Assembly: GCA_030057555.1 (NCBI GenBank)
Contig: JASGUU010000064.1
Coordinates: forward strand, 1-64,000
From: Bacillota bacterium
Lineage (GTDB): Bacteria > Bacillota > Clostridia > Saccharofermentanales > Fastidiosipilaceae
Length of the DNA: 64,000 bases
Direction: 5' to 3'
Position numbers and translations under genes: made by a program. The notes below the pieces were generated by a model. The model did no database searches and was not told the origin of the DNA. It worked only from the letters and a program-made list of their open reading frames with translations. Positions 1 to 64,000 of the stretch are shown one piece after another (positions within the stretch are counted from its first letter, which is position 1; every line of letters starts with the position of its first letter).

Positions 1-75
1 TTCAATTGTCAAGGTCCAGAGGGCCCCGATCGCGAGGCGCTCGACTACCTTATCACCCCCACCACGCGCTGTCAA
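1..75 (-). promoter_or_regulatory. Probable rRNA-operon promoter and leader (leftward)
   Basis: On the minus strand TTGACA (70-75), a 17-base spacer and TAAGGT (47-52) form a good promoter firing out of the window. Sixty-three bases further on, the strand reads GGACCTTGACAATTGAA (1-17). This resembles the leader sequence often found just before 16S and 23S genes in Bacillota (CCTTGAAAACTGAA type), or a second tandem promoter. An rRNA operon downstream of gyrA is a common arrangement in this group. The rRNA genes themselves are not visible, so the assignment is inference. Confidence 0.5.
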
Positions 76-184
76 ATCCTTTCTTCCGCTTCTTTCTATC
101 TTCCCTCACTCCTGATCCGGGCGTTTCTTTTGTCGCCGCTGCCGGGAAAATAGTGCCGGAAACGTGCAGAAAGTGAAGCGGATA

Positions 185-222
185 AAGAACACCCGCCCCC
201 CTGATGGGGAGACGGGCGTCTG
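185..222 (-). terminator. gyrA terminator
   Basis: About 25 bases after the gyrA stop, the minus strand forms a GC-rich hairpin, CGCCCGTCTCCCC pairing with GGGGGGCGGGTG around an ATCA loop. It is followed by a short T-rich stretch (TTCTTTAT). It separates gyrA from the promoter at 47-75. Confidence 0.7.
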
Positions 223-245
223 CTGCGGGCTTTGCAGAAATATGG

Positions 246-2912
<2,667 letters not shown>

Positions 2913-2972
2913 GTGCTCTCCTCAAATAACGCGCCGGTCGGCGCGTCTCTAATACCTTATTTATATAGAGCA

Positions 2973-2981
2973 ATTATACCA
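2973..2981 (-). promoter_or_regulatory. gyrA promoter (extended -10)
   Basis: The minus strand reads TGGTATAAT between rsmG and gyrA, a perfect -10 box with the TGn extension and no clear -35. It would give gyrA an independent transcript with a leader of about 55 bases besides read-through from rsmG. Confidence 0.6.
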
Positions 2982-2993
2982 AAGGGCGAAGCG

Positions 2994-3734
2994 CTACGGC
3001 GGTCCCCTGCGAATCTGGGCGAGCGGTCTGGGGAATCGCTGCGGCAGGCTGCCCGTACGCCGGAAGACAAGCAGACAGCGCGGCTTTCCGGCCCCGGGGA
3101 TTTCGTAGTCCTGCCGCTCCGCCAGCCGGACCCGCAGAGCCTGGATCGCCCGCTCCGCCGCGGCGAGTTCATCGGGGTCAGCGGACTTCATCGCGACGAA
3201 GATGCCGTCCGGCTGCAGATAGGGTACGCAAAGCTCGACGAGCGTCCCGAGCGGGGCCACCGCCCGTGCCGTCACCAGGGCAAAGCGTTCGCGCAGGCCG
3301 GGATCGTGGGCCGCCTCTTCGGCGCGGGCCGCGATGACCCTGATGTTGCCGAGTCCGAGATCCGCCGCCGTCCCGCGCAGGAAGTCGGCGCGACGCGTCA
3401 TCGATTCGAGCAGGCAGATTCTGCGTCCGGGGCGCGCGATGGCGAGGGGCAGTCCCGGCAGTCCGGCCCCGCTGCCGACGTCCAGCAACGGGCCGGCCGG
3501 CGCGCGGTCGACAAAGGGCAGCAGCATCAGGCTGTCACACAGGTGCAGCTGCTCCATGCCCGCGGCGTCGCGGATGGCCGTCAGATTGAAACGCCGGTTG
3601 GCTGCGGCCAGCAGTTCGACATAACGGGCGAGCTGCGCGAGCGTCTCCGGGGCGAGCCCCAGCCCGCGTGTCCAGGCAGCGGCCTCGAGGCGGGCCAGCA
3701 TGTCCGCCGCCGGGATCAGGGGACGTTCCTTCAT
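2994..3734 (-). CDS. rsmG: 16S rRNA (guanine-527 N7) methyltransferase
   Basis: Methylates G527 of 16S rRNA using S-adenosylmethionine. The 246-residue protein has the family's N-terminal helical part with NRRFNLTAIRD, the SAM-binding loop LLDVGSGAGLPGLPLAI near residue 85, and the RAVAPL motif. Its length is normal. It lies two bases after mnmG on the same strand, the usual mnmE-mnmG-rsmG order, so the three are probably co-transcribed. Confidence 0.95.
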   Translation of the reverse strand: MKERPLIPAADMLARLEAAAWTRGLGLAPETLAQLARYVELLAAANRRFNLTAIRDAAGMEQLHLCDSLMLLPFVDRAPAGPLLDVGSGAGLPGLPLAIARPGRRICLLESMTRRADFLRGTAADLGLGNIRVIAARAEEAAHDPGLRERFALVTARAVAPLGTLVELCVPYLQPDGIFVAMKSADPDELAAAERAIQALRVRLAERQDYEIPGAGKPRCLLVFRRTGSLPQRFPRPLAQIRRGPP

Positions 3735-3736
3735 CT

Positions 3737-5650
3737 CTATCTCCCTCCCATAGGGCGGCGGCCGGCACGCTCGAGCCAGACGAGGAGAACCTGGATATCC
3801 GCCGGCGAGACACCGGCTATGCGTCCGGCCTGACCAACCGAGCGCGGCCGGATCCGTGCGAGCTTGTCGCGGGCCTCGTGGCTGAGGCCGGAGATCTCGC
3901 TCCAGGGCAGGCCGAGCGGCAGTTCGCGGTCTTCAAGCTGGCGGAAGCGTGCGATGCGCCGCTCCTCAAGGGCGATGTAGCCCTCATAGCGCAGACTGAT
4001 CTCTACTTCGCGCCGAACATCATCCGGCAGATCCGGGGGCCTCGCAGCATCGAAGTCCGCGAGCAGCTCATAGTCGATACCGGGCCTCGCCAGCAGCTCC
4101 GCGAGGCTGATGGTGGCGGCGGGCACCTGGGTTCCGACCCCGGCGAGACAGTCGCTGAGCTTCTCATCGACCCGTATCCGCTCCCGGCGGACGCGGGTGA
4201 GTTCGCTCTCGAGGCGTTCGCGCTTTTCGCTGAACAGAGCCCAGCGCCGGTCATCGACGAGACCCAGCTCCCGGCCCCGCGGAGTCAGGCGCAGATCGGC
4301 ATTGTCCTGCCGCAGCAGCAGGCGCCATTCGGCGCGGGCGGTCATCATGCGGTAGGGTTCGTCAATGGTCTTCGTCACCAGATCGTCGATCAGGACACCG
4401 ATATAGGCCTCGTCACGGCCGAAGATGACGGGTTCCCTGCCGGCGAGCCAGCGGGCGGCATTGAGTCCTGCGACGAGGCCCTGGGCCGCAGCCTCCTCGT
4501 AGCCGGAGCTGCCGCAGATCTGGCCGGCTGCGAAGAGGCCGCCGATGCCGCGGACGGCGAGGCTGGAGTCGAGCTCACCGGCGGCGAGGCAGTCATAGTC
4601 AATGGCATAGGCATGGCGCTCGACGAAGGCCTCTTCGAGCCCCGTGACACTGTTCAGCATCAGCTGCTGGACATCGAGGGGCAGCGAGGTTGACATGCCC
4701 TGAATATAGAGTTCGGCGCTGTCCGCTCCGGTCGGCTCGAGGAAGATCTGGTGGCGTTCGCGGTCGGGGAAGCGGCGAATTTTATCCTCGATACTGGGAC
4801 AGTAGCGCGGGCCCGTCCCCTCCACGAGGCCGGTAAAGAGCGGCGAGCGCCAGGCATTCTCGCGGATGATGGCGTGGGTTTTCTCGTTGGTCCAGGCGAG
4901 CCAGCAGTCCGCCAGCCGCGGGGCCGCCGTCCTCCCCGCCATCTCGTTCAGGAAGCTGAAGCAGCCCTCGCTGTCCGCCTGCTGGCGCTCGAGGCGCCCG
5001 AAGTCGACGCCGCGGGCATGAATGCGCGGCGGCGTGCCGGTCTTGAAGCGCTGCAGCTCGACACCGCAGGCCGCGAGGCTCGCCGCCAGCTCGTTCGCCG
5101 GAAAATGATTGTCCGGTCCCGCCGCATGGGCGTGCTCGCCGATGATGATTTTCGCCGCCAGATAGGTACCGGTCGCGAGGATCACGGCGCCGGCATCGTA
5201 GCGGGCGCCGAGGCGTGTCTCCACCCCGGTGACACGGCGGCCGTCAAGCAGGAGGCGCGTAACCTCATCCTGCCGCAGCACGAGCCCGGGCTCATCCTCG
5301 AGGCGCTGCTTCATCAGGCCCTGATAGAGCCGGCGGTCGATCTGGGCCCGCGGCGACAGCACTGCCGCCCCCTTCGAACGGTTGAGCATGCGAAACTGCA
5401 GCGTCGCGCGATCCGAGATCTCGGCCATCGCACCGCCCAGGGCATCGATCTCGCGAACCAGCTGCCCCTTGGCCGCACCCCCGATCGAGGGATTGCAGGG
5501 CAGATTGGCGACGGCATCGAGATTCATGCTGAGACAGAGGACGCGGTGGCCGAGGCGGGCGGCAGCGAGTGCCGCCTCCACTCCGGCATGGCCGGCACCG
5601 ATGACGACGATCTCGTACGATTCGTGAAAGCGGGCGGACATGGCGTTCAT
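3737..5650 (-). CDS. mnmG: tRNA uridine-34 carboxymethylaminomethyl modification enzyme, FAD subunit
   Basis: MnmG (GidA) works with MnmE to install (carboxymethyl)aminomethyl groups on the wobble uridine of tRNAs. The 637-residue protein opens with the FAD-binding VVIGAGHAGVEAALA. It carries the conserved NPSIGG and LPCNPS segment, the PRYCPSIEDKI motif and the C-terminal helical domain that binds MnmE. The ATG at 5650 overlaps the mnmE stop by four bases; a second in-frame ATG at 5641 is an alternative start. Confidence 0.97.
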   Translation of the reverse strand: MNAMSARFHESYEIVVIGAGHAGVEAALAAARLGHRVLCLSMNLDAVANLPCNPSIGGAAKGQLVREIDALGGAMAEISDRATLQFRMLNRSKGAAVLSPRAQIDRRLYQGLMKQRLEDEPGLVLRQDEVTRLLLDGRRVTGVETRLGARYDAGAVILATGTYLAAKIIIGEHAHAAGPDNHFPANELAASLAACGVELQRFKTGTPPRIHARGVDFGRLERQQADSEGCFSFLNEMAGRTAAPRLADCWLAWTNEKTHAIIRENAWRSPLFTGLVEGTGPRYCPSIEDKIRRFPDRERHQIFLEPTGADSAELYIQGMSTSLPLDVQQLMLNSVTGLEEAFVERHAYAIDYDCLAAGELDSSLAVRGIGGLFAAGQICGSSGYEEAAAQGLVAGLNAARWLAGREPVIFGRDEAYIGVLIDDLVTKTIDEPYRMMTARAEWRLLLRQDNADLRLTPRGRELGLVDDRRWALFSEKRERLESELTRVRRERIRVDEKLSDCLAGVGTQVPAATISLAELLARPGIDYELLADFDAARPPDLPDDVRREVEISLRYEGYIALEERRIARFRQLEDRELPLGLPWSEISGLSHEARDKLARIRPRSVGQAGRIAGVSPADIQVLLVWLERAGRRPMGGR

Positions 5651-7134
5651 TTCCCCACGCAGAAGCGGCTGAAGAGGCTGTCCAGGACCTTCTCGTCCAC
5701 CAGCTGGCCGTCAATCGTCGCGAGTTCGTCCGCCGCCGCCTGCAGCCAGGCCACAAGCACATCGGACGGCAGGGCCTGGGCAGGCAGCGCAGCGCCGGCA
5801 GCCGCATCCTCGATGCGCGTGAGCCAGGCCCGGGCCTCCCGCAGGGCGGCCGCATGGCGGACATTGGTCACGATGGCGGAATTTTCCGTCTCCCGGCCGC
5901 CGAGGGAATCAAAGTAGTCCATGATGCGCCGGCGCAGCCCGTCCATCCCCCTGCTCCCGGGGACCGAGGTCACGAGCAGCTCCGCTCCGGCCGGGGCGGC
6001 GGGGCGGCCGGTCAGGCGCTCCCAGCGGGCGGCTGTTTCGCCTATGGCGACGGGCAGATCCGTGGCACTCAGCCTGTCGCTCTGAGCCAGGATGGGCCAG
6101 ACCGTGAGCTCCGGCGGGAAGCTCGCGAGGTCCTCCGCCCCCGGATAGACGGGAGCCGCCGCATCCAGCAGCCAGAAGGCGAGGTCCGCCGTCTCCAGTG
6201 CACGATGGGTCTGTTCTATGCCGAGGCGCTCGATCTCGCCGGCATCCGGGCGCAGGCCGGCGGTATCGCTGAGGCGGATGGCGAGGCCGTCGAGGTCCAG
6301 CGCGACCTCGACACGGTCGCGGGTGGTGCCGGCGTGGGCGGTGACGATCGCCCGCATCTCGCCGACGAGGGCATTGAAGAGACTCGACTTTCCGGCATTC
6401 GGGGCACCCGCGAGGACGACCTCAAGTCCCTCGCGCAGCAGGCGGCCCTGACGGTGGGTCAGGATCAGGCGGTCGAGCCCGGCCCCGACGCTCCGCGCGG
6501 TATCAAGGGCATGGCCGGTGTCCGGCGCGGCCTCGTCATGCTCGGGATACTCGATGGCCAGATGCAGGGCGGCGAGCGCATCATAGAGGGGTTCGCGCAG
6601 GGCGGCGAGGGCAGCCGAGAGACGGCCCGAAAGCTGGTCCAGGGCAGCGCGGGCGCTGCGCGAGACGGAGGCATCGATCAGGTCGGCGATGGCCTCGGCC
6701 TGCACCAGGTCTTTACGCCCGTGGAGAACGGCACGGCGGGTGAAGTCCCCGGGCCCGGCCAGCTCGGCTCCGGCGGCGACGACGCTGTCGAGCAGCGCAG
6801 CACGGACGGCGGCGCTGCCGTGGACGGAGAACTCGACCGTATCCTCACCGGTATAGGAGCGCGGGGCAACGAAGCGCAGCGCGATCGCCTCGTCAATCGG
6901 CTCGCCGGGGCAGTCCGGACGGTGGACATAACCGTAGAGGGCGCGGTAGCCGTCGAGGCGCGCGAGGCGGTCGGCGGGCTGGTCTTTGCATGGAGGAGCG
7001 GCAGACAGGCTCCCGGCGGTGAAGACGCGGTCCGCGATGGCGGCGGCTGCGGGGCCCGAGAGGCGCAGCACGGCAATCCCGGAACGGCCCGGGGCTGTCG
7101 AGAAGGCGGCGATGGTGGTGGTGGGCAGGCGCAT
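5647..7134 (-). CDS. mnmE: tRNA modification GTPase MnmE
   Basis: Partner of MnmG in wobble-uridine modification. It has an N-terminal tetrahydrofolate-binding domain, a helical domain with an inserted G domain (P-loop GAPNAGKSS, switch with DTAGLR), and ends in the family signature FCVGK carrying the catalytic cysteine. The chosen ATG at 7134 follows GAGGAG closely; an upstream in-frame ATG at 7146 lies within that ribosome binding site. The product is 495 residues, slightly longer than usual. Confidence 0.97.
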   Translation of the reverse strand: MRLPTTTIAAFSTAPGRSGIAVLRLSGPAAAAIADRVFTAGSLSAAPPCKDQPADRLARLDGYRALYGYVHRPDCPGEPIDEAIALRFVAPRSYTGEDTVEFSVHGSAAVRAALLDSVVAAGAELAGPGDFTRRAVLHGRKDLVQAEAIADLIDASVSRSARAALDQLSGRLSAALAALREPLYDALAALHLAIEYPEHDEAAPDTGHALDTARSVGAGLDRLILTHRQGRLLREGLEVVLAGAPNAGKSSLFNALVGEMRAIVTAHAGTTRDRVEVALDLDGLAIRLSDTAGLRPDAGEIERLGIEQTHRALETADLAFWLLDAAAPVYPGAEDLASFPPELTVWPILAQSDRLSATDLPVAIGETAARWERLTGRPAAPAGAELLVTSVPGSRGMDGLRRRIMDYFDSLGGRETENSAIVTNVRHAAALREARAWLTRIEDAAAGAALPAQALPSDVLVAWLQAAADELATIDGQLVDEKVLDSLFSRFCVGK

Positions 7135-7155
7135 CTCTCTCCTCATAAGGCAAAC

Positions 7156-7184
7156 GGCCCGGCAGGTTTCCTCCTGACCGGGCC
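7156..7184 (-). terminator. Hairpin between jag and mnmE
   Basis: An almost perfect stem, GGCCCGG/CCGGGCC with an inner CAGG/CCTG, sits in the 60-base gap after jag. The following T run is weak (GTTTG). It may act as an attenuator or RNA-processing site that sets mnmE below the upstream genes, rather than a full stop. Confidence 0.45.
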
Positions 7185-7206
7185 GGATTCTCGTTCGGCG
7201 GGGCTC

Positions 7207-7962
7207 CTAGTAGTCGGTCGGGATAATGATGACCGAGCGGTTGGGTTCCTCGCCCTCGCTCTCGGTGCGGATGCCGGGCCAGTCCTGCAGCGCCGTGTGG
7301 ATGATGCGGCGCTCGGCGGCGGTCATGGGCTCCATGACATACTCCTTCCCGACTTCGAGCACGCGGCCGGCGGTGCGTTCGGCGAGGTCGATCAGGGAGC
7401 GCTCACGGCGGGCGCGGTAACCTGCGACATCGACCGTCACATAGATGTGTCCCTCGCAGGCGCGGTTCACCGTCAGGCTGGTCAGATACTGCAGGGCGTT
7501 CAGGGTGTCGCCGCGGCGTCCGATGACGGCGCCGACATCGCTGCCGTTGACCTCGACGCGCAGATGCTCGCCGTCGCGCCAGCTCGTGACCTCACCGTCG
7601 ACATCCATCGCTCTGACAACACTGCGGACGAAGTCGCCGGCCAGGAGGGTCAATTCGTCGTCCCCGCCTGCTTCGCGGGAGTCGCCGGCATCATCCTCGT
7701 AGTCCCAGTCGTCTTCGCCATCCTCGTCGTCGGCGGCATAGAAATCATCCGGGAAGTCCGCTGCATCGGCAGAGGCGTCGGCCTCGTAGTCATCAACCGA
7801 GACGCGGACGCGGGCGGGCCTGCGGCCGATGCCGAGGATGCCGCCCTCGGCCTCCTCGAGGACCTCGATGACAACGTCGTCTATGCTGGCATCGAGCTCT
7901 TCAAGCGCGAGCTCAACCGCCTCGTCGACACTGCGGGCCGATATTTCTACTGATCTGGACAT
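7207..7962 (-). CDS. khpB: RNA-binding protein KhpB (Jag)
   Basis: KH-R3H RNA-binding protein found next to yidC in most Bacillota and linked to cell-division and cell-size control. The 251 residues show the Jag-N domain (first ~55, with EEAEGGILGIGRRPARVRV), an acidic linker at ~65-110, a KH domain with VIGRRGDTLNALQYL, and a C-terminal R3H domain with RRERSLIDLAERTAGRV. It is 15 bases from yidC, in the same operon. Confidence 0.95.
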   Translation of the reverse strand: MSRSVEISARSVDEAVELALEELDASIDDVVIEVLEEAEGGILGIGRRPARVRVSVDDYEADASADAADFPDDFYAADDEDGEDDWDYEDDAGDSREAGGDDELTLLAGDFVRSVVRAMDVDGEVTSWRDGEHLRVEVNGSDVGAVIGRRGDTLNALQYLTSLTVNRACEGHIYVTVDVAGYRARRERSLIDLAERTAGRVLEVGKEYVMEPMTAAERRIIHTALQDWPGIRTESEGEEPNRSVIIIPTDY

Positions 7963-7976
7963 ATACGGGTCCTCCT

Positions 7977-9029
7977 TTACGACTCGGGTTCGCTGCTGGC
8001 CGGGACGGCGGGGGCGCTGATGCCCAGACGGGTCCGTTCCTCAATCGCCGCGATCTGTTCCTGTACCGGCTTCGTGTAGAGACGATAGAGCAGGTAGGCC
8101 TGCAGAATGCCCATAAGGTTGCCGACAATCCAGTATACGCCCATCGCGGCCGGAGCCCAGAAGACCGTCATCAGGGTCATGACGGGCATCATGATCTTCA
8201 TCGATTTCATCATGCTCTCGCTCTGCTGCTGCTGCGGCATGTCGCGGGCGGGATTGCGCTCAGCCTTCTCACGCTCGCTCTTCGTCTGCGCCATCATCGG
8301 ATTGTACGACTCCGAAAACTTCTGCAGCAGGATGGTGGTCAGCAGGGCGACCACCGGAATGATCAGCAGCGGCAGATAGGTTCCGCGTTCGTCACCAAAG
8401 AGCAGGGCGGGCTGCCAGGTGGGCCGGACACCGAGGTTCAGACCGAGAAAGTCGAAATTGATCAGCTGATCGGCCCGGATCAGGCCGTCGCCGACGGCAC
8501 GGGCGAGCTGGTCGCCATTGGTCATCAGGACCTGCAGGATCGGAATGTCCATGCGCTCTATGTTCTGGATCTCGGGGGCGGAGAGCAGGCCGGCCTCGCC
8601 GAGCTGCGTCGCCATGGTCCTGAGATTTTCGATCGGCAAGCCGAGGATGTAGCGCAGCGGCGAAGAGATGATACGCCAGACCGGCCAGATGAGGATGAGA
8701 CCCAGCAGCTGCGGCAGGCAGCCGCTGAACATCGAAATCTTGTGCTGCTTGTAAAGCTCCATCTGAGCCATGGAGAAGCCCTGCTTGTCGTCGGCATAAC
8801 GGCGCTGCAGTTCGTTCATCTCGTCGCGCAGCTGGCCCTGCAGCAGGCTGGTCTTATGCTGCCTGACATAGAGCGGAATCATGATGGCGCGGAAGAAGAT
8901 GGTAAAGATAATGATGACCACGCCGTAGTTTGCGAAGACATGGTAGAGCAGGCGCATAATCCAGCCAAAGGCCACATAGAGCGGGTCGAGTATGCCCAGT
9001 GCGACGGGCAGGGTCTGGGTAAGTGGCAT
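7977..9029 (-). CDS. yidC: Membrane protein insertase YidC
   Basis: Oxa1-family insertase that places proteins into the inner membrane with or without Sec. It has a short Gram-positive type N-terminus, a first membrane helix near residue 20, then a second helix around YGVVIIIFTIFFRAIMIP, a cytoplasmic hairpin rich in Lys/Gln, and three further helices. The start at 9029 is set by AAAGGAG nine bases upstream; the open frame continues further up but lacks a site. At 350 residues it is longer than YidC of Bacillus because of the loop between helices 2 and 3. No lipobox is seen. Confidence 0.95.
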   Translation of the reverse strand: MPLTQTLPVALGILDPLYVAFGWIMRLLYHVFANYGVVIIIFTIFFRAIMIPLYVRQHKTSLLQGQLRDEMNELQRRYADDKQGFSMAQMELYKQHKISMFSGCLPQLLGLILIWPVWRIISSPLRYILGLPIENLRTMATQLGEAGLLSAPEIQNIERMDIPILQVLMTNGDQLARAVGDGLIRADQLINFDFLGLNLGVRPTWQPALLFGDERGTYLPLLIIPVVALLTTILLQKFSESYNPMMAQTKSEREKAERNPARDMPQQQQSESMMKSMKIMMPVMTLMTVFWAPAAMGVYWIVGNLMGILQAYLLYRLYTKPVQEQIAAIEERTRLGISAPAVPASSEPES

Positions 9030-9031
9030 AG

Positions 9032-9310
9032 TCAGTGCTCCTTTTGGTGCATGGTTGCACCTGTTAGCGGCGGGCGGCCATGGCGGCATCTCGCGCCCAG
9101 GCGCCCGGGCGGATCGTAGCCGCCTTTGCTGAAGGGATTGCAGCGCAGGATGCGCCAGATGGCGAGAGCCAGGCCGCAGAGTACGCCGTAGGCCTCAATG
9201 GCCTCGATGGCATATTCGGAACAGGTGGGGACGAAACGGCAGGATGGTCCGAGCAGGGGTGAGAGCTGGCGCTGGTAGGCGCGGATCAGGCGGATGAGGA
9301 GCCGTCTCAT
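9032..9310 (-). CDS. yidD: Membrane protein insertion efficiency factor
   Basis: Small accessory protein of YidC-dependent insertion. The 92 residues contain the family block [18 protein letters not shown] followed by [15 protein letters not shown] and [12 protein letters not shown]. The ATG overlaps the rnpA stop by four bases and the stop is two bases before the yidC start, so it is translationally embedded in the operon. Confidence 0.95.
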
Positions 9311-9672
9311 GGCTTCGGAGCTGCGGGATCGCGCGCGGGCAGCAGGCCGAGTTCGCCGAGGCAGCTGCCGACTTCGCGGCGGATGCGCCAGTAGCTTTCG
9401 CCGAGGGCCGCCTGTGTCGCGGTCAGAACCACATCTGAGCCCGGCGCCACCTCTGCGCTGTAGCTGCGCCAGGCCTCCCGCAGGAGGCGCTTCAGGCGGT
9501 TGCGGGCAACCGCCGTGGGGATTTTCCGCGATACGGTGACGCCTACACGCGTACAGGGCTGGCATTTCTTCTCGAGACGGTGCACCATCACGGTTCTCCG
9601 GCGCGCCGAACGACCCTGTCGCATGACACGGCCGAACTCATGGCTGCGCTTGATGGTGACACAGGCTGACAT
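9307..9672 (-). CDS. rnpA: Ribonuclease P protein component
   Basis: Basic protein subunit of RNase P, which matures the 5' ends of tRNAs. The 121 residues carry the signature [14 protein letters not shown] around 55-70 and RVGVTVSRK just before it. It sits between rpmH and yidD in the canonical order. The RNA subunit gene is not in the window. Confidence 0.96.
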
Positions 9673-9731
9673 CTACGCTGACCTCGCCGCCTCAGGCCGC
9701 CGGGCCTCCGCTGCGCGGCGACAGCCGGCGA

Positions 9732-9869
9732 TCAGTGCGTAAGACGCTTGCGGCTCTTGGCGCGGCGGCGCTTCAGCACCTGCCGGCCGGCGGCTGTCCG
9801 CATGCGCTTGCGAAAACCATGCTCGCGTTTCCGCTGGCGTTTCTTCGGTTGATAGGTCCGTTTCGGCAT
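9732..9869 (-). CDS. rpmH: 50S ribosomal protein L34
   Basis: A 45-residue, highly basic protein beginning [19 protein letters not shown] and ending [11 protein letters not shown], a clear L34. It is preceded by GGAGGA and a strong promoter. It opens the rpmH-rnpA-yidD-yidC-jag operon. Unlike the common chromosomal arrangement, dnaA is not next to it; ispE lies upstream on the same strand. Confidence 0.98.
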
Positions 9870-9915
9870 ATATAGTTCCTCCGGTTGACGGTTTTAGATT
9901 TGCATAACGCAGAAA

Positions 9916-9945
9916 AGTATAGCCAAAGGCCGTGTTTGCTGTCAA
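9916..9945 (-). promoter_or_regulatory. rpmH operon promoter
   Basis: TTGACA (9940-9945), 18 bases and TATACT (9916-9921) on the minus strand. The -35 box overlaps the last codons of ispE, so the promoter lies at the end of that gene. Confidence 0.8.
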
Positions 9946-11021
9946 TCGAAAAGGATCGCCGGCAGACGGTCGAGAAGCCGGGTGGTAAAGAGCTGCGGGT
10001 GCTCGTCGGGACGGTGTTCGCGAAACCAGGCGGCAGCGTCGAGGGGCGCCCCTCCGTCCGGACGCAGGGTAAAGACCGTGGAGCCCGAACCGCTGAGCCC
10101 CGTATAGGAATTGGACGGGCGGCTGCGCAGCCAGGCCAGCCAGTCCGCCATCCAGGGTGCATCAACGGCGAGGAGGCTCTCGAAGTCGTTGCCGCCTGCG
10201 GCCCTAAGACGGGCCAGACAGGAAACGAGGTCTGCCTCCCGAAGCACCGCGCGGTAGCGGGCATGGCTCAGATCCGCGAGCGCAGTGAGGAAAGTCTCCC
10301 GGGCTGCGGCATCGGGGCCGCTGCGCCTCTCCTCCCAGCCGGGTCCGGCGGCACGATAGTGCGCGAAGGCCCGGGCGGTGGAGATGCCCAGCCGCGGCTT
10401 GACGAGATCAACGGCGAGATTCGGCAGCGGAGGCAGGCTGTGGATTTGTTCGCCGATGCCACGGCAGCGGGCCAGGCCGCCGGTGAGACAGAAGGGAACA
10501 TCGGCACCGATCGCTGCGGCGAGTCGCAGAAGCGTGTTGCCGGCGAGGGCGGCATCAGGAAAAAGGGCCTGCAGAAGACGCAGGGCCGCAGCCGCGTCCG
10601 TACTGGCACCGCCGAGACCGGCCTCAACGGGAATGCGCTTTTCGAGGGAAATAAGCAGCGTCCCCCCTGCCCAGGGCAGACATCCCTGTTGCCGGCGCCC
10701 TGCCTGAAGCCAGGCGCGAACGGCACGCGGTACAGTGCCGCGCCCGGGATCGCAGATGGCAGCGGCAGCGGCCTGTGCGGATGCGGGGTCCAGATCGGGG
10801 AGGGCGACGGACATCGCGACACGGCAGCCGTCAGTCTCAAAAAGCAGTCGATGGGAGGCCGGGACATCAGGGTCCTGATAATGTTCGAGCGCGATCCAGT
10901 CCGCCAGGGCAATCGTCTGCATCACCGTGTCCAGATTATGGTAACCGTCCAGACGAACGGAGCCCAGGCGCAGATAAAGGTTGATCTTGGCCGGTGCGAG
11001 CGTGACAGCCCGCGACTTCAT
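9942..11021 (-). CDS. ispE: 4-diphosphocytidyl-2-C-methyl-D-erythritol kinase
   Basis: GHMP-family kinase of the non-mevalonate isoprenoid pathway; it phosphorylates CDP-ME. The N-terminus APAKINLYLRLGSVRLDGYH matches the family, and the ATP loop IPVEAGLGGASTDAAAAL is at about residue 130. A late GLSGSGSTVF motif completes the fold. At 359 residues it is roughly 70 longer than usual, with insertions around residues 60-110 and 225-250. It follows Veg by five bases. Confidence 0.93.
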   Translation of the reverse strand: MKSRAVTLAPAKINLYLRLGSVRLDGYHNLDTVMQTIALADWIALEHYQDPDVPASHRLLFETDGCRVAMSVALPDLDPASAQAAAAAICDPGRGTVPRAVRAWLQAGRRQQGCLPWAGGTLLISLEKRIPVEAGLGGASTDAAAALRLLQALFPDAALAGNTLLRLAAAIGADVPFCLTGGLARCRGIGEQIHSLPPLPNLAVDLVKPRLGISTARAFAHYRAAGPGWEERRSGPDAAARETFLTALADLSHARYRAVLREADLVSCLARLRAAGGNDFESLLAVDAPWMADWLAWLRSRPSNSYTGLSGSGSTVFTLRPDGGAPLDAAAWFREHRPDEHPQLFTTRLLDRLPAILFD

Positions 11022-11026
11022 GCTGT

Positions 11027-11275
11027 TCAGGGCAGCGACTCGACGGCAACCTCGACCGTGGCCGTCAGCACGTCGACATAGGAAAAGGAGACAACCTCTT
11101 CGTTGCGCTCGCCCTCACGGCAGAGAACGGTAAAGACATTCGGATAACAGTTTTTCAGCACACCTTCGTGAATGATGATACGCTTACGGCCGCCACTGGT
11201 CTTCAGGCGCACCCGACGGCCGATGCAGGCCTCCATGTCACGGCGACACTGCTCCAGATCGGTCTTTATGATCAT
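11027..11275 (-). CDS. veg: Veg family protein
   Basis: Small conserved protein of Bacillota (82 residues). It contains the family core IGRRVRLKTSGGRKRIIIHEG and NVFTVLC. In Bacillus subtilis Veg affects biofilm formation; the biochemical role is not settled. It heads a transcription unit with ispE, behind a strong promoter and a GGAGG site. Confidence 0.88.
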   Translation of the reverse strand: MIIKTDLEQCRRDMEACIGRRVRLKTSGGRKRIIIHEGVLKNCYPNVFTVLCREGERNEEVVSFSYVDVLTATVEVAVESLP

Positions 11276-11310
11276 ATATGGGAAACCTCCGCTGGAATAT
11301 ACACCCTTTT

Positions 11311-11339
11311 ATTATAGCAGGGCGGCATCATATTGGCAA
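11311..11339 (-). promoter_or_regulatory. veg-ispE promoter
   Basis: TTGCCA (11334-11339), a 17-base spacer and a perfect TATAAT (11311-11316) on the minus strand, about 35 bases before the veg start. Confidence 0.8.
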
Positions 11340-11426
11340 ACCGGATGCAACGCTGCAAAATCGCCATGCGATACCAGATCTGGTATGGCAAGGCCATCAC
11401 CGACACCATAGCCTGTGTCCCTCTTC

Positions 11427-12377
11427 TCAGTACACGCTGCCCTCGAAACCCTCGCCCTGCACTTCCCGGGTATCCATGACAAAGACAAAGGCGGCGGGGT
11501 CGGCCTCCTTCACGATCTCCTTCAGATGCGGGATCTGCTCCTGGGAGAGCACACACATCAGGGTGCGGCGGCTCTCTCCCGTGTACATCCCCTGTCCGGC
11601 CAGAGCGGTCACACCGCGGTCGAGCTCCTTCATGATACGCCCGGCGATCGCGTCAGGCTCCGTGGAAATGACGAAGGCCGTGCGCTTGTAGTCGAAGCCC
11701 TCGAGCACCAGATCCAGAGCCTTCGAGGTGACAAACATGGCGATCGCAGAATAGAGAGCCAGAGCGAGTCCTCCGCCGGCGGCATCGCGATAGGCGATGG
11801 CCGAGCCGATGATGATGAGGGCGTCAAGCACCCAGATAATCTGACCGAGGCTCAGCAGCTTCCAGCGTCTGCGGATCACGATGCCGAGGATGTCGGTGCC
11901 GCCGGTCGTGAAGCCAGCTCTGAGCATCAGGCCCAGCCCGATGCCGTAGACAACGCCGCCCAGAAGCGAGGAGAGAAAGAGGTCCGTCTGCTGCCCGGTT
12001 CCGGTCAGCAGGTAATGATTATGAAAAGCTGTCCACAGGGGCTCGCTGAGGTCGATGATCAGGGTGTAGGTCAGAGTGCCGATGATGCTGTCACGCAGAA
12101 AGCGGCGCGAGACCTTAAAGAGGCCGAGCAGGAAGATCGGCAGGTTGAGCGCGGCGATCAGGATACCGAAGGGAATCAGGTCGAGCAGCGGCAGATGGTG
12201 CAGCATCGAGGCCAGACCGGTCATGCCGCCCATCGTCAGTGTGGCGGGCAGGAAAAAGACATGTATGGCAAAGGAGCCGGCCAGAGCACCGCCGACCAGC
12301 ATCAGAAGACGCCGGAGACGGATGCGTAACGGCTGGGCTGCAGGCGTCCCGGCTGCATTCGTGGCTGGCTTCGTCAT
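11427..12377 (-). CDS. YitT family membrane protein
   Basis: Integral membrane protein of the YitT/DUF161 family with a C-terminal DUF2179 domain. Five or so membrane segments lie between residues 25 and 225, with the conserved turn LRAGFTTGGTDILG. The soluble tail from about 230 (KRTAFVISTEPDAIAGRIMKEL, then the GVTALAGQGMYTGE motif) is typical. The family's substrate is unknown. It follows the AraC gene by nine bases with no clear ribosome site, suggesting coupling. Confidence 0.9.
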   Translation of the reverse strand: MTKPATNAAGTPAAQPLRIRLRRLLMLVGGALAGSFAIHVFFLPATLTMGGMTGLASMLHHLPLLDLIPFGILIAALNLPIFLLGLFKVSRRFLRDSIIGTLTYTLIIDLSEPLWTAFHNHYLLTGTGQQTDLFLSSLLGGVVYGIGLGLMLRAGFTTGGTDILGIVIRRRWKLLSLGQIIWVLDALIIIGSAIAYRDAAGGGLALALYSAIAMFVTSKALDLVLEGFDYKRTAFVISTEPDAIAGRIMKELDRGVTALAGQGMYTGESRRTLMCVLSQEQIPHLKEIVKEADPAAFVFVMDTREVQGEGFEGSVY

Positions 12378-12386
12378 CTGCGATCA

Positions 12387-13322
12387 TCAGTCGGTGAACT
12401 GGCGCCGGTACTGCATCGGCGTCATGCCCATCTGCTTCCTGAAGGCCGCGTTGAAGCGCTGTGGACTCGAGAAACCAACACGGGCTGCGATGGAGCTGAC
12501 CTTCATGTCCGGCTGGCGCAGCAGCTCACAGGAGCGCTCTACGCGGATGCGGATCAGGTAGGCCATGGGGCTCGTACCCAGTTCATCACGGAAGGCTCGG
12601 GCGAAATAGCCCTGGCTCAGAAACACATAGCTCGCAGCGTCGGCCACGGAAATATCCTGGTCGAAATGGTCCTCGATGTACTCGCGGGCGATCAGGACCA
12701 GCTCGCGCGCCTTTCCGTGGCGAACGCGCAGCGAGCGCTCCCAGGCGCCCTTGATCGCTCGGGCGACCACGACGACAAGCTCGATCGAAAGGGCGCGCAG
12801 CAGCAGGTCACGGGCAAAGTCGTCGCCCTCATACTCAAGCAGAATGCGCTCGGCAAGACGGGCAATCGATTCCTGATAGCGGCCCTGGATGAGAAAGCAG
12901 TCATCGATGAGATCATCATCCGCGGAGTTGACGCCATCGGCAAAACGGAAGAACTCCTCGACCGATACAGGTGAAACGGCCGGTTCCGGAGAGCTGTCTC
13001 CGGCAGCCGCCTCAGGGCGGCGGGCAAAACCAAAGTACACGCAGATGAGATCAACCGGCCCGTCCACAATGCGGAAGCTGTGCTCCCGTCCGGGCTTGAT
13101 CACAATGGTGTTTCCGGTCGTTACCAGATAGTCCTTTTTCCCCAGGGTATAGCGAATCTTCCCCCGGCGGACATAGGTCAGTTCATGGCTGTCATGACGG
13201 CTCGGCTGAGACTGCCGTTCCTGCTGCGGCATCGTTCGCAGAGCACCCTGAAAAACCAGAGGTATGGCTCCCGCGGCGTGCATGAAGCTCTCATCCAGCT
13301 GTGGCACCAGATCATTTAGCAT
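12387..13322 (-). CDS. AraC family transcriptional regulator with cupin domain
   Basis: The 311 residues comprise an N-terminal cupin-like sensor (about 1-110, with SRHDSHELTYVRRGKIRYT), a linker and a C-terminal double helix-turn-helix (205-308). The second helix-turn-helix has VSSIAARVGFSSPQRFNAAFRKQMGMTP. Such proteins usually bind a sugar or small ligand. The effector is unknown. It is preceded by GGGGGAGG and an extended -10 TATGAT at 13399-13404, and is probably co-transcribed with the YitT gene. Confidence 0.9.
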   Translation of the reverse strand: MLNDLVPQLDESFMHAAGAIPLVFQGALRTMPQQERQSQPSRHDSHELTYVRRGKIRYTLGKKDYLVTTGNTIVIKPGREHSFRIVDGPVDLICVYFGFARRPEAAAGDSSPEPAVSPVSVEEFFRFADGVNSADDDLIDDCFLIQGRYQESIARLAERILLEYEGDDFARDLLLRALSIELVVVVARAIKGAWERSLRVRHGKARELVLIAREYIEDHFDQDISVADAASYVFLSQGYFARAFRDELGTSPMAYLIRIRVERSCELLRQPDMKVSSIAARVGFSSPQRFNAAFRKQMGMTPMQYRRQFTD

Positions 13323-13398
13323 CTGCCGTCCTCCCCCATCTATTCAAGCAAAGCCGGACAATATGTTTCCGGCCAGAACCATGAACGAATGTGAGTTA

Positions 13399-13407
13399 TC
13401 ATAGCAG
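13399..13407 (-). promoter_or_regulatory. Promoter of the AraC-YitT unit
   Basis: The minus strand has TGCTATGAT, an extended -10 box, about 80 bases before the AraC-family start. No good -35 is seen. Confidence 0.5.
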
Positions 13408-13461
13408 ATTCCGGGCCACAGATGCGAATGCCCGCGCGGGCGGCCATTCCTCCACCCGAAA

Positions 13462-14031
13462 CTAGATGCCCGCCTGCCTCGGATCGAAGCTGTTCAGCAG
13501 GGCACGCAGATTCTCGGTCTCCTCGCGGTTAAGGCCGATGCCCCGCGACATTTTCATACGGTCGGGACTCCAGTCCCTGATGTCCAGGCGCGGAGCAGCC
13601 CCGTTCCAGGAGACTATGTTGACCTCGCGTGTCCAGCCGCTTGATGCCGTGCTGAGCCTGCCAACATGTTCGAGTTCCTCCCAGGTCGGCCGCTCGTTGC
13701 GGAAACGCTCCTGCCGGCGCTCACCGCGACCGCCGCGTCCGCCCGTCCGCGCTCCGACGGCGGCGTCCCTTCCGGGACCGGCTTTGCGGCCTGCTGGATC
13801 TTCCCGGAGCTGCCGGGGCGGGAAGACCGGCAGCGATGTATCGGTCTCGATACTTGGAGGCCGATCGTTGGGGGCCGCCGCGGCCTGACTCCCGAAGCTG
13901 GCCGGCGGGCCGTTACTCCGATACTCCCTCTGCGTCTCTTCCTCCTGTCCCCGTGTCCCGCCGCTGCCCGGCACCGGGACTGCCTCACTCTGGCCTTCGC
14001 GCAACGTTTCTGTCGTGTAAGCCGTCATCAT
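13462..14031 (-). CDS. PC4/YdbC-type ssDNA-binding protein with disordered N-terminus
   Basis: The last 60 residues (WTREVNIVSWNGAAPRLDIRD, then WSPDRMKMSRGIGLNREE) match the PC4/YdbC family, which binds single-stranded DNA and is implicated in transcription. The first ~115 residues are rich in Gly, Arg, Pro, Gln and Glu and look disordered, an unusual addition since YdbC proteins are normally only about 70-90 residues. A GGGAG site precedes two adjacent ATG codons at 14031 and 14028. No operon partner is visible. Confidence 0.75.
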   Translation of the reverse strand: MMTAYTTETLREGQSEAVPVPGSGGTRGQEEETQREYRSNGPPASFGSQAAAAPNDRPPSIETDTSLPVFPPRQLREDPAGRKAGPGRDAAVGARTGGRGGRGERRQERFRNERPTWEELEHVGRLSTASSGWTREVNIVSWNGAAPRLDIRDWSPDRMKMSRGIGLNREETENLRALLNSFDPRQAGI

Positions 14032-14698
14032 TCTCTCCCTTCGTGGCCGTGCTGCCGTGCGGCACCGCCCATTTGCCATCCAGTCTAGAGATGAAGAGCT
14101 TTGAAGCGGGACCGGTATTTCCGCCGGATTTTACCGTGATCCGCCCAAAGCCAGCCCGACAGCCACAGCCTGCCATATATGTCTGCAGTAAAAGGCCGCC
14201 TCCCGGAGAGCACAGCTTATCCGCCTGCGACAACCGGTCAGGCCTGGCTGGCAGATCTTTCAAGGCTACCTATGGACTGGATTCTCGTGCCCGTATGAAG
14301 TGGCTGCCGGAAAGCTGGCCGGGAGGTACAGACCGATGGCAGAAGATCTCCCTACTGTGCACTGCATACAGTGCCCAGGCTGCAGAGTACCCCTGCTCCC
14401 AGGAGATCCCAATGGGCTGCCGCCGGTCAGAAATACGGCCACTGCGTCAGTATTTCGGGCTGCGGGGCCATGCCGGGGCGCGAGGCCGGCAAAAGGGGTG
14501 GACGGAGCAGCCAGGGGAGCAGGCGGCATGGAAACGGCTCCACAGACACCTCTCAGTACACGTCCGGCACCCCTGAGATGAGACTGCAGGAATTAGACAA
14601 CATGTCTGAGACCACGACAGAGAACGGCAGGAGGCGCACCGGGCAGGAAGCGGGGGTGCATGCCAGAAGGACGGCTGGCAGGGGAAAAAGCAGCCTGC
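14032..14698. other. Long intergenic stretch, nothing recognised
   Basis: Spacer between the PC4-type gene and the dispersed repeat. Open frames here on both strands lack plausible ribosome sites and resemble no family I know. Composition is similar to the coding regions, so a decayed gene is possible but cannot be shown. Confidence 0.4.
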
Positions 14699-14699
14699 G

Positions 14700-14870
14700 G
14701 ACTTCTGGTGGTCAAAACGAAGAGAAATCCAAAAAAACATTTGGATTACTCGCCATCTTGACCACAAAGGGGGCGTTTCTGGTCAGAACGATGAGAAATC
14801 TAAAAATGATTTGGATATGACTTGCCCCCCAAATGGAACCAGAGAACTACAGGGTGCCGGACGTCTATCT
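14700..14870 (+). repeat. Dispersed repeat, family 2, copy 1
   Basis: The segment around TTTGGATTACTCGCCATC, then TTGACCACAA (14740-14766), and CCCCCCAAATGG..GAACTACAGGGTGCCGG (14825-14861), recurs near 49.2-49.56 kb. Inside this copy two near-identical units start GGTCAAAACGAAGAGAAATC (14710) and GGTCAGAACGATGAGAAATC (14781). The element does not show a convincing gene. Confidence 0.6.
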
Positions 14871-14908
14871 CAGAGCTTTCGAAAAGTCGCTTTTCTGCAC
14901 ATGGAGAA

Positions 14909-14943
14909 CGGCCGAAACACCTGAGGCACGTGCGTTTCGGCCG
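14909..14943 (-). terminator. clpX terminator
   Basis: Perfect ten-base stem CGGCCGAAAC/GTTTCGGCCG with a 15-base loop, some 30 bases past the clpX stop. It is followed on the minus strand by TTCTCC. Confidence 0.65.
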
Positions 14944-14972
14944 CTTCAAATGGTTCAGTGCGGAATGTTTCG

Positions 14973-16403
14973 CTAGGCAGAAAGGGAATCGCGCAGGGTA
15001 AGTTTCGGCCCCTCCGTGCCCAGCACCGTCTCCTCGGTCACGACACAGGCGCTGACATCACGGCGGGAAGGGATGTCAAACATCAGATCCTGCATGACGG
15101 ACTCGAGAACTGCACGCAGGCCACGGGCTCCTATCTTCCGTTCCAGAGCCAGCACGGCAATGCGGCGCAGGGCCTCGTCGGTGAAGCTCAGCTCAACGTC
15201 GTCGAGCTCGAAGAGACGACGATACTGCTTCACATAGGCATTGCGCGGCTCGCAGAGAATGCGCACGAGAGCGTCCTCATCGAGGGCTTCGAGTGCGACG
15301 ACAACCGGAACGCGCCCGATGAACTCCGGAATCAGGCCGAAGCGCAGCAGATCCTCCGGCATGATCTGGGCGAGCAGCTCGGTTTTGTCCTCGTCCCTGC
15401 GACTGACGAGCTCGGCACCGAAGCCCATGCCGCCCTTTCCGATACGGTTCGAAATGATCCGCTCGATGCCGTCGAAGGCTCCACCGCAGATAAAGAGGAT
15501 ATTGGTCGTATCAATCTGGATGAACTCCTGGTGGGGATGCTTGCGCCCGCCCTGCGGCGGAACGTTGGCGATGGTTGACTCCAGAATTTTCAGCAGTGCC
15601 TGCTGTACGCCCTCGCCGCTGACATCGCGGGTAATCGAGGGATTGTCGGCCCGCCTCGTGATCTTGTCAATCTCGTCGATATAGATGATGCCACGCTCGG
15701 CCCGCTCAATGTCGAAGTCGGCATTCTGCAGCAGGCGCAGCAGAATGTTCTCGACATCCTCGCCCACATAGCCGGCCTCGGTCAGAGCCGTCGCATCGGT
15801 GATGGCGAAGGGGACATTCAAAATACGCGCGAGCGTCTGCGCCAGCAGAGTTTTCCCGGAGCCCGTCGGGCCCAGCAGCAGGATGTTGCTTTTGTTGATC
15901 TCGACGCTCTCTTCAAGATCGCCGCGCCGCTCGAGATCCCGGTTCAGCACGCGCTTGTAGTGGTTGTAGACCGCCACGGAGAGCACGCGCTTGGCCGCCT
16001 CCTGGCCGATGACATATTCGTCGAGTTTGGCCTTCAGCTCACGCGGCGTCGGCAGCGTCTCAACCTCCCGGGCGTCAAAGCCCACGGCCGCCTCACGGCG
16101 CAGCAGGACGCGGCAGACCTCCACACATTCGTTGCAGATAAAAGCTCCGGGGCCCGCAATCAGACGCTCGACCTGAGCCTCGTCCTTCCCGCAGAAAGAA
16201 CAGGCTATGACGGAAAACGGCGAGCTCATGTCACCCTCCCCGCTGATGATGCGCTCATCATCGTTCTGTCCGGAGCGACCCTTGCCGCGCGGGGAGCCCT
16301 GGCCCCCACGGGAGCCCTGACCGCGGCCCGTACCCGGGCCGCCCTTCCCCGAGCCGGATCCCCGGCCGCCGGAACCACCTTTGCCATTCGTAGTGGAAGC
16401 CAT
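14973..16403 (-). CDS. clpX: ATP-dependent Clp protease ATP-binding subunit ClpX
   Basis: AAA+ unfoldase that feeds substrates to ClpP. It has the N-terminal zinc-binding domain ([23 protein letters not shown]), Walker [14 protein letters not shown], Walker [11 protein letters not shown], and the C-terminal sensor-2 region. From the ATG at 16403, which overlaps the clpP stop (TGATG), the protein carries a 58-residue Gly/Ser/Arg/Lys-rich extension before the zinc domain. An internal ATG at 16229 with GGGGAGGG just upstream gives a ClpX of normal length (418 residues). Both starts are plausible. Confidence 0.96.
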
Positions 16404-16990
16404 CAGCCGTCCTTTCTCGTCATGACGTGATCGATCAGCCCATACTCTACCGCCTCTTCGGCCGTCATCCAGCGATCGCGCTCGGTATCCTCGCAAATCC
16501 GCTCCAGAGGCTGTCCGGTGCGCTCGGCCAGGATGCGGTTCAGCCGCTCGCGCAGCTGCAGGATATGTTCGGCAGCGATCGAGATGTCCGTCGCCTGTCC
16601 CTGTGTGCCGCCCGAAGGCTGGTGAATCATGAGCTCGGCATTCGGGAGCGCAAAGCGCTTACCCTTCGTCCCGGCCGCCACCAGGAAAGCGCCCATGCTC
16701 GCCGCCATGCCCATGCAGATCGTCTGCACATCGGGCCTGATGTGCTGCATCGTATCGTAAATCATCAGACCGCTGGCAACTTCGCCGCCGGGGCTGTTGA
16801 TATAGAACTGAATGTCCTTCTCGGGATCCTCGGCTTCCAGATAGAGCAGCTGCGCCGTCACCAGGCTGGCGGTCACATGGTTGACGCTCTCGCTCAGGAT
16901 GATAATACGCTCCTTCAGCAGACGTGAATAGATATCGTACGAACGCTCGCCGCGGCTGGTCTGTTCGATGACCATTGGCACCAGACTCAT
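16403..16990 (-). CDS. clpP: ATP-dependent Clp protease proteolytic subunit
   Basis: Serine protease that forms the 14-mer barrel used by ClpX. The 195 residues include the nucleophile motif GMAASMGAF, histidine in [10 protein letters not shown] and the YINSPGG handle. The ATG at 16990 follows AAAGGAG. Order tig-clpP-clpX is conserved in bacteria. A promoter and a possible CtsR site lie upstream. Confidence 0.98.
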
Positions 16991-17048
16991 AATGTAAAGC
17001 TCTCCTTTATTCTCCTGGCCGCCGGCACCGACATGGAGGGCCGGCTGG

Positions 17049-17064
17049 CTTGTCTTTCTTTGAC
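17049..17064 (-). promoter_or_regulatory. CtsR-like operator before clpP
   Basis: The minus strand reads GTCAAAGAAAGACAAG just past the clpP -10 box, which is close to the heptad repeat GTCAAA-NANR-GTCAAA bound by the class III heat-shock repressor CtsR. The second half-site matches only partly. CtsR itself is not in the window. Confidence 0.4.
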
Positions 17065-17074
17065 ATTCCCTGTC

Positions 17075-17103
17075 ATCATACAGCCTCGCGGCCGTCACCG
17101 CAA
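17075..17103 (-). promoter_or_regulatory. clpP promoter
   Basis: TTGCGG (17098-17103), 17 bases and TATGAT (17075-17080) on the minus strand, in the gap between tig and clpP. Confidence 0.55.
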
Positions 17104-17186
17104 GCGGAAAAGCGACAAAGGGCCGAATAGTGCAAAAAGCGACCACCTCTGTGATGGCCGCCTCATGTGCCTCCGGAAACAGCGAA

Positions 17187-18569
17187 TCAGTCGTCGGCGC
17201 CTGTCTCTTCTCCGGTTCCGGAAGCGGCTTCACCGGCGGCGGGCATCTCGACCGCAACCGGCTCCGGCTCCGCAACCGCAAAGGCGGAATCGCGGATCAG
17301 GTCAACGGCCCTGCGCAGCACTGCCTGGGATTTCAGGTGGTTCATCAGACCCTCCCTGTTCTCCTCCGGCACCGTTTCGAGCAGCTCGTCTGCATTCTGC
17401 TTGTACTGACTGGCTACGCGCTCGAGTTCTCTCTGAACATCATTCTCGTCGGCCTCAATATTCTCCGCCGCGACGATGGCCTCCAGGACGAGCGAGGTAC
17501 GGACATTGGCCTCGGCCTGAACGCGAAAGCGATCGCGGAATTCCCTCTCCGTCTGATTGGTGTATTTCAGGAAATCTTCGAAGGCAATGCCCATCCGCTC
17601 GTAGTAGCCCGCCTGCTGGTCGACCATGCGGTCGATCTGCTCCTCGATCATGACATTCGGGATATCGACTGCAGCCTCGGCAGTGACAGCCTGAATCACG
17701 TTGTTCTCAAAGACCGTCCTGGCCTGCTCCTCGGCTTCCTTCATCAGTTTCTCGCGGATACTCTCGCGGTATTCGTCCATCGTGTCAAATTCGCTGACAT
17801 CCATGGCGAAGTCATCGTCGAGGTCCGGCAGTTCCTTCCGCCGGATCGCATGAAGCGTGACATGGAAAACCGCCGCGGCCCCCTTCAGATCCTCGCTGTG
17901 ATAGTCCTCCGGAAAGGTCACTTCAACATCGAACTCGTCGCCGATTTCATGGCCGATGACCTGTTCCTCGAAGCCGGGGATGAAGCTGCCCGAGCCGAGC
18001 ACGAGCTCGGCGTCTTCGGCTGAACCGCCCTCGAAGGCGACGCCGTCCTTTTCACCGACATAGTCGATCGTGACGGTGTCGCCATCCTCAGCAGCGCGGT
18101 CATCGATGCTGACGAGGCGGGAGTTGCGGTCACGGACACGGGCAATCTCGGCATCCACCTGCTGCGGATCAAACGACAGCTCGGGTTTGACGGCCTCGAC
18201 GCCCTTATAGCGTCCCAGCGTCACGTCGGGTTTGACGGTTACTTCAAACACCGCCACGAGCTCGCGGCCGCGGCCGATGCTCTCGATATCAACATCCGGC
18301 GTGCCCACCCAGTCGAGGTCATGTTCCTTGATGGCTTTGTTCAGTGCATCGGGCAAAAGGATCGAGGTGGCATCTTCATAGAGAATGCCCTCGCCATATG
18401 TGCGCAGCACCAGATTCATGGGAGCCTTGCCACGGCGGAAGCCGGGTATGTTGAACATGTTTTTCTGGCGCTGAAAAGCGCGCTCCATGGCAGACTCAAA
18501 TTCTTCTGCAGAAAGGGTCACGCGCAGTGTAACCACGCTGTTTTCCTTCTTCACCACTGTAGACGTCAT
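17187..18569 (-). CDS. tig: Trigger factor
   Basis: Ribosome-bound chaperone and peptidyl-prolyl isomerase. The 460 residues have the N-terminal ribosome-binding signature ([12 protein letters not shown] near 45), the FKBP-type domain around 160-240 ([20 protein letters not shown]), and the C-terminal helical arms. A tail of about 30 residues rich in Ala, Glu, Pro and Gly extends past the usual end. The gene precedes clpP and clpX. Confidence 0.97.
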
Positions 18570-18666
18570 CAGGTAGTCCTCCTGCGAGCGTCTCTACGCT
18601 CGCTGCGAAATGCCACGTGATTTTATCACAGAGATTCGTTCCCTGCGCGATTTTTCTCAAAGACGC

Positions 18667-18695
18667 TTGACAAGTGGCCAACACGCTCATAAAAT
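18667..18695 (+). promoter_or_regulatory. tRNA-Arg promoter
   Basis: Consensus TTGACA (18667-18672), 17 bases and TAAAAT (18690-18695), ending 18 bases before the tRNA. Confidence 0.85.
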
Positions 18696-18713
18696 GCATC
18701 GTGTTGTCGACAC

Positions 18714-18790
<77 letters not shown>

Positions 18791-18802
18791 GCATACACGG
18801 AC

Positions 18803-18840
18803 AGCCCCGCAGCACTCACCTGCCGCGGGGCTTCTGTTTT
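18803..18840 (+). terminator. tRNA-Arg terminator
   Basis: Eight-base stem AGCCCCGC/GCGGGGCT followed by TCTGTTTTT. Confidence 0.85.
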
Positions 18841-18852
18841 TCCGCCGAACAG

Positions 18853-19040
18853 ACCACACTCCGGAACCTGGGTAGAGTATGCAGTGCTCAGTAATTAGAC
18901 GTGTACACGTGTCGGCGTGCATTTCTCGATATTTTGCCCAAACCCCCCCTCGAGTGGCGGTTTGCTGCTTGTCCCAGAATTCCGGCTTGTACACGGGTTT
19001 TCGTGTGCATGTCGTTTTCCTGCTCACGGCTCTTCCATGC
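18853..19040 (-). repeat. Dispersed repeat, family 1, copy A (diverged, partial)
   Basis: Read in the same direction as copy D it shares, in order, the blocks ACCTGGGTA..GTATGCAGTG, CGTGTACACGT, CGAGTGGCGGTTT, CAGAATTC.GGCTTGTACACGG and CTGCTCAC. These lie at matching spacing to the 49.6, 54.7 and 59.5 kb copies. It fills the gap between tRNA-Arg and the convergent 606-residue gene. The remaining ~130 bases to 19171 hold nothing else recognisable. Confidence 0.65.
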
Positions 19041-19171
19041 ATCAGACAACGCAATCTGCCGACAAGCCTCGAAAACGCCCGGCCCGCAGGCGCCCGGTTT
19101 TCCTGTCCATTACCGGATAATAAGCACAGGAAGCCCGGGGAGTTGAGGGAGGCAGTGGCCAGCATCGGCAA

Positions 19172-20992
19172 TCAATCCCCGCCGGGCCTGGTTTCACTCT
19201 CCGATACCGTTTCGCTTTCCGTGATCTCGATGTTGTCCGTGATCGTATACAGCTGGATGGGTTCGAGGTTCTCAAACACACCCGCCTTTTCGTCGGCCGC
19301 CCTGACCACGCGCAGCAGGCGCAGCGGCAGCAGCGGATCGCTGCTGCCGGAACGGCCGGAGTCAACGCCCACGAGAGCTTCAACCAGCCAGTCGCCGTCC
19401 CGGCTCATGAGGCGATGCATGCTCCGATCGCTGAAGGGGTAGCAGAGCATCCATTCGCGCAGCGGACTGGCAACGGTAAAGCTGCATGCGCCGGACGGAT
19501 CGCCTAGAGCAACACTCTCATCGAGAAGCGTGAAGGCCACCACAGTTCCGCCCCAGTCATCTCCCGCTCTAAAGTAGAAGTCATCGAGAACTATGCTCAC
19601 TGCGTCGAAGCGCAGCACCAGATAGCGCGGATCCGGCGTATAGGGAAGCTCAGTCGTCCCGGATCCCTCCGTCAGATCCGGGCTGATGCTCTCGAAGAGC
19701 TCCGTCATCTCCGGCAGGCTGGCGGTGGCGGTCTGCATCAGCGCCAGTGTCTCCCGGTCATAGATGGCCTGGGCGCCGATCAGGGGACCGGTGTCATCAT
19801 AGATCTGTGCCGCCTCCACCCTGTCGCCAAGCGTCAGAACCCGCTCGGCCTGTTCGCGCTCCACACGTCGCCAGATCTCACTCGGTGCGAAAAGTGTCGG
19901 CACGGCATCCACCTGCCCGGCCGGCTCTCTCTCCCCATCCGCCTCTGCCGGCGAGGGAGCGGTAGCTTCGTTGATTTCCTCCATCTCGGTCGGCCGGGTC
20001 TCCTCTTCCTCGGTCAGAAACTCCCGTTCGTAGCGATAGGGCGTCCAGAGCCCGGCGAGTTCAGGATCCACAACAGAGGGCAGGCCGTCATGGACAACAA
20101 AGGAACCGCGGTCGGTGGCGGCGATCTCAAAACGGGACGAGGCTCCTGTGCCGATTGACGCCATGCCGATGGAAAGACGTTCTATTACCAGGCTGTCGGG
20201 CCGCAGCTGACGCACCCGCACTCCCATGGAACTAGGTGTTGGATAGGCCAGCTGGTGTCTCAGAATATCTCTGGCCTTCAGCTGCCGCACCTCGTCGTCG
20301 GCGATTCCGCTGTAGATCATCGAGGCAAGCAGAGGAGCATTGCTCTCGTGGATGGCCTGTATGTAAATCTGAGCATACTTATAGACATCGACCGCATGCG
20401 TGACCCAGTCACGGGCGAGATAGGGCTGCTGATCGGCACGCACCTGTATGGCGATGCCGAAACGCTCGCCTGTGTCCGGTGTGCGCGCTGTCTCCAGCCA
20501 GAAAAAGAGCGAATGCTCGGCGAGTTCGCGCCAGGCCTCGCCATGCTGAATCATCGAGGTGATCTGCTGATCACGCTCGGACAGCGCTACCGGCACGAAG
20601 GAGGTCGGCTGATTGGCCAGAATACCCGCGAGCACATCAATGTACTGCTGAAACTCCTCGTAACTCAGGCCGTCGAGCTGCTGGCGCGGAATGGACTCAT
20701 AGATCGTCTCTCCATCGCTGCGACCCGCGATCGCGTCGACCAGCTTCTGCACCAGTTGAAACTGCGTCAGTCCGGGCGCTGCTACGGCTGTGGATGTTCC
20801 CTCAGCTTCGCTCCCCTCTGTATTGGTCCTCGGAAGCGTGAAATTCCAGGCGGGTGCGGTGTAGCCATAGTAGGCGGCGAGAGAGCGCACGGCAACGCCG
20901 CCGCCAAAGCCAAGCAGAATGGCCAGCAGGACAGCCACACGACGGTTGGGAACAGGGACTCGCTCATGGTCTGGGTAGCTATGACTTCGCAT
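19172..20992 (-). CDS. Membrane-anchored protein of unknown function
   Basis: I do not recognise this 606-residue protein. Residues 17-41 (RRVAVLLAILLGFGGGVAVR) form a single N-terminal membrane anchor and the rest appears extracytoplasmic. Pro/Glu/Thr-rich linkers lie at ~55-75 and ~330-365, separating two probable globular parts, and an acidic Ser/Thr/Glu-rich end follows. No catalytic motif stands out. It follows the sigH-like gene by 37 bases on the same strand, where rpmG, secE and nusG usually lie in Bacillota. Confidence 0.75.
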   Translation of the reverse strand: MRSHSYPDHERVPVPNRRVAVLLAILLGFGGGVAVRSLAAYYGYTAPAWNFTLPRTNTEGSEAEGTSTAVAAPGLTQFQLVQKLVDAIAGRSDGETIYESIPRQQLDGLSYEEFQQYIDVLAGILANQPTSFVPVALSERDQQITSMIQHGEAWRELAEHSLFFWLETARTPDTGERFGIAIQVRADQQPYLARDWVTHAVDVYKYAQIYIQAIHESNAPLLASMIYSGIADDEVRQLKARDILRHQLAYPTPSSMGVRVRQLRPDSLVIERLSIGMASIGTGASSRFEIAATDRGSFVVHDGLPSVVDPELAGLWTPYRYEREFLTEEEETRPTEMEEINEATAPSPAEADGEREPAGQVDAVPTLFAPSEIWRRVEREQAERVLTLGDRVEAAQIYDDTGPLIGAQAIYDRETLALMQTATASLPEMTELFESISPDLTEGSGTTELPYTPDPRYLVLRFDAVSIVLDDFYFRAGDDWGGTVVAFTLLDESVALGDPSGACSFTVASPLREWMLCYPFSDRSMHRLMSRDGDWLVEALVGVDSGRSGSSDPLLPLRLLRVVRAADEKAGVFENLEPIQLYTITDNIEITESETVSESETRPGGD

Positions 20993-21029
20993 GGCCTGAT
21001 TCTACCTCATCGACAGCCCAAAGCGCTGT

Positions 21030-21671
21030 TCAGCCGAGGGTCTCGCGCAGTTTTCTGCGGCTGCGTGCCAGTGCGCCGCTGACCCGGTTGCGGGAAAAGT
21101 CATGATGCCTGGCAATCTCGTCGATTTCATGGCCGGCGAGGCGCTCCAGCAGCACCAGGCGTTCCAGCTCGCTGAGGCGCTCGAAGACGGCGGCCATCAC
21201 GGCCTCGAAGCTGCGTTCCGACTCGAGAGCCTGCTGTGGCTCGCCGCCCAGCAGTCGACTCTGGTATGAGAGAACCGCATCCGGAAGCACGGTAACAGGA
21301 TCATCCCCGCTGTCAGGAGCCGGGTCGGGGTCCAGAGAACAGGCTTCGCTGAGCAGCCGCTGGGAACGGGCCTGGTCGCGGCGCACGGCATCGCGCAGGC
21401 GGTTGTGGACCGTCACGGTAACGTAGGCGGCAAAGCTCGGCCGCCGTTCGGGAGCGAAGCCTGCCGCTGCCTGCATGAGCCCGATGCGGGCCTCCTGCAG
21501 GAGGTCCTCATAGTCGCCACCGCGCAGGCGATAGCGGCCGGCGGCCGAACGCAGCAGCGGGCGATAGCGGGAGAGAAGAGTCTTCAGCGCCCGCTCGTCG
21601 CCGTCCTGGTAGCGCAGGGCGAGCTCGGCATCCGACAGGGCTGCGGTTGACGGGGGACAGTTTTCGTCCAC
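21030..21671 (-). CDS. sigH: RNA polymerase sigma factor, SigH-like
   Basis: A 213-residue sigma-70 family protein with region 2 (YEDLLQEARIGLMQAAAGF, FAAYVTVTVHNRLRDAVRR) and a region 4 helix-turn-helix (HEIDEIARHHDFSRNRVSGAL). Placement directly after rlmB matches the sigH position in Bacillota. There SigH drives stationary-phase, competence or sporulation genes; the actual regulon here is unknown. It overlaps nothing and starts two bases past rlmB. Confidence 0.8.
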   Translation of the reverse strand: MDENCPPSTAALSDAELALRYQDGDERALKTLLSRYRPLLRSAAGRYRLRGGDYEDLLQEARIGLMQAAAGFAPERRPSFAAYVTVTVHNRLRDAVRRDQARSQRLLSEACSLDPDPAPDSGDDPVTVLPDAVLSYQSRLLGGEPQQALESERSFEAVMAAVFERLSELERLVLLERLAGHEIDEIARHHDFSRNRVSGALARSRRKLRETLG

Positions 21672-21673
21672 CG

Positions 21674-22477
21674 TTACTCCTCTGGCTCGAGACCGCGCTG
21701 CCGCAGGGCCTCGTACGCGAGGATGCCCGCCGAGACGGCGGCATTGAGGGAATTGATGCGGCCCAGCATGGGGATGGTCACGAGCAGGTCGCAGTGGCTG
21801 CGCACAAGCGGGCGCAGTCCACGGCCCTCGTTCCCGATGACAATGGCGAGCGGCCCCGTGAGGCGGACCTTGTCCCAGCGTTCGGCGCCGGCGACTGCGG
21901 TACCCGCGATCCAGACCCCGGCCTCGCGCAGGCTGTCCATCGCCTGGACAAGGTTGGTCACGCGCGCCACCGCCACATGGCTGCTGGCACCAGCGGAGGT
22001 GCGGGCGACCGTACCGTCGAGGCTGGCCGAACGACGCTGCGGGATGACAACGCCGTGCATGCCGGCGGCATCGGCGATACGCAGCAGAGAGCCGAGATTC
22101 CAGGGATCCTGGATTTCGTCGAGGATGAAAAGGAAGGGATCCTCGCCGCGCTCGGCGGCGATTTCGAGCAGGCGCTCGAGGGAAACATAGTCCTGCATGC
22201 GCAGGCGGGCGATGACGCCCTGATGGTTGCGCGTCTCGGCGAGACGGTCGAGGGCGCGGCGCTCGACCTCGAGGACAATGCCGCCCTGGGCACGGACAGC
22301 GCCCGCCAGAAAGGCGAGATCACGATCCTGGCCGCCGTCGTCGGAGGGACGCAGAACCCAGAGTTTGTCAATGCCGCGGCCGGCACGCAGGGCCTCACGG
22401 ACGGGATTGCGGCCCTCGAGCTGGTCGTCACGCCTCTCCGGACGGCTGCGTCTGGGATTCCTGTCGTTTTCGCTCAT
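21674..22477 (-). CDS. rlmB: 23S rRNA (guanosine-2'-O) methyltransferase, TrmH family
   Basis: SpoU/TrmH-type knotted methyltransferase. It has the N-terminal substrate-binding part beginning EGRNPVREALRAGRG, and SAM-knot motifs LDEIQDPWNLGSLLR, VIGNEGRGLRPLV and IPMLGRINSLNAAVSAGI. Length 267 is normal. It overlaps mrnC by four bases, in the conserved cysS-mrnC-rlmB order. Confidence 0.93.
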   Translation of the reverse strand: MSENDRNPRRSRPERRDDQLEGRNPVREALRAGRGIDKLWVLRPSDDGGQDRDLAFLAGAVRAQGGIVLEVERRALDRLAETRNHQGVIARLRMQDYVSLERLLEIAAERGEDPFLFILDEIQDPWNLGSLLRIADAAGMHGVVIPQRRSASLDGTVARTSAGASSHVAVARVTNLVQAMDSLREAGVWIAGTAVAGAERWDKVRLTGPLAIVIGNEGRGLRPLVRSHCDLLVTIPMLGRINSLNAAVSAGILAYEALRQRGLEPEE

Positions 22478-22863
22478 GCTTCACTTCCGCTCATAACGAG
22501 ATTGAGCAGTTCCTCGAGGCGCGCCCGGCGACCCGCGAGATAGAGGTAGCCGACCAGGGCCTCGAGTCCCGAGGCGATGCGGTAGGCCTGCGGGGGCGCG
22601 TTGCGCGGGACCGAGGACGGCGCATGGTTGCGGCCGCGATGGTAGATCCGGCTCTCCTCCTCCGTCAGCAGCGGCAAAAGCCTCTCCGCGGCGGCGGCCT
22701 GATGGACGGCGCTCGAATAGCGGACCGCAGCCTGATGCAGCCGGCCGGACTGCAGGCGGCCGTCACCCAGGACACGGGTACGGGCGTAGAGCTCGTAGAC
22801 CGCATCGCCGATCCAGGCCAGCGTGGACACCGGGATCTCGGTGAGTCTGGCTTCTTCGTTCAC
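22474..22863 (-). CDS. mrnC: Mini-ribonuclease III
   Basis: RNase III-like catalytic domain without an RNA-binding domain; it matures 23S rRNA ends in Bacillus. The 129 residues include the opening LAWIGDAVYELYARTRVL and the RGRNHAPSSVPRNAPPQAYRIA segment, and the later ASGLEALVGYLYLAGR. It overlaps cysS and rlmB by four bases on each side. Confidence 0.93.
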   Translation of the reverse strand: MNEEARLTEIPVSTLAWIGDAVYELYARTRVLGDGRLQSGRLHQAAVRYSSAVHQAAAAERLLPLLTEEESRIYHRGRNHAPSSVPRNAPPQAYRIASGLEALVGYLYLAGRRARLEELLNLVMSGSEA

Positions 22864-24272
22864 GCGCGGTAGACCTGGGCTCCGCGGGGGGTGTCCTCAA
22901 TCTTCCAGCCGGCGGCGGTAATCATGTCGCGCAGGCGGTCCGCCTCGGCCCAGTTTCGGGCGGCGCGGGCGGCCTGACGGGCCTCCAGCAGGTCCAGTAT
23001 CTCCTGCGGCGGACCGCTCCCGGTCTTCTCCTCCTCCGCATCGAGTCCGAGGATCGCGAGGAGTTCCAGCAGCGTCTCGAGGCCGGCGGCGAGGTCGGCC
23101 GCGGGCGGCACGGGACGGGCGGCGAGGCTGTTGAGCTCGCGGACGAGATCAAAGACCGCGGCCAGGGCATCGGCGGTGTTGAGGTCATCGTCGAGAGCGG
23201 CGGTGAACGCCCCACGTGCCGCGGCGAAGACTTCACGGCTGGCAGCACTCACGGCGGCCTCCGCGACTCCGGCTTCGCGGGCGAGGACAAAGTTCACGTT
23301 CCGCACACAGGTCGTGATCCGCTCCCAGCCGTGGGCGGCGGCCTCAAGCAGCTCGGTCGAGAAGTTGATCGGGCTGCGGTAGTGGCCGGAAAGGATGAAA
23401 AAGCGCAGTTCCATCCCGCTGAAGCGTTCGAGAAGATCGCGGACCGTAAAGAAGTTACCGAGCGACTTCGACATTTTCGCCTGATCGACGTTGACGTAGC
23501 CGTTATGCATCCAGTAGCGCGCCAGAGGCTCGGCGTTCGCCGCCACGCTCTGGGCGATCTCGTTCTCGTGATGGGGGAAGATCAGGTCCTGGCCGCCGCA
23601 GTGAATGTCGATGGTTGCACCGAGTTCCGAGAGCACCATCGCTGAACACTCGATATGCCAGCCGGGCCGGCCGCTGCCCCAGGGACTCGGCCAGCCCGGT
23701 TCACCGGGCTTCTGCAGCTTCCAGAGCGCGAAGTCGGCGGGTTCACGCTTCTGTTCAGAGCTCACCTGGCGGCCGCCGGAATCCTCCTCGAGCCGCTCGA
23801 GATCGTAGCCCGAGAGACGCCCGTAGTCAGGAAAGCTCGCAGTCGAATAGTAGACACCATCGCCGGCCACATAGGCATGGCCAGCTTCGATGAGGCGCTC
23901 GATCATGGAAATGATGCCGGGAATGGCGGCGGTGGCGCGGGGCTCGCTGTCGGGCAGGCGCACTCCGAGGGCCGCGGCATCCTCGTGATACGCCGCATGG
24001 TAGCGGGCCGTGATGACCTCATGGCCCACACCCTCCTCCTCGGCGCGGCGGATAATCTTATCCTCTATGTCGGTCACGTTCTGCACGAAACGGACATCGA
24101 GGCCGCACGACTCAAGATGGCGGCGCAGGACGTCGAAAACGACCAGAGGGCGGGCGTTGCCCAGATGGATGTAGTCATAGACCGTGGGGCCGCAGCAGTA
24201 GATGCTGACACGGCCCGCAACGAGGGGAACAAAGTCCTCCTTCTGACGCGTCAGGGTATTGAAAATGCGCAT
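22860..24272 (-). CDS. cysS: Cysteine-tRNA ligase
   Basis: Class I aminoacyl-tRNA synthetase, 470 residues. The HIGH-type motif is in GPTVYDYIHLGNARP with the zinc ligand CCGPT just before, and further zinc ligands are in WHIECSAM and the GGQDLIFPHHENE motif. The KMSKS loop is AKMSKSLGNF. It is the first gene of cysS-mrnC-rlmB-sigH and has a 200-base leader upstream. Confidence 0.97.
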   Translation of the reverse strand: MRIFNTLTRQKEDFVPLVAGRVSIYCCGPTVYDYIHLGNARPLVVFDVLRRHLESCGLDVRFVQNVTDIEDKIIRRAEEEGVGHEVITARYHAAYHEDAAALGVRLPDSEPRATAAIPGIISMIERLIEAGHAYVAGDGVYYSTASFPDYGRLSGYDLERLEEDSGGRQVSSEQKREPADFALWKLQKPGEPGWPSPWGSGRPGWHIECSAMVLSELGATIDIHCGGQDLIFPHHENEIAQSVAANAEPLARYWMHNGYVNVDQAKMSKSLGNFFTVRDLLERFSGMELRFFILSGHYRSPINFSTELLEAAAHGWERITTCVRNVNFVLAREAGVAEAAVSAASREVFAAARGAFTAALDDDLNTADALAAVFDLVRELNSLAARPVPPAADLAAGLETLLELLAILGLDAEEEKTGSGPPQEILDLLEARQAARAARNWAEADRLRDMITAAGWKIEDTPRGAQVYRA

Positions 24273-24472
24273 GGGGCCTCCGCTCGAATAGATTTCGATA
24301 GATAAAGACCTGGTGACGCTAGGCTCCCGATTTTGACACCGTGCATCTGCTGCAAGGTGGGTGTCCTGCGGCGGTTCGCTACCTTCCCGTCGGGCGGGCT
24401 CGGTATTGTTCCACGCTAACGCGGACTCCCTTTTAAGTCATGTCGGTCCAAAGAACTGGAAGCCATGCATCA
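24273..24472 (-). promoter_or_regulatory. cysS leader, possible T-box
   Basis: The 200 bases before cysS on the minus strand include AAGGTAGCGAACCGCC (24370-24385), which resembles the T-box sequence AGGGTGGNACCGCG that reads uncharged tRNA. Cysteine (TGC) codons occur nearby. The match is imperfect and no clear stem I was built, so this is a weak call. Confidence 0.3.
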
Positions 24473-25281
24473 TCAGGCGAGCAGATTATAGCACAGACGC
24501 ACCGCTGCGGACCGTTCAGGCGGCGGCAGCGCTTCGGGCTGCCGGGGCGAGGCGGCGGCGAGGCAAAGCACGCCACGGGCACCCGCGGCCTCGAGCGTCG
24601 CGGCGGCCTCATTCAGCGTCAGACCACTGGTGGCAATGTCGTCAACGAGCAGGAAAAAGGCTCCCCTGCAGCTGCCGGCGGAGGCGGCGAAGGCGGAGCG
24701 GATATTCTCGCGGCGGGCGGCGTAATCCAGCTGGGTCTGGCGGGCGGTTTCCCGCCGCCGCCGCAGCACCGTCTCGTCGATCGGGAAGCCGAGCAGGCCG
24801 GCCAGCGGGCGGGCGATGCGCTGGGCCTGATTGAAGCCGCGCTCGCGGCGGCGCCCCGCTGCGAGCGGTACGGGAAGGACGCGCGCATCGCCGGGGAGCG
24901 GCCTCCCTGCTGCAGCGCCGGCGAGGCGCAGGGCGTCGGCCATGGGTCCGGCGAAGACGTGGGCATATTCCTCGGCGTCGTGGAATTTCAGGCGCCGCAG
25001 GAGGAGGCGTGTCGTCTCGTCATAGCGGAAGGGCACGATGAGGCGGCGGGCACGGGCGGCGCGGAAGTCCTCTGCAGAGAAAAGTCCTGCCAGAGAGGTG
25101 CTCACGAGCGGCAGGCACATGTCGGCCGGCGGGCGCCAGGGCAGGCGCGTCACGCAGGCCGGACAGAGGTCCCGGTAACGGTCGACGGCGGCGATCGGCC
25201 GTCCGCAGACGACGCAGAGCTCAGGGAAGAGCTCCAGGCCCAGACGCTCGCTGAACGCCAGGCGCCGGGCGCCGGCCCGGT

Positions 25282-25285
<4 letters not shown>
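24473..25285 (-). CDS. ComF family protein (phosphoribosyltransferase-like)
   Basis: ComFC-type protein associated with DNA uptake. A four-cysteine zinc finger ([21 protein letters not shown]) opens the protein, then the phosphoribosyltransferase fold with [19 protein letters not shown]. There is no ATG or GTG before the zinc finger in frame. The best candidate is CTG at 25285, overlapping the metK TGA; a GTG at 25153 would lose the finger. The start is therefore uncertain, the identity good. Confidence 0.8.
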
Positions 25286-26553
<1,268 letters not shown>

Positions 26554-26808
26554 ATCGTCCTCCATGGCAGCTGCCCGGCCGCGGGAAACAGGCCTGCCGC
26601 TCCGGGTTCGGGCTGCACAAGTATTCTTCGTCATGTTAGCACAGAGTAATCCTGCCGGGTGCAGCGGGCGGAAGAGGGCGGGAAGCGGCGGATCGTGACG
26701 GGATTCTCCTCCCCCGCCGGGTCCGGGGCCGGGCCAGACTGATGCCAGCAGCCACGGGTCCGCCGTACTTCGCGCGGACAGCAGTACCAGAAGCGGAAAG
26801 GAAATCTC

Positions 26809-27900
26809 ATGCAGCAACAGCTCATCCTGCTCGACCCCGATCCGGCCTTCGCCCGCCGCCTCGCCTGGCGGCTGCTGGAGGTCGAAAACAGGCAGGCGCC
26901 CGGACGACTGCGCCTGACCTGCTGCCGAAGCCCCGGTGCCCTCGCAGGTCTGGGCCCTGAACTGAACTCGAGTGTGCTGGTCTATCGCCCGGAACGCTAT
27001 CCCGACTGGAGCTGTCCGCCCGGGCTGTCAAGCCTGCGCCTCCACGCCGGCCACCGCCTGCAGGAACTCGTCGGACCGGAAGGCAGAGCGGCTCCGGCGG
27101 CAGGCGCGCTCAGGCTCGGTGAAGAAGCTGAAGGCCACTGGCCCGTCATGCAGACGGCCACGGATGGCAGCCGGCATATCAATCTCCCCCAGCATGCCGG
27201 GCTCGCCCTCATCCGCTCCCAGCTTGAGCGTCTCTTCCCGACCGCCGAACGGCGCCATGCCGGTGCCCTCTGCCGCACCCTGCTCATCGTCGCCGACCTG
27301 CCCCCTGCGCTGCGTGCCGCCGCACTTGAGAAGTGTCTCACCGAGCCCGACAACCGCGGTCGCCGCATTCTGCATCTGCCGCTGCTGTCCGTGGCCGACT
27401 GCAGGGCCGATCTGCTGCCCGTCCGTGCCCCCGCCGGTCCCCGCAGCGACCTCGAAGCTGCTCTCGACCGTCTCGATGCGGGCGACCTCCCGGGCGGGGC
27501 CGTCTGGTCCTGGCTCTCACCCACTCCGTCCGGTGACTTCAGCTTTGCGCCGCCGGCGGACAGCGCTGCGCTCGCGCGGCTGGCGGCCTCGAGTCTGGAG
27601 CGTCTGGTCGCTCTGCTGCAGCAGGCGGTCACGGAAGCCCACGAGCGCTCCCTCGTTCTGCTGCAGGCAGCTCCCGAGGCAGTGGAGAGCCTGCCCGGGG
27701 CGGCCACTCTCTGTGACGAAGCAATCCTCATGCTGACGGCAGACGGCGCCGCCCATCCGGGTCTCGGTGAGAGCTTTGCCCGCATCACCTCCTGCCTGCC
27801 TGCGCGGGCGCGCTACCGTGACTGGCTTCTGCCGGCATTCGGCGAAGGACGCCATGGCTCCAGTCCCGAGGGGCGGACGACCGTCTCCGCTTCCCGATGA
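26809..27900 (+). CDS. TadZ/CpaE-like pilus assembly protein without P-loop
   Basis: First gene of the Tad operon. The first ~20 residues ([20 protein letters not shown]) look like the start of the receiver-like domain found in CpaE/TadZ, which places the pilus machine at a cell pole. The next part has the expected size for the MinD-like ATPase domain, but no Walker A (GKT/GKS) is present anywhere in its 363 residues. The call rests on this and on position directly before cpaF, with a four-base overlap. GGAAAGGA precedes the start. Confidence 0.55.
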
Positions 27901-29108
27901 GACGCCGCCATCGCCGACCGGCGTTCCCTGACCAGAAGCCGGCAGTGGATCTCGCCCGCCTGGAAACGGAGGTTCCGCGCACACTCATCGAGCGTCTCGG
28001 CACCGGGGCCCTGCCGGCGGGCGCGGAACTCGGCCGCCTCATCGCCGACGAGGTACACCACCGCCTGCTGGGTACGCGTGTCTCTCTCGAGGAGCGGCGG
28101 CGCCTTATACGCACGATTCAAGACGAGATGTCGGGACTGGACGTGCTGCAGACATTTATGGACCGTCCCGAGGTGACGGAAATCATGGTGAACGGTCCCG
28201 AACACGTCTTCGTTGAGGAGGACGGCCGCATTCGGCCTGCCGGGGTGCGTTTCCGCGACCGCGGGCATCTGACGGATGTCATCGTGCATTTCTTCAGCCG
28301 CGAGAACCGCGCCATCAACTACTGGCAGCCACTGGCGGATATGCGCCTGCCCGACGGTTCCCGGGCGAACGCCGTTCTGCCCCCGATCGCCCCGGACGGT
28401 CCCATTCTCACGATCCGGAAATTTACCGGCATCCGTCACGAAGGGCCGGCCCTGCTGGCCTCCGGGATGCTCAGTGGAGAAGCGCTGGACTTTCTGCAGC
28501 GGGCGGTCGCAGAGCGCAGGACCATCTTCATCAGCGGCGGCACGGGAACGGGGAAGACAACGCTGCTGAACGTCCTTTCGCAGGCCATTCCAGCTGCGGA
28601 GCGCATCGTCACCATCGAGGACAGCGCCGAGCTGCAGCTGGTCGGCCGCGACAATCTGGTGCGCCTCGAGTGCCGGCCGCAGGGCGCCGAAGGACAGGGT
28701 GAAATCGCGATGAGCCAGCTGATCCGCACGGCCCTGCGCATGCGTCCGGACCGCCTCATCATCGGTGAGGTGCGCGGCGCCGAGGCCTACGACCTCATGG
28801 TTTCGCTCAACACCGGGCACCGCGGCACGCTCTGTACCGTGCATGCCAATACCTGCCGTCACCTGCTGCCACGTCTGGCCTCGCTCGTGCTCGAAAACAG
28901 TCAGCTGCCCTACGAGGCCGTGCGCCGTGAACTGGCGGCCGCCATCGACTACATCGTCCAGATTGTCCGCGAAGCGGACGGGCGCCGGCGGGTCCAGGAG
29001 ATCTGCCGCGTACGGCAGACCACCGGAGGTTTCGAAGACCTTGAAACCATTTTTCTACGAAGGGAGGAAGTGGATGCGCTGGAAGCACTGGCTGCGCCTC
29101 GGCCTTGA
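27897..29108 (+). CDS. cpaF: Tad pilus secretion ATPase CpaF/TadA
   Basis: Hexameric ATPase of the type II/IV secretion superfamily that drives pilus extension and retraction. It has 403 residues: an N-terminal helical domain, the EVTEIMVNGPEHVFVEEDGRI segment, Walker A SGGTGTGKTTLLN around 215, Walker B region with DRLIIGEVRGAEAYDLM, and the HRGTLCTVHANT His box. The ATG overlaps the preceding stop (ATGA). Confidence 0.96.
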   Translation: MRRRHRRPAFPDQKPAVDLARLETEVPRTLIERLGTGALPAGAELGRLIADEVHHRLLGTRVSLEERRRLIRTIQDEMSGLDVLQTFMDRPEVTEIMVNGPEHVFVEEDGRIRPAGVRFRDRGHLTDVIVHFFSRENRAINYWQPLADMRLPDGSRANAVLPPIAPDGPILTIRKFTGIRHEGPALLASGMLSGEALDFLQRAVAERRTIFISGGTGTGKTTLLNVLSQAIPAAERIVTIEDSAELQLVGRDNLVRLECRPQGAEGQGEIAMSQLIRTALRMRPDRLIIGEVRGAEAYDLMVSLNTGHRGTLCTVHANTCRHLLPRLASLVLENSQLPYEAVRRELAAAIDYIVQIVREADGRRRVQEICRVRQTTGGFEDLETIFLRREEVDALEALAAPRP

Positions 29109-30633
29109 ATGGCTCGGCCTCGCCCTGCCGCTCGCGGTTCTCTGCTGGTTTTTCATCCCGCAGCGCCTGCTCGCCCTTGCCCTCGGCCTGCTGCTGGCAC
29201 CCCTGCCCCTGCACAGCCTGCGCCAGGCCGTCCGCATCTGGCGGCTGGAGCGCATCAACCGCCGCTATGGCCTCTTCTTTCAGTATCTCTACACCGAAAC
29301 CGGCGGCGGCCGCTCACTCGAGACAGCCTGCCGCGGGGCGGCCGCTCACTTCGCCTTCTTCTACGGGCCCAACGAGCCCTTCATGCGTGAGCTGATCCGC
29401 CTCGAGCGCGGCCTCGAACTGCAGCAGCCCCTGCAGGAGCTCTTCCGCGGCATGGCCGGGCGCACCGCCGCCACGGAAGCCCGCGCCGTCCTCTATCTGC
29501 TCGCCTCCAGCCAGCTGCTGGGACCACGGCTGCGGGAGATCCTCGAGACGGCCGCCACGATGCTGGGCGAACTGCACCGCATCGGCCGTCAGGTGGCCGC
29601 CGAGAACGCGAGACAGAATCTCGAGGCCGTCATTCTGATCATTCTGCCCTTCGCGCTGATGCCCGCCATGCATGTGATCGCGGCGGAGGACCTCGCCCGC
29701 AGCCGCAGCAGCGGCTACGGCCTTCTGCTGCTGGGCGCCGCGCTGTGTCTCTCTGTTCTGGCGGGCAGTCTCGTGCTGCGGCTGCGGGCCGGACTGCGGG
29801 AGACAAAAATCCCCGAGGGCAGCTTTCTCCGGCTGCGGGCCGGGCTCATCCGCTCCGAAACCCTTCTCGGTCTCGGGAAAACCATGACCGCCAGACTGCC
29901 GGCACGCTATCGTCTGCGCATTTACCGGGCGATGCGGACGCTGCTGCATGTCGAGAGCTCTTCGTCACGATCCGGACCGGCAGACCGCGAGGGCGATGTC
30001 ATCGAACAGCTGGTTGCCGGCTGGGTTCTGCTGCGCGCCCTTCTTTTCGGCAGTCTGCTCGGGCTCGGGCTCCTGCTTCAGCTCATGGGCAGGCGGCCGC
30101 CCGGGCTTTTTGCGCTGCTGGTTCTGTTCATCGCCACCGTGCTCCCCGAACGTCAGCTTTTTGTCCGCCAGGAGCGCTATCAGCTCGCCCTGCTCGCGAG
30201 CTTCCCCCTCTACACAGCCCTGATGGTGCAGCTGCTGCGCTCGGGTTTCAGCCTCGGACGGGCCATTCTTTTCTGCAGCCGGCACATGGATCCCGGCACC
30301 CCGATTGAGAGGGAGTTCGCGCATTTTCGTCCCGCTCTCGAGGCCGGCGAACGTGCCTCCAGCCTGCTGACACAGTTTGCCTCGCGGCTGGACGAACTCG
30401 AGGCACACACGGTCTTTCTCCTCTTTGCCCAGTATGAACGCTTTGGCGGCGACGAGACCCTCGGCCAGCTCGAACGCGCCGTTGACAAGGGCTGGGAGCT
30501 GATGAAGCAGGCCAGACGCCGCAGCGGCGACCTGCAGGCGGCGGCCATGCTGCTGCCCATGCTGCTGGCCATGCTTGCCGTCATCCTCATCGGTATCACA
30601 CCGGCCCTGAACTACTTTCTCTTTGCGTTTTAA
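29074..30633 (+). CDS. TadB-TadC fusion, pilus membrane platform
   Basis: Inner-membrane platform of the Tad pilus. The 519 residues appear to contain two T2SSF-type units in one chain. The first (about 1-260) has two N-terminal helices, a cytoplasmic part and a helix pair around LILPFALMPAMHVIAA. The second (about 310-519) has helices near LLRALLFGSLLGLGLLLQLM and LLAMLAVILIGITPALNYF. TadB and TadC are normally separate proteins. The ATG at 29074 follows GGGAGGAAG and overlaps cpaF by 35 bases. Confidence 0.8.
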   Translation: MRWKHWLRLGLEWLGLALPLAVLCWFFIPQRLLALALGLLLAPLPLHSLRQAVRIWRLERINRRYGLFFQYLYTETGGGRSLETACRGAAAHFAFFYGPNEPFMRELIRLERGLELQQPLQELFRGMAGRTAATEARAVLYLLASSQLLGPRLREILETAATMLGELHRIGRQVAAENARQNLEAVILIILPFALMPAMHVIAAEDLARSRSSGYGLLLLGAALCLSVLAGSLVLRLRAGLRETKIPEGSFLRLRAGLIRSETLLGLGKTMTARLPARYRLRIYRAMRTLLHVESSSSRSGPADREGDVIEQLVAGWVLLRALLFGSLLGLGLLLQLMGRRPPGLFALLVLFIATVLPERQLFVRQERYQLALLASFPLYTALMVQLLRSGFSLGRAILFCSRHMDPGTPIEREFAHFRPALEAGERASSLLTQFASRLDELEAHTVFLLFAQYERFGGDETLGQLERAVDKGWELMKQARRRSGDLQAAAMLLPMLLAMLAVILIGITPALNYFLFAF

Positions 30634-30878
30634 CGCAAAGCCCGGCTCGAAGCAGTCTCAGTGGGAATGCATCCCCGTGGTGTGAAGCATCGCACGCCGG
30701 GGCAGAGCCGCATGGAAATGCACACCTCGTCAGGTGCGCGGCGCAGGGGCGGATTGGCGCGGTTAGCAGCAGAATTTCACCTGCCCCCAACCCGTGCGGG
30801 GAAGCTAGAGTCGGAAGCACAGCCCGCGGGAACGAACGGAACAGCGAGAGCATTGACACGAATAAAGGAGAGTCAAAC
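30634..30878 (+). other. Structured spacer before the pilin gene
   Basis: This 245-base gap inside an otherwise overlapping operon can form several hairpins: CCCCGTGGTGTG with CGCACGCCGGGG (30673-30703), CACCT/AGGTG near 30725, and a longer GGGGC..GCCCC stem ending at 30788. No T-run terminator follows. It could be a processing or stabilising leader that raises pilin mRNA. I could not match it to a known riboswitch. Confidence 0.4.
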
Positions 30879-31076
30879 ATGTCCAAAGTAAGGGAAAAAA
30901 AGCAGCGGCGGAAGCTCAGACATGACGTACGCGCGATGGGGACACTCGAGGTCGTGATCATTATCGCGGCCCTGCTCGCCCTCGCCATCCTCTTCAACAC
31001 GCAGATCCGCGCCTTCGCGGACCGCGCCTTCCAGCTCGTCTTCAACGACAGCCGCATCGTCGACGTGCTGGATTAG
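30879..31076 (+). CDS. Flp1-like Tad pilin
   Basis: A 65-residue prepilin: a basic leader (MSKVREKKQRRKLRHDVRAM), likely processing after Gly21 in AMG-TLEVV with a glutamate two residues after the first mature residue, and a hydrophobic stretch VVIIIAALLALAILF. This is the pattern of short Flp-type pilins of Clostridia. AAAGGAGAG precedes the ATG. No prepilin peptidase gene is in the window. Confidence 0.8.
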   Translation: MSKVREKKQRRKLRHDVRAMGTLEVVIIIAALLALAILFNTQIRAFADRAFQLVFNDSRIVDVLD

Positions 31077-31108
31077 CAGGCGCCGGTAGGCGAAAGGCGG
31101 AGGAAGCC

Positions 31109-32617
31109 ATGACACGACAAAAGACAGAGCGAAAAAACGCCGCCGACACGGCCGAACAGCAGTTCTGCTGCCGAGAACTGGGAGCGGACCGGCGCCTCTC
31201 CCGCTGGGAGCTCGACTGGCTGCAGGGGCCGCAGCAGCTGTTTCTGCGCCCCTGGCCGGTGCAGGGCCCCGGCGGTGAAACCTGGCTGCTCTATGAACGC
31301 TCGGGCTGCCTGTCTTTCGACGAGCTTCTGGCCCGGCGGAAACTCGGCTTTGACGACTTCCTCGGCCTGCTTGTCATTCTCTGCCGCCGGATTCTCAGTT
31401 CCATCGACCAGCTGCTGGATCCGGAAAATATCGACATCAGCCGCGAGACGCTTTTCTTCCTCCGACCGCAACAGGACCTCGGCAGGGTGCCGCTTGGAGA
31501 GCTCTTCGCTCAGGCCCGCCTCCTCTATCTCCCGGTCGAGCGCGAACAGCCTGGCGCTGCTTCCGGCGCAGAAGGGATGGATCCGGACGACAGTTTTCTC
31601 CTCGTCCGGGATGAAGAGAGCGTCGATATCCGGATTCCGGGCGACGGCAGCGCCGTCCTCGCCCATCTCGTCGAGGATCTCCTGCAGCACTATTTCCCCG
31701 CAGAGCAGGCGCTCGGCCGTCAGCTTCTGGGCCGCTGCTACTGCGATGTCGACTCGTTTCTCGCCTGGCTCGAGGAGGTCCGGCAGCCGGCGGGGAGCAG
31801 GCGGTACAGTCTGGTCCGGAGAAAGCCCGGCAGATTCCGACGTCGGGCGGCAAAGAAAGCGGCACAGGGCCGCAGAGCAGCACGGGGCCGTGGCGGACGG
31901 CGGGCAGGAGCACGTTTCAGGCTGCCTCTCGCGGGACTCTTCGTGCTTCAGCTCCTCCTGCTGGCCGGCATCCAGCAGCTGATCCGCCTCTATGCCGCAG
32001 GAGCTTCGGCCGCCTTTGCCGCCGCGGCCGCAGCCCTCCTCGTCGCCCTCATCGCCCTTGATGTGGCCCTGCTGCTGCGCCCGGAGCACGGGCCGGGGGA
32101 GGATGAGACCGACTATCAGCGGCGGCAGCGGCTGGCGGCGGCGGAGACGCGACGCCGCGAGCAGCGTCGCCGGCTTGAGCGTGCCATCGAGGCCGGGGCA
32201 GATGCCATCGACAGCCAGCCGGCCTTTGCCTGCCTCTACGACGTCACGGGCGACGGTGATTACCAGATGGGCCAGTCTCCGGTCGGCCGGGCACAGCGCT
32301 TCAACACGGACGACTTCATGCGCCGCCGCGTCCCGCTCGCCGTGCTGATGCACAACAGCTGCTATCTGGGCTCCGGGGCCGGACGGGCGGACATTGTCGT
32401 GGACATCGCCCATCTCGAATCCGTGCGCCTGCGCTTTCGCCGGCATGGCGGCAGCTATCGTCTCTGCGATCTCGGAGGCGTCGGGGAGATTCAACTTGAC
32501 GGCAAGACAATGCCGGCCGGCGAGGAGCTGACCCTCGGCAGCCGGCATGAAATCAGGATCGGAGACTGGAAACTGCTCTATCTGGCACCGACCGCAGGTC
32601 GGACCGCAGCTGGCTAG
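31109..32617 (+). CDS. FHA-domain protein of the Tad locus
   Basis: A 502-residue protein. Residues 1-215 form an alpha/beta domain like the DUF6382 region found in clostridial Tad loci. A basic Arg-rich linker (225-265) is followed by two membrane helices (about 268-325), a charged coiled stretch (330-365) and a C-terminal FHA fold (about 385-495, with YLGSGAGRADIVVDIAHLES). FHA domains bind phosphothreonine, suggesting signalling control of the pilus. It lies 32 bases after the pilin gene. Confidence 0.7.
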   Translation: MTRQKTERKNAADTAEQQFCCRELGADRRLSRWELDWLQGPQQLFLRPWPVQGPGGETWLLYERSGCLSFDELLARRKLGFDDFLGLLVILCRRILSSIDQLLDPENIDISRETLFFLRPQQDLGRVPLGELFAQARLLYLPVEREQPGAASGAEGMDPDDSFLLVRDEESVDIRIPGDGSAVLAHLVEDLLQHYFPAEQALGRQLLGRCYCDVDSFLAWLEEVRQPAGSRRYSLVRRKPGRFRRRAAKKAAQGRRAARGRGGRRAGARFRLPLAGLFVLQLLLLAGIQQLIRLYAAGASAAFAAAAAALLVALIALDVALLLRPEHGPGEDETDYQRRQRLAAAETRRREQRRRLERAIEAGADAIDSQPAFACLYDVTGDGDYQMGQSPVGRAQRFNTDDFMRRRVPLAVLMHNSCYLGSGAGRADIVVDIAHLESVRLRFRRHGGSYRLCDLGGVGEIQLDGKTMPAGEELTLGSRHEIRIGDWKLLYLAPTAGRTAAG

Positions 32618-32623
32618 CGCAGC

Positions 32624-33295
32624 CTACTTGGTCCCGAAGAGGCGGTCTCCCGCATCGCCCAGGCCGGGCAGAATGTAGGCGTGCTCGTTCAGGCCCTCGT
32701 CGAGGGCGGCACAGAAGATAGGCACATCCGGATGCGTCTCATGGAGGCGGCGCACGCCTTCGGGCGCCGCGATCAGGCACATGAACTTGATCATGGTGAT
32801 GCCGCGCTGCTTGAGAAAGCTTACCGCTGCGGCCGCCGAGCCGCCGGTCGCCAGCATGGGATCGAGAACGATACATTCACGGCTCGCCGCATCCTCAGGC
32901 AGCTTCAGGTAGTATTCCACCGGCTCCAGAGTATCGGGATCGCGGTAGATACCGATGTGACCCACACGGGCCATCGGCACCAGTGTCAACATGCCGTCGA
33001 CCATGCCGAGACCGGCACGCAGAATCGGGATGAGCGCGAGCTTCTTCCCGGCGATCACGTAGGATCTGGCTTTCTTAAGCGGCGTCTCGACCTCAACTTC
33101 GGTCAGGGGCAGATCGCGGGTCACCTCGTAGCCCATCAGCGTGGCCACTTCGGAGACGAGCTCGCGAAATTCCTTCGTTGGTGTGTCCTTGCTTCGCATC
33201 AGTGTAATCTTGTGCTGGATCAGGGGATGATCAAAAACCATCAGCTGTCCGCCGGTCGGCAAATCGGTGCGCTTCGCATCCGCCTTCTCACTCAT
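32624..33295 (-). CDS. upp: Uracil phosphoribosyltransferase
   Basis: Salvages uracil to UMP with PRPP. The 223-residue protein has the PRPP loop [20 protein letters not shown] and the uracil-binding [24 protein letters not shown] at the end. It has a 15-residue N-terminal extension over the usual 209. It converges on the FHA gene with six bases between the stops. Confidence 0.97.
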
Positions 33296-33372
33296 CGGCT
33301 CCTGCTGCCTCCTCTTTTCTCGGGTGGGGGGTCGTTCCTGCTGCAGTCATCATACTCCACAGCGCCCGGAGA

Positions 33373-35436
33373 TCAAGCGAACGGATAATCCGCATCCCGG
33401 TCGTGGTGCGTAAACGAGCTCTTTCCGGAGGCATAGGGGGCGACGGTCTGGCCGCTGCCGAGAACGAGGTAGCGGTAGCTGACGAGGCCCTCGAGCCCGA
33501 CGGGACCGCGGGCATGGAGACGGCCGGTGGCGATGCCGACCTCGGCCCCGAAGCCATAGCGGAAGCCGTCGCTGAAGCGGGTCGAGCAGTTCCAGAAAAC
33601 GTTGGCACCGTCAACCGCCGCCAGAAAACGCCTGGCCGCCTCCCTGTCCTCCGTCACGATGGCATCGGTGTGCCCCGAACCGTAGCGGTTGATATGGGCA
33701 ACGGCTGCGACGTCATCTGCCACCAGCGCCACGGAGATTTCGAGGTCGAGATACTCCTGATGCCAGTCCTCCACCTCCAGGCACAGCCCGGCGAGCCGTC
33801 CGCCCTCCCCGCCCGCCGCCGCGAGACGGCTGCGCAGCCCGGCGTCCGCATGCAGGCGCACGCCGGCGTCCGCGAGGGCCGTGAGCAGGCGGATGATCAG
33901 AGCATCGTCGAGACGGCTGTCGAGCAGCAGTGTCTCCGCCGCGTTGCAGACAGCCGTATACTGCGTCTTTGCATCGATGGCGATCGCAACCGCCATCTCG
34001 GGATCGGCTTCGCGGTCGATATAGAGGTGACAGACGCCGTCGGCGTGGCCCAGCACAGGGATCGCCGTCCGGCGCATGATCTGCTGGACAAAGGCATTTG
34101 AGCCCCGTGGGATGATGAGATCGACATCCTGATCGAGCTCGAGCAGCTCCGTGACCTGGCGGCGCTCCTCGAGCAGGGCGAGCCAGCCGTCCGGGAGCAG
34201 TCCCGCCGTCGCCCGGCAGATGAGATCGGCCAGCACACGGTTCGTCTCGCGGGCCTCGCTGCCGCCCTTCAGCAGGACGGCGTTGCCGCTTTTGAGGCAG
34301 AGCGTCGCAATCTGCACCAGTGCGTCGGGGCGCGCCTCGAAGATGACCCCGATCACCCCGAGCGGACAGGTGACGCGGTAGAGATCGAGACCGCGGTCGA
34401 GCTCGCGGGCGAGCTGGGTCCGGCCCAGAGGATCGGGCAGAGCCCGCAGGCTCTCGATGCCGGCACGGAGGCCGTCAATGCCTTTTGCGTCCAGACGCAG
34501 CCGCTTAAGCAGGGCCGGCGAGAGCCCCTCCGCCTCCGCACGGCGGCAGTCGGACTCGTTGGCTGCCACAATCCGCCCACGCTCCGCCTCGAGGGCAGCG
34601 GCGATGGCCGCGAGGGCTTCATCGCGGCGCTCGTTCGTGGTCGTCGCGAGGCCACGGGCTGCCACACGCGCCGCCCTCGCCAGCGCCGGTGTCGTCTTCG
34701 ACTCGTAGATGGCGCGCACCCGGGCCAGGGCCTCGTGGGTACCGATGTCATAGGCCTCGCCCTCGAAAAGATGCAGGCGCACGGGTTTTCGCTCATAGAG
34801 CCAGGAGGGGAAGTGACCGGGCGCATCGGGGTTGCCGCCGGCCGCGAGATAGTCGGCGAACAGCGGCAGGGTATCGCGGCGATAGAAGTAGGTCGCGTAG
34901 ACGCCGATGTTGGAGCGCGGCTTCTCGGGCTTCTCCTCGAGATGGAGAACCGTGCCATCGGGGGCGAGCACGGCGATGGCGAAGCGCCGTGGATCCTCCT
35001 CGGGCTCGAGTTCCTGGCCCAGAATCATGTCGCGGCCGTCCTCGAAGAAGGAGGCGGCGATGGGGGCGAGCGGATAGGTGAAGAGATTGTCACCGGCGAT
35101 TACGAGAAGATCGTCGTCGATGGCGAGGCTGCGGATCGCAAACTCGATGTCGCCGACGGCACCGAGCCGGTTCTCCGGCGTATCCGTTCCGTCGTCGAGC
35201 ACTGTGATCGGGACCCGGACCTGCGGGCCGCGACTGGCGGCCCAGTCATCGAAGGCCGCAGCGAAGCGGCTGTTCGTCACCACAATGATTTCGTCGACCG
35301 CCGCGATCGTCTCGATCTCGGCGACGATATGGTCGATGATCGGCCGGCCGCCGACCTCCAGCAGCGGTTTCGGCCGGTCGATCGTCAGGGGGTAGAGCCG
35401 CGTGGCATAGCCGGCGGCGAGAATGATCGCTTTCAT
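33373..35436 (-). CDS. Fusion: sugar nucleotidyltransferase + gamma-glutamyl phosphate reductase
   Basis: One 687-residue frame with two enzymes. Residues 1-235 are an NTP transferase of the glucose-1-phosphate thymidylyltransferase type (MKAIILAAGYATRLYPLT, RPKPLLEVGGRPI, LVIAGDNLF, DIGTHEAL). Residues 245-687 are ProA, the second enzyme of proline synthesis, with GVIGVIFEARPDALVQIA and the catalytic cysteine in QYTAVCNAAETLL. No stop, ATG or ribosome site lies at the junction near 34716. No proB is in the window. The start overlaps the rlmL-type stop by four bases. Confidence 0.9.
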   Translation of the reverse strand: MKAIILAAGYATRLYPLTIDRPKPLLEVGGRPIIDHIVAEIETIAAVDEIIVVTNSRFAAAFDDWAASRGPQVRVPITVLDDGTDTPENRLGAVGDIEFAIRSLAIDDDLLVIAGDNLFTYPLAPIAASFFEDGRDMILGQELEPEEDPRRFAIAVLAPDGTVLHLEEKPEKPRSNIGVYATYFYRRDTLPLFADYLAAGGNPDAPGHFPSWLYERKPVRLHLFEGEAYDIGTHEALARVRAIYESKTTPALARAARVAARGLATTTNERRDEALAAIAAALEAERGRIVAANESDCRRAEAEGLSPALLKRLRLDAKGIDGLRAGIESLRALPDPLGRTQLARELDRGLDLYRVTCPLGVIGVIFEARPDALVQIATLCLKSGNAVLLKGGSEARETNRVLADLICRATAGLLPDGWLALLEERRQVTELLELDQDVDLIIPRGSNAFVQQIMRRTAIPVLGHADGVCHLYIDREADPEMAVAIAIDAKTQYTAVCNAAETLLLDSRLDDALIIRLLTALADAGVRLHADAGLRSRLAAAGGEGGRLAGLCLEVEDWHQEYLDLEISVALVADDVAAVAHINRYGSGHTDAIVTEDREAARRFLAAVDGANVFWNCSTRFSDGFRYGFGAEVGIATGRLHARGPVGLEGLVSYRYLVLGSGQTVAPYASGKSSFTHHDRDADYPFA

Positions 35437-36758
35437 CGTCGGGCTTCTCCTCTCTTTTCGCGCCTGTTTACAGGCGCGCGTCCGCCTGCCGGCGGACGGG
35501 GGCGCAGATATTGATAGTAAGTACAGGCCAGGCTGCCGTTATAGAGTTTGCGGCGGCGATCGGCCGGGCGGCCGAAGTTCCGCTCGAAGTCGCGGGCGAG
35601 CGCCAGTATTCCGAGACGCAGGCCCGGGGCCAGCTCGCCCGTTTCGGGGTTTTGCAGCGCGAGGCGGCCCAGGGCGCGGGCATGCCCGGCCGCGGCCTCG
35701 GCATCCTCGAGGCGCTCACCGTAGGGAATGTTGCTGATCAGGAGACAGCGGGGTGTTCTGCAGACAGCGGCGAGGCGCCCGCGGTCGAGCCTGAGCGCAT
35801 CCTGAGCAAAAAACGAACAGAGCTCACCGACGCCGGCCCGCCCGGCGTTACGCCCGGCGATGGCGAGACTATCCGTATCGATGTCGGAGCCCAGAATCAG
35901 GGCTCCTCCCGTTGCCTGCCCGGCCCTGATCCGGGCAATGCCCGCATCCGCCTCTTCCCTGGCCAACCGACGCTCGTGGGCAAAAGCAGCCTGATCCAGC
36001 CAGCCCCACTTCTCCCCTGCGAAACGGCGCAGTCGCCCGGGCGCAGCTCCCGCGGCGCGGAGGGCCGCCTCGATGACGATGGTGCCCGAGCCGCAGTAGG
36101 GATCGTAGAGGCTCTCGGCCTCCCAGGGACACCCGGGATCAAGCTCGGCGGGCGGACGGGCAGGCCAGTGCAGCAGACGGACCAGAGCGGCCGCCAGAGT
36201 CTCCTTCAGCGGAGCCGCCATCGCTTCGCTGCGATAGCCGCGCTTGTGAAGTCCGGTACCACTGGTGTCGACGCGCAGGCTGCAGCAGTCGTTGCGGAGG
36301 GCGAAGCGGACCAGTATGCGGCCCTGTTCACGGCGCTCGGGTACCATGCGGGCTCTGCCGCCATAGCGCCGCTCCAGCAGACGCTCAACGATGCCGCGTT
36401 TGATGAGGCGCTGGATGTCCGGAACAGAGTGCAGTACCGAGTCGAGGGCATAGCCGCCGACGCGGATCTCGGCCGATTCGGGAACCCAGTCCTCCCAGGG
36501 CAGGCCTTCGATCCAGGCGACGAGGTCATCGAAACTGCGAAGCTGCGCCTGATCCAGTTCCAGAAGAACACGCTCGGCGCAGGCCAGACGCAGATTGAGG
36601 CGGGCAATCGTGCGGGAGAGTGCGCTGCGGTCGGTGGGCGCCCGCAGACGAACTTCGGCATCGGCAAGGGTGATATCGGCGTCGCCATGGCCGAGCTCCT
36701 GCAGCTCTGCGGCGACCACCCGTTCCAGTCCCATAATGACCGGAAGCACGATCTGCAT
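35433..36758 (-). CDS. THUMP-domain 23S rRNA guanine-N2 methyltransferase (RlmL/YpsC type)
   Basis: SAM-dependent RNA methyltransferase of the RlmL-N family. It has an N-terminal THUMP domain (residues ~50-160, ending in GTGLHKRGYR), then the methylase with SLYDPYCGSGTIVIEAAL and the catalytic ISNIPYGERL in place of the NPPYG motif. The ATG at 36758 lies nine bases after GGAGGT; another ATG six bases upstream is too close. It is 441 residues including a basic C-terminal end. Confidence 0.9.
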   Translation of the reverse strand: MQIVLPVIMGLERVVAAELQELGHGDADITLADAEVRLRAPTDRSALSRTIARLNLRLACAERVLLELDQAQLRSFDDLVAWIEGLPWEDWVPESAEIRVGGYALDSVLHSVPDIQRLIKRGIVERLLERRYGGRARMVPERREQGRILVRFALRNDCCSLRVDTSGTGLHKRGYRSEAMAAPLKETLAAALVRLLHWPARPPAELDPGCPWEAESLYDPYCGSGTIVIEAALRAAGAAPGRLRRFAGEKWGWLDQAAFAHERRLAREEADAGIARIRAGQATGGALILGSDIDTDSLAIAGRNAGRAGVGELCSFFAQDALRLDRGRLAAVCRTPRCLLISNIPYGERLEDAEAAAGHARALGRLALQNPETGELAPGLRLGILALARDFERNFGRPADRRRKLYNGSLACTYYQYLRPRPPAGGRAPVNRREKRGEARR

Positions 36759-37345
36759 GCCCATGCCACCTCCCTCTTTCCAGCATGATCCACAGCAAAG
36801 TATAGCCTGTGCTGCTGCCGTCGACCAGTTTGGGCGTAATCGGGCGCTGCCGCAGCGCCCTGGGAGCCCCGTCCGGTCAAGATCGGATGAAAGTACGGAA
36901 CATTTCGCAGCAGGTACCGGCCTGACAACCGCTGGAGTGGATACTGAAAAGGAATGAATAATGAATATAATTCCATATCCTGAATACAAGTATACTTTGT
37001 ATTTAAAAAACGTGCTGCACGTAAATACCAGTCTGAGAATTATCGATTAGCTGCCATATATCAGCTATATATCAGCATATTTTGCCGTTCTGTTTGTGCA
37101 GCAGAAGATGGCTGCAACAATAGATCCAGACGCATTCAACTTTATTTTTTATTTATGCTTAATATATACCAACGCCCTCTTACTTCAATTCAGGGCAAAA
37201 AACGACAGAAAGAGCTTGATATTTCTGCATATTATATTCATTATTATTATTTAAAACATATGCACTGCTGAATCCTTGAGCACCCGTTCCTGACCATGCG
37301 ATTTAACCAAAGGAGGGAGGCAGGCCACATGAGAGGAGACGTTGA
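36759..37345. other. AT-rich intergenic region with repeats
   Basis: From about 36950 to 37300 the sequence is strongly AT-rich, in contrast to its surroundings. It holds an inverted repeat AATACAA..TTGTATT (36983-37003) around a TATACT box, and a tandem ATATATCAGC pair (37056-37065, 37067-37076). It separates the leftward rlmL-type gene from the rightward XRE gene and probably carries both promoters. No gene is visible and no DnaA-box cluster was found. Confidence 0.5.
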
Positions 37346-37888
37346 ATGGGGAAACAGGATGAAAATGCCTTATTCGCCTCTGGCGGAGCGCATGATCCGG
37401 CAGCCGGAAGAACGATAAGCAGCGCACTGCGACCGGTCAACGCGGCACAGAGACTCGGTCCCCTGCCCTTCGAAGTGATCGAACGCACCTATGGGGCCCG
37501 CATACTCGGAAAAGTGCTCCGGACGCTGCGCGAGGATCAGGGCTATTCCCGCCTCGATCTGGCGAACCATGTGGAAATGGATCCGAAATATCTCGCCCGG
37601 ATTGAGTACGGCAACTGCAGTGTCTCACTGCGCAAACTCGCTCCGCTCTGTTTTGCCCTCGGTTTCACGCTGTCGAAGATCTTCCACGTCCTCGAGACAA
37701 TCAACGAGACCGATGCTCCACACTGGTTCACCCCGCGCGCCGACACGGCCGGATCCCGCGATGGGGTGTCCGTCTATCATCTGCTCCGTGACGCTGCCGG
37801 CAACTATGAGAGCGCCGGGAATGCCTCTGCAGCAGAACTGGAAGAAACGGAAGAAACCGGGCCGGCCGCCGCAGGCGGCAGCGACTGA
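37346..37888 (+). CDS. XRE family helix-turn-helix regulator
   Basis: A 180-residue protein with a Cro/CI-type helix-turn-helix at residues ~52-110 (VLRTLREDQGYSRLDLANHV, EMDPKYLARIEYGNCSVSLR). Low-complexity arms lie on either side, and the C-terminus is rich in Ala and Glu. GAGGAG precedes the ATG by about seven bases. The stop is two bases before mutM, so the two form an operon. The target and signal are unknown. Confidence 0.8.
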   Translation: MGKQDENALFASGGAHDPAAGRTISSALRPVNAAQRLGPLPFEVIERTYGARILGKVLRTLREDQGYSRLDLANHVEMDPKYLARIEYGNCSVSLRKLAPLCFALGFTLSKIFHVLETINETDAPHWFTPRADTAGSRDGVSVYHLLRDAAGNYESAGNASAAELEETEETGPAAAGGSD

Positions 37889-37890
37889 GC

Positions 37891-39954
37891 ATGCCTGAAC
37901 TGCCTGAAGTCGAGCAGATGCGCCGCAGTCTGGCCCGCCGGCTCGAACATGCACACCTGCTTATGTTCATCAGCCTGCGGCCGGGCTTCCCCGACCTGAC
38001 GACCGTCGCTCTCGGCCTCGAGGCGATTCGTGATGCCGCCATCCGCCGTATTGACCGCCGCGGCAAATATCTCATCTGGCGTCTTGACAGCCCGGAGGGC
38101 AGCTTTGCCCTCGTCTGCCATCCGCGCATGACAGGGCACTTTCTCTGGCATGACGAAACCCAGCCTCTGCCGCCTCACATCCACGCCATGGTCCGCATTC
38201 TGGACAGCTCGGGAGAGCCCGGCCTCCTGCTCTGGCAGGATGTCCGCCGCTTCGGAACGCTGGAGCTGCTGCCCGCCGGCCGTCTCGAGACCGGTCCGCA
38301 TGCACTTCTGCGGCTGGGCCCTGAGGCCGACAGCTGGCGGCCCGATGCCGCAGCCCTCGTGCGCGCCGAACGCGGACGCAGGCGGAGTATCGCCGCCTGG
38401 CTTCTCGATCAGGAGAATGTCGCGGGCCTGGGGGCCATCTATGTCACCGAGGCCCTCCATGCCTGCGGCCTCGATCCGGCCACTCCCGCCAGCCGCCTGA
38501 GCCGCCCCGACTGGCAGCGCCTGTCCGCCGTGGTGCGGGATCTGCTGCGCTGGGCACAGGCCCGCGGCGGCTCCAGCATCAGCGATTATGTCGACAGCGA
38601 CGGCGGACGTGGCAGTTTCCAGCTGGAACACCGCATCTATGGCCGCTATCGCGAAGCCTGCCCCGACTGTGGTACAACGCTCGGCAGACGGGCTGTCGGG
38701 GGACGGCACATAGGCTACTGTCCGCGCTGTGTGCGCCTGCCCAGGTTCCGGCATCTGGCCAAACAGGATGACATCCGGCACAGAGGCAGGATAGAATCTG
38801 TGGAGAAGCCCGTTTGCGACAGCAGCAGTGAAAGGATCTCTCCCATGTCAGCACAGAACACATCGCGAATGCTCTATGTCGGCGGCTATGGAGGCCGCCG
38901 CATCGACCCCGCACCCGCCGGTCTGGTCACGGCTTCCCTGAGCGCCTGGTCCGTAACGGACACGGGCGAACTCACTCCTGTCCGTACCTTCGCCGGTGTC
39001 CGGGACTCCTCCTATGTCATCCCTGATCCGGCAGGTGATCTGCTCCTGGCCGTTCAGGAGAGCGGCCGCGGCGGCCGCTTCCTGATCGTCGACCCCCGGA
39101 GCGACTCGGACGACCCGCTGGCCGCAGTGAACATCGGCGCCGGTGGCCCCTGCCACCTCACCGTACATGGCAGCTGGGTCTTCACGGCCAATTACGGCTC
39201 CGGCTCGATCTCCTGCCTGCGCCTCGCGGACGACCATCGACAGGCGCGCCTCGTCGCCGTCATCCAGCACAGCGGCTCATCGGCCAATCCGGGCCGCCAG
39301 GAGGGCCCGCACACCCACTGGGTCGGCATCGACCCCGCCAGCTGTTATCTCTACGCCGTCGACCTGGGCATCGATGCCGTCCTGCGCTATCCCCTGAGCG
39401 CGCTGCTTGAGCGGCTTGAGACCCTGTCCGCAGCCGACGCGGCCGCGCCCACGCTGGACTTCGCTGAAGTCCGGCATGACAGAATCGTCTTCCCGGACGG
39501 CGAAGGCCCGCGGCACATGGTCTTCTCGCCCGACGGCCACTGCGGTTTTGTGGTGACGGAGCTCGGCAACCGCGTCTTCGCCCTTGACCTCACCGAGGCC
39601 CTGCCCGCCGTCCGGGATCTGGGGCTGGCCGGCGGCAGCGAGGGAGAAGCGAACTACCCCGCCGCCATCCGTCTGGCACCGGACGGGCGCCATCTGGCGA
39701 CCAGCATCCGCGGCAGCAACCGCATCGGCATCTTCGTCCTCGACGGTGCCACGGCGACGCGCATTCAGAATCTGCCCTGCGGCGGTGTCTGGCCGCGTGA
39801 CCTCTTCTACGCCGCCGACGGCCGGACGCTCTGGTGTGCGAACGAGCAGAGCCACGAGATTACCCGCTTCACAGTAGCCGCTGACGGCACGATCGCAGGC
39901 GGCGAATCAGTCGCCCGTGTCTCAGCTCCGGCCTGCCTGCTGGAAGTTCTCTGA
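37891..39954 (+). CDS. mutM: Composite MutM DNA glycosylase - lactonase-type beta-propeller
   Basis: Residues 1-285 are formamidopyrimidine-DNA glycosylase: N-terminal catalytic PELPEVEQMRRSL, RRGKYLIW, MTGHFL, and the zinc finger CPDCGTT..GYCPRCVR. It removes oxidised purines from DNA. Residues ~325-687 are a YbhE/Pgl-type seven-blade lactonase (GGPCHLTVHGSWVFTANYGS, RQEGPHTHWVGIDP, VDLGIDAVLRYP). The frame is open across a ~35-residue linker, but ATG 38845 (codon 319) has AAAGGA nine bases upstream and could start a separate lactonase. Fusion, dual product or loss of a stop are all possible. Confidence 0.88.
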   Translation: MPELPEVEQMRRSLARRLEHAHLLMFISLRPGFPDLTTVALGLEAIRDAAIRRIDRRGKYLIWRLDSPEGSFALVCHPRMTGHFLWHDETQPLPPHIHAMVRILDSSGEPGLLLWQDVRRFGTLELLPAGRLETGPHALLRLGPEADSWRPDAAALVRAERGRRRSIAAWLLDQENVAGLGAIYVTEALHACGLDPATPASRLSRPDWQRLSAVVRDLLRWAQARGGSSISDYVDSDGGRGSFQLEHRIYGRYREACPDCGTTLGRRAVGGRHIGYCPRCVRLPRFRHLAKQDDIRHRGRIESVEKPVCDSSSERISPMSAQNTSRMLYVGGYGGRRIDPAPAGLVTASLSAWSVTDTGELTPVRTFAGVRDSSYVIPDPAGDLLLAVQESGRGGRFLIVDPRSDSDDPLAAVNIGAGGPCHLTVHGSWVFTANYGSGSISCLRLADDHRQARLVAVIQHSGSSANPGRQEGPHTHWVGIDPASCYLYAVDLGIDAVLRYPLSALLERLETLSAADAAAPTLDFAEVRHDRIVFPDGEGPRHMVFSPDGHCGFVVTELGNRVFALDLTEALPAVRDLGLAGGSEGEANYPAAIRLAPDGRHLATSIRGSNRIGIFVLDGATATRIQNLPCGGVWPRDLFYAADGRTLWCANEQSHEITRFTVAADGTIAGGESVARVSAPACLLEVL

Positions 39955-39980
39955 AGCCTCGGTTCTCACAGACAGAGCCT

Positions 39981-40020
39981 GCCCCGTTTTCGACGCCCGC
40001 GCGGATGCGGGGCATTTTGT
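39981..40020 (+). terminator. Terminator after the mutM-lactonase gene
   Basis: Stem GCCCCG/CGGGGC with a 21-base loop, followed by ATTTTGT, 27 bases past the stop. Confidence 0.6.
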
Positions 40021-40064
40021 CGCACATTCTTTACACAAAGAACTGCATTCATCCCGCCATAACC

Positions 40065-40073
40065 TGCTACAAT
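40065..40073 (+). promoter_or_regulatory. Promoter of the DUF3006-like gene
   Basis: TGCTACAAT, an extended -10 box, lies about 70 bases before the start; no strong -35 is seen. Confidence 0.5.
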
Positions 40074-40145
40074 GATGATGCAAAAGGCGTAACAGCCGCC
40101 CGTTTCGCCCCACTGCAAAGATTACGATGAGGAGGTTTGACGCCG

Positions 40146-40367
40146 ATGGTTCAGGGTTTTGTTTCACGTTTCAATGGACGCAACGCTATCATCGAGGATA
40201 TCGAACGCAACCAGTTCAGTGTTGAGCGCATCAAACTGCCGCCCGATGTAAAGATCGGCGACTTCGTCGTCGAGAATCCCAAAAAGGGAACCTTCCATGT
40301 CGACGCCGAGATCACTGCGAAGCGCCAGCTCGAACTGCGCCGCATTGCCGATACGCACTTCGATTGA
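40146..40367 (+). CDS. DUF3006-like small protein
   Basis: A 73-residue protein (VSRFNGRNAIIEDIERNQFS, KLPPDVKIGDFVVEN) with the length and pattern of DUF3006: a beta-rich core followed by a proline-led stretch and a 'GD' turn. Function unknown. GAGGAGG lies ten bases before the ATG at 40146; a TTG at 40137 is an alternative that sits too close to the site. Confidence 0.65.
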   Translation: MVQGFVSRFNGRNAIIEDIERNQFSVERIKLPPDVKIGDFVVENPKKGTFHVDAEITAKRQLELRRIADTHFD

Positions 40368-40397
40368 TCTGTTGACAGCACAGCTGACCGGAATGAA

Positions 40398-40425
40398 TTG
40401 ACAGCAGGTAATCTCGTGGTAAAAT
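40398..40425 (+). promoter_or_regulatory. tRNA-Gln promoter
   Basis: TTGACA (40398-40403), 16 bases and TAAAAT (40420-40425). Confidence 0.8.
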
Positions 40426-40462
40426 GACCGACGTACCTCGGCGACAGGCCGCAGTACGAAGG

Positions 40463-40536
40463 TGCCGATTAGTGTAAAGGTAGCACACCTGACTCTGGAT
40501 CAGTTTGTGAGGGTTCAAATCCTTCATCGGCAGCCA
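40463..40536 (+). tRNA. tRNA-Gln (CTG)
   Basis: Acceptor TGCCGAT/ATCGGCA, D arm GTGT..GCAC, anticodon loop CTCTGGA (anticodon CTG) on a CTGA/TCAG core stem with one weak outer pair, T arm GAGGG/CCTTC around TTCAAAT, encoded CCA. Confidence 0.93.
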
Positions 40537-40542
40537 CACATG

Positions 40543-40575
40543 AAACCCCTGAAACAACAGCGTTTCAGGGGTTTT
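40543..40575 (+). terminator. tRNA-Gln terminator
   Basis: AAACCCCTGAAAC pairs with GTTTCAGGGGTTT, followed by TTATTTG. Confidence 0.85.
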
Positions 40576-40577
40576 AT

Positions 40578-41150
40578 TTGTTTGAAACACGGTTCACGGG
40601 CCCAGTTTGACAACATATATGACGGCAGCATGATGGACACAGGTATCAGATCTTCGTTCGTCTTCGGTGATGGCAATCCGGCAGCGATCCTGTCATCCCG
40701 GACGGCCGCCTTGATGCGCAATCGCCGCCTGTGAAAGCTGCGCCGTGCTCGCGGACCATCCCGGCGTCAGCGAAGAGTCTGACCGTACTGTGACCAAAGT
40801 GCCATATAAAAATCTGGACATGGTATCCGTGTCGGATGTCATGAGCTGCCTCTTCTCCCGATCTGGGTGAAGGAGAGCGAAACAGGCCGCATGCGGCCGG
40901 ATGGTCGATAATGCAGCAGGCACCGTTGCCCCTGCCCCAAGTAGATCCGGGTGCCATCCACACCATCCGGCAGCGGCTCATACATAAACCATGCTTCCGT
41001 CAGGCAGACAGCGACAGGGGGTAGACCCGGTAATAGTTCCCCTCGTGATTTCTGGCATTTAATTCATATAAAACGTTTCTGGGGTTCACTCTGACTTCCG
41101 GCCCGCGCTGCAGCTTCCGAATGCGCTGGAGAGAACATGCGCCGGGATCG
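40578..41150. other. Intergenic stretch, nothing recognised
   Basis: No gene with a ribosome site and no clear structure is visible between the tRNA-Gln terminator and the carA control region. Confidence 0.4.
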
Positions 41151-41230
41151 TTATGCATCATTATGCATAGTTTCTGCATATTCTCCTGAATAATTGCATC
41201 ATATGCAGGTATTCATGCGATACATGCAAA
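41151..41230 (+). promoter_or_regulatory. Cluster of TGCAT/ATGCA motifs before carA
   Basis: Seven TGCAT/ATGCA-type words occur within 80 bases, including ATGCAT at 41153 and 41164, with TGAATAATTGCAT at 41187 resembling half of an ARG box. Arginine repressor control of carAB is common in bacteria, so an ArgR-type operator is a reasonable guess, unproven here. Confidence 0.4.
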
Positions 41231-41268
41231 GATTGTTCATTCTGCGACTGGCGCCTGCCGCCGTCCGG

Positions 41269-41277
41269 TGCTACCAT
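41269..41277 (+). promoter_or_regulatory. carAB promoter (extended -10)
   Basis: TGCTACCAT lies 68 bases before the carA ATG and about 40 bases after the TGCAT cluster. No good -35. Confidence 0.45.
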
Positions 41278-41345
41278 GCTTGAGATGCACGCCTGAGGGC
41301 TTCGAACGACCGTCGTCCTGCAGGCGTTTTGTGAGGAGTGAATCC

Positions 41346-42521
41346 ATGCCGAGCGACCGAAAGCCACGCTATCTCGTTCTGTCAAGCGGACAGGTCTTCC
41401 GCGGCCGGGCAGCCGGCCGGGAGGCCGGGGTGCGTGGCGAGATCGTTTTCTCCACCGCGATGGGAGGCTATCTCGAAGCGCTGAGCGATCCCGGTCTCGC
41501 GGGACGGCTCATCGTCTTCTCCTTTCCGGAGATTGGCAGCTACGGCTTCATCCCGGAGGATCTCGAATCCGAACGCGCCTGGCCCGCCGGCTGCGTGCTG
41601 CGGAGTCTTTGCGACACACCCTCCAACATGCGCTCGACAGGCCCTATCGAGGGCTGGCTGAGCGAGCAGGGAGTGCCGGTCATCACCGGGATCGACACCC
41701 GGGCCCTGATCCGCATCCTCCGCCGCCAGAGCTCGCTCGAGGCCGCCCTCTGCGACTTCGATCCGACCGGACACAGCTGGACCGAACTATGTGCCCTGAT
41801 CCCGGCGGCGTCCGTACGGCTGCCGGAGCCGGAGCCCCGACGCTGGGCAGCTGCAGACTTTGCCCGGAAAGCGCCCTCCTGGGTCTTCACCCTCCGCACT
41901 CCTCTCTGGACCCCGGAGCGCTCGGCGGCCGAGGGCCTTTCCCATGTTGTTCTGCTCGACTACGGCACGAAACACAGCCTCGTGCGTGAATTCCTGCGCC
42001 GCGGCGTCGATGTTACGCGCCTGCCGGCTTCAGCCGGTTTCAGCCGGATTGAGGAAGCACAACCCGACGGCATTGTCGTCTCCAGCGGCCCCGGCGACCC
42101 GGCAGACTATGACCTCACAACCCTGAAACAGCTGATCGCGGCAGGCTATCCCATCTTCGGGATCGATCTGGGCCACCTCCTCATCGCACGCGCGATGGGC
42201 TTCGCGACCGCACGCATGCGCTTTGCCCATCGCGGCCAGAACCACCCCGTCCGCGACACGGCGAGCGGCCTCGTGCGCATAACGAGTCAGGGACACAGCC
42301 ATGTGGTACGCGCCGACTCCATCTCTTCCGAAGTCGCCCGGCTCGAGCAGATCCACAGCGGCGACGGCAGCTGCGAAGCCCTCGTCTACCGCCATGCTCC
42401 GATCCTGACGCTGGCCTACCATCCCGAGGGCGGGGCGGGACCGCGCGACACCAACGGACAGATCGACCGTTTTTTCAACCTGATGCTGAATCATGCCCGG
42501 GAGGCCCGCCATGCCTCGTGA
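41346..42521 (+). CDS. carA: Carbamoyl-phosphate synthase small subunit lacking the catalytic cysteine
   Basis: Normally the glutaminase subunit that supplies ammonia to CarB. The 391 residues carry the CarA N-terminal domain (FSTAMGGYLEALSDPG, GIDTRALIRILRR) and the class I amidotransferase fold. The nucleophile loop GICLGHQ reads GIDLGHL here: Asp274 (codon 42165-42167) replaces Cys and Leu278 replaces the glutamine. The histidine and glutamate of the triad (YHPEGG) remain. Glutamine hydrolysis should therefore be lost. GAGGAG precedes the ATG; the end overlaps carB by 11 bases. Confidence 0.93.
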   Translation: MPSDRKPRYLVLSSGQVFRGRAAGREAGVRGEIVFSTAMGGYLEALSDPGLAGRLIVFSFPEIGSYGFIPEDLESERAWPAGCVLRSLCDTPSNMRSTGPIEGWLSEQGVPVITGIDTRALIRILRRQSSLEAALCDFDPTGHSWTELCALIPAASVRLPEPEPRRWAAADFARKAPSWVFTLRTPLWTPERSAAEGLSHVVLLDYGTKHSLVREFLRRGVDVTRLPASAGFSRIEEAQPDGIVVSSGPGDPADYDLTTLKQLIAAGYPIFGIDLGHLLIARAMGFATARMRFAHRGQNHPVRDTASGLVRITSQGHSHVVRADSISSEVARLEQIHSGDGSCEALVYRHAPILTLAYHPEGGAGPRDTNGQIDRFFNLMLNHAREARHAS

Positions 42522-45500
42522 TCCCGCCATCCGCCGCGTCCTTGTCATCGGCTCGGGACCTATCGTCATCGGCCAGGCGGCCGAGTTTGACTACGCCGGC
42601 ACCCAGTGCTGCCGCGCCCTCCGCGAGGAAGGTGTGGAGATCATTCTGGTGAACTCCAATCCGGCCACCATCATGACGGATCAGACGATGGCCGATGAGA
42701 TCTACATTGAACCGCTCAACATCCCGACGCTCGAGCGCATCATCCGCCAGACCCGCCCCGACGGCGTGCTCTCGACGCTCGGCGGCCAGACCGCACTGAC
42801 ACTGTCGATGCAGCTCGCGCACTCGGGCTTCCTGACCGAGCACGGCGTGCGCCTGCTGGGCGCCCGCCCCGACACCATCTACAAGGCCGAGGACCGCCGC
42901 GGCTTCAAGGACGCCATGGCCGCCATCGGCCAGCCCACCATCGCGAGCGCCATCGTCGAGTCCGTCGCCGACGCGCTCAGCGCTGCCGAAACGGTGTGCT
43001 ACCCCGTCATCGTGCGCCCGGCCTTTACCCTGGGCGGCTCGGGCGGCGGCATCGCCGGCGATCCGGACGAACTCCGCGAGATCGCGCGCAACGGTCTGAT
43101 GCAGTCGCCCATCCACCAGATCCTGATCGAGCACTGCATCGCCGGCTGGAAGGAGATCGAATTCGAGGTTGTCCGCGACCGCGATGACAACGCCATCACG
43201 GTCTGCTCCATGGAGAACATCGACCCCGTCGGCATTCACACCGGCGATTCGATCGTCATCGCCCCGAGCATCACCCTCGCCGACAAGGAATATCAGCTCC
43301 TGCGCTCCGCAGCCCTGTCCATCGTCCGCTATCTCGGCGTCGAAGGCGGCTGCAACGTTCAGTTCGCCCTCGACCCGGAGAGCTTCGACTACGCCGTGAT
43401 CGAGGTCAACCCCCGCGTCTCGCGCTCCTCCGCCCTGGCCTCGAAGGCGACGGGCTACCCCATCGCGAAGATCGCTACGCGCATCGCCCTCGGCTACACC
43501 CTCGACGAGATACCGAATGCGGTGACCGGCGAGACCTTTGCCTCCTTCGAACCGACAATCGACTATGTCGCGGTGAAGATGCCGAAATGGCCCTTTGACA
43601 AGCTCGTCTATGCGAAAAAGGAACTCGGCACCCAGATGAAGGCCACAGGCGAGGTCATGGCCATCGCGGACTCCTTCGAGGCGGCCCTGATAAAGGCCGT
43701 CCAGGGCGCTGAAATCGGCCTCGACAGCCTCAGCCTGCCCGGACTCGAGGCCCACTCCGACGAGGAGCTCGCCCGCCTCATCTCCGTACCCACTCACGAG
43801 CGTCTCTTCTGCCTCTACGAGGCCCTCGGCCGCGGCTGGACGATCGAGCGCATCCACGCGCTCTGCCGTGTCGACCGCTACTTTCTCCATGCCATCAGGC
43901 AGCTGCGGGACTTCGATGAAGCACTCGCTTCTGCCAGGGCCGCCACCCCCGTCGACAGCCCGCTCGACAGCGATCTCTACCTCCGCGGCAAGCGCTACGG
44001 TTATCTCGACGCCACCCTGGCCCGCCTCTCGGGCCGCACCCTGCCCCCGCCGCTGCCCCCGGTCTACAAGATGGTCGACACCTGCGCCGCCGAATTCGAG
44101 GCCACCACACCCTACTTCTACCGTCTCCACCTCGATCCCGCTTCCGGTGCCGAGAATGAGGCCCTGATCCACATCGGCCGCAGCCGCCGCCCGCGCATTG
44201 TCGTCCTCGGCTCGGGCCCCATCCGCATCGGCCAGGGCATCGAGTTTGACTACTCCTCGGTCCACGCCGTCCACGCGCTGCAGGCCCTGGGCTACGAGGT
44301 CGTCATCATCAACAACAACCCGGAGACCGTCTCTACCGACTTCGATACCGCCGACCGCCTCTATTTCGAGCCCGTGACCTGGGAGGTCGTAGAGGACATC
44401 GTCCGTCTGGAGGAGGCCATCGGCGTAGTCGTGGCCTGCGGCGGCCAGACCGCCATCCGCCTGACCAGCCGTCTCGCCGCGGCCGGCATCCCCATCCTGG
44501 GCTCGACCGCCGACAGCATCGACATGGCCGAGGACCGCGGCCGCTTCGACGCCCTGCTCGAGCGCCTTGAAATCCCGCGCCCCGTCGGCGACACCGTGCC
44601 CGACAGCGACACGGAGGGCGCCCTCGAGATCGCCCGGCGCATCGGCTACCCGGTCCTGCTGCGCCCCTCCTATGTCCTCGGCGGCCAGAACATGATCATC
44701 GCCCGTGACGACGACGACATCCGCGAATATCTCGGAGTCATCCAGCATTACGCCCGCGGCGGCGATGTCCTGATCGACCAGTACATCCGCGGCATCGAGC
44801 TTGAGGTCGATGCCATCTGCGACGGCGAAGACATCCTGATCCCCGGCTTCATGGAGCACATCGAGCGCACCGGCGTCCACTCCGGTGACTCCATCGCCAT
44901 CTGCCCGGCGCCCCATGTCGACCGCCAGATCGGGAACCTGATCGTCGAGACGACACGCAGCCTCGCCCTCGGCCTCGGCTCCATCGGCCTGATCAACATC
45001 CAGTACATCCTCCACGACAGCCGCCTCTGGGTCATCGAGGTCAATCCCCGCGCCTCGCGCACGGTGCCCTTCCTGTCGAAGATCACCGGCATCCCCATGA
45101 TCGACCTGGCCATGCGCGTGTCGACGGGGGCGAAGCTCCGCGATCTGGGCTTCGGCGTCGGCCTCGCCGAGCGTCCGAGCTTCGTCGCGGTGAAGGTGCC
45201 GGTCTTCTCCTACGAGAAGCTTTCGGATGTCGACACCCAGCTCGGTCCCGAGATGAAATCGACGGGCGAGGTGATGGGCATCGGGCGGGATCTCGATGAG
45301 GCTCTGCGCAAAGCCCTCATCGCAGCCGGCTATCCTCTCGACCGCAGCGGCCGTGTGCTCCTCAGCGTCACGCGTGCCGACCATGAGGAGGCAGCGCTCG
45401 TCGCCCGCCGCTTCCACAGCCTCGGCTTTCAGCTTGTCGCTACGCCCGGCACCGCCGCGGCTATCCGCGATCTCGGCCTGCCGGTCACGGAGATCGCGAA

Positions 45501-45807
45501 GCGCGACCCCGGCCATGCCCAGGATCGCACCCCCTATATTCTGACTGAGCTTGAACGGGGTGACGTCGCCTGGCTGATCTCAACCTCCGCCCACGGCCGC
45601 GATCCCCAGCGCGACAGCGTGCGCCTGCGGCGCCGTGCCGTCGCCCTCGGTATTCCCTGCCTGACTTCGATTGACACCGCTAATGCCGTCGTCGACTCGC
45701 TCAACAGCCACTACAATGACGAGGCCACCGTCCTGGTCGACATAGCGGCCCTGAAGCAGGGTATCAACGCCCAGATCGAGCGCGGTATCTGGCGCGAGAC
45801 GCATTAG
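42511..45807 (+). CDS. carB: Carbamoyl-phosphate synthase large subunit
   Basis: Makes carbamoyl phosphate from bicarbonate, ammonia and two ATP. The 1098 residues show the duplicated ATP-grasp halves (VLVIGSGPIVIGQAAEFDYA near 10, VVLGSGPIRIGQGIEFDYSS near 565), each with its EVNPR metal-binding motif, and a C-terminal MGS-like allosteric domain from about 940. No key residue appears lost. The ATG at 42511 has GGGAGG six bases upstream, better than the ATG at 42493. Confidence 0.97.
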   Translation: MPRDPAIRRVLVIGSGPIVIGQAAEFDYAGTQCCRALREEGVEIILVNSNPATIMTDQTMADEIYIEPLNIPTLERIIRQTRPDGVLSTLGGQTALTLSMQLAHSGFLTEHGVRLLGARPDTIYKAEDRRGFKDAMAAIGQPTIASAIVESVADALSAAETVCYPVIVRPAFTLGGSGGGIAGDPDELREIARNGLMQSPIHQILIEHCIAGWKEIEFEVVRDRDDNAITVCSMENIDPVGIHTGDSIVIAPSITLADKEYQLLRSAALSIVRYLGVEGGCNVQFALDPESFDYAVIEVNPRVSRSSALASKATGYPIAKIATRIALGYTLDEIPNAVTGETFASFEPTIDYVAVKMPKWPFDKLVYAKKELGTQMKATGEVMAIADSFEAALIKAVQGAEIGLDSLSLPGLEAHSDEELARLISVPTHERLFCLYEALGRGWTIERIHALCRVDRYFLHAIRQLRDFDEALASARAATPVDSPLDSDLYLRGKRYGYLDATLARLSGRTLPPPLPPVYKMVDTCAAEFEATTPYFYRLHLDPASGAENEALIHIGRSRRPRIVVLGSGPIRIGQGIEFDYSSVHAVHALQALGYEVVIINNNPETVSTDFDTADRLYFEPVTWEVVEDIVRLEEAIGVVVACGGQTAIRLTSRLAAAGIPILGSTADSIDMAEDRGRFDALLERLEIPRPVGDTVPDSDTEGALEIARRIGYPVLLRPSYVLGGQNMIIARDDDDIREYLGVIQHYARGGDVLIDQYIRGIELEVDAICDGEDILIPGFMEHIERTGVHSGDSIAICPAPHVDRQIGNLIVETTRSLALGLGSIGLINIQYILHDSRLWVIEVNPRASRTVPFLSKITGIPMIDLAMRVSTGAKLRDLGFGVGLAERPSFVAVKVPVFSYEKLSDVDTQLGPEMKSTGEVMGIGRDLDEALRKALIAAGYPLDRSGRVLLSVTRADHEEAALVARRFHSLGFQLVATPGTAAAIRDLGLPVTEIAKRDPGHAQDRTPYILTELERGDVAWLISTSAHGRDPQRDSVRLRRRAVALGIPCLTSIDTANAVVDSLNSHYNDEATVLVDIAALKQGINAQIERGIWRETH

Positions 45808-45831
45808 GCATCAGAATCAGAAACCGGACCG

Positions 45832-45860
45832 TTGACAGCCGGCCCGCTGTGGCGTAACAT
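45832..45860 (+). promoter_or_regulatory. tRNA-Val promoter
   Basis: TTGACA (45832-45837), 17 bases and TAACAT (45855-45860). Confidence 0.8.
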
Positions 45861-45877
45861 ACTCAGGCGTCTCATTT

Positions 45878-45955
45878 GGGTTGTTAGCTCAGCTTGGTTA
45901 GAGTACCTGCTCGACACGCAGGGGGTCGGTGGTTCGAGTCCACTACAACCCACCA
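45878..45955 (+). tRNA. tRNA-Val (GAC)
   Basis: Acceptor GGGTTGT/ACAACCC, D arm GCTC..GAGT, anticodon stem CCTGC/GCAGG with loop TCGACAC (anticodon GAC), T arm GGTGG/CCACT around TTCGAGT, encoded CCA. Position 33 is C rather than the usual T. Confidence 0.94.
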
Positions 45956-45961
45956 CAAAAG

Positions 45962-45989
45962 CCCGTAACCGTTGCGGTTGCGGGTTTTT
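45962..45989 (+). terminator. tRNA-Val terminator
   Basis: Ten-base stem CCCGTAACCG/CGGTTGCGGG with a three-base loop and TTTTT. Confidence 0.9.
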
Positions 45990-46099
45990 CGATTTCAGAG
46001 ACCCGTGTAGTGCAAGTACGGAAAGCGCCCTGATTCTTTCCTGCTATCGTTCTTTTGCTGTTCGAACAGAATGCGGACACACTAGAGTCGTGATGCAAA

Positions 46100-46138
46100 G
46101 AAGTAACGCCCTGGACACCATGCCCAGGGCGTTACTTC
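46100..46138. terminator. Fifteen-base perfect inverted repeat
   Basis: GAAGTAACGCCCTGG and its exact complement flank a nine-base loop. T runs on both sides are weak. It lies downstream of the leftward gene at 46351-46656 and may end its transcript. The rest of the 45990-46350 gap holds nothing recognisable. Confidence 0.5.
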
Positions 46139-46350
46139 ACTTGTCTTATAACGCGCGCTCACCTCTGCTCTGCTCGAGGCTTACGTAACCTGCCGTGATC
46201 CGCATCACCCTCCCTGCCATCGCACTGCCGGCACATTATGCGTACCCGGGTCGGACGTAATAGGCGCGTCTTATGCCGCTGTGCTGCAGATCGAGCTGCC
46301 GGTACAGGCTATCCTCGACCCCTCAGGATGTGGCCCGGCGATGCCAGGGA

Positions 46351-46656
46351 TTATCGCAGCCCGATGAACATGTTGTCTTCGCTCTCACGCACCACCATGT
46401 TCTCAACAATATAGTGCAGCATGCGTGTCTGTTCGATCTGCAGATTCAGGTGTGCAGAGGCAGCATAGCCGGCAACAATGAGCGCGACAGCAAGCCCGCC
46501 AAGCATGACAGGAACGATCCAGTCGCCCTGCAAAACGAACGCGCTAATCACCGCCAGAATCGCGCTTATAACGGCGGCGGTGTATGCGATGATCTGGATG
46601 ACGGTGTCGGCACTCTCAGCATATTCTCCGCGATAGCGTCTGTTTGGATCTAACAT
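46351..46656 (-). CDS. Small membrane protein of unknown function
   Basis: A 101-residue protein with two membrane helices (about 20-43, VIQIIAYTAAVISAILAVIS, and 48-70, VPVMLGGLAVALIVAGYAA) and charged ends. I do not recognise the family. GGAGGAG precedes the ATG at 46656; the frame extends upstream without a better site. A 37-codon frame lies directly upstream. Confidence 0.65.
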   Translation of the reverse strand: MLDPNRRYRGEYAESADTVIQIIAYTAAVISAILAVISAFVLQGDWIVPVMLGGLAVALIVAGYAASAHLNLQIEQTRMLHYIVENMVVRESEDNMFIGLR

Positions 46657-46696
46657 TTTCTCTCCTCCGTGGTCTGTGTCCTGCTTATAGTGCTGT

Positions 46697-46810
46697 TCAG
46701 CTCTCCTTTCTCCAGATGGCCTCACGCCTCCGGCCCAGTCTGTCCTTTCCCAGTCCCTCGTGCTCCTGCGGGAATCGGGTACCTTTCATGATGTCCGACA
46801 CGGATGACAT
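46697..46810 (-). CDS. Possible small protein or leader peptide
   Basis: A 37-codon frame (MSSVSDIMKGTRFPQEHEG then basic residues, ending WRKES) with GGAG eight bases upstream and a promoter 13 bases before that. It ends 40 bases before the membrane-protein start. No family recognised; it may be only a leader. Confidence 0.35.
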   Translation of the reverse strand: MSSVSDIMKGTRFPQEHEGLGKDRLGRRREAIWRKES

Positions 46811-46822
46811 ATCTATGTCTCC

Positions 46823-46852
46823 TGTATAGCACGTGGACAGCTGTACGGACAA
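46823..46852 (-). promoter_or_regulatory. Promoter of the 46.4-46.8 kb unit
   Basis: TTGTCC (46847-46852), 18 bases and TATACA (46823-46828) on the minus strand. Confidence 0.5.
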
Positions 46853-47130
46853 ATAAGCAGCTCCCACCGGCTGCGTGTGGCTCTGACAGCCGCTCCTATG
46901 CCGAGATTCGTGATATTCAGGTGATATTCAGAAGCAGGACAAAGTGCAGTTTGCGTGTCAGCAATGCAGCAGCGCCTTATTCCCGCTTTGAAACAATGGC
47001 TTTCGGCATTCTTCTCGATGCGCTTTATGTGCAGAGGAAGCAGAGGCCAGGCGATGTCAAATCTCTTCCCTGCATCAGGTTGCGCGCCATGCTTCCGCCT
47101 GGCGAATATGGCCACATCTTCACATAAAAG
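46853..47130. other. Intergenic stretch, nothing recognised
   Basis: No supported gene. Lower GC than the flanking housekeeping regions. Confidence 0.4.
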
Positions 47131-47895
47131 TCACTCCACTCCCCAGATAATGTAATCTTCTGTTGACTCTGTTGGCTTTGCCATGTGGCGAATCCCTGCA
47201 CCTGGAATCACATAGGGATAAGGGATAAACGTGGTAGCTTTCGCAACCACACCAGGCATCACTGTTTCGTCTGTCCGGTACACATACGTGACACACTGAT
47301 TACCACTCACCACGGTACCGCTGGCAGGAGCGGAGCCATCCAGCATCCGTGAAAAAAGACAACCCGGAAAGTTTTCCGGACTCGTCGTGTAGGGAGTGCC
47401 TGGCGCGGCATTTTCCACTACATCTGTGGAATCCTTCAGGATGAGTCCGGATTCAGTGACAAGTTTCACATACACACTGCCTGATTTAGGGAGCACTGTG
47501 ATCGTTACTGGCGTAGCCCACGTACTTTCAGGATTGTGCCATGAATTGCAGGCTTGAGCACATACAGTATAAGTACCTGCCCACGTAAACGCTATCCACC
47601 ACCCCTCACCAGGAAACAGAATGTATGTATCAGGCACGACATTGACGCCATCATGAATATACGTGTGAATGGCAACAGCATTATCGGCGGTCACAATAAA
47701 CCAGATTAAACCGCCTTCTTCTACTTCGGTGCTTGAAGGCGCAATTACACAATTGGTTGGTGGCGGCAGATCTTCGGTCGACCGCTCCAGCGTCGACTCT
47801 GTCGCGTGAACCACACCTGTCAGTGGCGTACCTGTCAGCAGAAGGACCAATACGAGCAGAATGGCGGATGCAGTCTTTGCATGGGTGTTCTTCAT
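47131..47895 (-). CDS. Secreted protein of unknown function
   Basis: A 254-residue protein with a Sec signal peptide (KNTHAKTASAILLVLVLLLT, likely cut near TGVVHA). The middle part (about 45-135) looks like an Ig-like beta domain with two cysteines in VCAQAC. The end (YVKLVTESGLILKDSTDVVE followed by GTPYTTSPENFPG) recalls MucBP repeats of surface proteins. No sortase motif or anchor follows. The ATG at 47895 comes after GGAGGAAGG. Likely exported to the cell surface or medium. Confidence 0.65.
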   Translation of the reverse strand: MKNTHAKTASAILLVLVLLLTGTPLTGVVHATESTLERSTEDLPPPTNCVIAPSSTEVEEGGLIWFIVTADNAVAIHTYIHDGVNVVPDTYILFPGEGWWIAFTWAGTYTVCAQACNSWHNPESTWATPVTITVLPKSGSVYVKLVTESGLILKDSTDVVENAAPGTPYTTSPENFPGCLFSRMLDGSAPASGTVVSGNQCVTYVYRTDETVMPGVVAKATTFIPYPYVIPGAGIRHMAKPTESTEDYIIWGVE

Positions 47896-48250
47896 TTCCC
47901 CTTCCTCCATTATGCCAAGAAGAACACTGGTTCAACTTGTCTCTCCGAGCCTTGCTTTAGAACATTTCGCCAACACCATGCAAGTGACATCGAGTCCGTG
48001 CATGACATATTTTACAACGATTGACCTGACAGGAAAAGAAAACAGGTGAAACGGCGATCAAAAATGCAGCAGGATATCTCGCAGTGTTTAAATGGACGAC
48101 AGGATGCAAATGGAGAATAAGGAGACACCACTCCCCGATGATTCCAGAAAGCGTGATTCCAGCTGAGACATCTACACGAGGATTGGTGCTTCAAGTGGAT
48201 GGCCGGGTTTCGTGCAGATAGCTGGAATGGGAAAAGCATTATACTGAAGC
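47896..48250. other. Divergent intergenic region
   Basis: Separates the leftward secreted-protein gene from the rightward hydrolase. A TATACT box at 48240-48245 may serve the hydrolase. Otherwise nothing recognisable. Confidence 0.35.
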
Positions 48251-48307
48251 ATGCGATGTCCGATGTGTCCGGGTGTTCGTGAGCTTTTTGACAGCGGGTG
48301 GTGTCTT

Positions 48308-49195
48308 GTGATCAATACTCTGATGAAACGAATGGGTGAAAGAGCGTATTGGAAAGATCTGGACAGAATAGATTCATCCAGATGCGACAGCAGCGTGAAC
48401 GAAATCAAGGATATCAGCTATACAGGCAGCAATTCAGATGAGCACAAACTGGACATTTACTATGTCAGCGATAACAGAGAGAAGCCGGTCTTCATTGACA
48501 TACACGGCGGCGGCTTCATCTCCGGCGATAAAAAAGTGAATTCGCTGTTTGCCAATTACCTTGCGCAGAGAGGCCTGGTGGTTTTCACCCTGAACTACAG
48601 GCTGGCGTATCCAACAATAACTGTCTTTGATCAGATAGAAGATGTAGCCAGTGCCGTCAGATGGATTGTCGCGCATGCCAGAGCCTACGAAGGCAATATA
48701 AAGAAAATGTATATCTCCGGGCATTCAGCAGGTGGCGTTCTTGCAATTGCAGAGTCGTTGCTCTGCAATGATAATAATATGAGAACTGTTTTCAATATGG
48801 ACGACAGGACTTATAAGTATAACGGTATCATTCTTGATTGTGGAGCCATGCATTTTTACAGGAAGAGTATTGCCTATTGGGGAATGAGAAATATGATCTT
48901 TCCCAAAGGCTATCAAAGGATGGAAAAGTACCAGTACCTGGTTTTTGAAAATAACAGCCAGCTGTCAACACTGCCCAGAACTGTCCTGCTGACAAACGAA
49001 AACGACGAGTTAAAGGACATGAGCTATTATTTCAAAAGAGTATTGGATGACTATCGCGTTGATAACAAACTCATTGATATCGGGACCGATGGCCATACGG
49101 GAATCCTATTCCATACATATACCAGCGGAAATCAGCGAATACTGGACTGCATTCAGGATTTTTTCAGTTTCCAACAGAGCTCTCCGAGTTCATGA
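48308..49195 (+). CDS. Alpha/beta hydrolase (HSL-type esterase)
   Basis: The oxyanion motif HGGGFISGD and the nucleophile elbow GHSAGG mark a hormone-sensitive-lipase-like esterase; the late histidine is in GTDGHTGILF. The substrate is unknown. The start is uncertain: GTG at 48308 after GGGTGGTG gives 295 residues, while an ATG at 48251 lacks a ribosome site. Codon use (AGA, ATA, AAA) differs from the housekeeping genes, suggesting later acquisition. Confidence 0.75.
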   Translation: MINTLMKRMGERAYWKDLDRIDSSRCDSSVNEIKDISYTGSNSDEHKLDIYYVSDNREKPVFIDIHGGGFISGDKKVNSLFANYLAQRGLVVFTLNYRLAYPTITVFDQIEDVASAVRWIVAHARAYEGNIKKMYISGHSAGGVLAIAESLLCNDNNMRTVFNMDDRTYKYNGIILDCGAMHFYRKSIAYWGMRNMIFPKGYQRMEKYQYLVFENNSQLSTLPRTVLLTNENDELKDMSYYFKRVLDDYRVDNKLIDIGTDGHTGILFHTYTSGNQRILDCIQDFFSFQQSSPSS

Positions 49196-49198
49196 TTG

Positions 49199-49562
49199 AG
49201 AATTTGGATTACTCGCGATCCTGACCACAAGAGACGCGCTGTTTATCAGAATCGCCTTTATTACACGACAACAAGGCAAAAGAATCTCGATCGCTTCACA
49301 ATCTCCTGGAACGTGCCAGGTCGTGCCTGTCAGCCTCGCTGCCCGCCTTCCTATTTCTATCCCAATTCACATTCCAGCCGTTTGTGAGGCTGGCCGCTAC
49401 ACAGGCAATGGGAGAAGGGATCTTCCCTATGCCTGCATGCAGGCTGCGCTAAAGCTCCGGTGTTTCAAGTCTTTGAGGAAGGCACAAAAAACTTTAACTG
49501 TCCCGACAAATAAGACGTGCACCCCCAAAGTGGGATTAAATGAACTACAGGGTGCTGGAAAT
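49199..49562 (+). repeat. Dispersed repeat, family 2, copy 2 (interrupted)
   Basis: TTTGGATTACTCGCGATC then CTGACCACAAG (49201-49231) matches 14740-14768, and CCCCCAAAGTGGGATTAAATG..GAACTACAGGGTGCTGGA (49511-49550) matches 14825-14862. About 280 unrelated bases lie between the two halves. Confidence 0.55.
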
Positions 49563-49624
49563 GTACTGTTAGCATCTGTCGGAGGCTGAACCTGGGGCGC
49601 CCAGGCTGACCTGCACTGCCTGGG

Positions 49625-49983
49625 GTGCCTGGCCTGATGCATAGCGTTCGTGAGCAGGATTTCAACTGTTATACAGACAACTTCGTGTTCTAAGCCAGAA
49701 ACCAGCACTCGCAGCGTATTGTGTAGCGATAATTCGGGTTGTACACACCAGAATGTGTACAGGCCACTTTTTTCCCTACACTGAATACTGTACCCAGGTC
49801 AAAAGAGCTGTTTTCTACGAGCAAAGAAGCAGGCTGCAGCAGCCGAAAGAGGCAGGCAGCACGCAAAACAACCATAACGGTTAAACAGACCTGTTATCTG
49901 GAGTTCCTAAATACACCTCGGTAGGAACGACCGGGATGTACTGCTTGTCAGGCCTCTCGGCCGTCTGCTGTTCTGTAACCCGG
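49625..49983 (+). repeat. Dispersed repeat, family 1, copy B
   Basis: Shares with copy C, in order: GTGAGCAG.ATTTCAAC, CCA.CACTCGCAGCGTATT, TGTACACACCAGAATGTGTACA, ACTGTACCCAGGTCAAAA, GCTGTTTTC.ACGAGCAAAG and GCAGGCTGC.GC.GCCGAA. It ends GGCCGTCTGCTGTTCTGTAA. The inner TGTACACA-CCAGAA-TGTGTACA is a perfect eight-base inverted repeat. It lies between the convergent hydrolase and S41 genes; 49984-50162 shows nothing further. Confidence 0.8.
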
Positions 49984-50162
49984 ATCGTCCCGCCGGGAAA
50001 CAGCAACTGCTTCTCGCGTGATTGCTGGAGCAGGGCCTGGCTTCGGGGCCCGAAGGCATGCTGACATTCAGGTAACAGGGAATTCCGGCCTCTTCTTGGG
50101 TACCTGTGCCATCGCGGTCATCATGCTCTGGTCAGGCAATGATCCGGTGAAATACAGGACTG

Positions 50163-51413
50163 CTATTTTATGAGAGACAGTACATAGTCCAGATCAACAT
50201 CCCTTTGCAGGTGCTCTTCCGACCAGGGTATATGGATATCCGGTATTACACCGACATCGTTCATGCCTTTGCCTTCGTCAATGGCAAGACTCCTGGAAGT
50301 AGGGTACAGGAAGTAGTACTTTCCAAAATGAAGCATGACACAATTTGAATAGTCAAGAATGCCCAGTGTCGGTCTGCCAACAACGGTTACCTTCGGCATC
50401 TGCTTCATCATGGAGACAAAGTTGTCGCCCGAAGAGCCACAGGTTACGTCCGACAAAATGTAGACCTTTTCAGGGGCATTTTTTCTGCCTGTCACGCCGG
50501 CGAAATAGCTGTTGTCGGAATCATATTTGACAAAGCCTTTGCCCCGGTTTCTCCTCAACTCGCCCGCCATTTCCTCGAGCAGCACTTTCGTTTCCTCAGA
50601 AATGCCTTCTGTCTGCAGATAGGAGGAAAACTCCGCCAGCCTTCTGTCCACATTTGCTTCGGTATGGAGAATTTCCATCCCATAGGCTTCCTGATCAACA
50701 TCGTCATAGCCTTTGCCTTCCGGAAGAGCATATGGCAATAAAGGGAAATACAGGGAATCGCTCCCGCCATTGTTAACCCTTACATCAATAATGAGATGAT
50801 CTATCTTCTCAATATTGGCTTCCAGGTCATCATATAAGCGCTGTATTTCTTCTTCATGAGCAAAGTCTTCCATTTTCATGTAGTATGTGTTCTCGTTGAG
50901 AAATCTGGCCTCAAAAAGAGCATCCGGTAATGTCCCCGGGTCTGCATCCCCGATTTGCTGTGAGATTGTTCTGCCGTCTCTCACAACATCCACACAGCCG
51001 GACCGCTTGACCAGATAAGCCCAGTCCAGATATTGCCTTTCCTCTTTGGCACTGACAAAAACAGCCTGGTTTTCCCTGAAAAAATCATCTATCCCCAGAC
51101 CGGCAACGGCTATGATTTCATCACCTTTTTTCAGCCCGGTACCCTCTGCAGCTGATGTTACAAACAGCCTGCCGCTGTTTTTCCTCAGCTCAAAGCCTTT
51201 TGCCGGAGCCTGATGCGAACCGAATGACACATGCGAAACAACGCCGAAGCCGGCCAGATAGGACTTCACCAGGTAGAGGAAATCTTCGTCTTCCATATCA
51301 GGATTCAGTTGTTCACGAAAAGCGTCAGGGTTAATGCCTTTGATATCTTTCAATGTAGAGGAATCATTCATCATAATCCCTACGATCGTGTTGAAGATTT
51401 CTGCTTTATCCAT
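50163..51413 (-). CDS. S41 family peptidase
   Basis: A 416-residue protein with a PDZ-like segment (EGTGLKKGDEIIAVAGLGID at ~90-115) and the S41 core: HLIIDVRVNNGGSDSLYF and VYILSDVTCGSSGDNFVSMM, where the serine of CGSSGD is the likely nucleophile. No signal peptide or membrane helix is seen, so it may act inside the cell or be exported otherwise. Substrate unknown. Composition is less GC-rich than the chromosome backbone. Confidence 0.8.
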   Translation of the reverse strand: MDKAEIFNTIVGIMMNDSSTLKDIKGINPDAFREQLNPDMEDEDFLYLVKSYLAGFGVVSHVSFGSHQAPAKGFELRKNSGRLFVTSAAEGTGLKKGDEIIAVAGLGIDDFFRENQAVFVSAKEERQYLDWAYLVKRSGCVDVVRDGRTISQQIGDADPGTLPDALFEARFLNENTYYMKMEDFAHEEEIQRLYDDLEANIEKIDHLIIDVRVNNGGSDSLYFPLLPYALPEGKGYDDVDQEAYGMEILHTEANVDRRLAEFSSYLQTEGISEETKVLLEEMAGELRRNRGKGFVKYDSDNSYFAGVTGRKNAPEKVYILSDVTCGSSGDNFVSMMKQMPKVTVVGRPTLGILDYSNCVMLHFGKYYFLYPTSRSLAIDEGKGMNDVGVIPDIHIPWSEEHLQRDVDLDYVLSLIK

Positions 51414-51500
51414 ATGTACTTTCTAATGACGGATCCTTTGGGTAATGGAAAGTTAACCATCAACCGGGCGTGGAGTCTCCGGAAAAAGCATGCATGCACC

Positions 51501-52706
51501 CTACTGTTCTTCCAGCAGATCGCTCAGCATGAAGTCTACCTGAACCAGCATTCTTGGCAGATGGAAAGGTCCTTTGAAGGTGGAGCCTTTGCAGGGCGGC
51601 ATGGTGGGTTTGCCATCGCGGCGCAGGTAGCCGTACCACTCCCCGTACTCGGGATCGGACAGGCAGGTTTTGCAGTAGTCAAGAGTCTTGAAAAACCAGT
51701 CAAGATATTCCTGCTTCCGGGTGTCCCTGAAGAGCATGAGAGAGGAAATGAGGATTTCATTGTGAGGCCACCAGAGCTTCATGTCATGCTCATAATTCTC
51801 GGGAGGTTTGCCGCAGGCATCAATAAAGTAGAGAAGCCCGCCATATTCATGGTCCCAGCCTGCATTGATCGACCAGTTGAAAATCTCCTCGGACTTTCCG
51901 ACCAGGTCGCTTCGGCCGGTTCTTCCGGCGTATTCCAGAATAAACCAGACAGCCTCGATAACATGGCCGGGATTGATTAAGCGGCCTTCGGTGAAGCTGA
52001 GACGTGCCTCTCCGTCAGGCCCTACGTTCTCCAGAACACATGCAAGCTCGGGATGTGCGTGATAGGTGAAAATGTCATGGACACATGCAGCGGACCTTTT
52101 TTCGTACAGTTCCTGATGGGAGGGATCAACACTCTGCAGGACGGAGCAGAGATTCAGATAGATCATGGGCAGGCCGAGGCTGCGCCCGCTTCTGGTTGTG
52201 GGAATGGTTTTGGGGCCCAGACCAGTGGGGTCCGGCATGCCATGCCATAGATCCCAATACATGTTATAGGCTCTCAGAGCCCGGTCCAGATACGCTTTTT
52301 CACCGGTCAGGCCGTAATACTCGGCATTGGCCATGGAATAGAAGGCTTCGGAGAAAAAGTGACGACGTTGACGGAGAGGAAGCCCATCCTCCGTGACAGT
52401 GAAATACATCCTGTCCTGACACTCTCTGTTGATGCAGTACTTCTCCATGAAGTCAAGACAGCTTTTGCCGGCTTCATGCCATTCGGGCTTTGTTCCGTAG
52501 GTTTTGCACAGCCAGGCAAAGATCCAGGCCGCTCGGCCCTGCATCCAGACACTTTTGTCGGTGGAAAAAACATCGCCCCTGCGGTCGAGGCAGGTATAGA
52601 TGCCGCCATGCTCTTTATCCAGACCATTGTCCAGCCAGAACGTAATACAGGAGTCCAGTTCGGATCGAATCCATTTCTGCGCTTCAAGCATTTCTTCTCT
52701 GTCCAT
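51501..52706 (-). CDS. N-acylglucosamine 2-epimerase family protein
   Basis: AGE-family (alpha/alpha)6-barrel protein of 401 residues. Typical segments are KEHGGIYTCLDRRGDVF, KSVWMQGRAAWIFAWL, NPGHVIEAVWF and MKLWWPHNEILISSL with the active-site histidines. Relatives epimerise GlcNAc/ManNAc or isomerise other sugars; the substrate cannot be read from the sequence. ATG 52706 follows GGAGGG, while an ATG 12 bases upstream overlaps that site. It is about 90 bases before the S41 gene on the same strand. Confidence 0.88.
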   Translation of the reverse strand: MDREEMLEAQKWIRSELDSCITFWLDNGLDKEHGGIYTCLDRRGDVFSTDKSVWMQGRAAWIFAWLCKTYGTKPEWHEAGKSCLDFMEKYCINRECQDRMYFTVTEDGLPLRQRRHFFSEAFYSMANAEYYGLTGEKAYLDRALRAYNMYWDLWHGMPDPTGLGPKTIPTTRSGRSLGLPMIYLNLCSVLQSVDPSHQELYEKRSAACVHDIFTYHAHPELACVLENVGPDGEARLSFTEGRLINPGHVIEAVWFILEYAGRTGRSDLVGKSEEIFNWSINAGWDHEYGGLLYFIDACGKPPENYEHDMKLWWPHNEILISSLMLFRDTRKQEYLDWFFKTLDYCKTCLSDPEYGEWYGYLRRDGKPTMPPCKGSTFKGPFHLPRMLVQVDFMLSDLLEEQ

Positions 52707-53067
52707 AAAGCCCTCCATTGGCTCATGGTATCAGTTTCATAAGCGGAATTGGCAGCGAAATGCCCCTGACTCGTCAAGTATCTACGGATCGGACTGCCGG
52801 GAATTCGCCCAGGTCCGGAGAGTCTGGTCCCGTATGCGTCTGAAGTACCCGATAGAAACCCGGGACACGGGATTCAAAGCCGGACGGAGCTGCAGCACCG
52901 GCGCCGAAAGCCTGTCCGGCCGACAGACCGAGTCTCATGCGGGCGCGGTGTGCCCGTTTCGAGGCAGGTCAGCCGGGGATCGCCAGGCAGCAGGCGAGGT
53001 CACCAGCTGGCCCCTGGCCGGTCTCCTGTTTCATCGACCGGACTCCGGGCCCTGCCCCCGGCTGTGT
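52707..53067. other. Intergenic stretch, nothing recognised
   Basis: No supported gene or clear structure. GC returns to the high backbone level here, marking the right edge of the lower-GC block. Confidence 0.4.
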
Positions 53068-53832
53068 CTAGGCCAGCGGCTGGTACAGCGGACCGTCGGA
53101 GCCGGTTTCCAGCAGTTCCCGCAGGAAACTGCCGACTCGTTCGCCCATCATGCGATAGCCGCGCTCCGTTGGATGGATGCCATCCTCTCCGATGAGGTCG
53201 GGAAAGTCGCGCGCCGCCAGGAAGTCCTGACGCACATCCACGAGCGGAACCTGGAAGGCGCGCGAGATGCGCTCCACGGCATTGGAGTAGAGTTCCTGGA
53301 AGCGGTAGATTCTGGCGATGTCCCCGAGCCATTCACGGATCGCGTTCCCGTCATGGCCGCGGCCGACGATGGTCCGGAAGTAGCGGAGCGGATCGATCGG
53401 CGGCAGATTGAGAATAATCGGCTGGATTCCGACCTGGCGCAGACGGTCAATCAGCTGACCGTACTGCATCTGGAACGAATTCAGCGGCGTATTTGGCAGG
53501 TGCTCGCCTGTCGGATCGGCGGCGATGGCACCCCAGTCGAAGTCACAGTCGTTGCCCCCGTATTCGAGCAGCATCTGCGCCGGCCGCTCACCGCGGGCCA
53601 GCAGCTTTTCGATCTGCTGGCGGCCACGGGCGATGGTGTAGCCGAAATGCGAGCGGTTGACCACCTCGACCGTGTCGCCCAGGCTCGCAGCATCTACCAG
53701 AGCCTCCTGGCGAATACGGTAGCGCTTGGTCTGGCTGTCGAGAAAGACACCGCGTCCGATGGAATCGCCGATAATATAGATGAGGCGGCGGATAACGCCC
53801 GGAGAATGATCCAGTTGTATATTTTCCGACAT
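53068..53832 (-). CDS. SGNH/GDSL family hydrolase
   Basis: A 254-residue esterase-like protein with block I IYIIGDSIGRGVF, block III EYGGNDCDFDW and block V EDGIHPTERGYRMMGE. These supply the Ser, Gly, Asn and Asp/His of the SGNH catalytic set. No signal peptide, so probably cytoplasmic. Substrate unknown. It is divergent from the DUF1836 regulator with a 12-base inverted repeat in between. Confidence 0.85.
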   Translation of the reverse strand: MSENIQLDHSPGVIRRLIYIIGDSIGRGVFLDSQTKRYRIRQEALVDAASLGDTVEVVNRSHFGYTIARGRQQIEKLLARGERPAQMLLEYGGNDCDFDWGAIAADPTGEHLPNTPLNSFQMQYGQLIDRLRQVGIQPIILNLPPIDPLRYFRTIVGRGHDGNAIREWLGDIARIYRFQELYSNAVERISRAFQVPLVDVRQDFLAARDFPDLIGEDGIHPTERGYRMMGERVGSFLRELLETGSDGPLYQPLA

Positions 53833-53857
53833 TCTGTTATCCTCAACTTCATTCGTT

Positions 53858-53909
53858 ATAATCTAGTTTCAAAAACTAGATTATCCGTTTTTGCCCTCAC
53901 TGTCAAGGT
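53858..53909 (-). promoter_or_regulatory. SGNH hydrolase promoter with 12-base inverted repeat operator
   Basis: ATAATCTAGTTT (53858-53869) and its exact complement AAACTAGATTAT (53873-53884) are separated by CAA. On the minus strand TTGACA lies at 53904-53909 and the right arm of the repeat covers the -10 region. A repressor bound here would block the hydrolase promoter. The adjacent DUF1836 protein is the obvious candidate. Confidence 0.6.
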
Positions 53910-53985
53910 CAAATATTAGGCCTGCGTTACAATACGGAAAGCAATAAAATACCATCATGTCAATGATCAGCAAGGAGCCAGTTCC

Positions 53986-54567
53986 ATGAATTTATATGAC
54001 GCCCCCTGCACCATTCTGAGCTGGGCGGATCTGCCGCGAATTGATCTTTACCTCGATCAGCTGCTGACGCTGACCGAGGAGCAGCTCGAACCGCTGAACA
54101 CCACCGGCGAGCGCCTGCTGACCTCTTCCATGATCAACAACTATGTCAAGCAGAAGCTGCTGCCTCCGCCCACGAAAAAGCGCTATACCCGTGACCAGCA
54201 CTCACGCCTGATCATCATCGCCCTGCTGAAGAACGTCCTCAGCATCGCCGATATCCAGTTTCTGCTGGAGCGTCTCGACGAGATCCCCGGCATGACGCCG
54301 GAGAAACTGCACAACCGCTTCCTGATCGGAATCGAGGTGGCGTTCTCGCGCATCGCTGCGGCCACCTGGCAGCCGAGCGAAGAGAGCCCCACACGGCCTG
54401 TCATCCACGAGGAGCTGCTCGGGGACGATCCTCAGGCTGGCGTCGACGCCGACATGCTCGAGGCCTTTGACCTCGCCATCACAGCCTGGGCCTGTCGCCT
54501 CGCGACGCTGCGCCGCCTGGCCGGCGGCTCGCAGCTGCGGACGACAAAGGCGAAGTCGAACACTTGA
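53986..54567 (+). CDS. DUF1836 family putative DNA-binding regulator
   Basis: A 193-residue protein with the DUF1836 core SSMINNYVKQKLLPPPTKKR, then YTRDQHSRLIIIALLKNVLS, which resembles a MerR-like winged helix. The C-terminal third is helical. GGAG lies ten bases before the ATG. It is divergent from the SGNH hydrolase and may control it, and itself, through the inverted repeat at 53858-53884. Confidence 0.8.
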   Translation: MNLYDAPCTILSWADLPRIDLYLDQLLTLTEEQLEPLNTTGERLLTSSMINNYVKQKLLPPPTKKRYTRDQHSRLIIIALLKNVLSIADIQFLLERLDEIPGMTPEKLHNRFLIGIEVAFSRIAAATWQPSEESPTRPVIHEELLGDDPQAGVDADMLEAFDLAITAWACRLATLRRLAGGSQLRTTKAKSNT

Positions 54568-54671
54568 ATCTCCCGCCCGGCAGGACTTTTCATGTTCCTG
54601 ACCGAGATGTATCAGCAGGCTTCTGTCAGGGGCGAACCTCGGACGCCGGGGCTGCGTTGTGCTGCCAGCCT

Positions 54672-55060
54672 GCAGGTCCGGCTGAGAGAGACAAAGCCGG
54701 AAGTGAGCGCTGGCGGGCGCTGCCGTGCCTGTTGCATAAAGGGCTGGTGAGCAGAATTTCAACTTGTACACGGACCACCGTGCATAAGCTGGAATTCTGA
54801 GCCGGAAACCACCACTCGCAGCGTATTTTGCAGCAATTATTCAGGTTGTGCGCACCGGGGCGTGTACAGGCCGCTTTTTTGCTCACTGCATACTGTACCC
54901 AGGTCAAAAATGCTGTTTTCCACGAGCAAAGGAGCAGGCTGCGGCGGCCGAAGGGAACGGGCGGCGCCCCAAAGCCCATAACAGCAAAACCGACCAGTCA
55001 TCCACCCCGGTGAGAACGGCCGGGACGCACGGCTGCCAGGCGTCTCAGCCGTCTGTTGTT
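54672..55060 (+). repeat. Dispersed repeat, family 1, copy C
   Basis: Nearly full copy, by eye mostly identical to the reverse complement of copy D. It begins AGGTCCGGCTGAGAGAGACA and continues with AAGCCGGAAGTGAGCGCTG, CTTGTACACGG/CCGTGCATAAG as an imperfect hairpin, a second hairpin around GCGCACCGGGGCGTGTACA, ACTGCATACTGTACCCAGG, and GAGCAGGCTGCGGCGGCCGA. It ends right at the folT stop. It fills the gap between the convergent DUF1836 and folT genes. Confidence 0.9.
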
Positions 55061-55699
55061 CTAGAGCCCGGAACGCCGCGCCTGGCGGCGGGACTCGCCC
55101 AGCCTGCAGCTCAGCGCGACCCCGGGCAGCGGCAGCTGCTCGAAGACACGCAGCACCAGCGCCAGTACGGCGCCGTTCAGCAGGCTGCGTACGGCAACAG
55201 GAACGAGACGCAGGGCAAAGAGCGTCGACCATGGCGTGCCCAGCAGACCGCTGAGCCAGAAGGTGCTGAGGAACTGTGCCACGGCCCAGTCTCCGGCCAC
55301 GGTGGCCAGCAGCAGGACGAGTATCAGACCCCGGTCTTTCCCGCGTTCGGCGGCCTGGCCCCGCCGGGCGATCCCGCTGCGCAGAACCGTCACCGCGAGA
55401 CCCGGCAGCACACCAACGAGGACGCTGGAGAGAGTGAAACCCGGGTGGAAGGCGCCCTGCGGGAGGGCAATCGCGCCGACGAGATCCGCAGCGAGGCCGA
55501 CCAGGCCGCCGTAGCCGGGGCCGAGCAGCAGGCCGGCGAGCTGGATCGGTACATGGCCGAGCTCGGGACGAAACGCGCCGCCGATTACGATCACGCTCAA
55601 AAGGCGTGTCAGAATGACACTGAGCGCCACAAAGAGGGCGGCGAGGGCGAGTCGGTAGACGGGCCGCCGCTCGGGCGGCCGGTTGAAACTGGCCGACAT
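55061..55699 (-). CDS. folT: Folate ECF transporter S component
   Basis: Substrate-binding membrane subunit of an energy-coupling-factor folate importer. The 212 residues have about six membrane segments and the FolT pattern FRPELGHVPIQLAGLLLGPG, YGGLVGLAADLVGAIALPQG and AFHPGFTLSSVLVGVLPGL. The ATG at 55699 has GGAGG nine bases upstream. The energising EcfA/EcfT genes are not here. A THF riboswitch upstream confirms the substrate class. Confidence 0.92.
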   Translation of the reverse strand: MSASFNRPPERRPVYRLALAALFVALSVILTRLLSVIVIGGAFRPELGHVPIQLAGLLLGPGYGGLVGLAADLVGAIALPQGAFHPGFTLSSVLVGVLPGLAVTVLRSGIARRGQAAERGKDRGLILVLLLATVAGDWAVAQFLSTFWLSGLLGTPWSTLFALRLVPVAVRSLLNGAVLALVLRVFEQLPLPGVALSCRLGESRRQARRSGL

Positions 55700-55777
55700 G
55701 TTCCGGAACCTCCTTCCCGCAGTTAACGCGAGCAGGAGACCGGAGCCCGGATGCGGGGCGCGGCAACCAGCGGCGTT

Positions 55778-55879
55778 GACAGCGGACGCGACGAGCCACC
55801 GCGGCCTCCTGTCCGGCAGGCCTTCGTCCGAAACCGACTTCCCATGTCCCGGCACTTGACGCGACTCGTCTACTCTGTC
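55778..55879 (-). ncRNA. Tetrahydrofolate (THF) riboswitch
   Basis: The leader of folT follows the THF riboswitch consensus closely: closing stem GACAG/CTGTC, GAGTAGACGA, CGCGTCAAGTG, ATGGGAAGTCGG, GGACGAAGG, a GGCC-CTG hairpin, then CGCGGTGGCTCGTCGCGTCC and GCTGT. In known examples bound THF lowers expression of folate transporters. CTCCT in the downstream part can pair with the AGGAGG of folT, suggesting translational control. Confidence 0.93.
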
Positions 55880-55895
55880 GTTTGTAGTCCCCATA

Positions 55896-55925
55896 ATCTT
55901 AGCACGTTCCGGCCAAAGATGGAAA
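55896..55925 (-). promoter_or_regulatory. folT promoter
   Basis: TTTCCA (55920-55925), 18 bases and TAAGAT (55896-55901) on the minus strand, placing the transcript start just before the riboswitch. Confidence 0.6.
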
Positions 55926-56036
55926 ACGGCTGCCCGGGCGGGGGTGTTGCCGCTTTTGCGTGCATCGCTAAACTTAAGGGATGCTAAAGAACTTTCTCCT
56001 CACGATCCGTTACTCTGTCACCCGGAGGACATTCCC

Positions 56037-56776
<740 letters not shown>

Positions 56777-56780
<4 letters not shown>

Positions 56781-59374
56781 AAAGCAATACCACCTTCAAA
56801 ACCTTCATCAGCCTCCTCGTGGCGACGCTGACCACCCTCGCCATCTTTTCGGGCCTCCTGCTGGCCGCGAGCTTCCTCCTCCTCAATGACAGTCCCACCT
56901 GGGAACAGTCGGTTTTGTTTCAGAACGAAGTCGATCGGCAGCTTGTCAGCGCACTGTCGCAGGCCGAAACATACGATGACCTCATGGCGAACTATGTGGG
57001 TGAGCAGCCCTTTGAAGCACTGGAAAAGGACCGGCGTCACCTGGACAGCGAAATCAGCCTGCTCGAGAGGCGGGTGGAGGTGCTGCTGAGTACGTCTGGC
57101 AGAAACGACCGGCTCTATCACACGCCGGACTCGACGGCCTGGTCAGAAGAGCCCATCATGACAGAGCGTTATGGCGACTTCTGGGTCGAGGAATTCGAGG
57201 AGGAGTTCGAGGCGCCGTACATGGACAGCCAGCTGGACCTCGATCGCACTCAGGAGGTAATGGGACGCGAACTGGATAAGCTTGAGACCGAGCTGGCCGC
57301 TCTGCTGAATCGCCGCTCTGCCATCTCCCGCCTGCAGTGGGAGGGTGTGAATTCCGCCTGGGACTTCATCCTGCTGCGCGAAAACGATGCTCTGACCAAC
57401 TGCCGCGATCTGCTGCCTCCTGACTCACCGCTGTCACTGCATTCGATCAGTCTGGAACAGGGACAGGCGGCGATGGCAGAACAGTATTACAACTACAGTC
57501 TCGGCGACGGGATGCTGTACTGGAACGAGAACATGATCCGGACACAGTCCAGAATGGCTCCGGTCGATGTGAAGGGCTTTGCCTTTACGCCCAGAATCTA
57601 CTTCAACATCGATGGTTTCAGCGGTGCCTGGCTCGTCTGGCATGCCCTGCACGGGAAGTTTCTCCCCCTCCTGATCACCGCGGTTGTGAGTGCCATCAGT
57701 GCCATTCTACTCATGGTCTGGCTGTTCTCGTCAAGCGGCTATACAGGCGACAGCGCGGCAGACGGCAGCCGGACAATTCGCCTCAAGCTCGCGTGGTTTG
57801 ACTACATCCCCTTCGATCTGCTGCTTTTCCTCTTTCCCGTTCTCCCCCTGCTGGCGCTTAGCGGCTCTCAGATTCTCTGGCACTTCTCGACCCGGCTGAT
57901 ACCCTTCGAAACCGCGAATGTTTCGACCCTCTCTCAGATCTACGATGAGACGACGGCCGACGAGCTGCTGCGGCGCTTCGGGACACTCGCCTTTTTCGTG
58001 CTGTTCATCGCGGTGCTCATGTTCGGCATCCTGCTGCTGAGTCTGATCCGCCGCTTAAAGCTGCACCGTTTCCTGCGCACCACCATCTGCGGCGCTCTGA
58101 TACTGCTGCTCATCCGTGGCATCCGTGCCGGCTGGCGGGCCCTTGGCTCTCTCGCCACCCGTCCCCGCCTGCTGCTGGTTGCCGTTGTCTGGATCTTCTC
58201 GGTCCCGATTGCGATCCTCATTCTCGCAGCCGGGCACAGCTCCTTCTTCATGCCGGTGCTGCTCTACGTTCTGGCCGGCTTCCTGCTCCTGCTCCACCTC
58301 TACCGCCGGCAGCTCGACAATCGTGACCATTTCGCGGCCAGCACCTCCGCCCTCGCAGCCGGCGACATCGAGGTTCAGATGAAGGCACCGGGCATGCCGG
58401 TCTGGGATGACATCGCGCGCAATCTCGACTCCATCGGAGCCGGTGTGCGTCAGGCTGTCGAGGAACGCATGCAAAGCGAGCGCCTCAAGACCGAACTCAT
58501 CACCAATGTCTCACACGATCTGAAGACGCCCCTGACCTCGATCATCAACTACATTGATCTTCTGCACCGGCCCGGTCTGAGCGAGGCGGAACGCGCCGAC
58601 TGCCTCGCCGTACTGACTCAGAAATCACAGCAGCTCAAGCGTCTGACCGAGGACCTCGTTGAAGCCTCGAAGGCCAGCTCCGGCGCCCTCCAGATCCAGC
58701 TGGAAACCGTTGACATCGTCGAACTGCTGCAGCAGGCCGCCGGCGAATACCAGGAGCGGATGCAGCAGCGGCAGCTGGCACTGATCCTGCACCTGCCGTC
58801 AGGACTGCAGGCCTTCGAGGTGCAAAGCGACAGCCGCCATCTCTGGCGCGTTCTGGAGAACATTCTCGGCAACGCCGCGAAGTATGCCCTCCCGGGTTCA
58901 CGGGTTCATGTCAGCCTGCTGCCGGAGGCAGAAGGCTGGTCGATCCGGATCCGCAACGTCTCCGAACAGCCCATCGACCTCTCGACGGATGAGCTGATGG
59001 AGCGCTTCGTCCGCGGTGACCGCTCGCGCTCATCAGAAGGTTCGGGACTCGGACTCGCCATCGCGCGCGGGCTCACCGAACGCCTCGGCGGGGAGCTGGC
59101 TCTCGCAGTCGAGCAGGACCTGTTTTCGGTCACCCTCCGCTTCCCCGGCGGGGACGGCGGGGCGGTCATGAGGCCTGCAGCTGCGACCGCCCCGGGCACG
59201 GATGCCGGGCAGGACCCCGGAGCCACGGGTGCCGGGGCAGCTGGTGCCGGGCCAGTTGATGCCGGGGCGGAGCCGCCGCCCGCTGCCGCTGGTGGGACAG
59301 CTGCAGGGACAGGCGAAGCGGCCGCCGCGGCCGGCAGAGCACAGGCTGCTGACGACGGCTGGTCCGGGCTTTGA
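56777..59374 (+). CDS. Membrane sensor histidine kinase with multi-helix input domain
   Basis: An 865-residue kinase. One helix at ~12-38, an extracytoplasmic part to ~290, then about six helices between ~290 and 515, a HAMP-like stretch, HisKA with VSHDLKTPLTSIINYIDLL near 580, and HATPase with ENILGNAAKYA and GSGLGLAIARGL. The kinase ends near residue 795; a 70-residue Ala/Gly/Pro-rich tail follows. The signal sensed is unknown. Confidence 0.93.
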
Positions 59375-59437
59375 TTTCTCCGCGCTCTGGCCCGGACGGG
59401 GCTCCGGCGGGCAGCCGTCGGGGTGTTCCGGGCCATG
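59375..59437. other. Short spacer after the kinase
   Basis: GC-rich sequence between the kinase stop and repeat copy D. No terminator with a T run is visible. Confidence 0.3.
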
Positions 59438-59832
59438 CAACCGGAGATGGCCAAGATGCCTGACAGCAGTGCGTCCAGGCCGTTCTCAACGGGGTGTATC
59501 GCGGAACTCCGGATGACTGGCCGGTTTCACCTGGTAAGCGGCTTTGGGGTACCGCCCGCTCCTTTCGGCCGCCGCAGCCTGCTCCTTTGCCCGTAGAAAA
59601 CAGCATTTTTGACCTGGGTACAGTATGCAGTGAGCAAAAAAGCAACCTGTACACGTCCCGGTGTACACAACCTGAATAATTGCAACAAAATTCGCTGCGA
59701 GTGGTGGTTTCAGGCTCAGAATTACAGCTTATGCACGGTGGTCCGTGTACAAGTTGAAATTATGCTCACCAACCCTTTATGCAGCAGGCACGGCAGCGCT
59801 CACTTCCGGCTTTGTCTCTCTCAGCCGGACCT
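59438..59832 (-). repeat. Dispersed repeat, family 1, copy D (inverted relative to C)
   Basis: Reverse-complement counterpart of copy C, sharing blocks along almost its entire length. It starts CAACCGGAGATGGCC and ends CTCTCAGCCGGACCTGAGG. Inner hairpins around TGTACACGTCCCGGTGTACA and TTATGCACGG/CCGTGTACAAG are kept. It sits between the kinase and mntP and ends 45 bases before mntP. Confidence 0.9.
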
Positions 59833-59860
59833 GAGGCCAGATTCAGGATCTGTCACATGG

Positions 59861-59869
59861 TGGTATACT
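59861..59869 (+). promoter_or_regulatory. mntP promoter (extended -10)
   Basis: TGGTATACT at 59861-59869 places the expected transcript start seven or eight bases later, at the A of the mntP ATG (59877). Confidence 0.6.
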
Positions 59870-59876
59870 CGGGCGC

Positions 59877-60446
59877 ATGGATCTCGTGAGCATGATCGCG
59901 GTCAGCATCGGGCTGGCCATGGACGCCTTTGCGGTGGCGATTGCGAACGGTATGCAGGCACCGCGTCTGCGGCTGGCGGATGTGCTGCGCGTAGGTCTGT
60001 GTTTTGGCTTTTTTCAGGGTTTGATGACCACAGTGGGCTTTCTCCTCGGCCATGGTTTCTGCCGGCTGATTCAGAGTTTCGATCATTGGATCGCCTTCGC
60101 TCTGCTGGCGGCGATCGGCGGAAAAATGCTCTACGATGCCATTCGCGGCGAGGAGGCCGCTGAGATCGCAGATGCGCTCAACCACCTGCCGACACTTCTT
60201 TCCCAGGGCGTTGCCACCAGCATTGATGCCCTCGCGGTCGGTGTATCCTTCTCGCTGCTCCATGTCGAACTGGCTCCGCTGGCCCTCTCCATCGCCGTGG
60301 TGGCGGCACTCGCCGGCGGCCTCGGCGTTGTCATCGGACAGCGGCTGGGACTGGTACTGCAGCGCGCCGCCACCGTCATCGGTGGTCTCGTCCTCATTGC
60401 GATCGGACTGCGCATCCTGATCTCACACCTCGCGACAGGGATCTAG
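59877..60446 (+). CDS. mntP: Manganese efflux pump MntP
   Basis: Six-helix Mn2+ exporter of 189 residues with the paired metal motifs LAMDAFAVAIANG (helix 1) and ATSIDALAVGVSFSL (helix 4). The family start aligns with ATG 59877 (MDLVSMIAVSIGLAMDAF). No ribosome site lies before it. The -10 box is seven bases away, so the mRNA is probably leaderless. No yybP-ykoY riboswitch is seen. The stop lies in an 18-base tandem duplication. Confidence 0.93.
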   Translation: MDLVSMIAVSIGLAMDAFAVAIANGMQAPRLRLADVLRVGLCFGFFQGLMTTVGFLLGHGFCRLIQSFDHWIAFALLAAIGGKMLYDAIRGEEAAEIADALNHLPTLLSQGVATSIDALAVGVSFSLLHVELAPLALSIAVVAALAGGLGVVIGQRLGLVLQRAATVIGGLVLIAIGLRILISHLATGI

Positions 60447-60464
60447 CTCGTGACAGGGATCTAG
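60429..60464 (+). repeat. 18-base tandem duplication over the mntP stop
   Basis: CTCGCGACAGGGATCTAG is followed directly by CTCGTGACAGGGATCTAG; the first copy holds the last codons and stop of mntP. Confidence 0.85.
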
Positions 60465-60550
60465 TCTGTTAGTTTTCTGACTCAATTGTGACGCCTTCCA
60501 GCTTTTGCTTACGAATATGCGTCCGGCTTACGGACTGCCGGACCAGATCA

Positions 60551-60597
60551 TGCTATGATGGCTGGAGCATCGCCGTTTGAGAAGTGTCTCAAGCGGC
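60551..60597 (+). promoter_or_regulatory. Promoter and leader hairpin of the ABC importer operon
   Basis: TGCTATGAT (60551-60559) is an extended -10 box. A stem GCCGTTTGAGA/TCTCAAGCGGC (60572-60597, one G-T pair, four-base loop) follows and ends seven bases before the GGAGGA of the binding-protein gene. It may stabilise the mRNA or tune translation. It lacks a T run. Confidence 0.5.
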
Positions 60598-60616
60598 CTA
60601 TTTCGGAGGAAACCAA

Positions 60617-61702
60617 ATGAAACTGCGTATTTGCGGCCGCGCACTACCGCGGCTCATTCTGCCCCTGCTGCTGGTTGTGACGCTGCTCGCCGGCTGTTCG
60701 GGAACAGCGGCGACCACCACGGCCGCGCCGACAACGGCGGCTCCCGAAACCACGGCCGGACTCGAAACGGAGAAGGCCCGGCCCACCGACGACCGCGTCT
60801 GGAAGATCGGCATTTCCCAGTATGTCGAACACAACGCGCTCGATGCAGCACGCGAGGGCTTCCTCGCCGGTCTGGCCAGGCATGGCATCAGCGAAGAGGC
60901 GAAGAACCTCGACCTGCGCATCGACAACGCCCAGAACGATGCTTCCAATGCCAACACCATCGCCGATCAGTATGCATCGGCCGATCTGGACCTGATTCTC
61001 GCCATCGCCACCCCCTCCGCCCAGGCCATGGCCAATGCGGTGAAGGATATCCCGATTCTCGTGACTGCGGTCACCGACCCGGCCGCTTCCGGCATTGTGG
61101 CCTCGAACGACAAACCCGGCGGCAATGTCAGCGGAACGTCCGACCTCAACCCCGTCAAGGAGCAGATGGCTCTGATCAGTCAGCTGCTGCCCGATGCGAA
61201 GCGCGTCGCCATCATGTATGCAGCCTCCGAAGCGAACTCAGTCATTCAGGGTGACATGGCCGAAGCGGAAGCGGCGGCGCTGGGGCTCGAGACCGAGACC
61301 CTCACGGTTCCTTCGAGCAACGAGCTGCAGCAGGTCGTGCAGTCCGCCGTCGGGAAGTTCGACGCGATCTATCTGCCTACGGACAACCTCTTTGCCGCGA
61401 ACTGCGCGCTGGTCGGACAGATTGCCATTGAAGCCAAACTGCCCGTGATCACCGGTGAGGAAAACATGATGCAGGCCGGCGGACTCGCCACGGTCTCGCT
61501 CGACTACTACCGTCTCGGCGAACAGACGGCTGACATGGCGGCGAAGATCCTGCTCGAGGGCGCTGTTGTCGGTGACATGCCCATTGAATATCAGACCAAT
61601 GCCGTGACCATTCTCAATCAGGTCTTTGCCGATGCGATCGGCTATACCTTCCCCGCGGATCTGCTCGAAACGGCAACTGTGTACACCGGCGAAGGAAAAT
61701 AG
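60617..61702 (+). CDS. ABC transporter substrate-binding lipoprotein (TrpX/DUF534 type)
   Basis: A 361-residue lipoprotein: signal peptide with lipobox LLAGC, a Thr/Ala/Pro-rich linker, then the ABC_sub_bind fold (KIGISQYVEHNALDAAREGF, IATPSAQAMANAV, GNVSGTSDLNPVKEQM). Relatives bind aromatic or other amino acids; the ligand here is not determined. GGAGGA precedes the ATG at 60617. Permease and ATPase genes follow. Confidence 0.92.
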   Translation: MKLRICGRALPRLILPLLLVVTLLAGCSGTAATTTAAPTTAAPETTAGLETEKARPTDDRVWKIGISQYVEHNALDAAREGFLAGLARHGISEEAKNLDLRIDNAQNDASNANTIADQYASADLDLILAIATPSAQAMANAVKDIPILVTAVTDPAASGIVASNDKPGGNVSGTSDLNPVKEQMALISQLLPDAKRVAIMYAASEANSVIQGDMAEAEAAALGLETETLTVPSSNELQQVVQSAVGKFDAIYLPTDNLFAANCALVGQIAIEAKLPVITGEENMMQAGGLATVSLDYYRLGEQTADMAAKILLEGAVVGDMPIEYQTNAVTILNQVFADAIGYTFPADLLETATVYTGEGK

Positions 61703-61709
61703 GCTTTTC

Positions 61710-62624
61710 ATGAGTGGTCTGCTGAATTCCATTCTCGCTGCGACAGCCCAGGGTCTGCTCTGGGCTGTCATGGCGCTCGGTCTCTACATCACCTACCGTC
61801 TGCTGAACTTCTCGGACCTGACGGTTGACGGCTCCTTCGCCACCGGCGGAGCCATCACCGCAGTGGTGATCACTTCCGGGGGCTCGCCACTGGCCGCGAT
61901 GGGTCTGGCCCTTATTGGCGGCATTCTCGCCGGCTTCGTAACCGGTTTTCTGAATACGCGCATGCGCATTCCGGCTCTGCTGTCGTCGATCCTGACCCAG
62001 ATTGCCCTCTATACCATCAATCTGCGAATCATGGCAAAGCCCAACATCCCCCTGCTGAACCAGCGGACACTGTTCTCGCTCCTGCAGGACATGGGACTCG
62101 GGCGCATCGGGACCGGACTCGTCAACGGCCTGGTCGCGGCGACGCTGACCGCGGTGGCGATGTACTGGTTCTTTGGCTCTGAGATCGGCGCGGCTATCCG
62201 TGCGACCGGCAACAATCCGGCCATGGTGCGTGAACTGGGCGCCAACACACAGACCACGACACTCATCGGACTGATGCTGGCGAATGGTCTGGTGGCGCTG
62301 AGCGGCAGCCTCGTATCGCAGCAGCAGGGTTTCGCGGATGTCGGGATGGGTCTCGGCGCGATCGTCATCGGGCTGGCGTCGATCATCATCGGAGAGGTGC
62401 TGCTGCCGTCGACGACATTCTGGATGCGTCTCGTCGGAGTTGTGGCGGGCTCGGTGATCTATCGCATCGTCATCACACTGGTGCTTGAGATTCCGGGCAT
62501 CAAGTCCTACGACCTGCGCCTGTTTACGGCAATCATCGTGGCACTCGCGCTCTGGCTGCCGCAGGTAACAGCGGCGTGGCGACAGCGTCGCGGGCGGAAG
62601 GGACAGGATGAAGAACATGCTTAA
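61710..62624 (+). CDS. ABC transporter permease
   Basis: A 304-residue membrane protein with about eight helices, of the branched-chain/TrpY-like permease type (LGLYITYRLLNFSDLTVDGS near 25, AIRATGNNPAMVRELGANT near 170). The ATG lies seven bases after the binding-protein stop with only a weak ribosome site. Its end overlaps the ATPase gene by 17 bases. Confidence 0.92.
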   Translation: MSGLLNSILAATAQGLLWAVMALGLYITYRLLNFSDLTVDGSFATGGAITAVVITSGGSPLAAMGLALIGGILAGFVTGFLNTRMRIPALLSSILTQIALYTINLRIMAKPNIPLLNQRTLFSLLQDMGLGRIGTGLVNGLVAATLTAVAMYWFFGSEIGAAIRATGNNPAMVRELGANTQTTTLIGLMLANGLVALSGSLVSQQQGFADVGMGLGAIVIGLASIIIGEVLLPSTTFWMRLVGVVAGSVIYRIVITLVLEIPGIKSYDLRLFTAIIVALALWLPQVTAAWRQRRGRKGQDEEHA

Positions 62625-63411
62625 ACTGGTCGGAGTACGAAAGACCTTCGGGTTCGGCACCCTGGACGAGAATCACGTCCTGCGCGGAATTGACCTGACC
62701 ATCGATGCCGGCGATTTCGTCTCGGTCATCGGCGGCAACGGAGCCGGAAAATCCACTCTGCTCAATATCATCAGCGGGGTCTTCCAGCCAGATGTTGGGC
62801 AGGTTCTGCTCGGCGACCGCGACATCACCCGCATGCCGGAGTACAAGCGGGCGGCCTTTTTCGGACGGGTCTTCCAGGATCCGGCCCAGGGAACGGCAGC
62901 CGACATGGAGATCAGCGAAAACCTGGCCATGGCCTCGATGCGCGGCAAGCGCCGCGGCCTGCGCCAGAACCTCAAGAAGAGCCAGTTCCCCATCTTCCGC
63001 GAGCGCCTCGCCATGCTCGAGCTGGGACTGGAGGATCGTCTGCACCAGCGCGTGCGGCATCTCTCCGGCGGCCAGCGTCAGGCGCTGACGCTGCTGATGG
63101 CGACACTGGTGGAGCCGCAGGTTCTGCTGCTGGACGAGCACACGGCTGCGCTCGACCCGAAGACCGCCATAAAGGTTATGGAGGTCACCCAGCGCCTCGT
63201 CAGCACCCTCAAGCTCACCACCCTCATGATCACGCACAACATGCAGCAGGCCATCCGCTACGGCAACCGACTCGTCATGCTCCATGCGGGAGAGATCATT
63301 CTCGATGTCCGTGACAAGGAGAAGGAAAACCTGACGGTTGAGGACCTGCTACGGCAGTTCTCCCGTGTCACCGGTGATGAAGGGGTCAGTGACCGCCTCC
63401 TCCTCGGCTAG
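62608..63411 (+). CDS. ABC transporter ATP-binding protein
   Basis: A 267-residue ATPase: Walker A GGNGAGKSTLLN near 45, Q-loop FQDPAQGT, signature LSGGQRQALTLLMA, Walker B VLLLDEHTAALDP and the switch histidine in MITHNMQQA. It energises the importer encoded by the two genes before it. Confidence 0.95.
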   Translation: MKNMLKLVGVRKTFGFGTLDENHVLRGIDLTIDAGDFVSVIGGNGAGKSTLLNIISGVFQPDVGQVLLGDRDITRMPEYKRAAFFGRVFQDPAQGTAADMEISENLAMASMRGKRRGLRQNLKKSQFPIFRERLAMLELGLEDRLHQRVRHLSGGQRQALTLLMATLVEPQVLLLDEHTAALDPKTAIKVMEVTQRLVSTLKLTTLMITHNMQQAIRYGNRLVMLHAGEIILDVRDKEKENLTVEDLLRQFSRVTGDEGVSDRLLLG

Positions 63412-64000
63412 CCTGGGCGACAGGTACTCCAGCTCCGTCTCGTAGTAGACGAGCCTGGTCTCCAGCAGAGGACTCGCGGGCACGAGCAGCAGACCCGCAC
63501 GCAGTTCCGTACGAGCCGCCTCGAGAGCGGCTCTTTTCTCGTCCGTACGGGCATCCGGACCTGCCATGGCGGCTGCCGCATCTGCCCGTTCGAGATAGTG
63601 ACGCTCGGTCAGCCCCAGATAGCGGGCGTATTCACTGACATAGAGCACTTCGTCGGGTTCCTGCTGCCGGGCGTTGCGCAGCCGCAGCAGAGCCGAGCCG
63701 TATTCGCCACGGCTGAGATCGCTGAGGCAGGCGTCCAGCGTCGCCTGGCGGCGATGGCGGATACGGGCGGCATCGAGCTCGGCCTCCAGCTCCGCGATGA
63801 GGGCCTGTCCGGGAATGAGCCGCTCGGCTGTCTCGAGTCGCAGGGCTGCCACATCGAGGCGTTCGGCCTCGAGGGCTTCACGGACCACGCGCCGCGTCTG
63901 GCTGAGATAGCGGCCGCGCAGATCACCGAGACGCACCTGGGCGATCTCGTAGCGCGGGTCGAGCAGCGGGACGGCCTCGTAGGCGAGGATGGCGGCACCC
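63349..64000 (-). CDS. C-terminal part of a helical repeat protein (cut by window edge)
   Basis: Frame open to the right edge, so the start is outside. The visible 216 residues are rich in Ala, Leu, Arg and Glu with repeating helix pairs (YEAVPLLDPRYEIAQVRLGDL, LRLRNARQQEPDEVLYVSEY, LSRGEYGSALLRL), like TPR repeats. Its end overlaps the ATPase gene by 63 bases in convergent orientation. Function not recognised. Confidence 0.6.
   Translation of the reverse strand, partial: GAAILAYEAVPLLDPRYEIAQVRLGDLRGRYLSQTRRVVREALEAERLDVAALRLETAERLIPGQALIAELEAELDAARIRHRRQATLDACLSDLSRGEYGSALLRLRNARQQEPDEVLYVSEYARYLGLTERHYLERADAAAAMAGPDARTDEKRAALEAARTELRAGLLLVPASPLLETRLVYYETELEYLSPRLAEEEAVTDPFITGDTGELP

Follow-up and report, generated by a model that had tools for sequence, protein, structure and literature searches.

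Layout of the tad locus

The window, a stretch of 64,000 nucleotides from contig JASGUU010000064.1 of a Bacillota genome assigned to the order Saccharofermentanales (Clostridia; 2.9 Mb, 90 contigs, 96% complete), carries at 26,809-32,617 the five rightward genes that had been read from its open reading frames, for a TadZ-like protein, CpaF, TadB-TadC, a Flp-like pilin and an FHA-like protein (Table 1). No prepilin peptidase, CpaB or pseudopilin gene adjoins them, as had also been stated; the flanking genes are metK on the left and upp on the right, both on the minus strand. The initial annotation described the unit as largely overlapping, which holds for the first three genes: tadZ and cpaF share an ATGA overlap, and for the platform gene the likeliest start codon is ATG 29074, within cpaF, which gives a 35-nt overlap and is preceded by AAGGGAGGAAG. 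Beyond these genes the description fails, as 245 bp separate tadBC from flp. This gap contains no Rfam family over threshold (the best matches, at E 1.4 and 1.7, fall well short of the gathering scores) and its folding is not unusual (z = +0.7), so we rejected a regulatory RNA there.

Table 1. Features of the tad locus and its flanking genes (window coordinates).
Feature	Position	Strand	Description
metK	25282..26559	-	Conserved left neighbour; synteny marker, outside the machine
tadZ homologue	26809..27900	+	363 aa; receiver-like N-terminal domain and MinD/ParA-like domain without P-loop (predicted pseudo-ATPase); profile searches
cpaF/tadA motor ATPase	27897..29108	+	403 aa; Walker A GGTGTGKTT intact; PF00437 E 1.9e-47
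tadB-tadC fusion, platform protein	29074..30633	+	519 aa; two T2SSF stretches
Gap between platform and pilin genes	30634..30878		245 bp; single copy in genome
flp pilin precursor	30879..31076	+	65 aa; class III-type signal ..RAMG↓TLEVVIIIAALLALAILF; PF16982 Flp1_like E 9.9e-10
DUF6382-like / FHA-like protein	31109..32617	+	502 aa; hydrophobic middle stretch; weak PF19909 and Yop-YscD_cpl
upp	32624..33295	-	Right neighbour conserved in several families; synteny marker

Components of the pilus machine

CpaF is the sole T2SSE-family ATPase found in the genome (one match in the genome search). It matches TIGR03819, the TadA family, at E 7.9e-82, although below that model's cut-off, and it groups with Clostridia CpaFs in a CpaF tree. 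Both TadB/TadC-type platform units are present as one fused protein, and in each of the order's four families (f1 to f4) the minimal loci likewise carry tadBC as one ORF. The pilin scores 38.2 bits against PF16982 (cut-off 33.5), which identifies it as a Flp-type prepilin.

The remaining parts are encoded elsewhere in the genome, on different contigs. The search for a prepilin peptidase that the initial annotation had proposed returned a single A24 enzyme (C31:27880-28185; 46.6 bits, cut-off 26.5), unlinked to the operon. A TadE-like gene over cut-off (C44:51187-51312) adjoins a DUF5702-like gene, and beside this pair stands a third small TadE-looking ORF with no Pfam match. Homologous adjacent TadE and DUF5702 pairs occur in relatives from all four families, and A24 peptidases were found in 53 of 58 relatives; the split of peptidase and pseudopilins away from the tad operon is thus kept across the order. 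All the parts tested for as marks of a Tad (type IVc) pilus were accordingly found: CpaF ATPase, platform units, Flp prepilin, A24 peptidase and TadE/F-type pseudopilins. With the peptidase and the TadE/DUF5702 pseudopilins present elsewhere, the earlier suggestion of a reduced pilus was not borne out and we rejected it. Because the genome search found no motor of this type besides CpaF, the unlinked parts most likely serve the machine of the window, a link that for the TadE/DUF5702 pair is drawn by elimination and not by co-location. Tad systems dispersed among several loci were provided for in a published survey, which described them as very rare (PMC6668835). In one relative, G006 (one contig, 99% complete), flp and the FHA gene have been lost from the locus, and no A24 peptidase match was obtained.

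Monoderm type IV filaments have several functions, and a genome with only one such machine could use it for any of them, which would allow the locus to be a Tad-derived secretion or DNA-uptake device. We consider this highly improbable, since the operon encodes a Flp1-like prepilin and the genome an A24 peptidase, as expected for a pilus.

The window FHA-like protein matches PF19909 (E 0.008) and Yop-YscD_cpl (E 0.0063) weakly, while an orthologue (L039) matches PF00498 at E 4.6e-14 and PF19909 over cut-off. In a residue alignment the phosphothreonine-binding GR, SxxH and NG residues were not found in the window domain, where LGSGAG, LESVRL and VGEIQLDG occupy these positions and all are changed. 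Homologues in f3 and f4 mostly keep the binding residues (IGRD, S/GRxHAR and NGT), and in f2 the GR arginine is replaced. Phospho-threonine signalling onto the machine, as proposed initially, is unsupported because the window domain lacks these residues; the domain may still bind proteins.

Identity of TadZ and loss of its P-loop

Searched alone, the window TadZ had no informative match in Pfam, NCBIfam or the PDB; only profiles of its orthologues, taken as the genes directly upstream of cpaF in relatives, produced matches. The best PDB match for a profile of 28 orthologues, among 177,635 PDB sequences, was Eubacterium rectale TadZ (ErTadZ, 3FKQ; E 1.5e-7), with an alignment to residues 20-243 that passes through both domains. 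A profile of 19 orthologues matched two P-loop TadZs that are encoded at second Tad loci in members of the order (4e-10 and 8e-10), and hhalign against a profile of 18 P-loop TadZs gave a probability of 99.0% and E 3.7e-18 over 269 aligned columns. The 3FKQ and hhalign matches confirm by homology the assignment to TadZ that had been made from size and position. An AlphaFold model of the window protein from a two-sequence alignment (one same-genus homologue) reached a pLDDT of 40, and the MinD-like fold is predicted on the basis of the profile comparison. Judged by these sequence comparisons, the 363-aa protein is a true TadZ homologue that has lost its P-loop.

As first reported, there is no Walker A motif (GxxxxGK[ST]) in its 363 residues. 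The sole string of the looser form GxxGx[ST] is at residue 347, within the C-terminal tail, and proteins of this type contain such strings at chance level: 8 of 50 distinct proteins of the order contain one, against 6.4 expected from shuffles, compared with 33 of 34 P-loop TadZs. A single one of these eight coincides with the site of the P-loop; this string, GPSGYS in genus g14 (family f4), resembles a P-loop remnant. In the hhalign alignment the P-loop stretch SPAGGVGSST of ordinary TadZ faces a 10-residue replacement in the window protein. Each of the 30 TadZ loci listed for other orders of the class has a P-loop, which in some lacks the lysine. We rejected a sequencing error or frameshift in tadZ, given that the same-genus orthologue is 74% identical and of equal length and that the loss is order-wide.

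Other nucleotide-site residues are affected as well. Six columns are invariant in the 18 P-loop TadZs (G136, G138, Y159, D248, K280 and N308, in L065 numbering), and by alignment D248, K280 and N308 were not found in the window TadZ. The Walker-B-like Asp D248 is aligned to Q there and kept in f3 and f4 (VDC); the hhalign match stops short of K280 by a narrow margin and of N308 by a wide one. The C-terminal part is unmatched, and the TadZ proteins of the order are shorter there. Two TadZ motifs are conserved order-wide, YLPLMPxY after the lost loop and SDDL, the latter replaced by SAAL in the window's own genus, whose TadZ may have drifted further than the others of the order. Without a P-loop, the window TadZ therefore cannot be the usual ATPase, as the initial annotation held, and since the P-loop was looked for and not found we class it, from its sequence, as a TadZ homologue and pseudo-ATPase outside the TadZ ATPases. 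It might still bind a nucleotide or other ligand through a remodelled site, given that YLPLMPxY and SDDL sit at the former nucleotide face. We regard this as very unlikely, however, since the glycines of the P-loop, the counterparts of K280 and N308, and the window's Walker-B-like Asp are all lost or fall in missing sequence.

A search of the genome for ParA/MinD proteins returned only Soj and Mrp over the cut-off, with no second, P-loop-bearing TadZ. We accordingly rejected an intact TadZ elsewhere in the genome, and the evidence for its absence is strong but not absolute, because the assembly, in 90 contigs, reaches 96% completeness. The initial annotation had named, as counting against it, a standard arrangement in close relatives combined with an intact TadZ elsewhere; the former was found and the latter was not. 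A second Tad locus, this one encoding a P-loop TadZ, is present in several genomes of the order. Proteins of the ParA family commonly work by way of adaptors. With Soj and Mrp retained, an ATP switch might then be supplied in trans by a protein such as Soj, TadZ being the adaptor; this is unlikely, as no further ParA/MinD paralogue passes the cut-off and no ParA/MinD gene lies near the tad genes.

Distribution, descent and selection

The profile of the P-loop-less TadZ family matches 182 of 188 genomes of the order, including all 106 of high quality, where P-loop status was inspected in 50 distinct proteins and a few of the weaker matches may be second-locus P-loop TadZs. Among 291 genomes sampled across the class, all 10 strong matches belong to the order, and five weak matches outside it (E 7e-6 to 3e-10) are P-loop TadZs. 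A survey of 398 genomes of the phylum gave one match at 1e-8, the source genome itself. Since essentially every sequenced member of the order has undergone the same change, sequence comparison indicates that the loss of the P-loop dates far back and has been maintained, and is not a case of local damage.

In the CpaF tree of 87 rows, 51 rows (49 labelled minimal and two from minimal loci with short TadZ ORFs) fall on one side of a 97/86 branch, with the P-loop-associated CpaFs on the other side. The exception is G027, a minimal locus with a truncated TadZ, which sits on a long branch at the base of the other side. The order comF-metK followed by tadZ-cpaF-tadBC-flp is found again in f1 to f4 wherever the contigs extend far enough, and upp follows the tad genes in several members of f1 and f3 and in one of f4. 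This conserved comF-metK-tad-upp synteny points to vertical inheritance of the tad locus; together with the CpaF tree, it led us to reject horizontal gain. A contig scan with CpaF gave, as the nearest named record, a Bacillota MAG of the window's genus (JASGUW010000197.1).

Between two species of the window's genus, dN/dS was 0.23 for tadZ (0.20 in the pseudo-ATPase part) and 0.10 for cpaF, values which indicate that tadZ is maintained under purifying selection. The gene could alternatively be a degenerating relic in a lineage that no longer needs to place its pilus, as might be suggested by the disappearance of both P-loop and C-terminal nucleotide region, by GPSGYS as a sign of decay in the one f4 genus and by the depleted locus of G006. 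Such decay fits poorly, however, with a dN/dS of 0.23, with the presence of tadZ across 182 of 188 genomes, with its position directly upstream of cpaF in intact loci and with the order-wide conservation of motifs such as SDDL, and we consider it quite unlikely.

Comparison with known systems

Clostridia TadZs with lysine-less or ordinary P-loops, ErTadZ (3FKQ) among them, resemble the window protein in having a receiver-like domain followed by a MinD-like domain and a gene directly upstream of cpaF. ErTadZ, however, keeps a variant P-loop and binds ATP, whereas the window TadZ has other residues in place of the P-loop and lacks the C-terminal nucleotide region. Bound ATP matters for dimerisation of ErTadZ, as stated in PMC13170226, which cites Xu 2012; lacking a P-loop, TadZ of the window type would therefore assemble without ATP or not dimerise. 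Caulobacter CpaE has the homologous position and the same class of role, a hub around CpaF, and models place its dimers in a ring that encircles CpaF and is joined by receiver (REC) domain contacts (PMC13170226), a precedent for the geometry of a scaffold. CpaE is described as a ParA/MinD-family ATPase with a C-terminal amphipathic helix, whereas the window TadZ has no P-loop.

The Tad (type IVc) pilus of Bifidobacterium breve is, like that of the window, a minimal system of a monoderm with its peptidase at another locus, and its set comprises a pilin, two minor pilins, an ATPase, a platform and TadZ (PMC6916266). Its platform consists of two proteins, whereas in the window tadB and tadC are fused, the pseudopilins too are encoded elsewhere, and the operon includes an FHA-like gene. 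A parallel in manner of working, and not in kinship, is provided by BcsE of cellulose secretion, which combines a degenerate receiver with a RecA-like domain without Walker A, oligomerises and recruits partners (PMC7439463); BcsE has a GGDEF domain, and no search showed a relation to the window TadZ.

Proposed model: a complete but split pilus with a pseudo-ATPase TadZ

The reading we favour, at a probability of roughly 0.6, is a complete but split type IVc (Tad) pilus, ancestral to the order, in which TadZ is a pseudo-ATPase that most likely serves as an ATP-independent scaffold. It builds on the homology, loss, conservation and selection described above, on the single ATPase and on the presence of the unlinked parts; from these we infer the scaffold role, the coupling to CpaF and the service of the unlinked parts to this machine. 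In such a pilus, CpaF would drive the single fused TadB-TadC platform, which would polymerise the Flp1-like pilin after its cleavage by the unlinked A24 peptidase, with the unlinked TadE/DUF5702-like pseudopilins as minor subunits. TadZ would have become a pseudo-ATPase by losing the P-loop and C-terminal nucleotide elements while retaining its receiver-like domain and MinD-like fold, and would bind CpaF and the platform without ATP, tethering or positioning the machine. Its stoichiometry to CpaF would be set by translational coupling at the ATGA overlap, instead of ATP-driven dimerisation, and a constitutive scaffold made in step with CpaF appears the most economical reading. The altered control of pilus placement that was suggested at the outset is plausible.

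Implications

We regard the locus as an order-wide variant of the Tad (type IVc) pilus. In the open-access literature we found no text describing a TadZ without a P-loop, nor one on Tad pili together with Saccharofermentans. Annotation pipelines miss TadZ of the window type, which alone has no Pfam or NCBIfam match, and may call such pili incomplete, their parts being dispersed. Whether TadZ/TadG substitutes for PilM-N-O is a question raised in PMC6916266, and the finding touches on two open ones, the contribution of TadZ's nucleotide cycle and the means by which the type IVc assembly complex is held together. A P-loop long lost in a protein under selection across an order would amount to a natural separation-of-function mutant, suggesting that the scaffold role can stand without ATP, and genomes with a second, P-loop TadZ locus allow both types to be compared in one cell. 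More tentatively, and with somewhat less than even confidence, we suggest that the order builds and places its Tad pili without a ParA/MinD-type ATP switch, with TadZ as a nucleotide-independent hub, and that this may have arisen in a single ancestral event together with the TadB-TadC fusion and the dispersal of pseudopilins and peptidase.

RNA elements and dispersed repeat

A repeat dispersed through the genome of the window occurs at two places in the window itself and also in four other loci (L053, L054, L055 and L092), and in L053 it has a period of 71 bp with 3.9 copies. Inside the repeat, both around window position 14646 and in L053, lies a near-palindrome (TGGTCAAAACGAAGAG..ATCCAAA..TTTGGATTACTCGCCATCTTGACCA) that folds into a long hairpin (z -5.2, minus strand); folding of the part at 49235-49380 gave nothing unusual. 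The repeat matched no Rfam family and looks like a REP-type element. The HDV-like ribozyme match between tadBC and flp is probably due to chance.

RNA elements and repeat copies
Feature	Location	Strand	Score
Tetrahydrofolate riboswitch aptamer	window 55778-55879	-	73.8 bits
F. prausnitzii HDV-like ribozyme match	window 30707-30762		15.2 bits, E 1.7 (sub-threshold; gathering 44)
Dispersed repeat	window 14646-14816
	window 49202-49566
	L053:8122-8464
	L053:16932-17484
	L054:5680-6236
	L055:3291-3642
	L092:16130-16553

ParA/MinD proteins and related Tad loci

A PF13614 search of the whole genome of the window returned only Soj and Mrp over the cut-off; since it showed no MinD, the MinD system may be absent from this species.

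The complete genome of a relative, G006, retains tadZ-cpaF-tadBC (L037, G006:C1:1053000-1070000), the space 3' of tadBC being too small for an flp or FHA gene, and no A24 (prepilin) peptidase was matched genome-wide. Its Tad system is possibly genuinely decaying or altered.

In some genomes of the order there is a second locus of the Tad type (L059-L062 in genomes of family f4, L063, L064 (G051) and L065 (G037)), in which tadB and tadC are separate genes wherever the locus is complete. Most of these loci encode a TadZ with a P-loop (GGVGRTT, GGIGKTT, GSGSST or GGVGSST), and these proteins would be useful as within-cell controls for the P-loop-less TadZ.

Follow-up and report, generated by a model that had tools for sequence, protein, structure and literature searches.

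In the window, the stretch of 64,000 nucleotides from a Bacillota bacterium (family Fastidiosipilaceae) that was analyzed, the gene for a MutM-like DNA glycosylase continues without a stop codon into a gene for a lactonase-type beta-propeller. The reading that we favor, with a probability of about two in three, is a stop-loss fusion behind mutM that contains a nested, independently expressed lactonase gene, so that two products would be made and the propeller would be a passenger on MutM. The frame is unbroken in two species, and the linker between the two parts carries promoter-like and ribosome-site sequences that are conserved between them.

A continuous MutM-lactonase frame in two species

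The single open frame extends from 37891 to 39954 on the plus strand, comprises 687 codons for a protein of 687 aa, and ends with TGA at 39952-39954. It encodes, in this order, a MutM/Fpg part (37891-38736, residues 1-282), a linker of 36 codons (38737-38844), and a seven-bladed lactonase of the family PF10282, which, read from an internal ATG, represents a gene for 369 aa (38845-39954). Pfam profiles match the 687-aa product at residues 1-123 (Fapy_DNA_glyco, 7e-19), 142-232 (H2TH, 6e-17), and 349-683 (Lactonase, 5e-62). The nearest solved structures by sequence are MutM 1l1t for the N-terminal half (9e-41, residues 1-282) and the Pgl-like propeller 3scy for the C-terminal half (8e-27). Since the 1l1t alignment spans residues 1-282, the natural end of MutM should lie near codon 282, which leaves codons 283-318 as the linker. 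The predicted structure of the fusion, calculated from an input of two sequences, was poor, with a mean pLDDT of 45.8.

The same unbroken frame is present in a second species (L031 1981-4041, genome G001, Bacillota bacterium isolate MAG87_KBP), with 686 codons and 82% identity. The alignment of the two contains one gap of a single codon, which is outside the linker, and the linker has no stop in either species. The genus is represented by these two genomes, which were assembled separately, and the fusion is found in both. Thus, the continuity from the zinc finger into the propeller that the earlier note had described is confirmed, and a stop codon near 38780, which it had named as the observation that would speak against a fusion, is contradicted by the second assembly.

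The gene for a small helix-turn-helix protein (37346-37888, plus strand, PF13560 1.5e-8) is located directly upstream of mutM; its stop lies two bases ahead of the mutM ATG in the window, and in the second species the two genes overlap. The C-terminal end of this gene is variable, with an array of 12-base repeats at L031 1861-1936 and indels relative to about 37816-37880 of the window. Both ends of the L031 contig (1-381 and 5083-5540) carry tandem arrays of 60- and 121-base repeats with related units, which the window does not contain. The lactonase is followed by a terminator-like hairpin (39996-40011, plus strand) with a counterpart at L031 4065-4101; three such hairpins were found versus a mean of 2.3-2.4 in shuffled sequences, so this is weak evidence taken alone. 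A small gene for 73 aa is encoded further downstream on the plus strand (40146-40367).

A full-length match to the fusion was found in none of the 56 other relatives (58 genomes were searched, including the two of the genus) and, among the matches listed, in none of the 397 other genomes of a phylum sample of 398 that included the window's own; these matches extend to about E 4e-37, and a more weakly matching fusion could be missed. Relatives of the lactonase are present in 11 of 188 genomes of the order, and the nine outside the genus are encoded in frames of 339-437 codons, which are too short for a fusion with MutM. A search of genome contigs retrieved two loci: L031, the only fusion, and L032, in which the match is confined to residues 1-327. 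Viral contigs gave no match, and none of the 184 plasmid records with one or the other domain covered 80% of the query. Unfused MutM proteins end shortly after the zinc finger: all 37 distinct ends read have a stop 2-34 residues past the last zinc cysteine. No publication on a MutM-lactonase fusion was among the papers listed in literature searches, some of which were judged by title and the opening of the abstract.

The linker resembles promoter and leader DNA

The linker contains a sigma-70-like promoter, ATGACA-18-TAGAAT, at 38768-38797 on the plus strand, and the evidence for a promoter is this match to 10 of 12 consensus positions. The site was detected independently in each of the two species, with identical hexamers and spacing. 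Sites of that score occur seven times on the plus strand of the 64 kb, which corresponds to 0.012 expected per 108 bases. It is followed by a Shine-Dalgarno-like AAAGGA (38831-38836, plus strand), which is conserved in the second species. The earlier note had already recognized this motif ahead of the ATG at 38845; the spacing is eight bases rather than the nine that it gave. The calculated ribosome-site energy is -9.4 at this ATG and -5.8 at the mutM start, and an equally strong site is found at 20 of 375 internal in-frame ATG or GTG codons of genes in the window, 38845 included.

Four runs of identical bases between the two species (38763-38780, 38786-38798, 38818-38836, and 38842-38851, with 18, 13, 19, and 10 bases) span the -35 and -10 hexamers, the ribosome site, and the start codon. 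The two hexamers and AAAGGA, 18 bases in total, are free of the 21 linker substitutions (chance 0.014). The comparison of the two species also revealed that the linker does not have the excess of third-position changes: substitutions at codon positions 1/2/3 number 5/8/8 in the linker, 37/33/106 in MutM, and 39/41/117 in the lactonase. The third-position share of 0.38 is lower than in any of 579 other windows of 36 codons (minimum 0.41), and a Fisher test of this contrast for the 36 codons was borderline (p 0.06-0.07). Omega is 0.52 in the linker, above all 98 blocks outside it (maximum 0.49). Because of the conserved runs, the substitution-free hexamers and AAAGGA, the low third-position share, and the rarity of the promoter site, we interpret the linker as DNA of a promoter and a leader that is translated incidentally. 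With promoter-like sequence, ribosome site, and in-frame start all conserved, the lactonase has the predicted features of a nested gene with an internal promoter.

Both other reading frames run into stops within the linker, as was seen in a check on frameshifting out of the MutM frame, and a terminator-like site was found on the coding strand of the linker in neither species. Without a mutM stop and without such a terminator-like site, MutM that is translated must be fused to the lactonase unless it is cleaved. The options in the earlier note, namely that the gene yields the fusion, the lactonase on its own, or the two together, were the right ones; the conserved ribosome site and the sigma-70-like site in the linker, the latter of which the note did not mention, favor the last of these, and the cell probably makes the fused protein as well as a separate lactonase. 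A stop arose in 35-55% of neutral simulations carrying 21 linker substitutions, so that a stop-free linker is unsurprising at such a divergence, and selection for an open linker is not demonstrable from two genomes with these simulations.

The MutM part

PF01149 and PF06831 match above their cut-offs, and the four zinc cysteines are present at positions 257, 260, 277, and 280; PF06827 fell short of E 0.001 on this part. P2, E3, and K59 are invariant in both species; we take the N-terminal Pro and Glu to be the catalytic residues of MutM/Fpg and the Lys to be an active-site residue. One exception was found: the Asn of the GNIY motif, which is Asn173 in G. stearothermophilus and Asn168 in E. coli, is replaced by Ala182 in both species (codon 182, 38434-38436 in the window). 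Of 37 distinct motif strings, all the others (36) retain it; the strings were collected with a pattern that leaves the Asn position free, and only loci that fit this pattern are counted. This Asn is not an absolute requirement for membership in MutM. The protein stays narrowly under two NCBIfam equivalog cut-offs (205.1 bits for a cut-off of 212, and 199.7 bits for one of 203.3), and we file it by its domains as MutM-like. In comparison with MutM/Fpg (TIGR00577, PF01149 plus PF06831), it shares the full-length domain order, the PELPE start, Lys59, the zinc-finger cysteines, and the RMTG and DVRRFG motifs, but it differs in the fusion without a stop after the zinc finger, in the Ala, and in the slightly sub-threshold NCBIfam scores.

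The window is not the only place where an unrelated enzyme is attached to the C-terminus of MutM. Three other Bacillota genomes encode fusions of MutM with the dephospho-CoA kinase CoaE (L084 351-1895, L085 342-1880, and L088 349-2058). In these, too, an unrelated metabolic enzyme is fused behind the zinc finger of MutM, but the partner is a dephospho-CoA kinase instead of a lactonase.

The lactonase part and the pentose phosphate pathway

The C-terminal part matches PF10282 with 210.5 bits (cut-off 21.7) over profile positions 14-342 of 344, and its structural relatives by sequence are 3scy, 3fgb, 4qrj, 6igb, 3hfq, 6nau, and 1ri6. This nearly full-length match is shared with YbhE/Pgl-like lactonases, in contrast to which the propeller of the window is joined to MutM and scores far under the equivalog cut-offs for 6-phosphogluconolactonase (49.2 of 370 bits for NF008258 and 87 of 500 bits for NF050136).

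The genome of the window contains zwf and gnd on one contig, and its sole PF01182 protein scores as NagB, not as Pgl. Therefore, by sequence, the fused lactonase is the only candidate for a 6-phosphogluconolactonase found in this genome. In the family, the lactonase is present in four of 12 genomes, all of which have zwf, and zwf is present in six of the 12. Two genomes (G002 and G004) have zwf alongside only NagB-like PF01182 proteins, which means that zwf does not require the lactonase. In L039 (2485-7144), a putative gene for 227 aa lies between zwf and gnd, and no PF01182 match was found there. The presence of zwf and gnd and of a lone Pgl candidate is in favor of a pentose phosphate role of the lactonase taken alone, and none of it links repair to NADPH. 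Such a link between oxidative DNA repair and NADPH supply, which the earlier note had put forward as sensible, has found no support: the lactonase misses the Pgl cut-offs by far, in the sister genus zwf occurs together with a lactonase that is not linked to mutM, and the promoter-like site of the lactonase itself argues for separate expression.

Gene order and origin of the fusion

The sister genus (L061 from G008 and L062 from G011) shares with the window the order UPRT, ProA, nucleotidyltransferase, RlmL, HTH, and MutM. There mutM stops 5-7 residues beyond the last zinc cysteine, without a lactonase, and is followed by a gene for 74 aa (L061 8747-8971 and L062 9019-9243) that is 44-45% identical to the 73-aa gene of the window. 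The lactonases of the sister genus are encoded on other contigs and are 36-37% identical to that of the window. From this adjacency of mutM and the small gene, with the lactonases elsewhere, it is most likely that in the lineage of the window a lactonase gene was inserted between the two and the mutM stop was lost. A single sister genus suggests this polarity; downstream of mutM in genome G006, which is less closely related, there are other genes.

At a distance of 2.5 kb, the minus strand of the window (33373-35436) encodes another fusion specific to the genus, of a sugar-nucleotidyltransferase (residues 1-245) with a full ProA (249-665) that scores above its equivalog cut-offs. The two are also fused in L063 (1626-3689, 88%), and in L061 and L062 they are separate adjacent genes.

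The course of events may be pictured as follows. In an ancestor of the genus, a lactonase gene that brought along its promoter and ribosome site would have come to adjoin mutM, ahead of the small gene, and mutM would have lost its stop codon. Because the frames of mutM and lactonase agree, the former promoter and leader would now be translated as a linker. Transcripts from upstream would be translated into a fusion of MutM and lactonase with a mass of about 75 kDa, which would be the sole form of MutM unless it is cut. The promoter at 38768-38797 together with the ATG at 38845 would give rise to the lactonase alone, with a mass of about 40 kDa, and this product is probably more abundant. The propeller would most likely be a tolerated passenger on MutM, with each half keeping its usual work.

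Alternative explanations

Both halves of the frame are under purifying selection, with an omega of 0.18 for MutM and 0.19 for the lactonase, which indicates that both are used. This constraint and the retention of the fusion in both species at a dS of 0.57-0.71 would also fit a true bifunctional or coupled enzyme, in which selection acts on the fusion and the propeller tethers, regulates, or localizes MutM or ties repair to the flux through the pentose phosphate pathway. The presence of zwf, gnd, and a single 6-phosphogluconolactonase candidate, and the CoaE fusions, which indicate that MutM tolerates C-terminal partners, point in the same direction. We nevertheless regard such an enzyme as unlikely: the constraint on the linker is DNA-like rather than protein-like, the lactonase alone has conserved promoter-like and ribosome sites, staying free of stops at this divergence needs no selection, and no such fusion was found elsewhere among the relatives, the genome contigs, the order, or the phylum matches listed. 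A special form of it, in which a tether of MutM and propeller kept by selection is the only MutM of the genus and the internal promoter sets the ratio of free lactonase to fusion, appears quite improbable. If it were true, the lactonase or its ligand would tune 8-oxoG repair, perhaps with the Ala at the lesion-eversion position.

Proteolysis in the linker could also free MutM, so that the working MutM and lactonase would be separate proteins. The linker is polar, has the length of an exposed linker, and is of low confidence in the poor structure model, and the 37 unfused MutM ends read all lie 2-34 residues past the last Cys; yet no cleavage motif was recognized in the linker and nothing in the data demands cleavage, which makes this very unlikely. 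It is highly improbable that MutM is being lost, i.e., weakly made and without its lesion-eversion Asn, the frame mattering mainly as a lactonase gene. The exchange of this Asn in both species and the scores just under the two cut-offs agree with a loss, as does a study of E. coli Asn168 mutants, which supports a role of the residue in eversion of the oxoG lesion and found N168D to be most detrimental (PMC4737139). However, the mutants described there carry Asp and Gln, not Ala (PMC4737139), and the low omega across MutM together with the invariant P2, E3, K59, and zinc cysteines argues against decay. The removal of a stop codon by a sequencing or assembly error might be considered for a genome assembled in 90 contigs, but it is ruled out for practical purposes by the same frame in the separate assembly of a species with 82% identity, and its probability is close to negligible.

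Implications

On the favored reading of a fusion with a nested lactonase gene, the genes are arranged in an uncommon way, and there is so far no indication that the fusion has a new function. This reading predicts that MutM exists in this genus only as a fusion, and annotation will list as one bifunctional enzyme what are likely to be two products. The case would show that the first step toward a gene fusion in bacteria can leave the second gene undisturbed, its promoter and ribosome site simply being translated into a linker.
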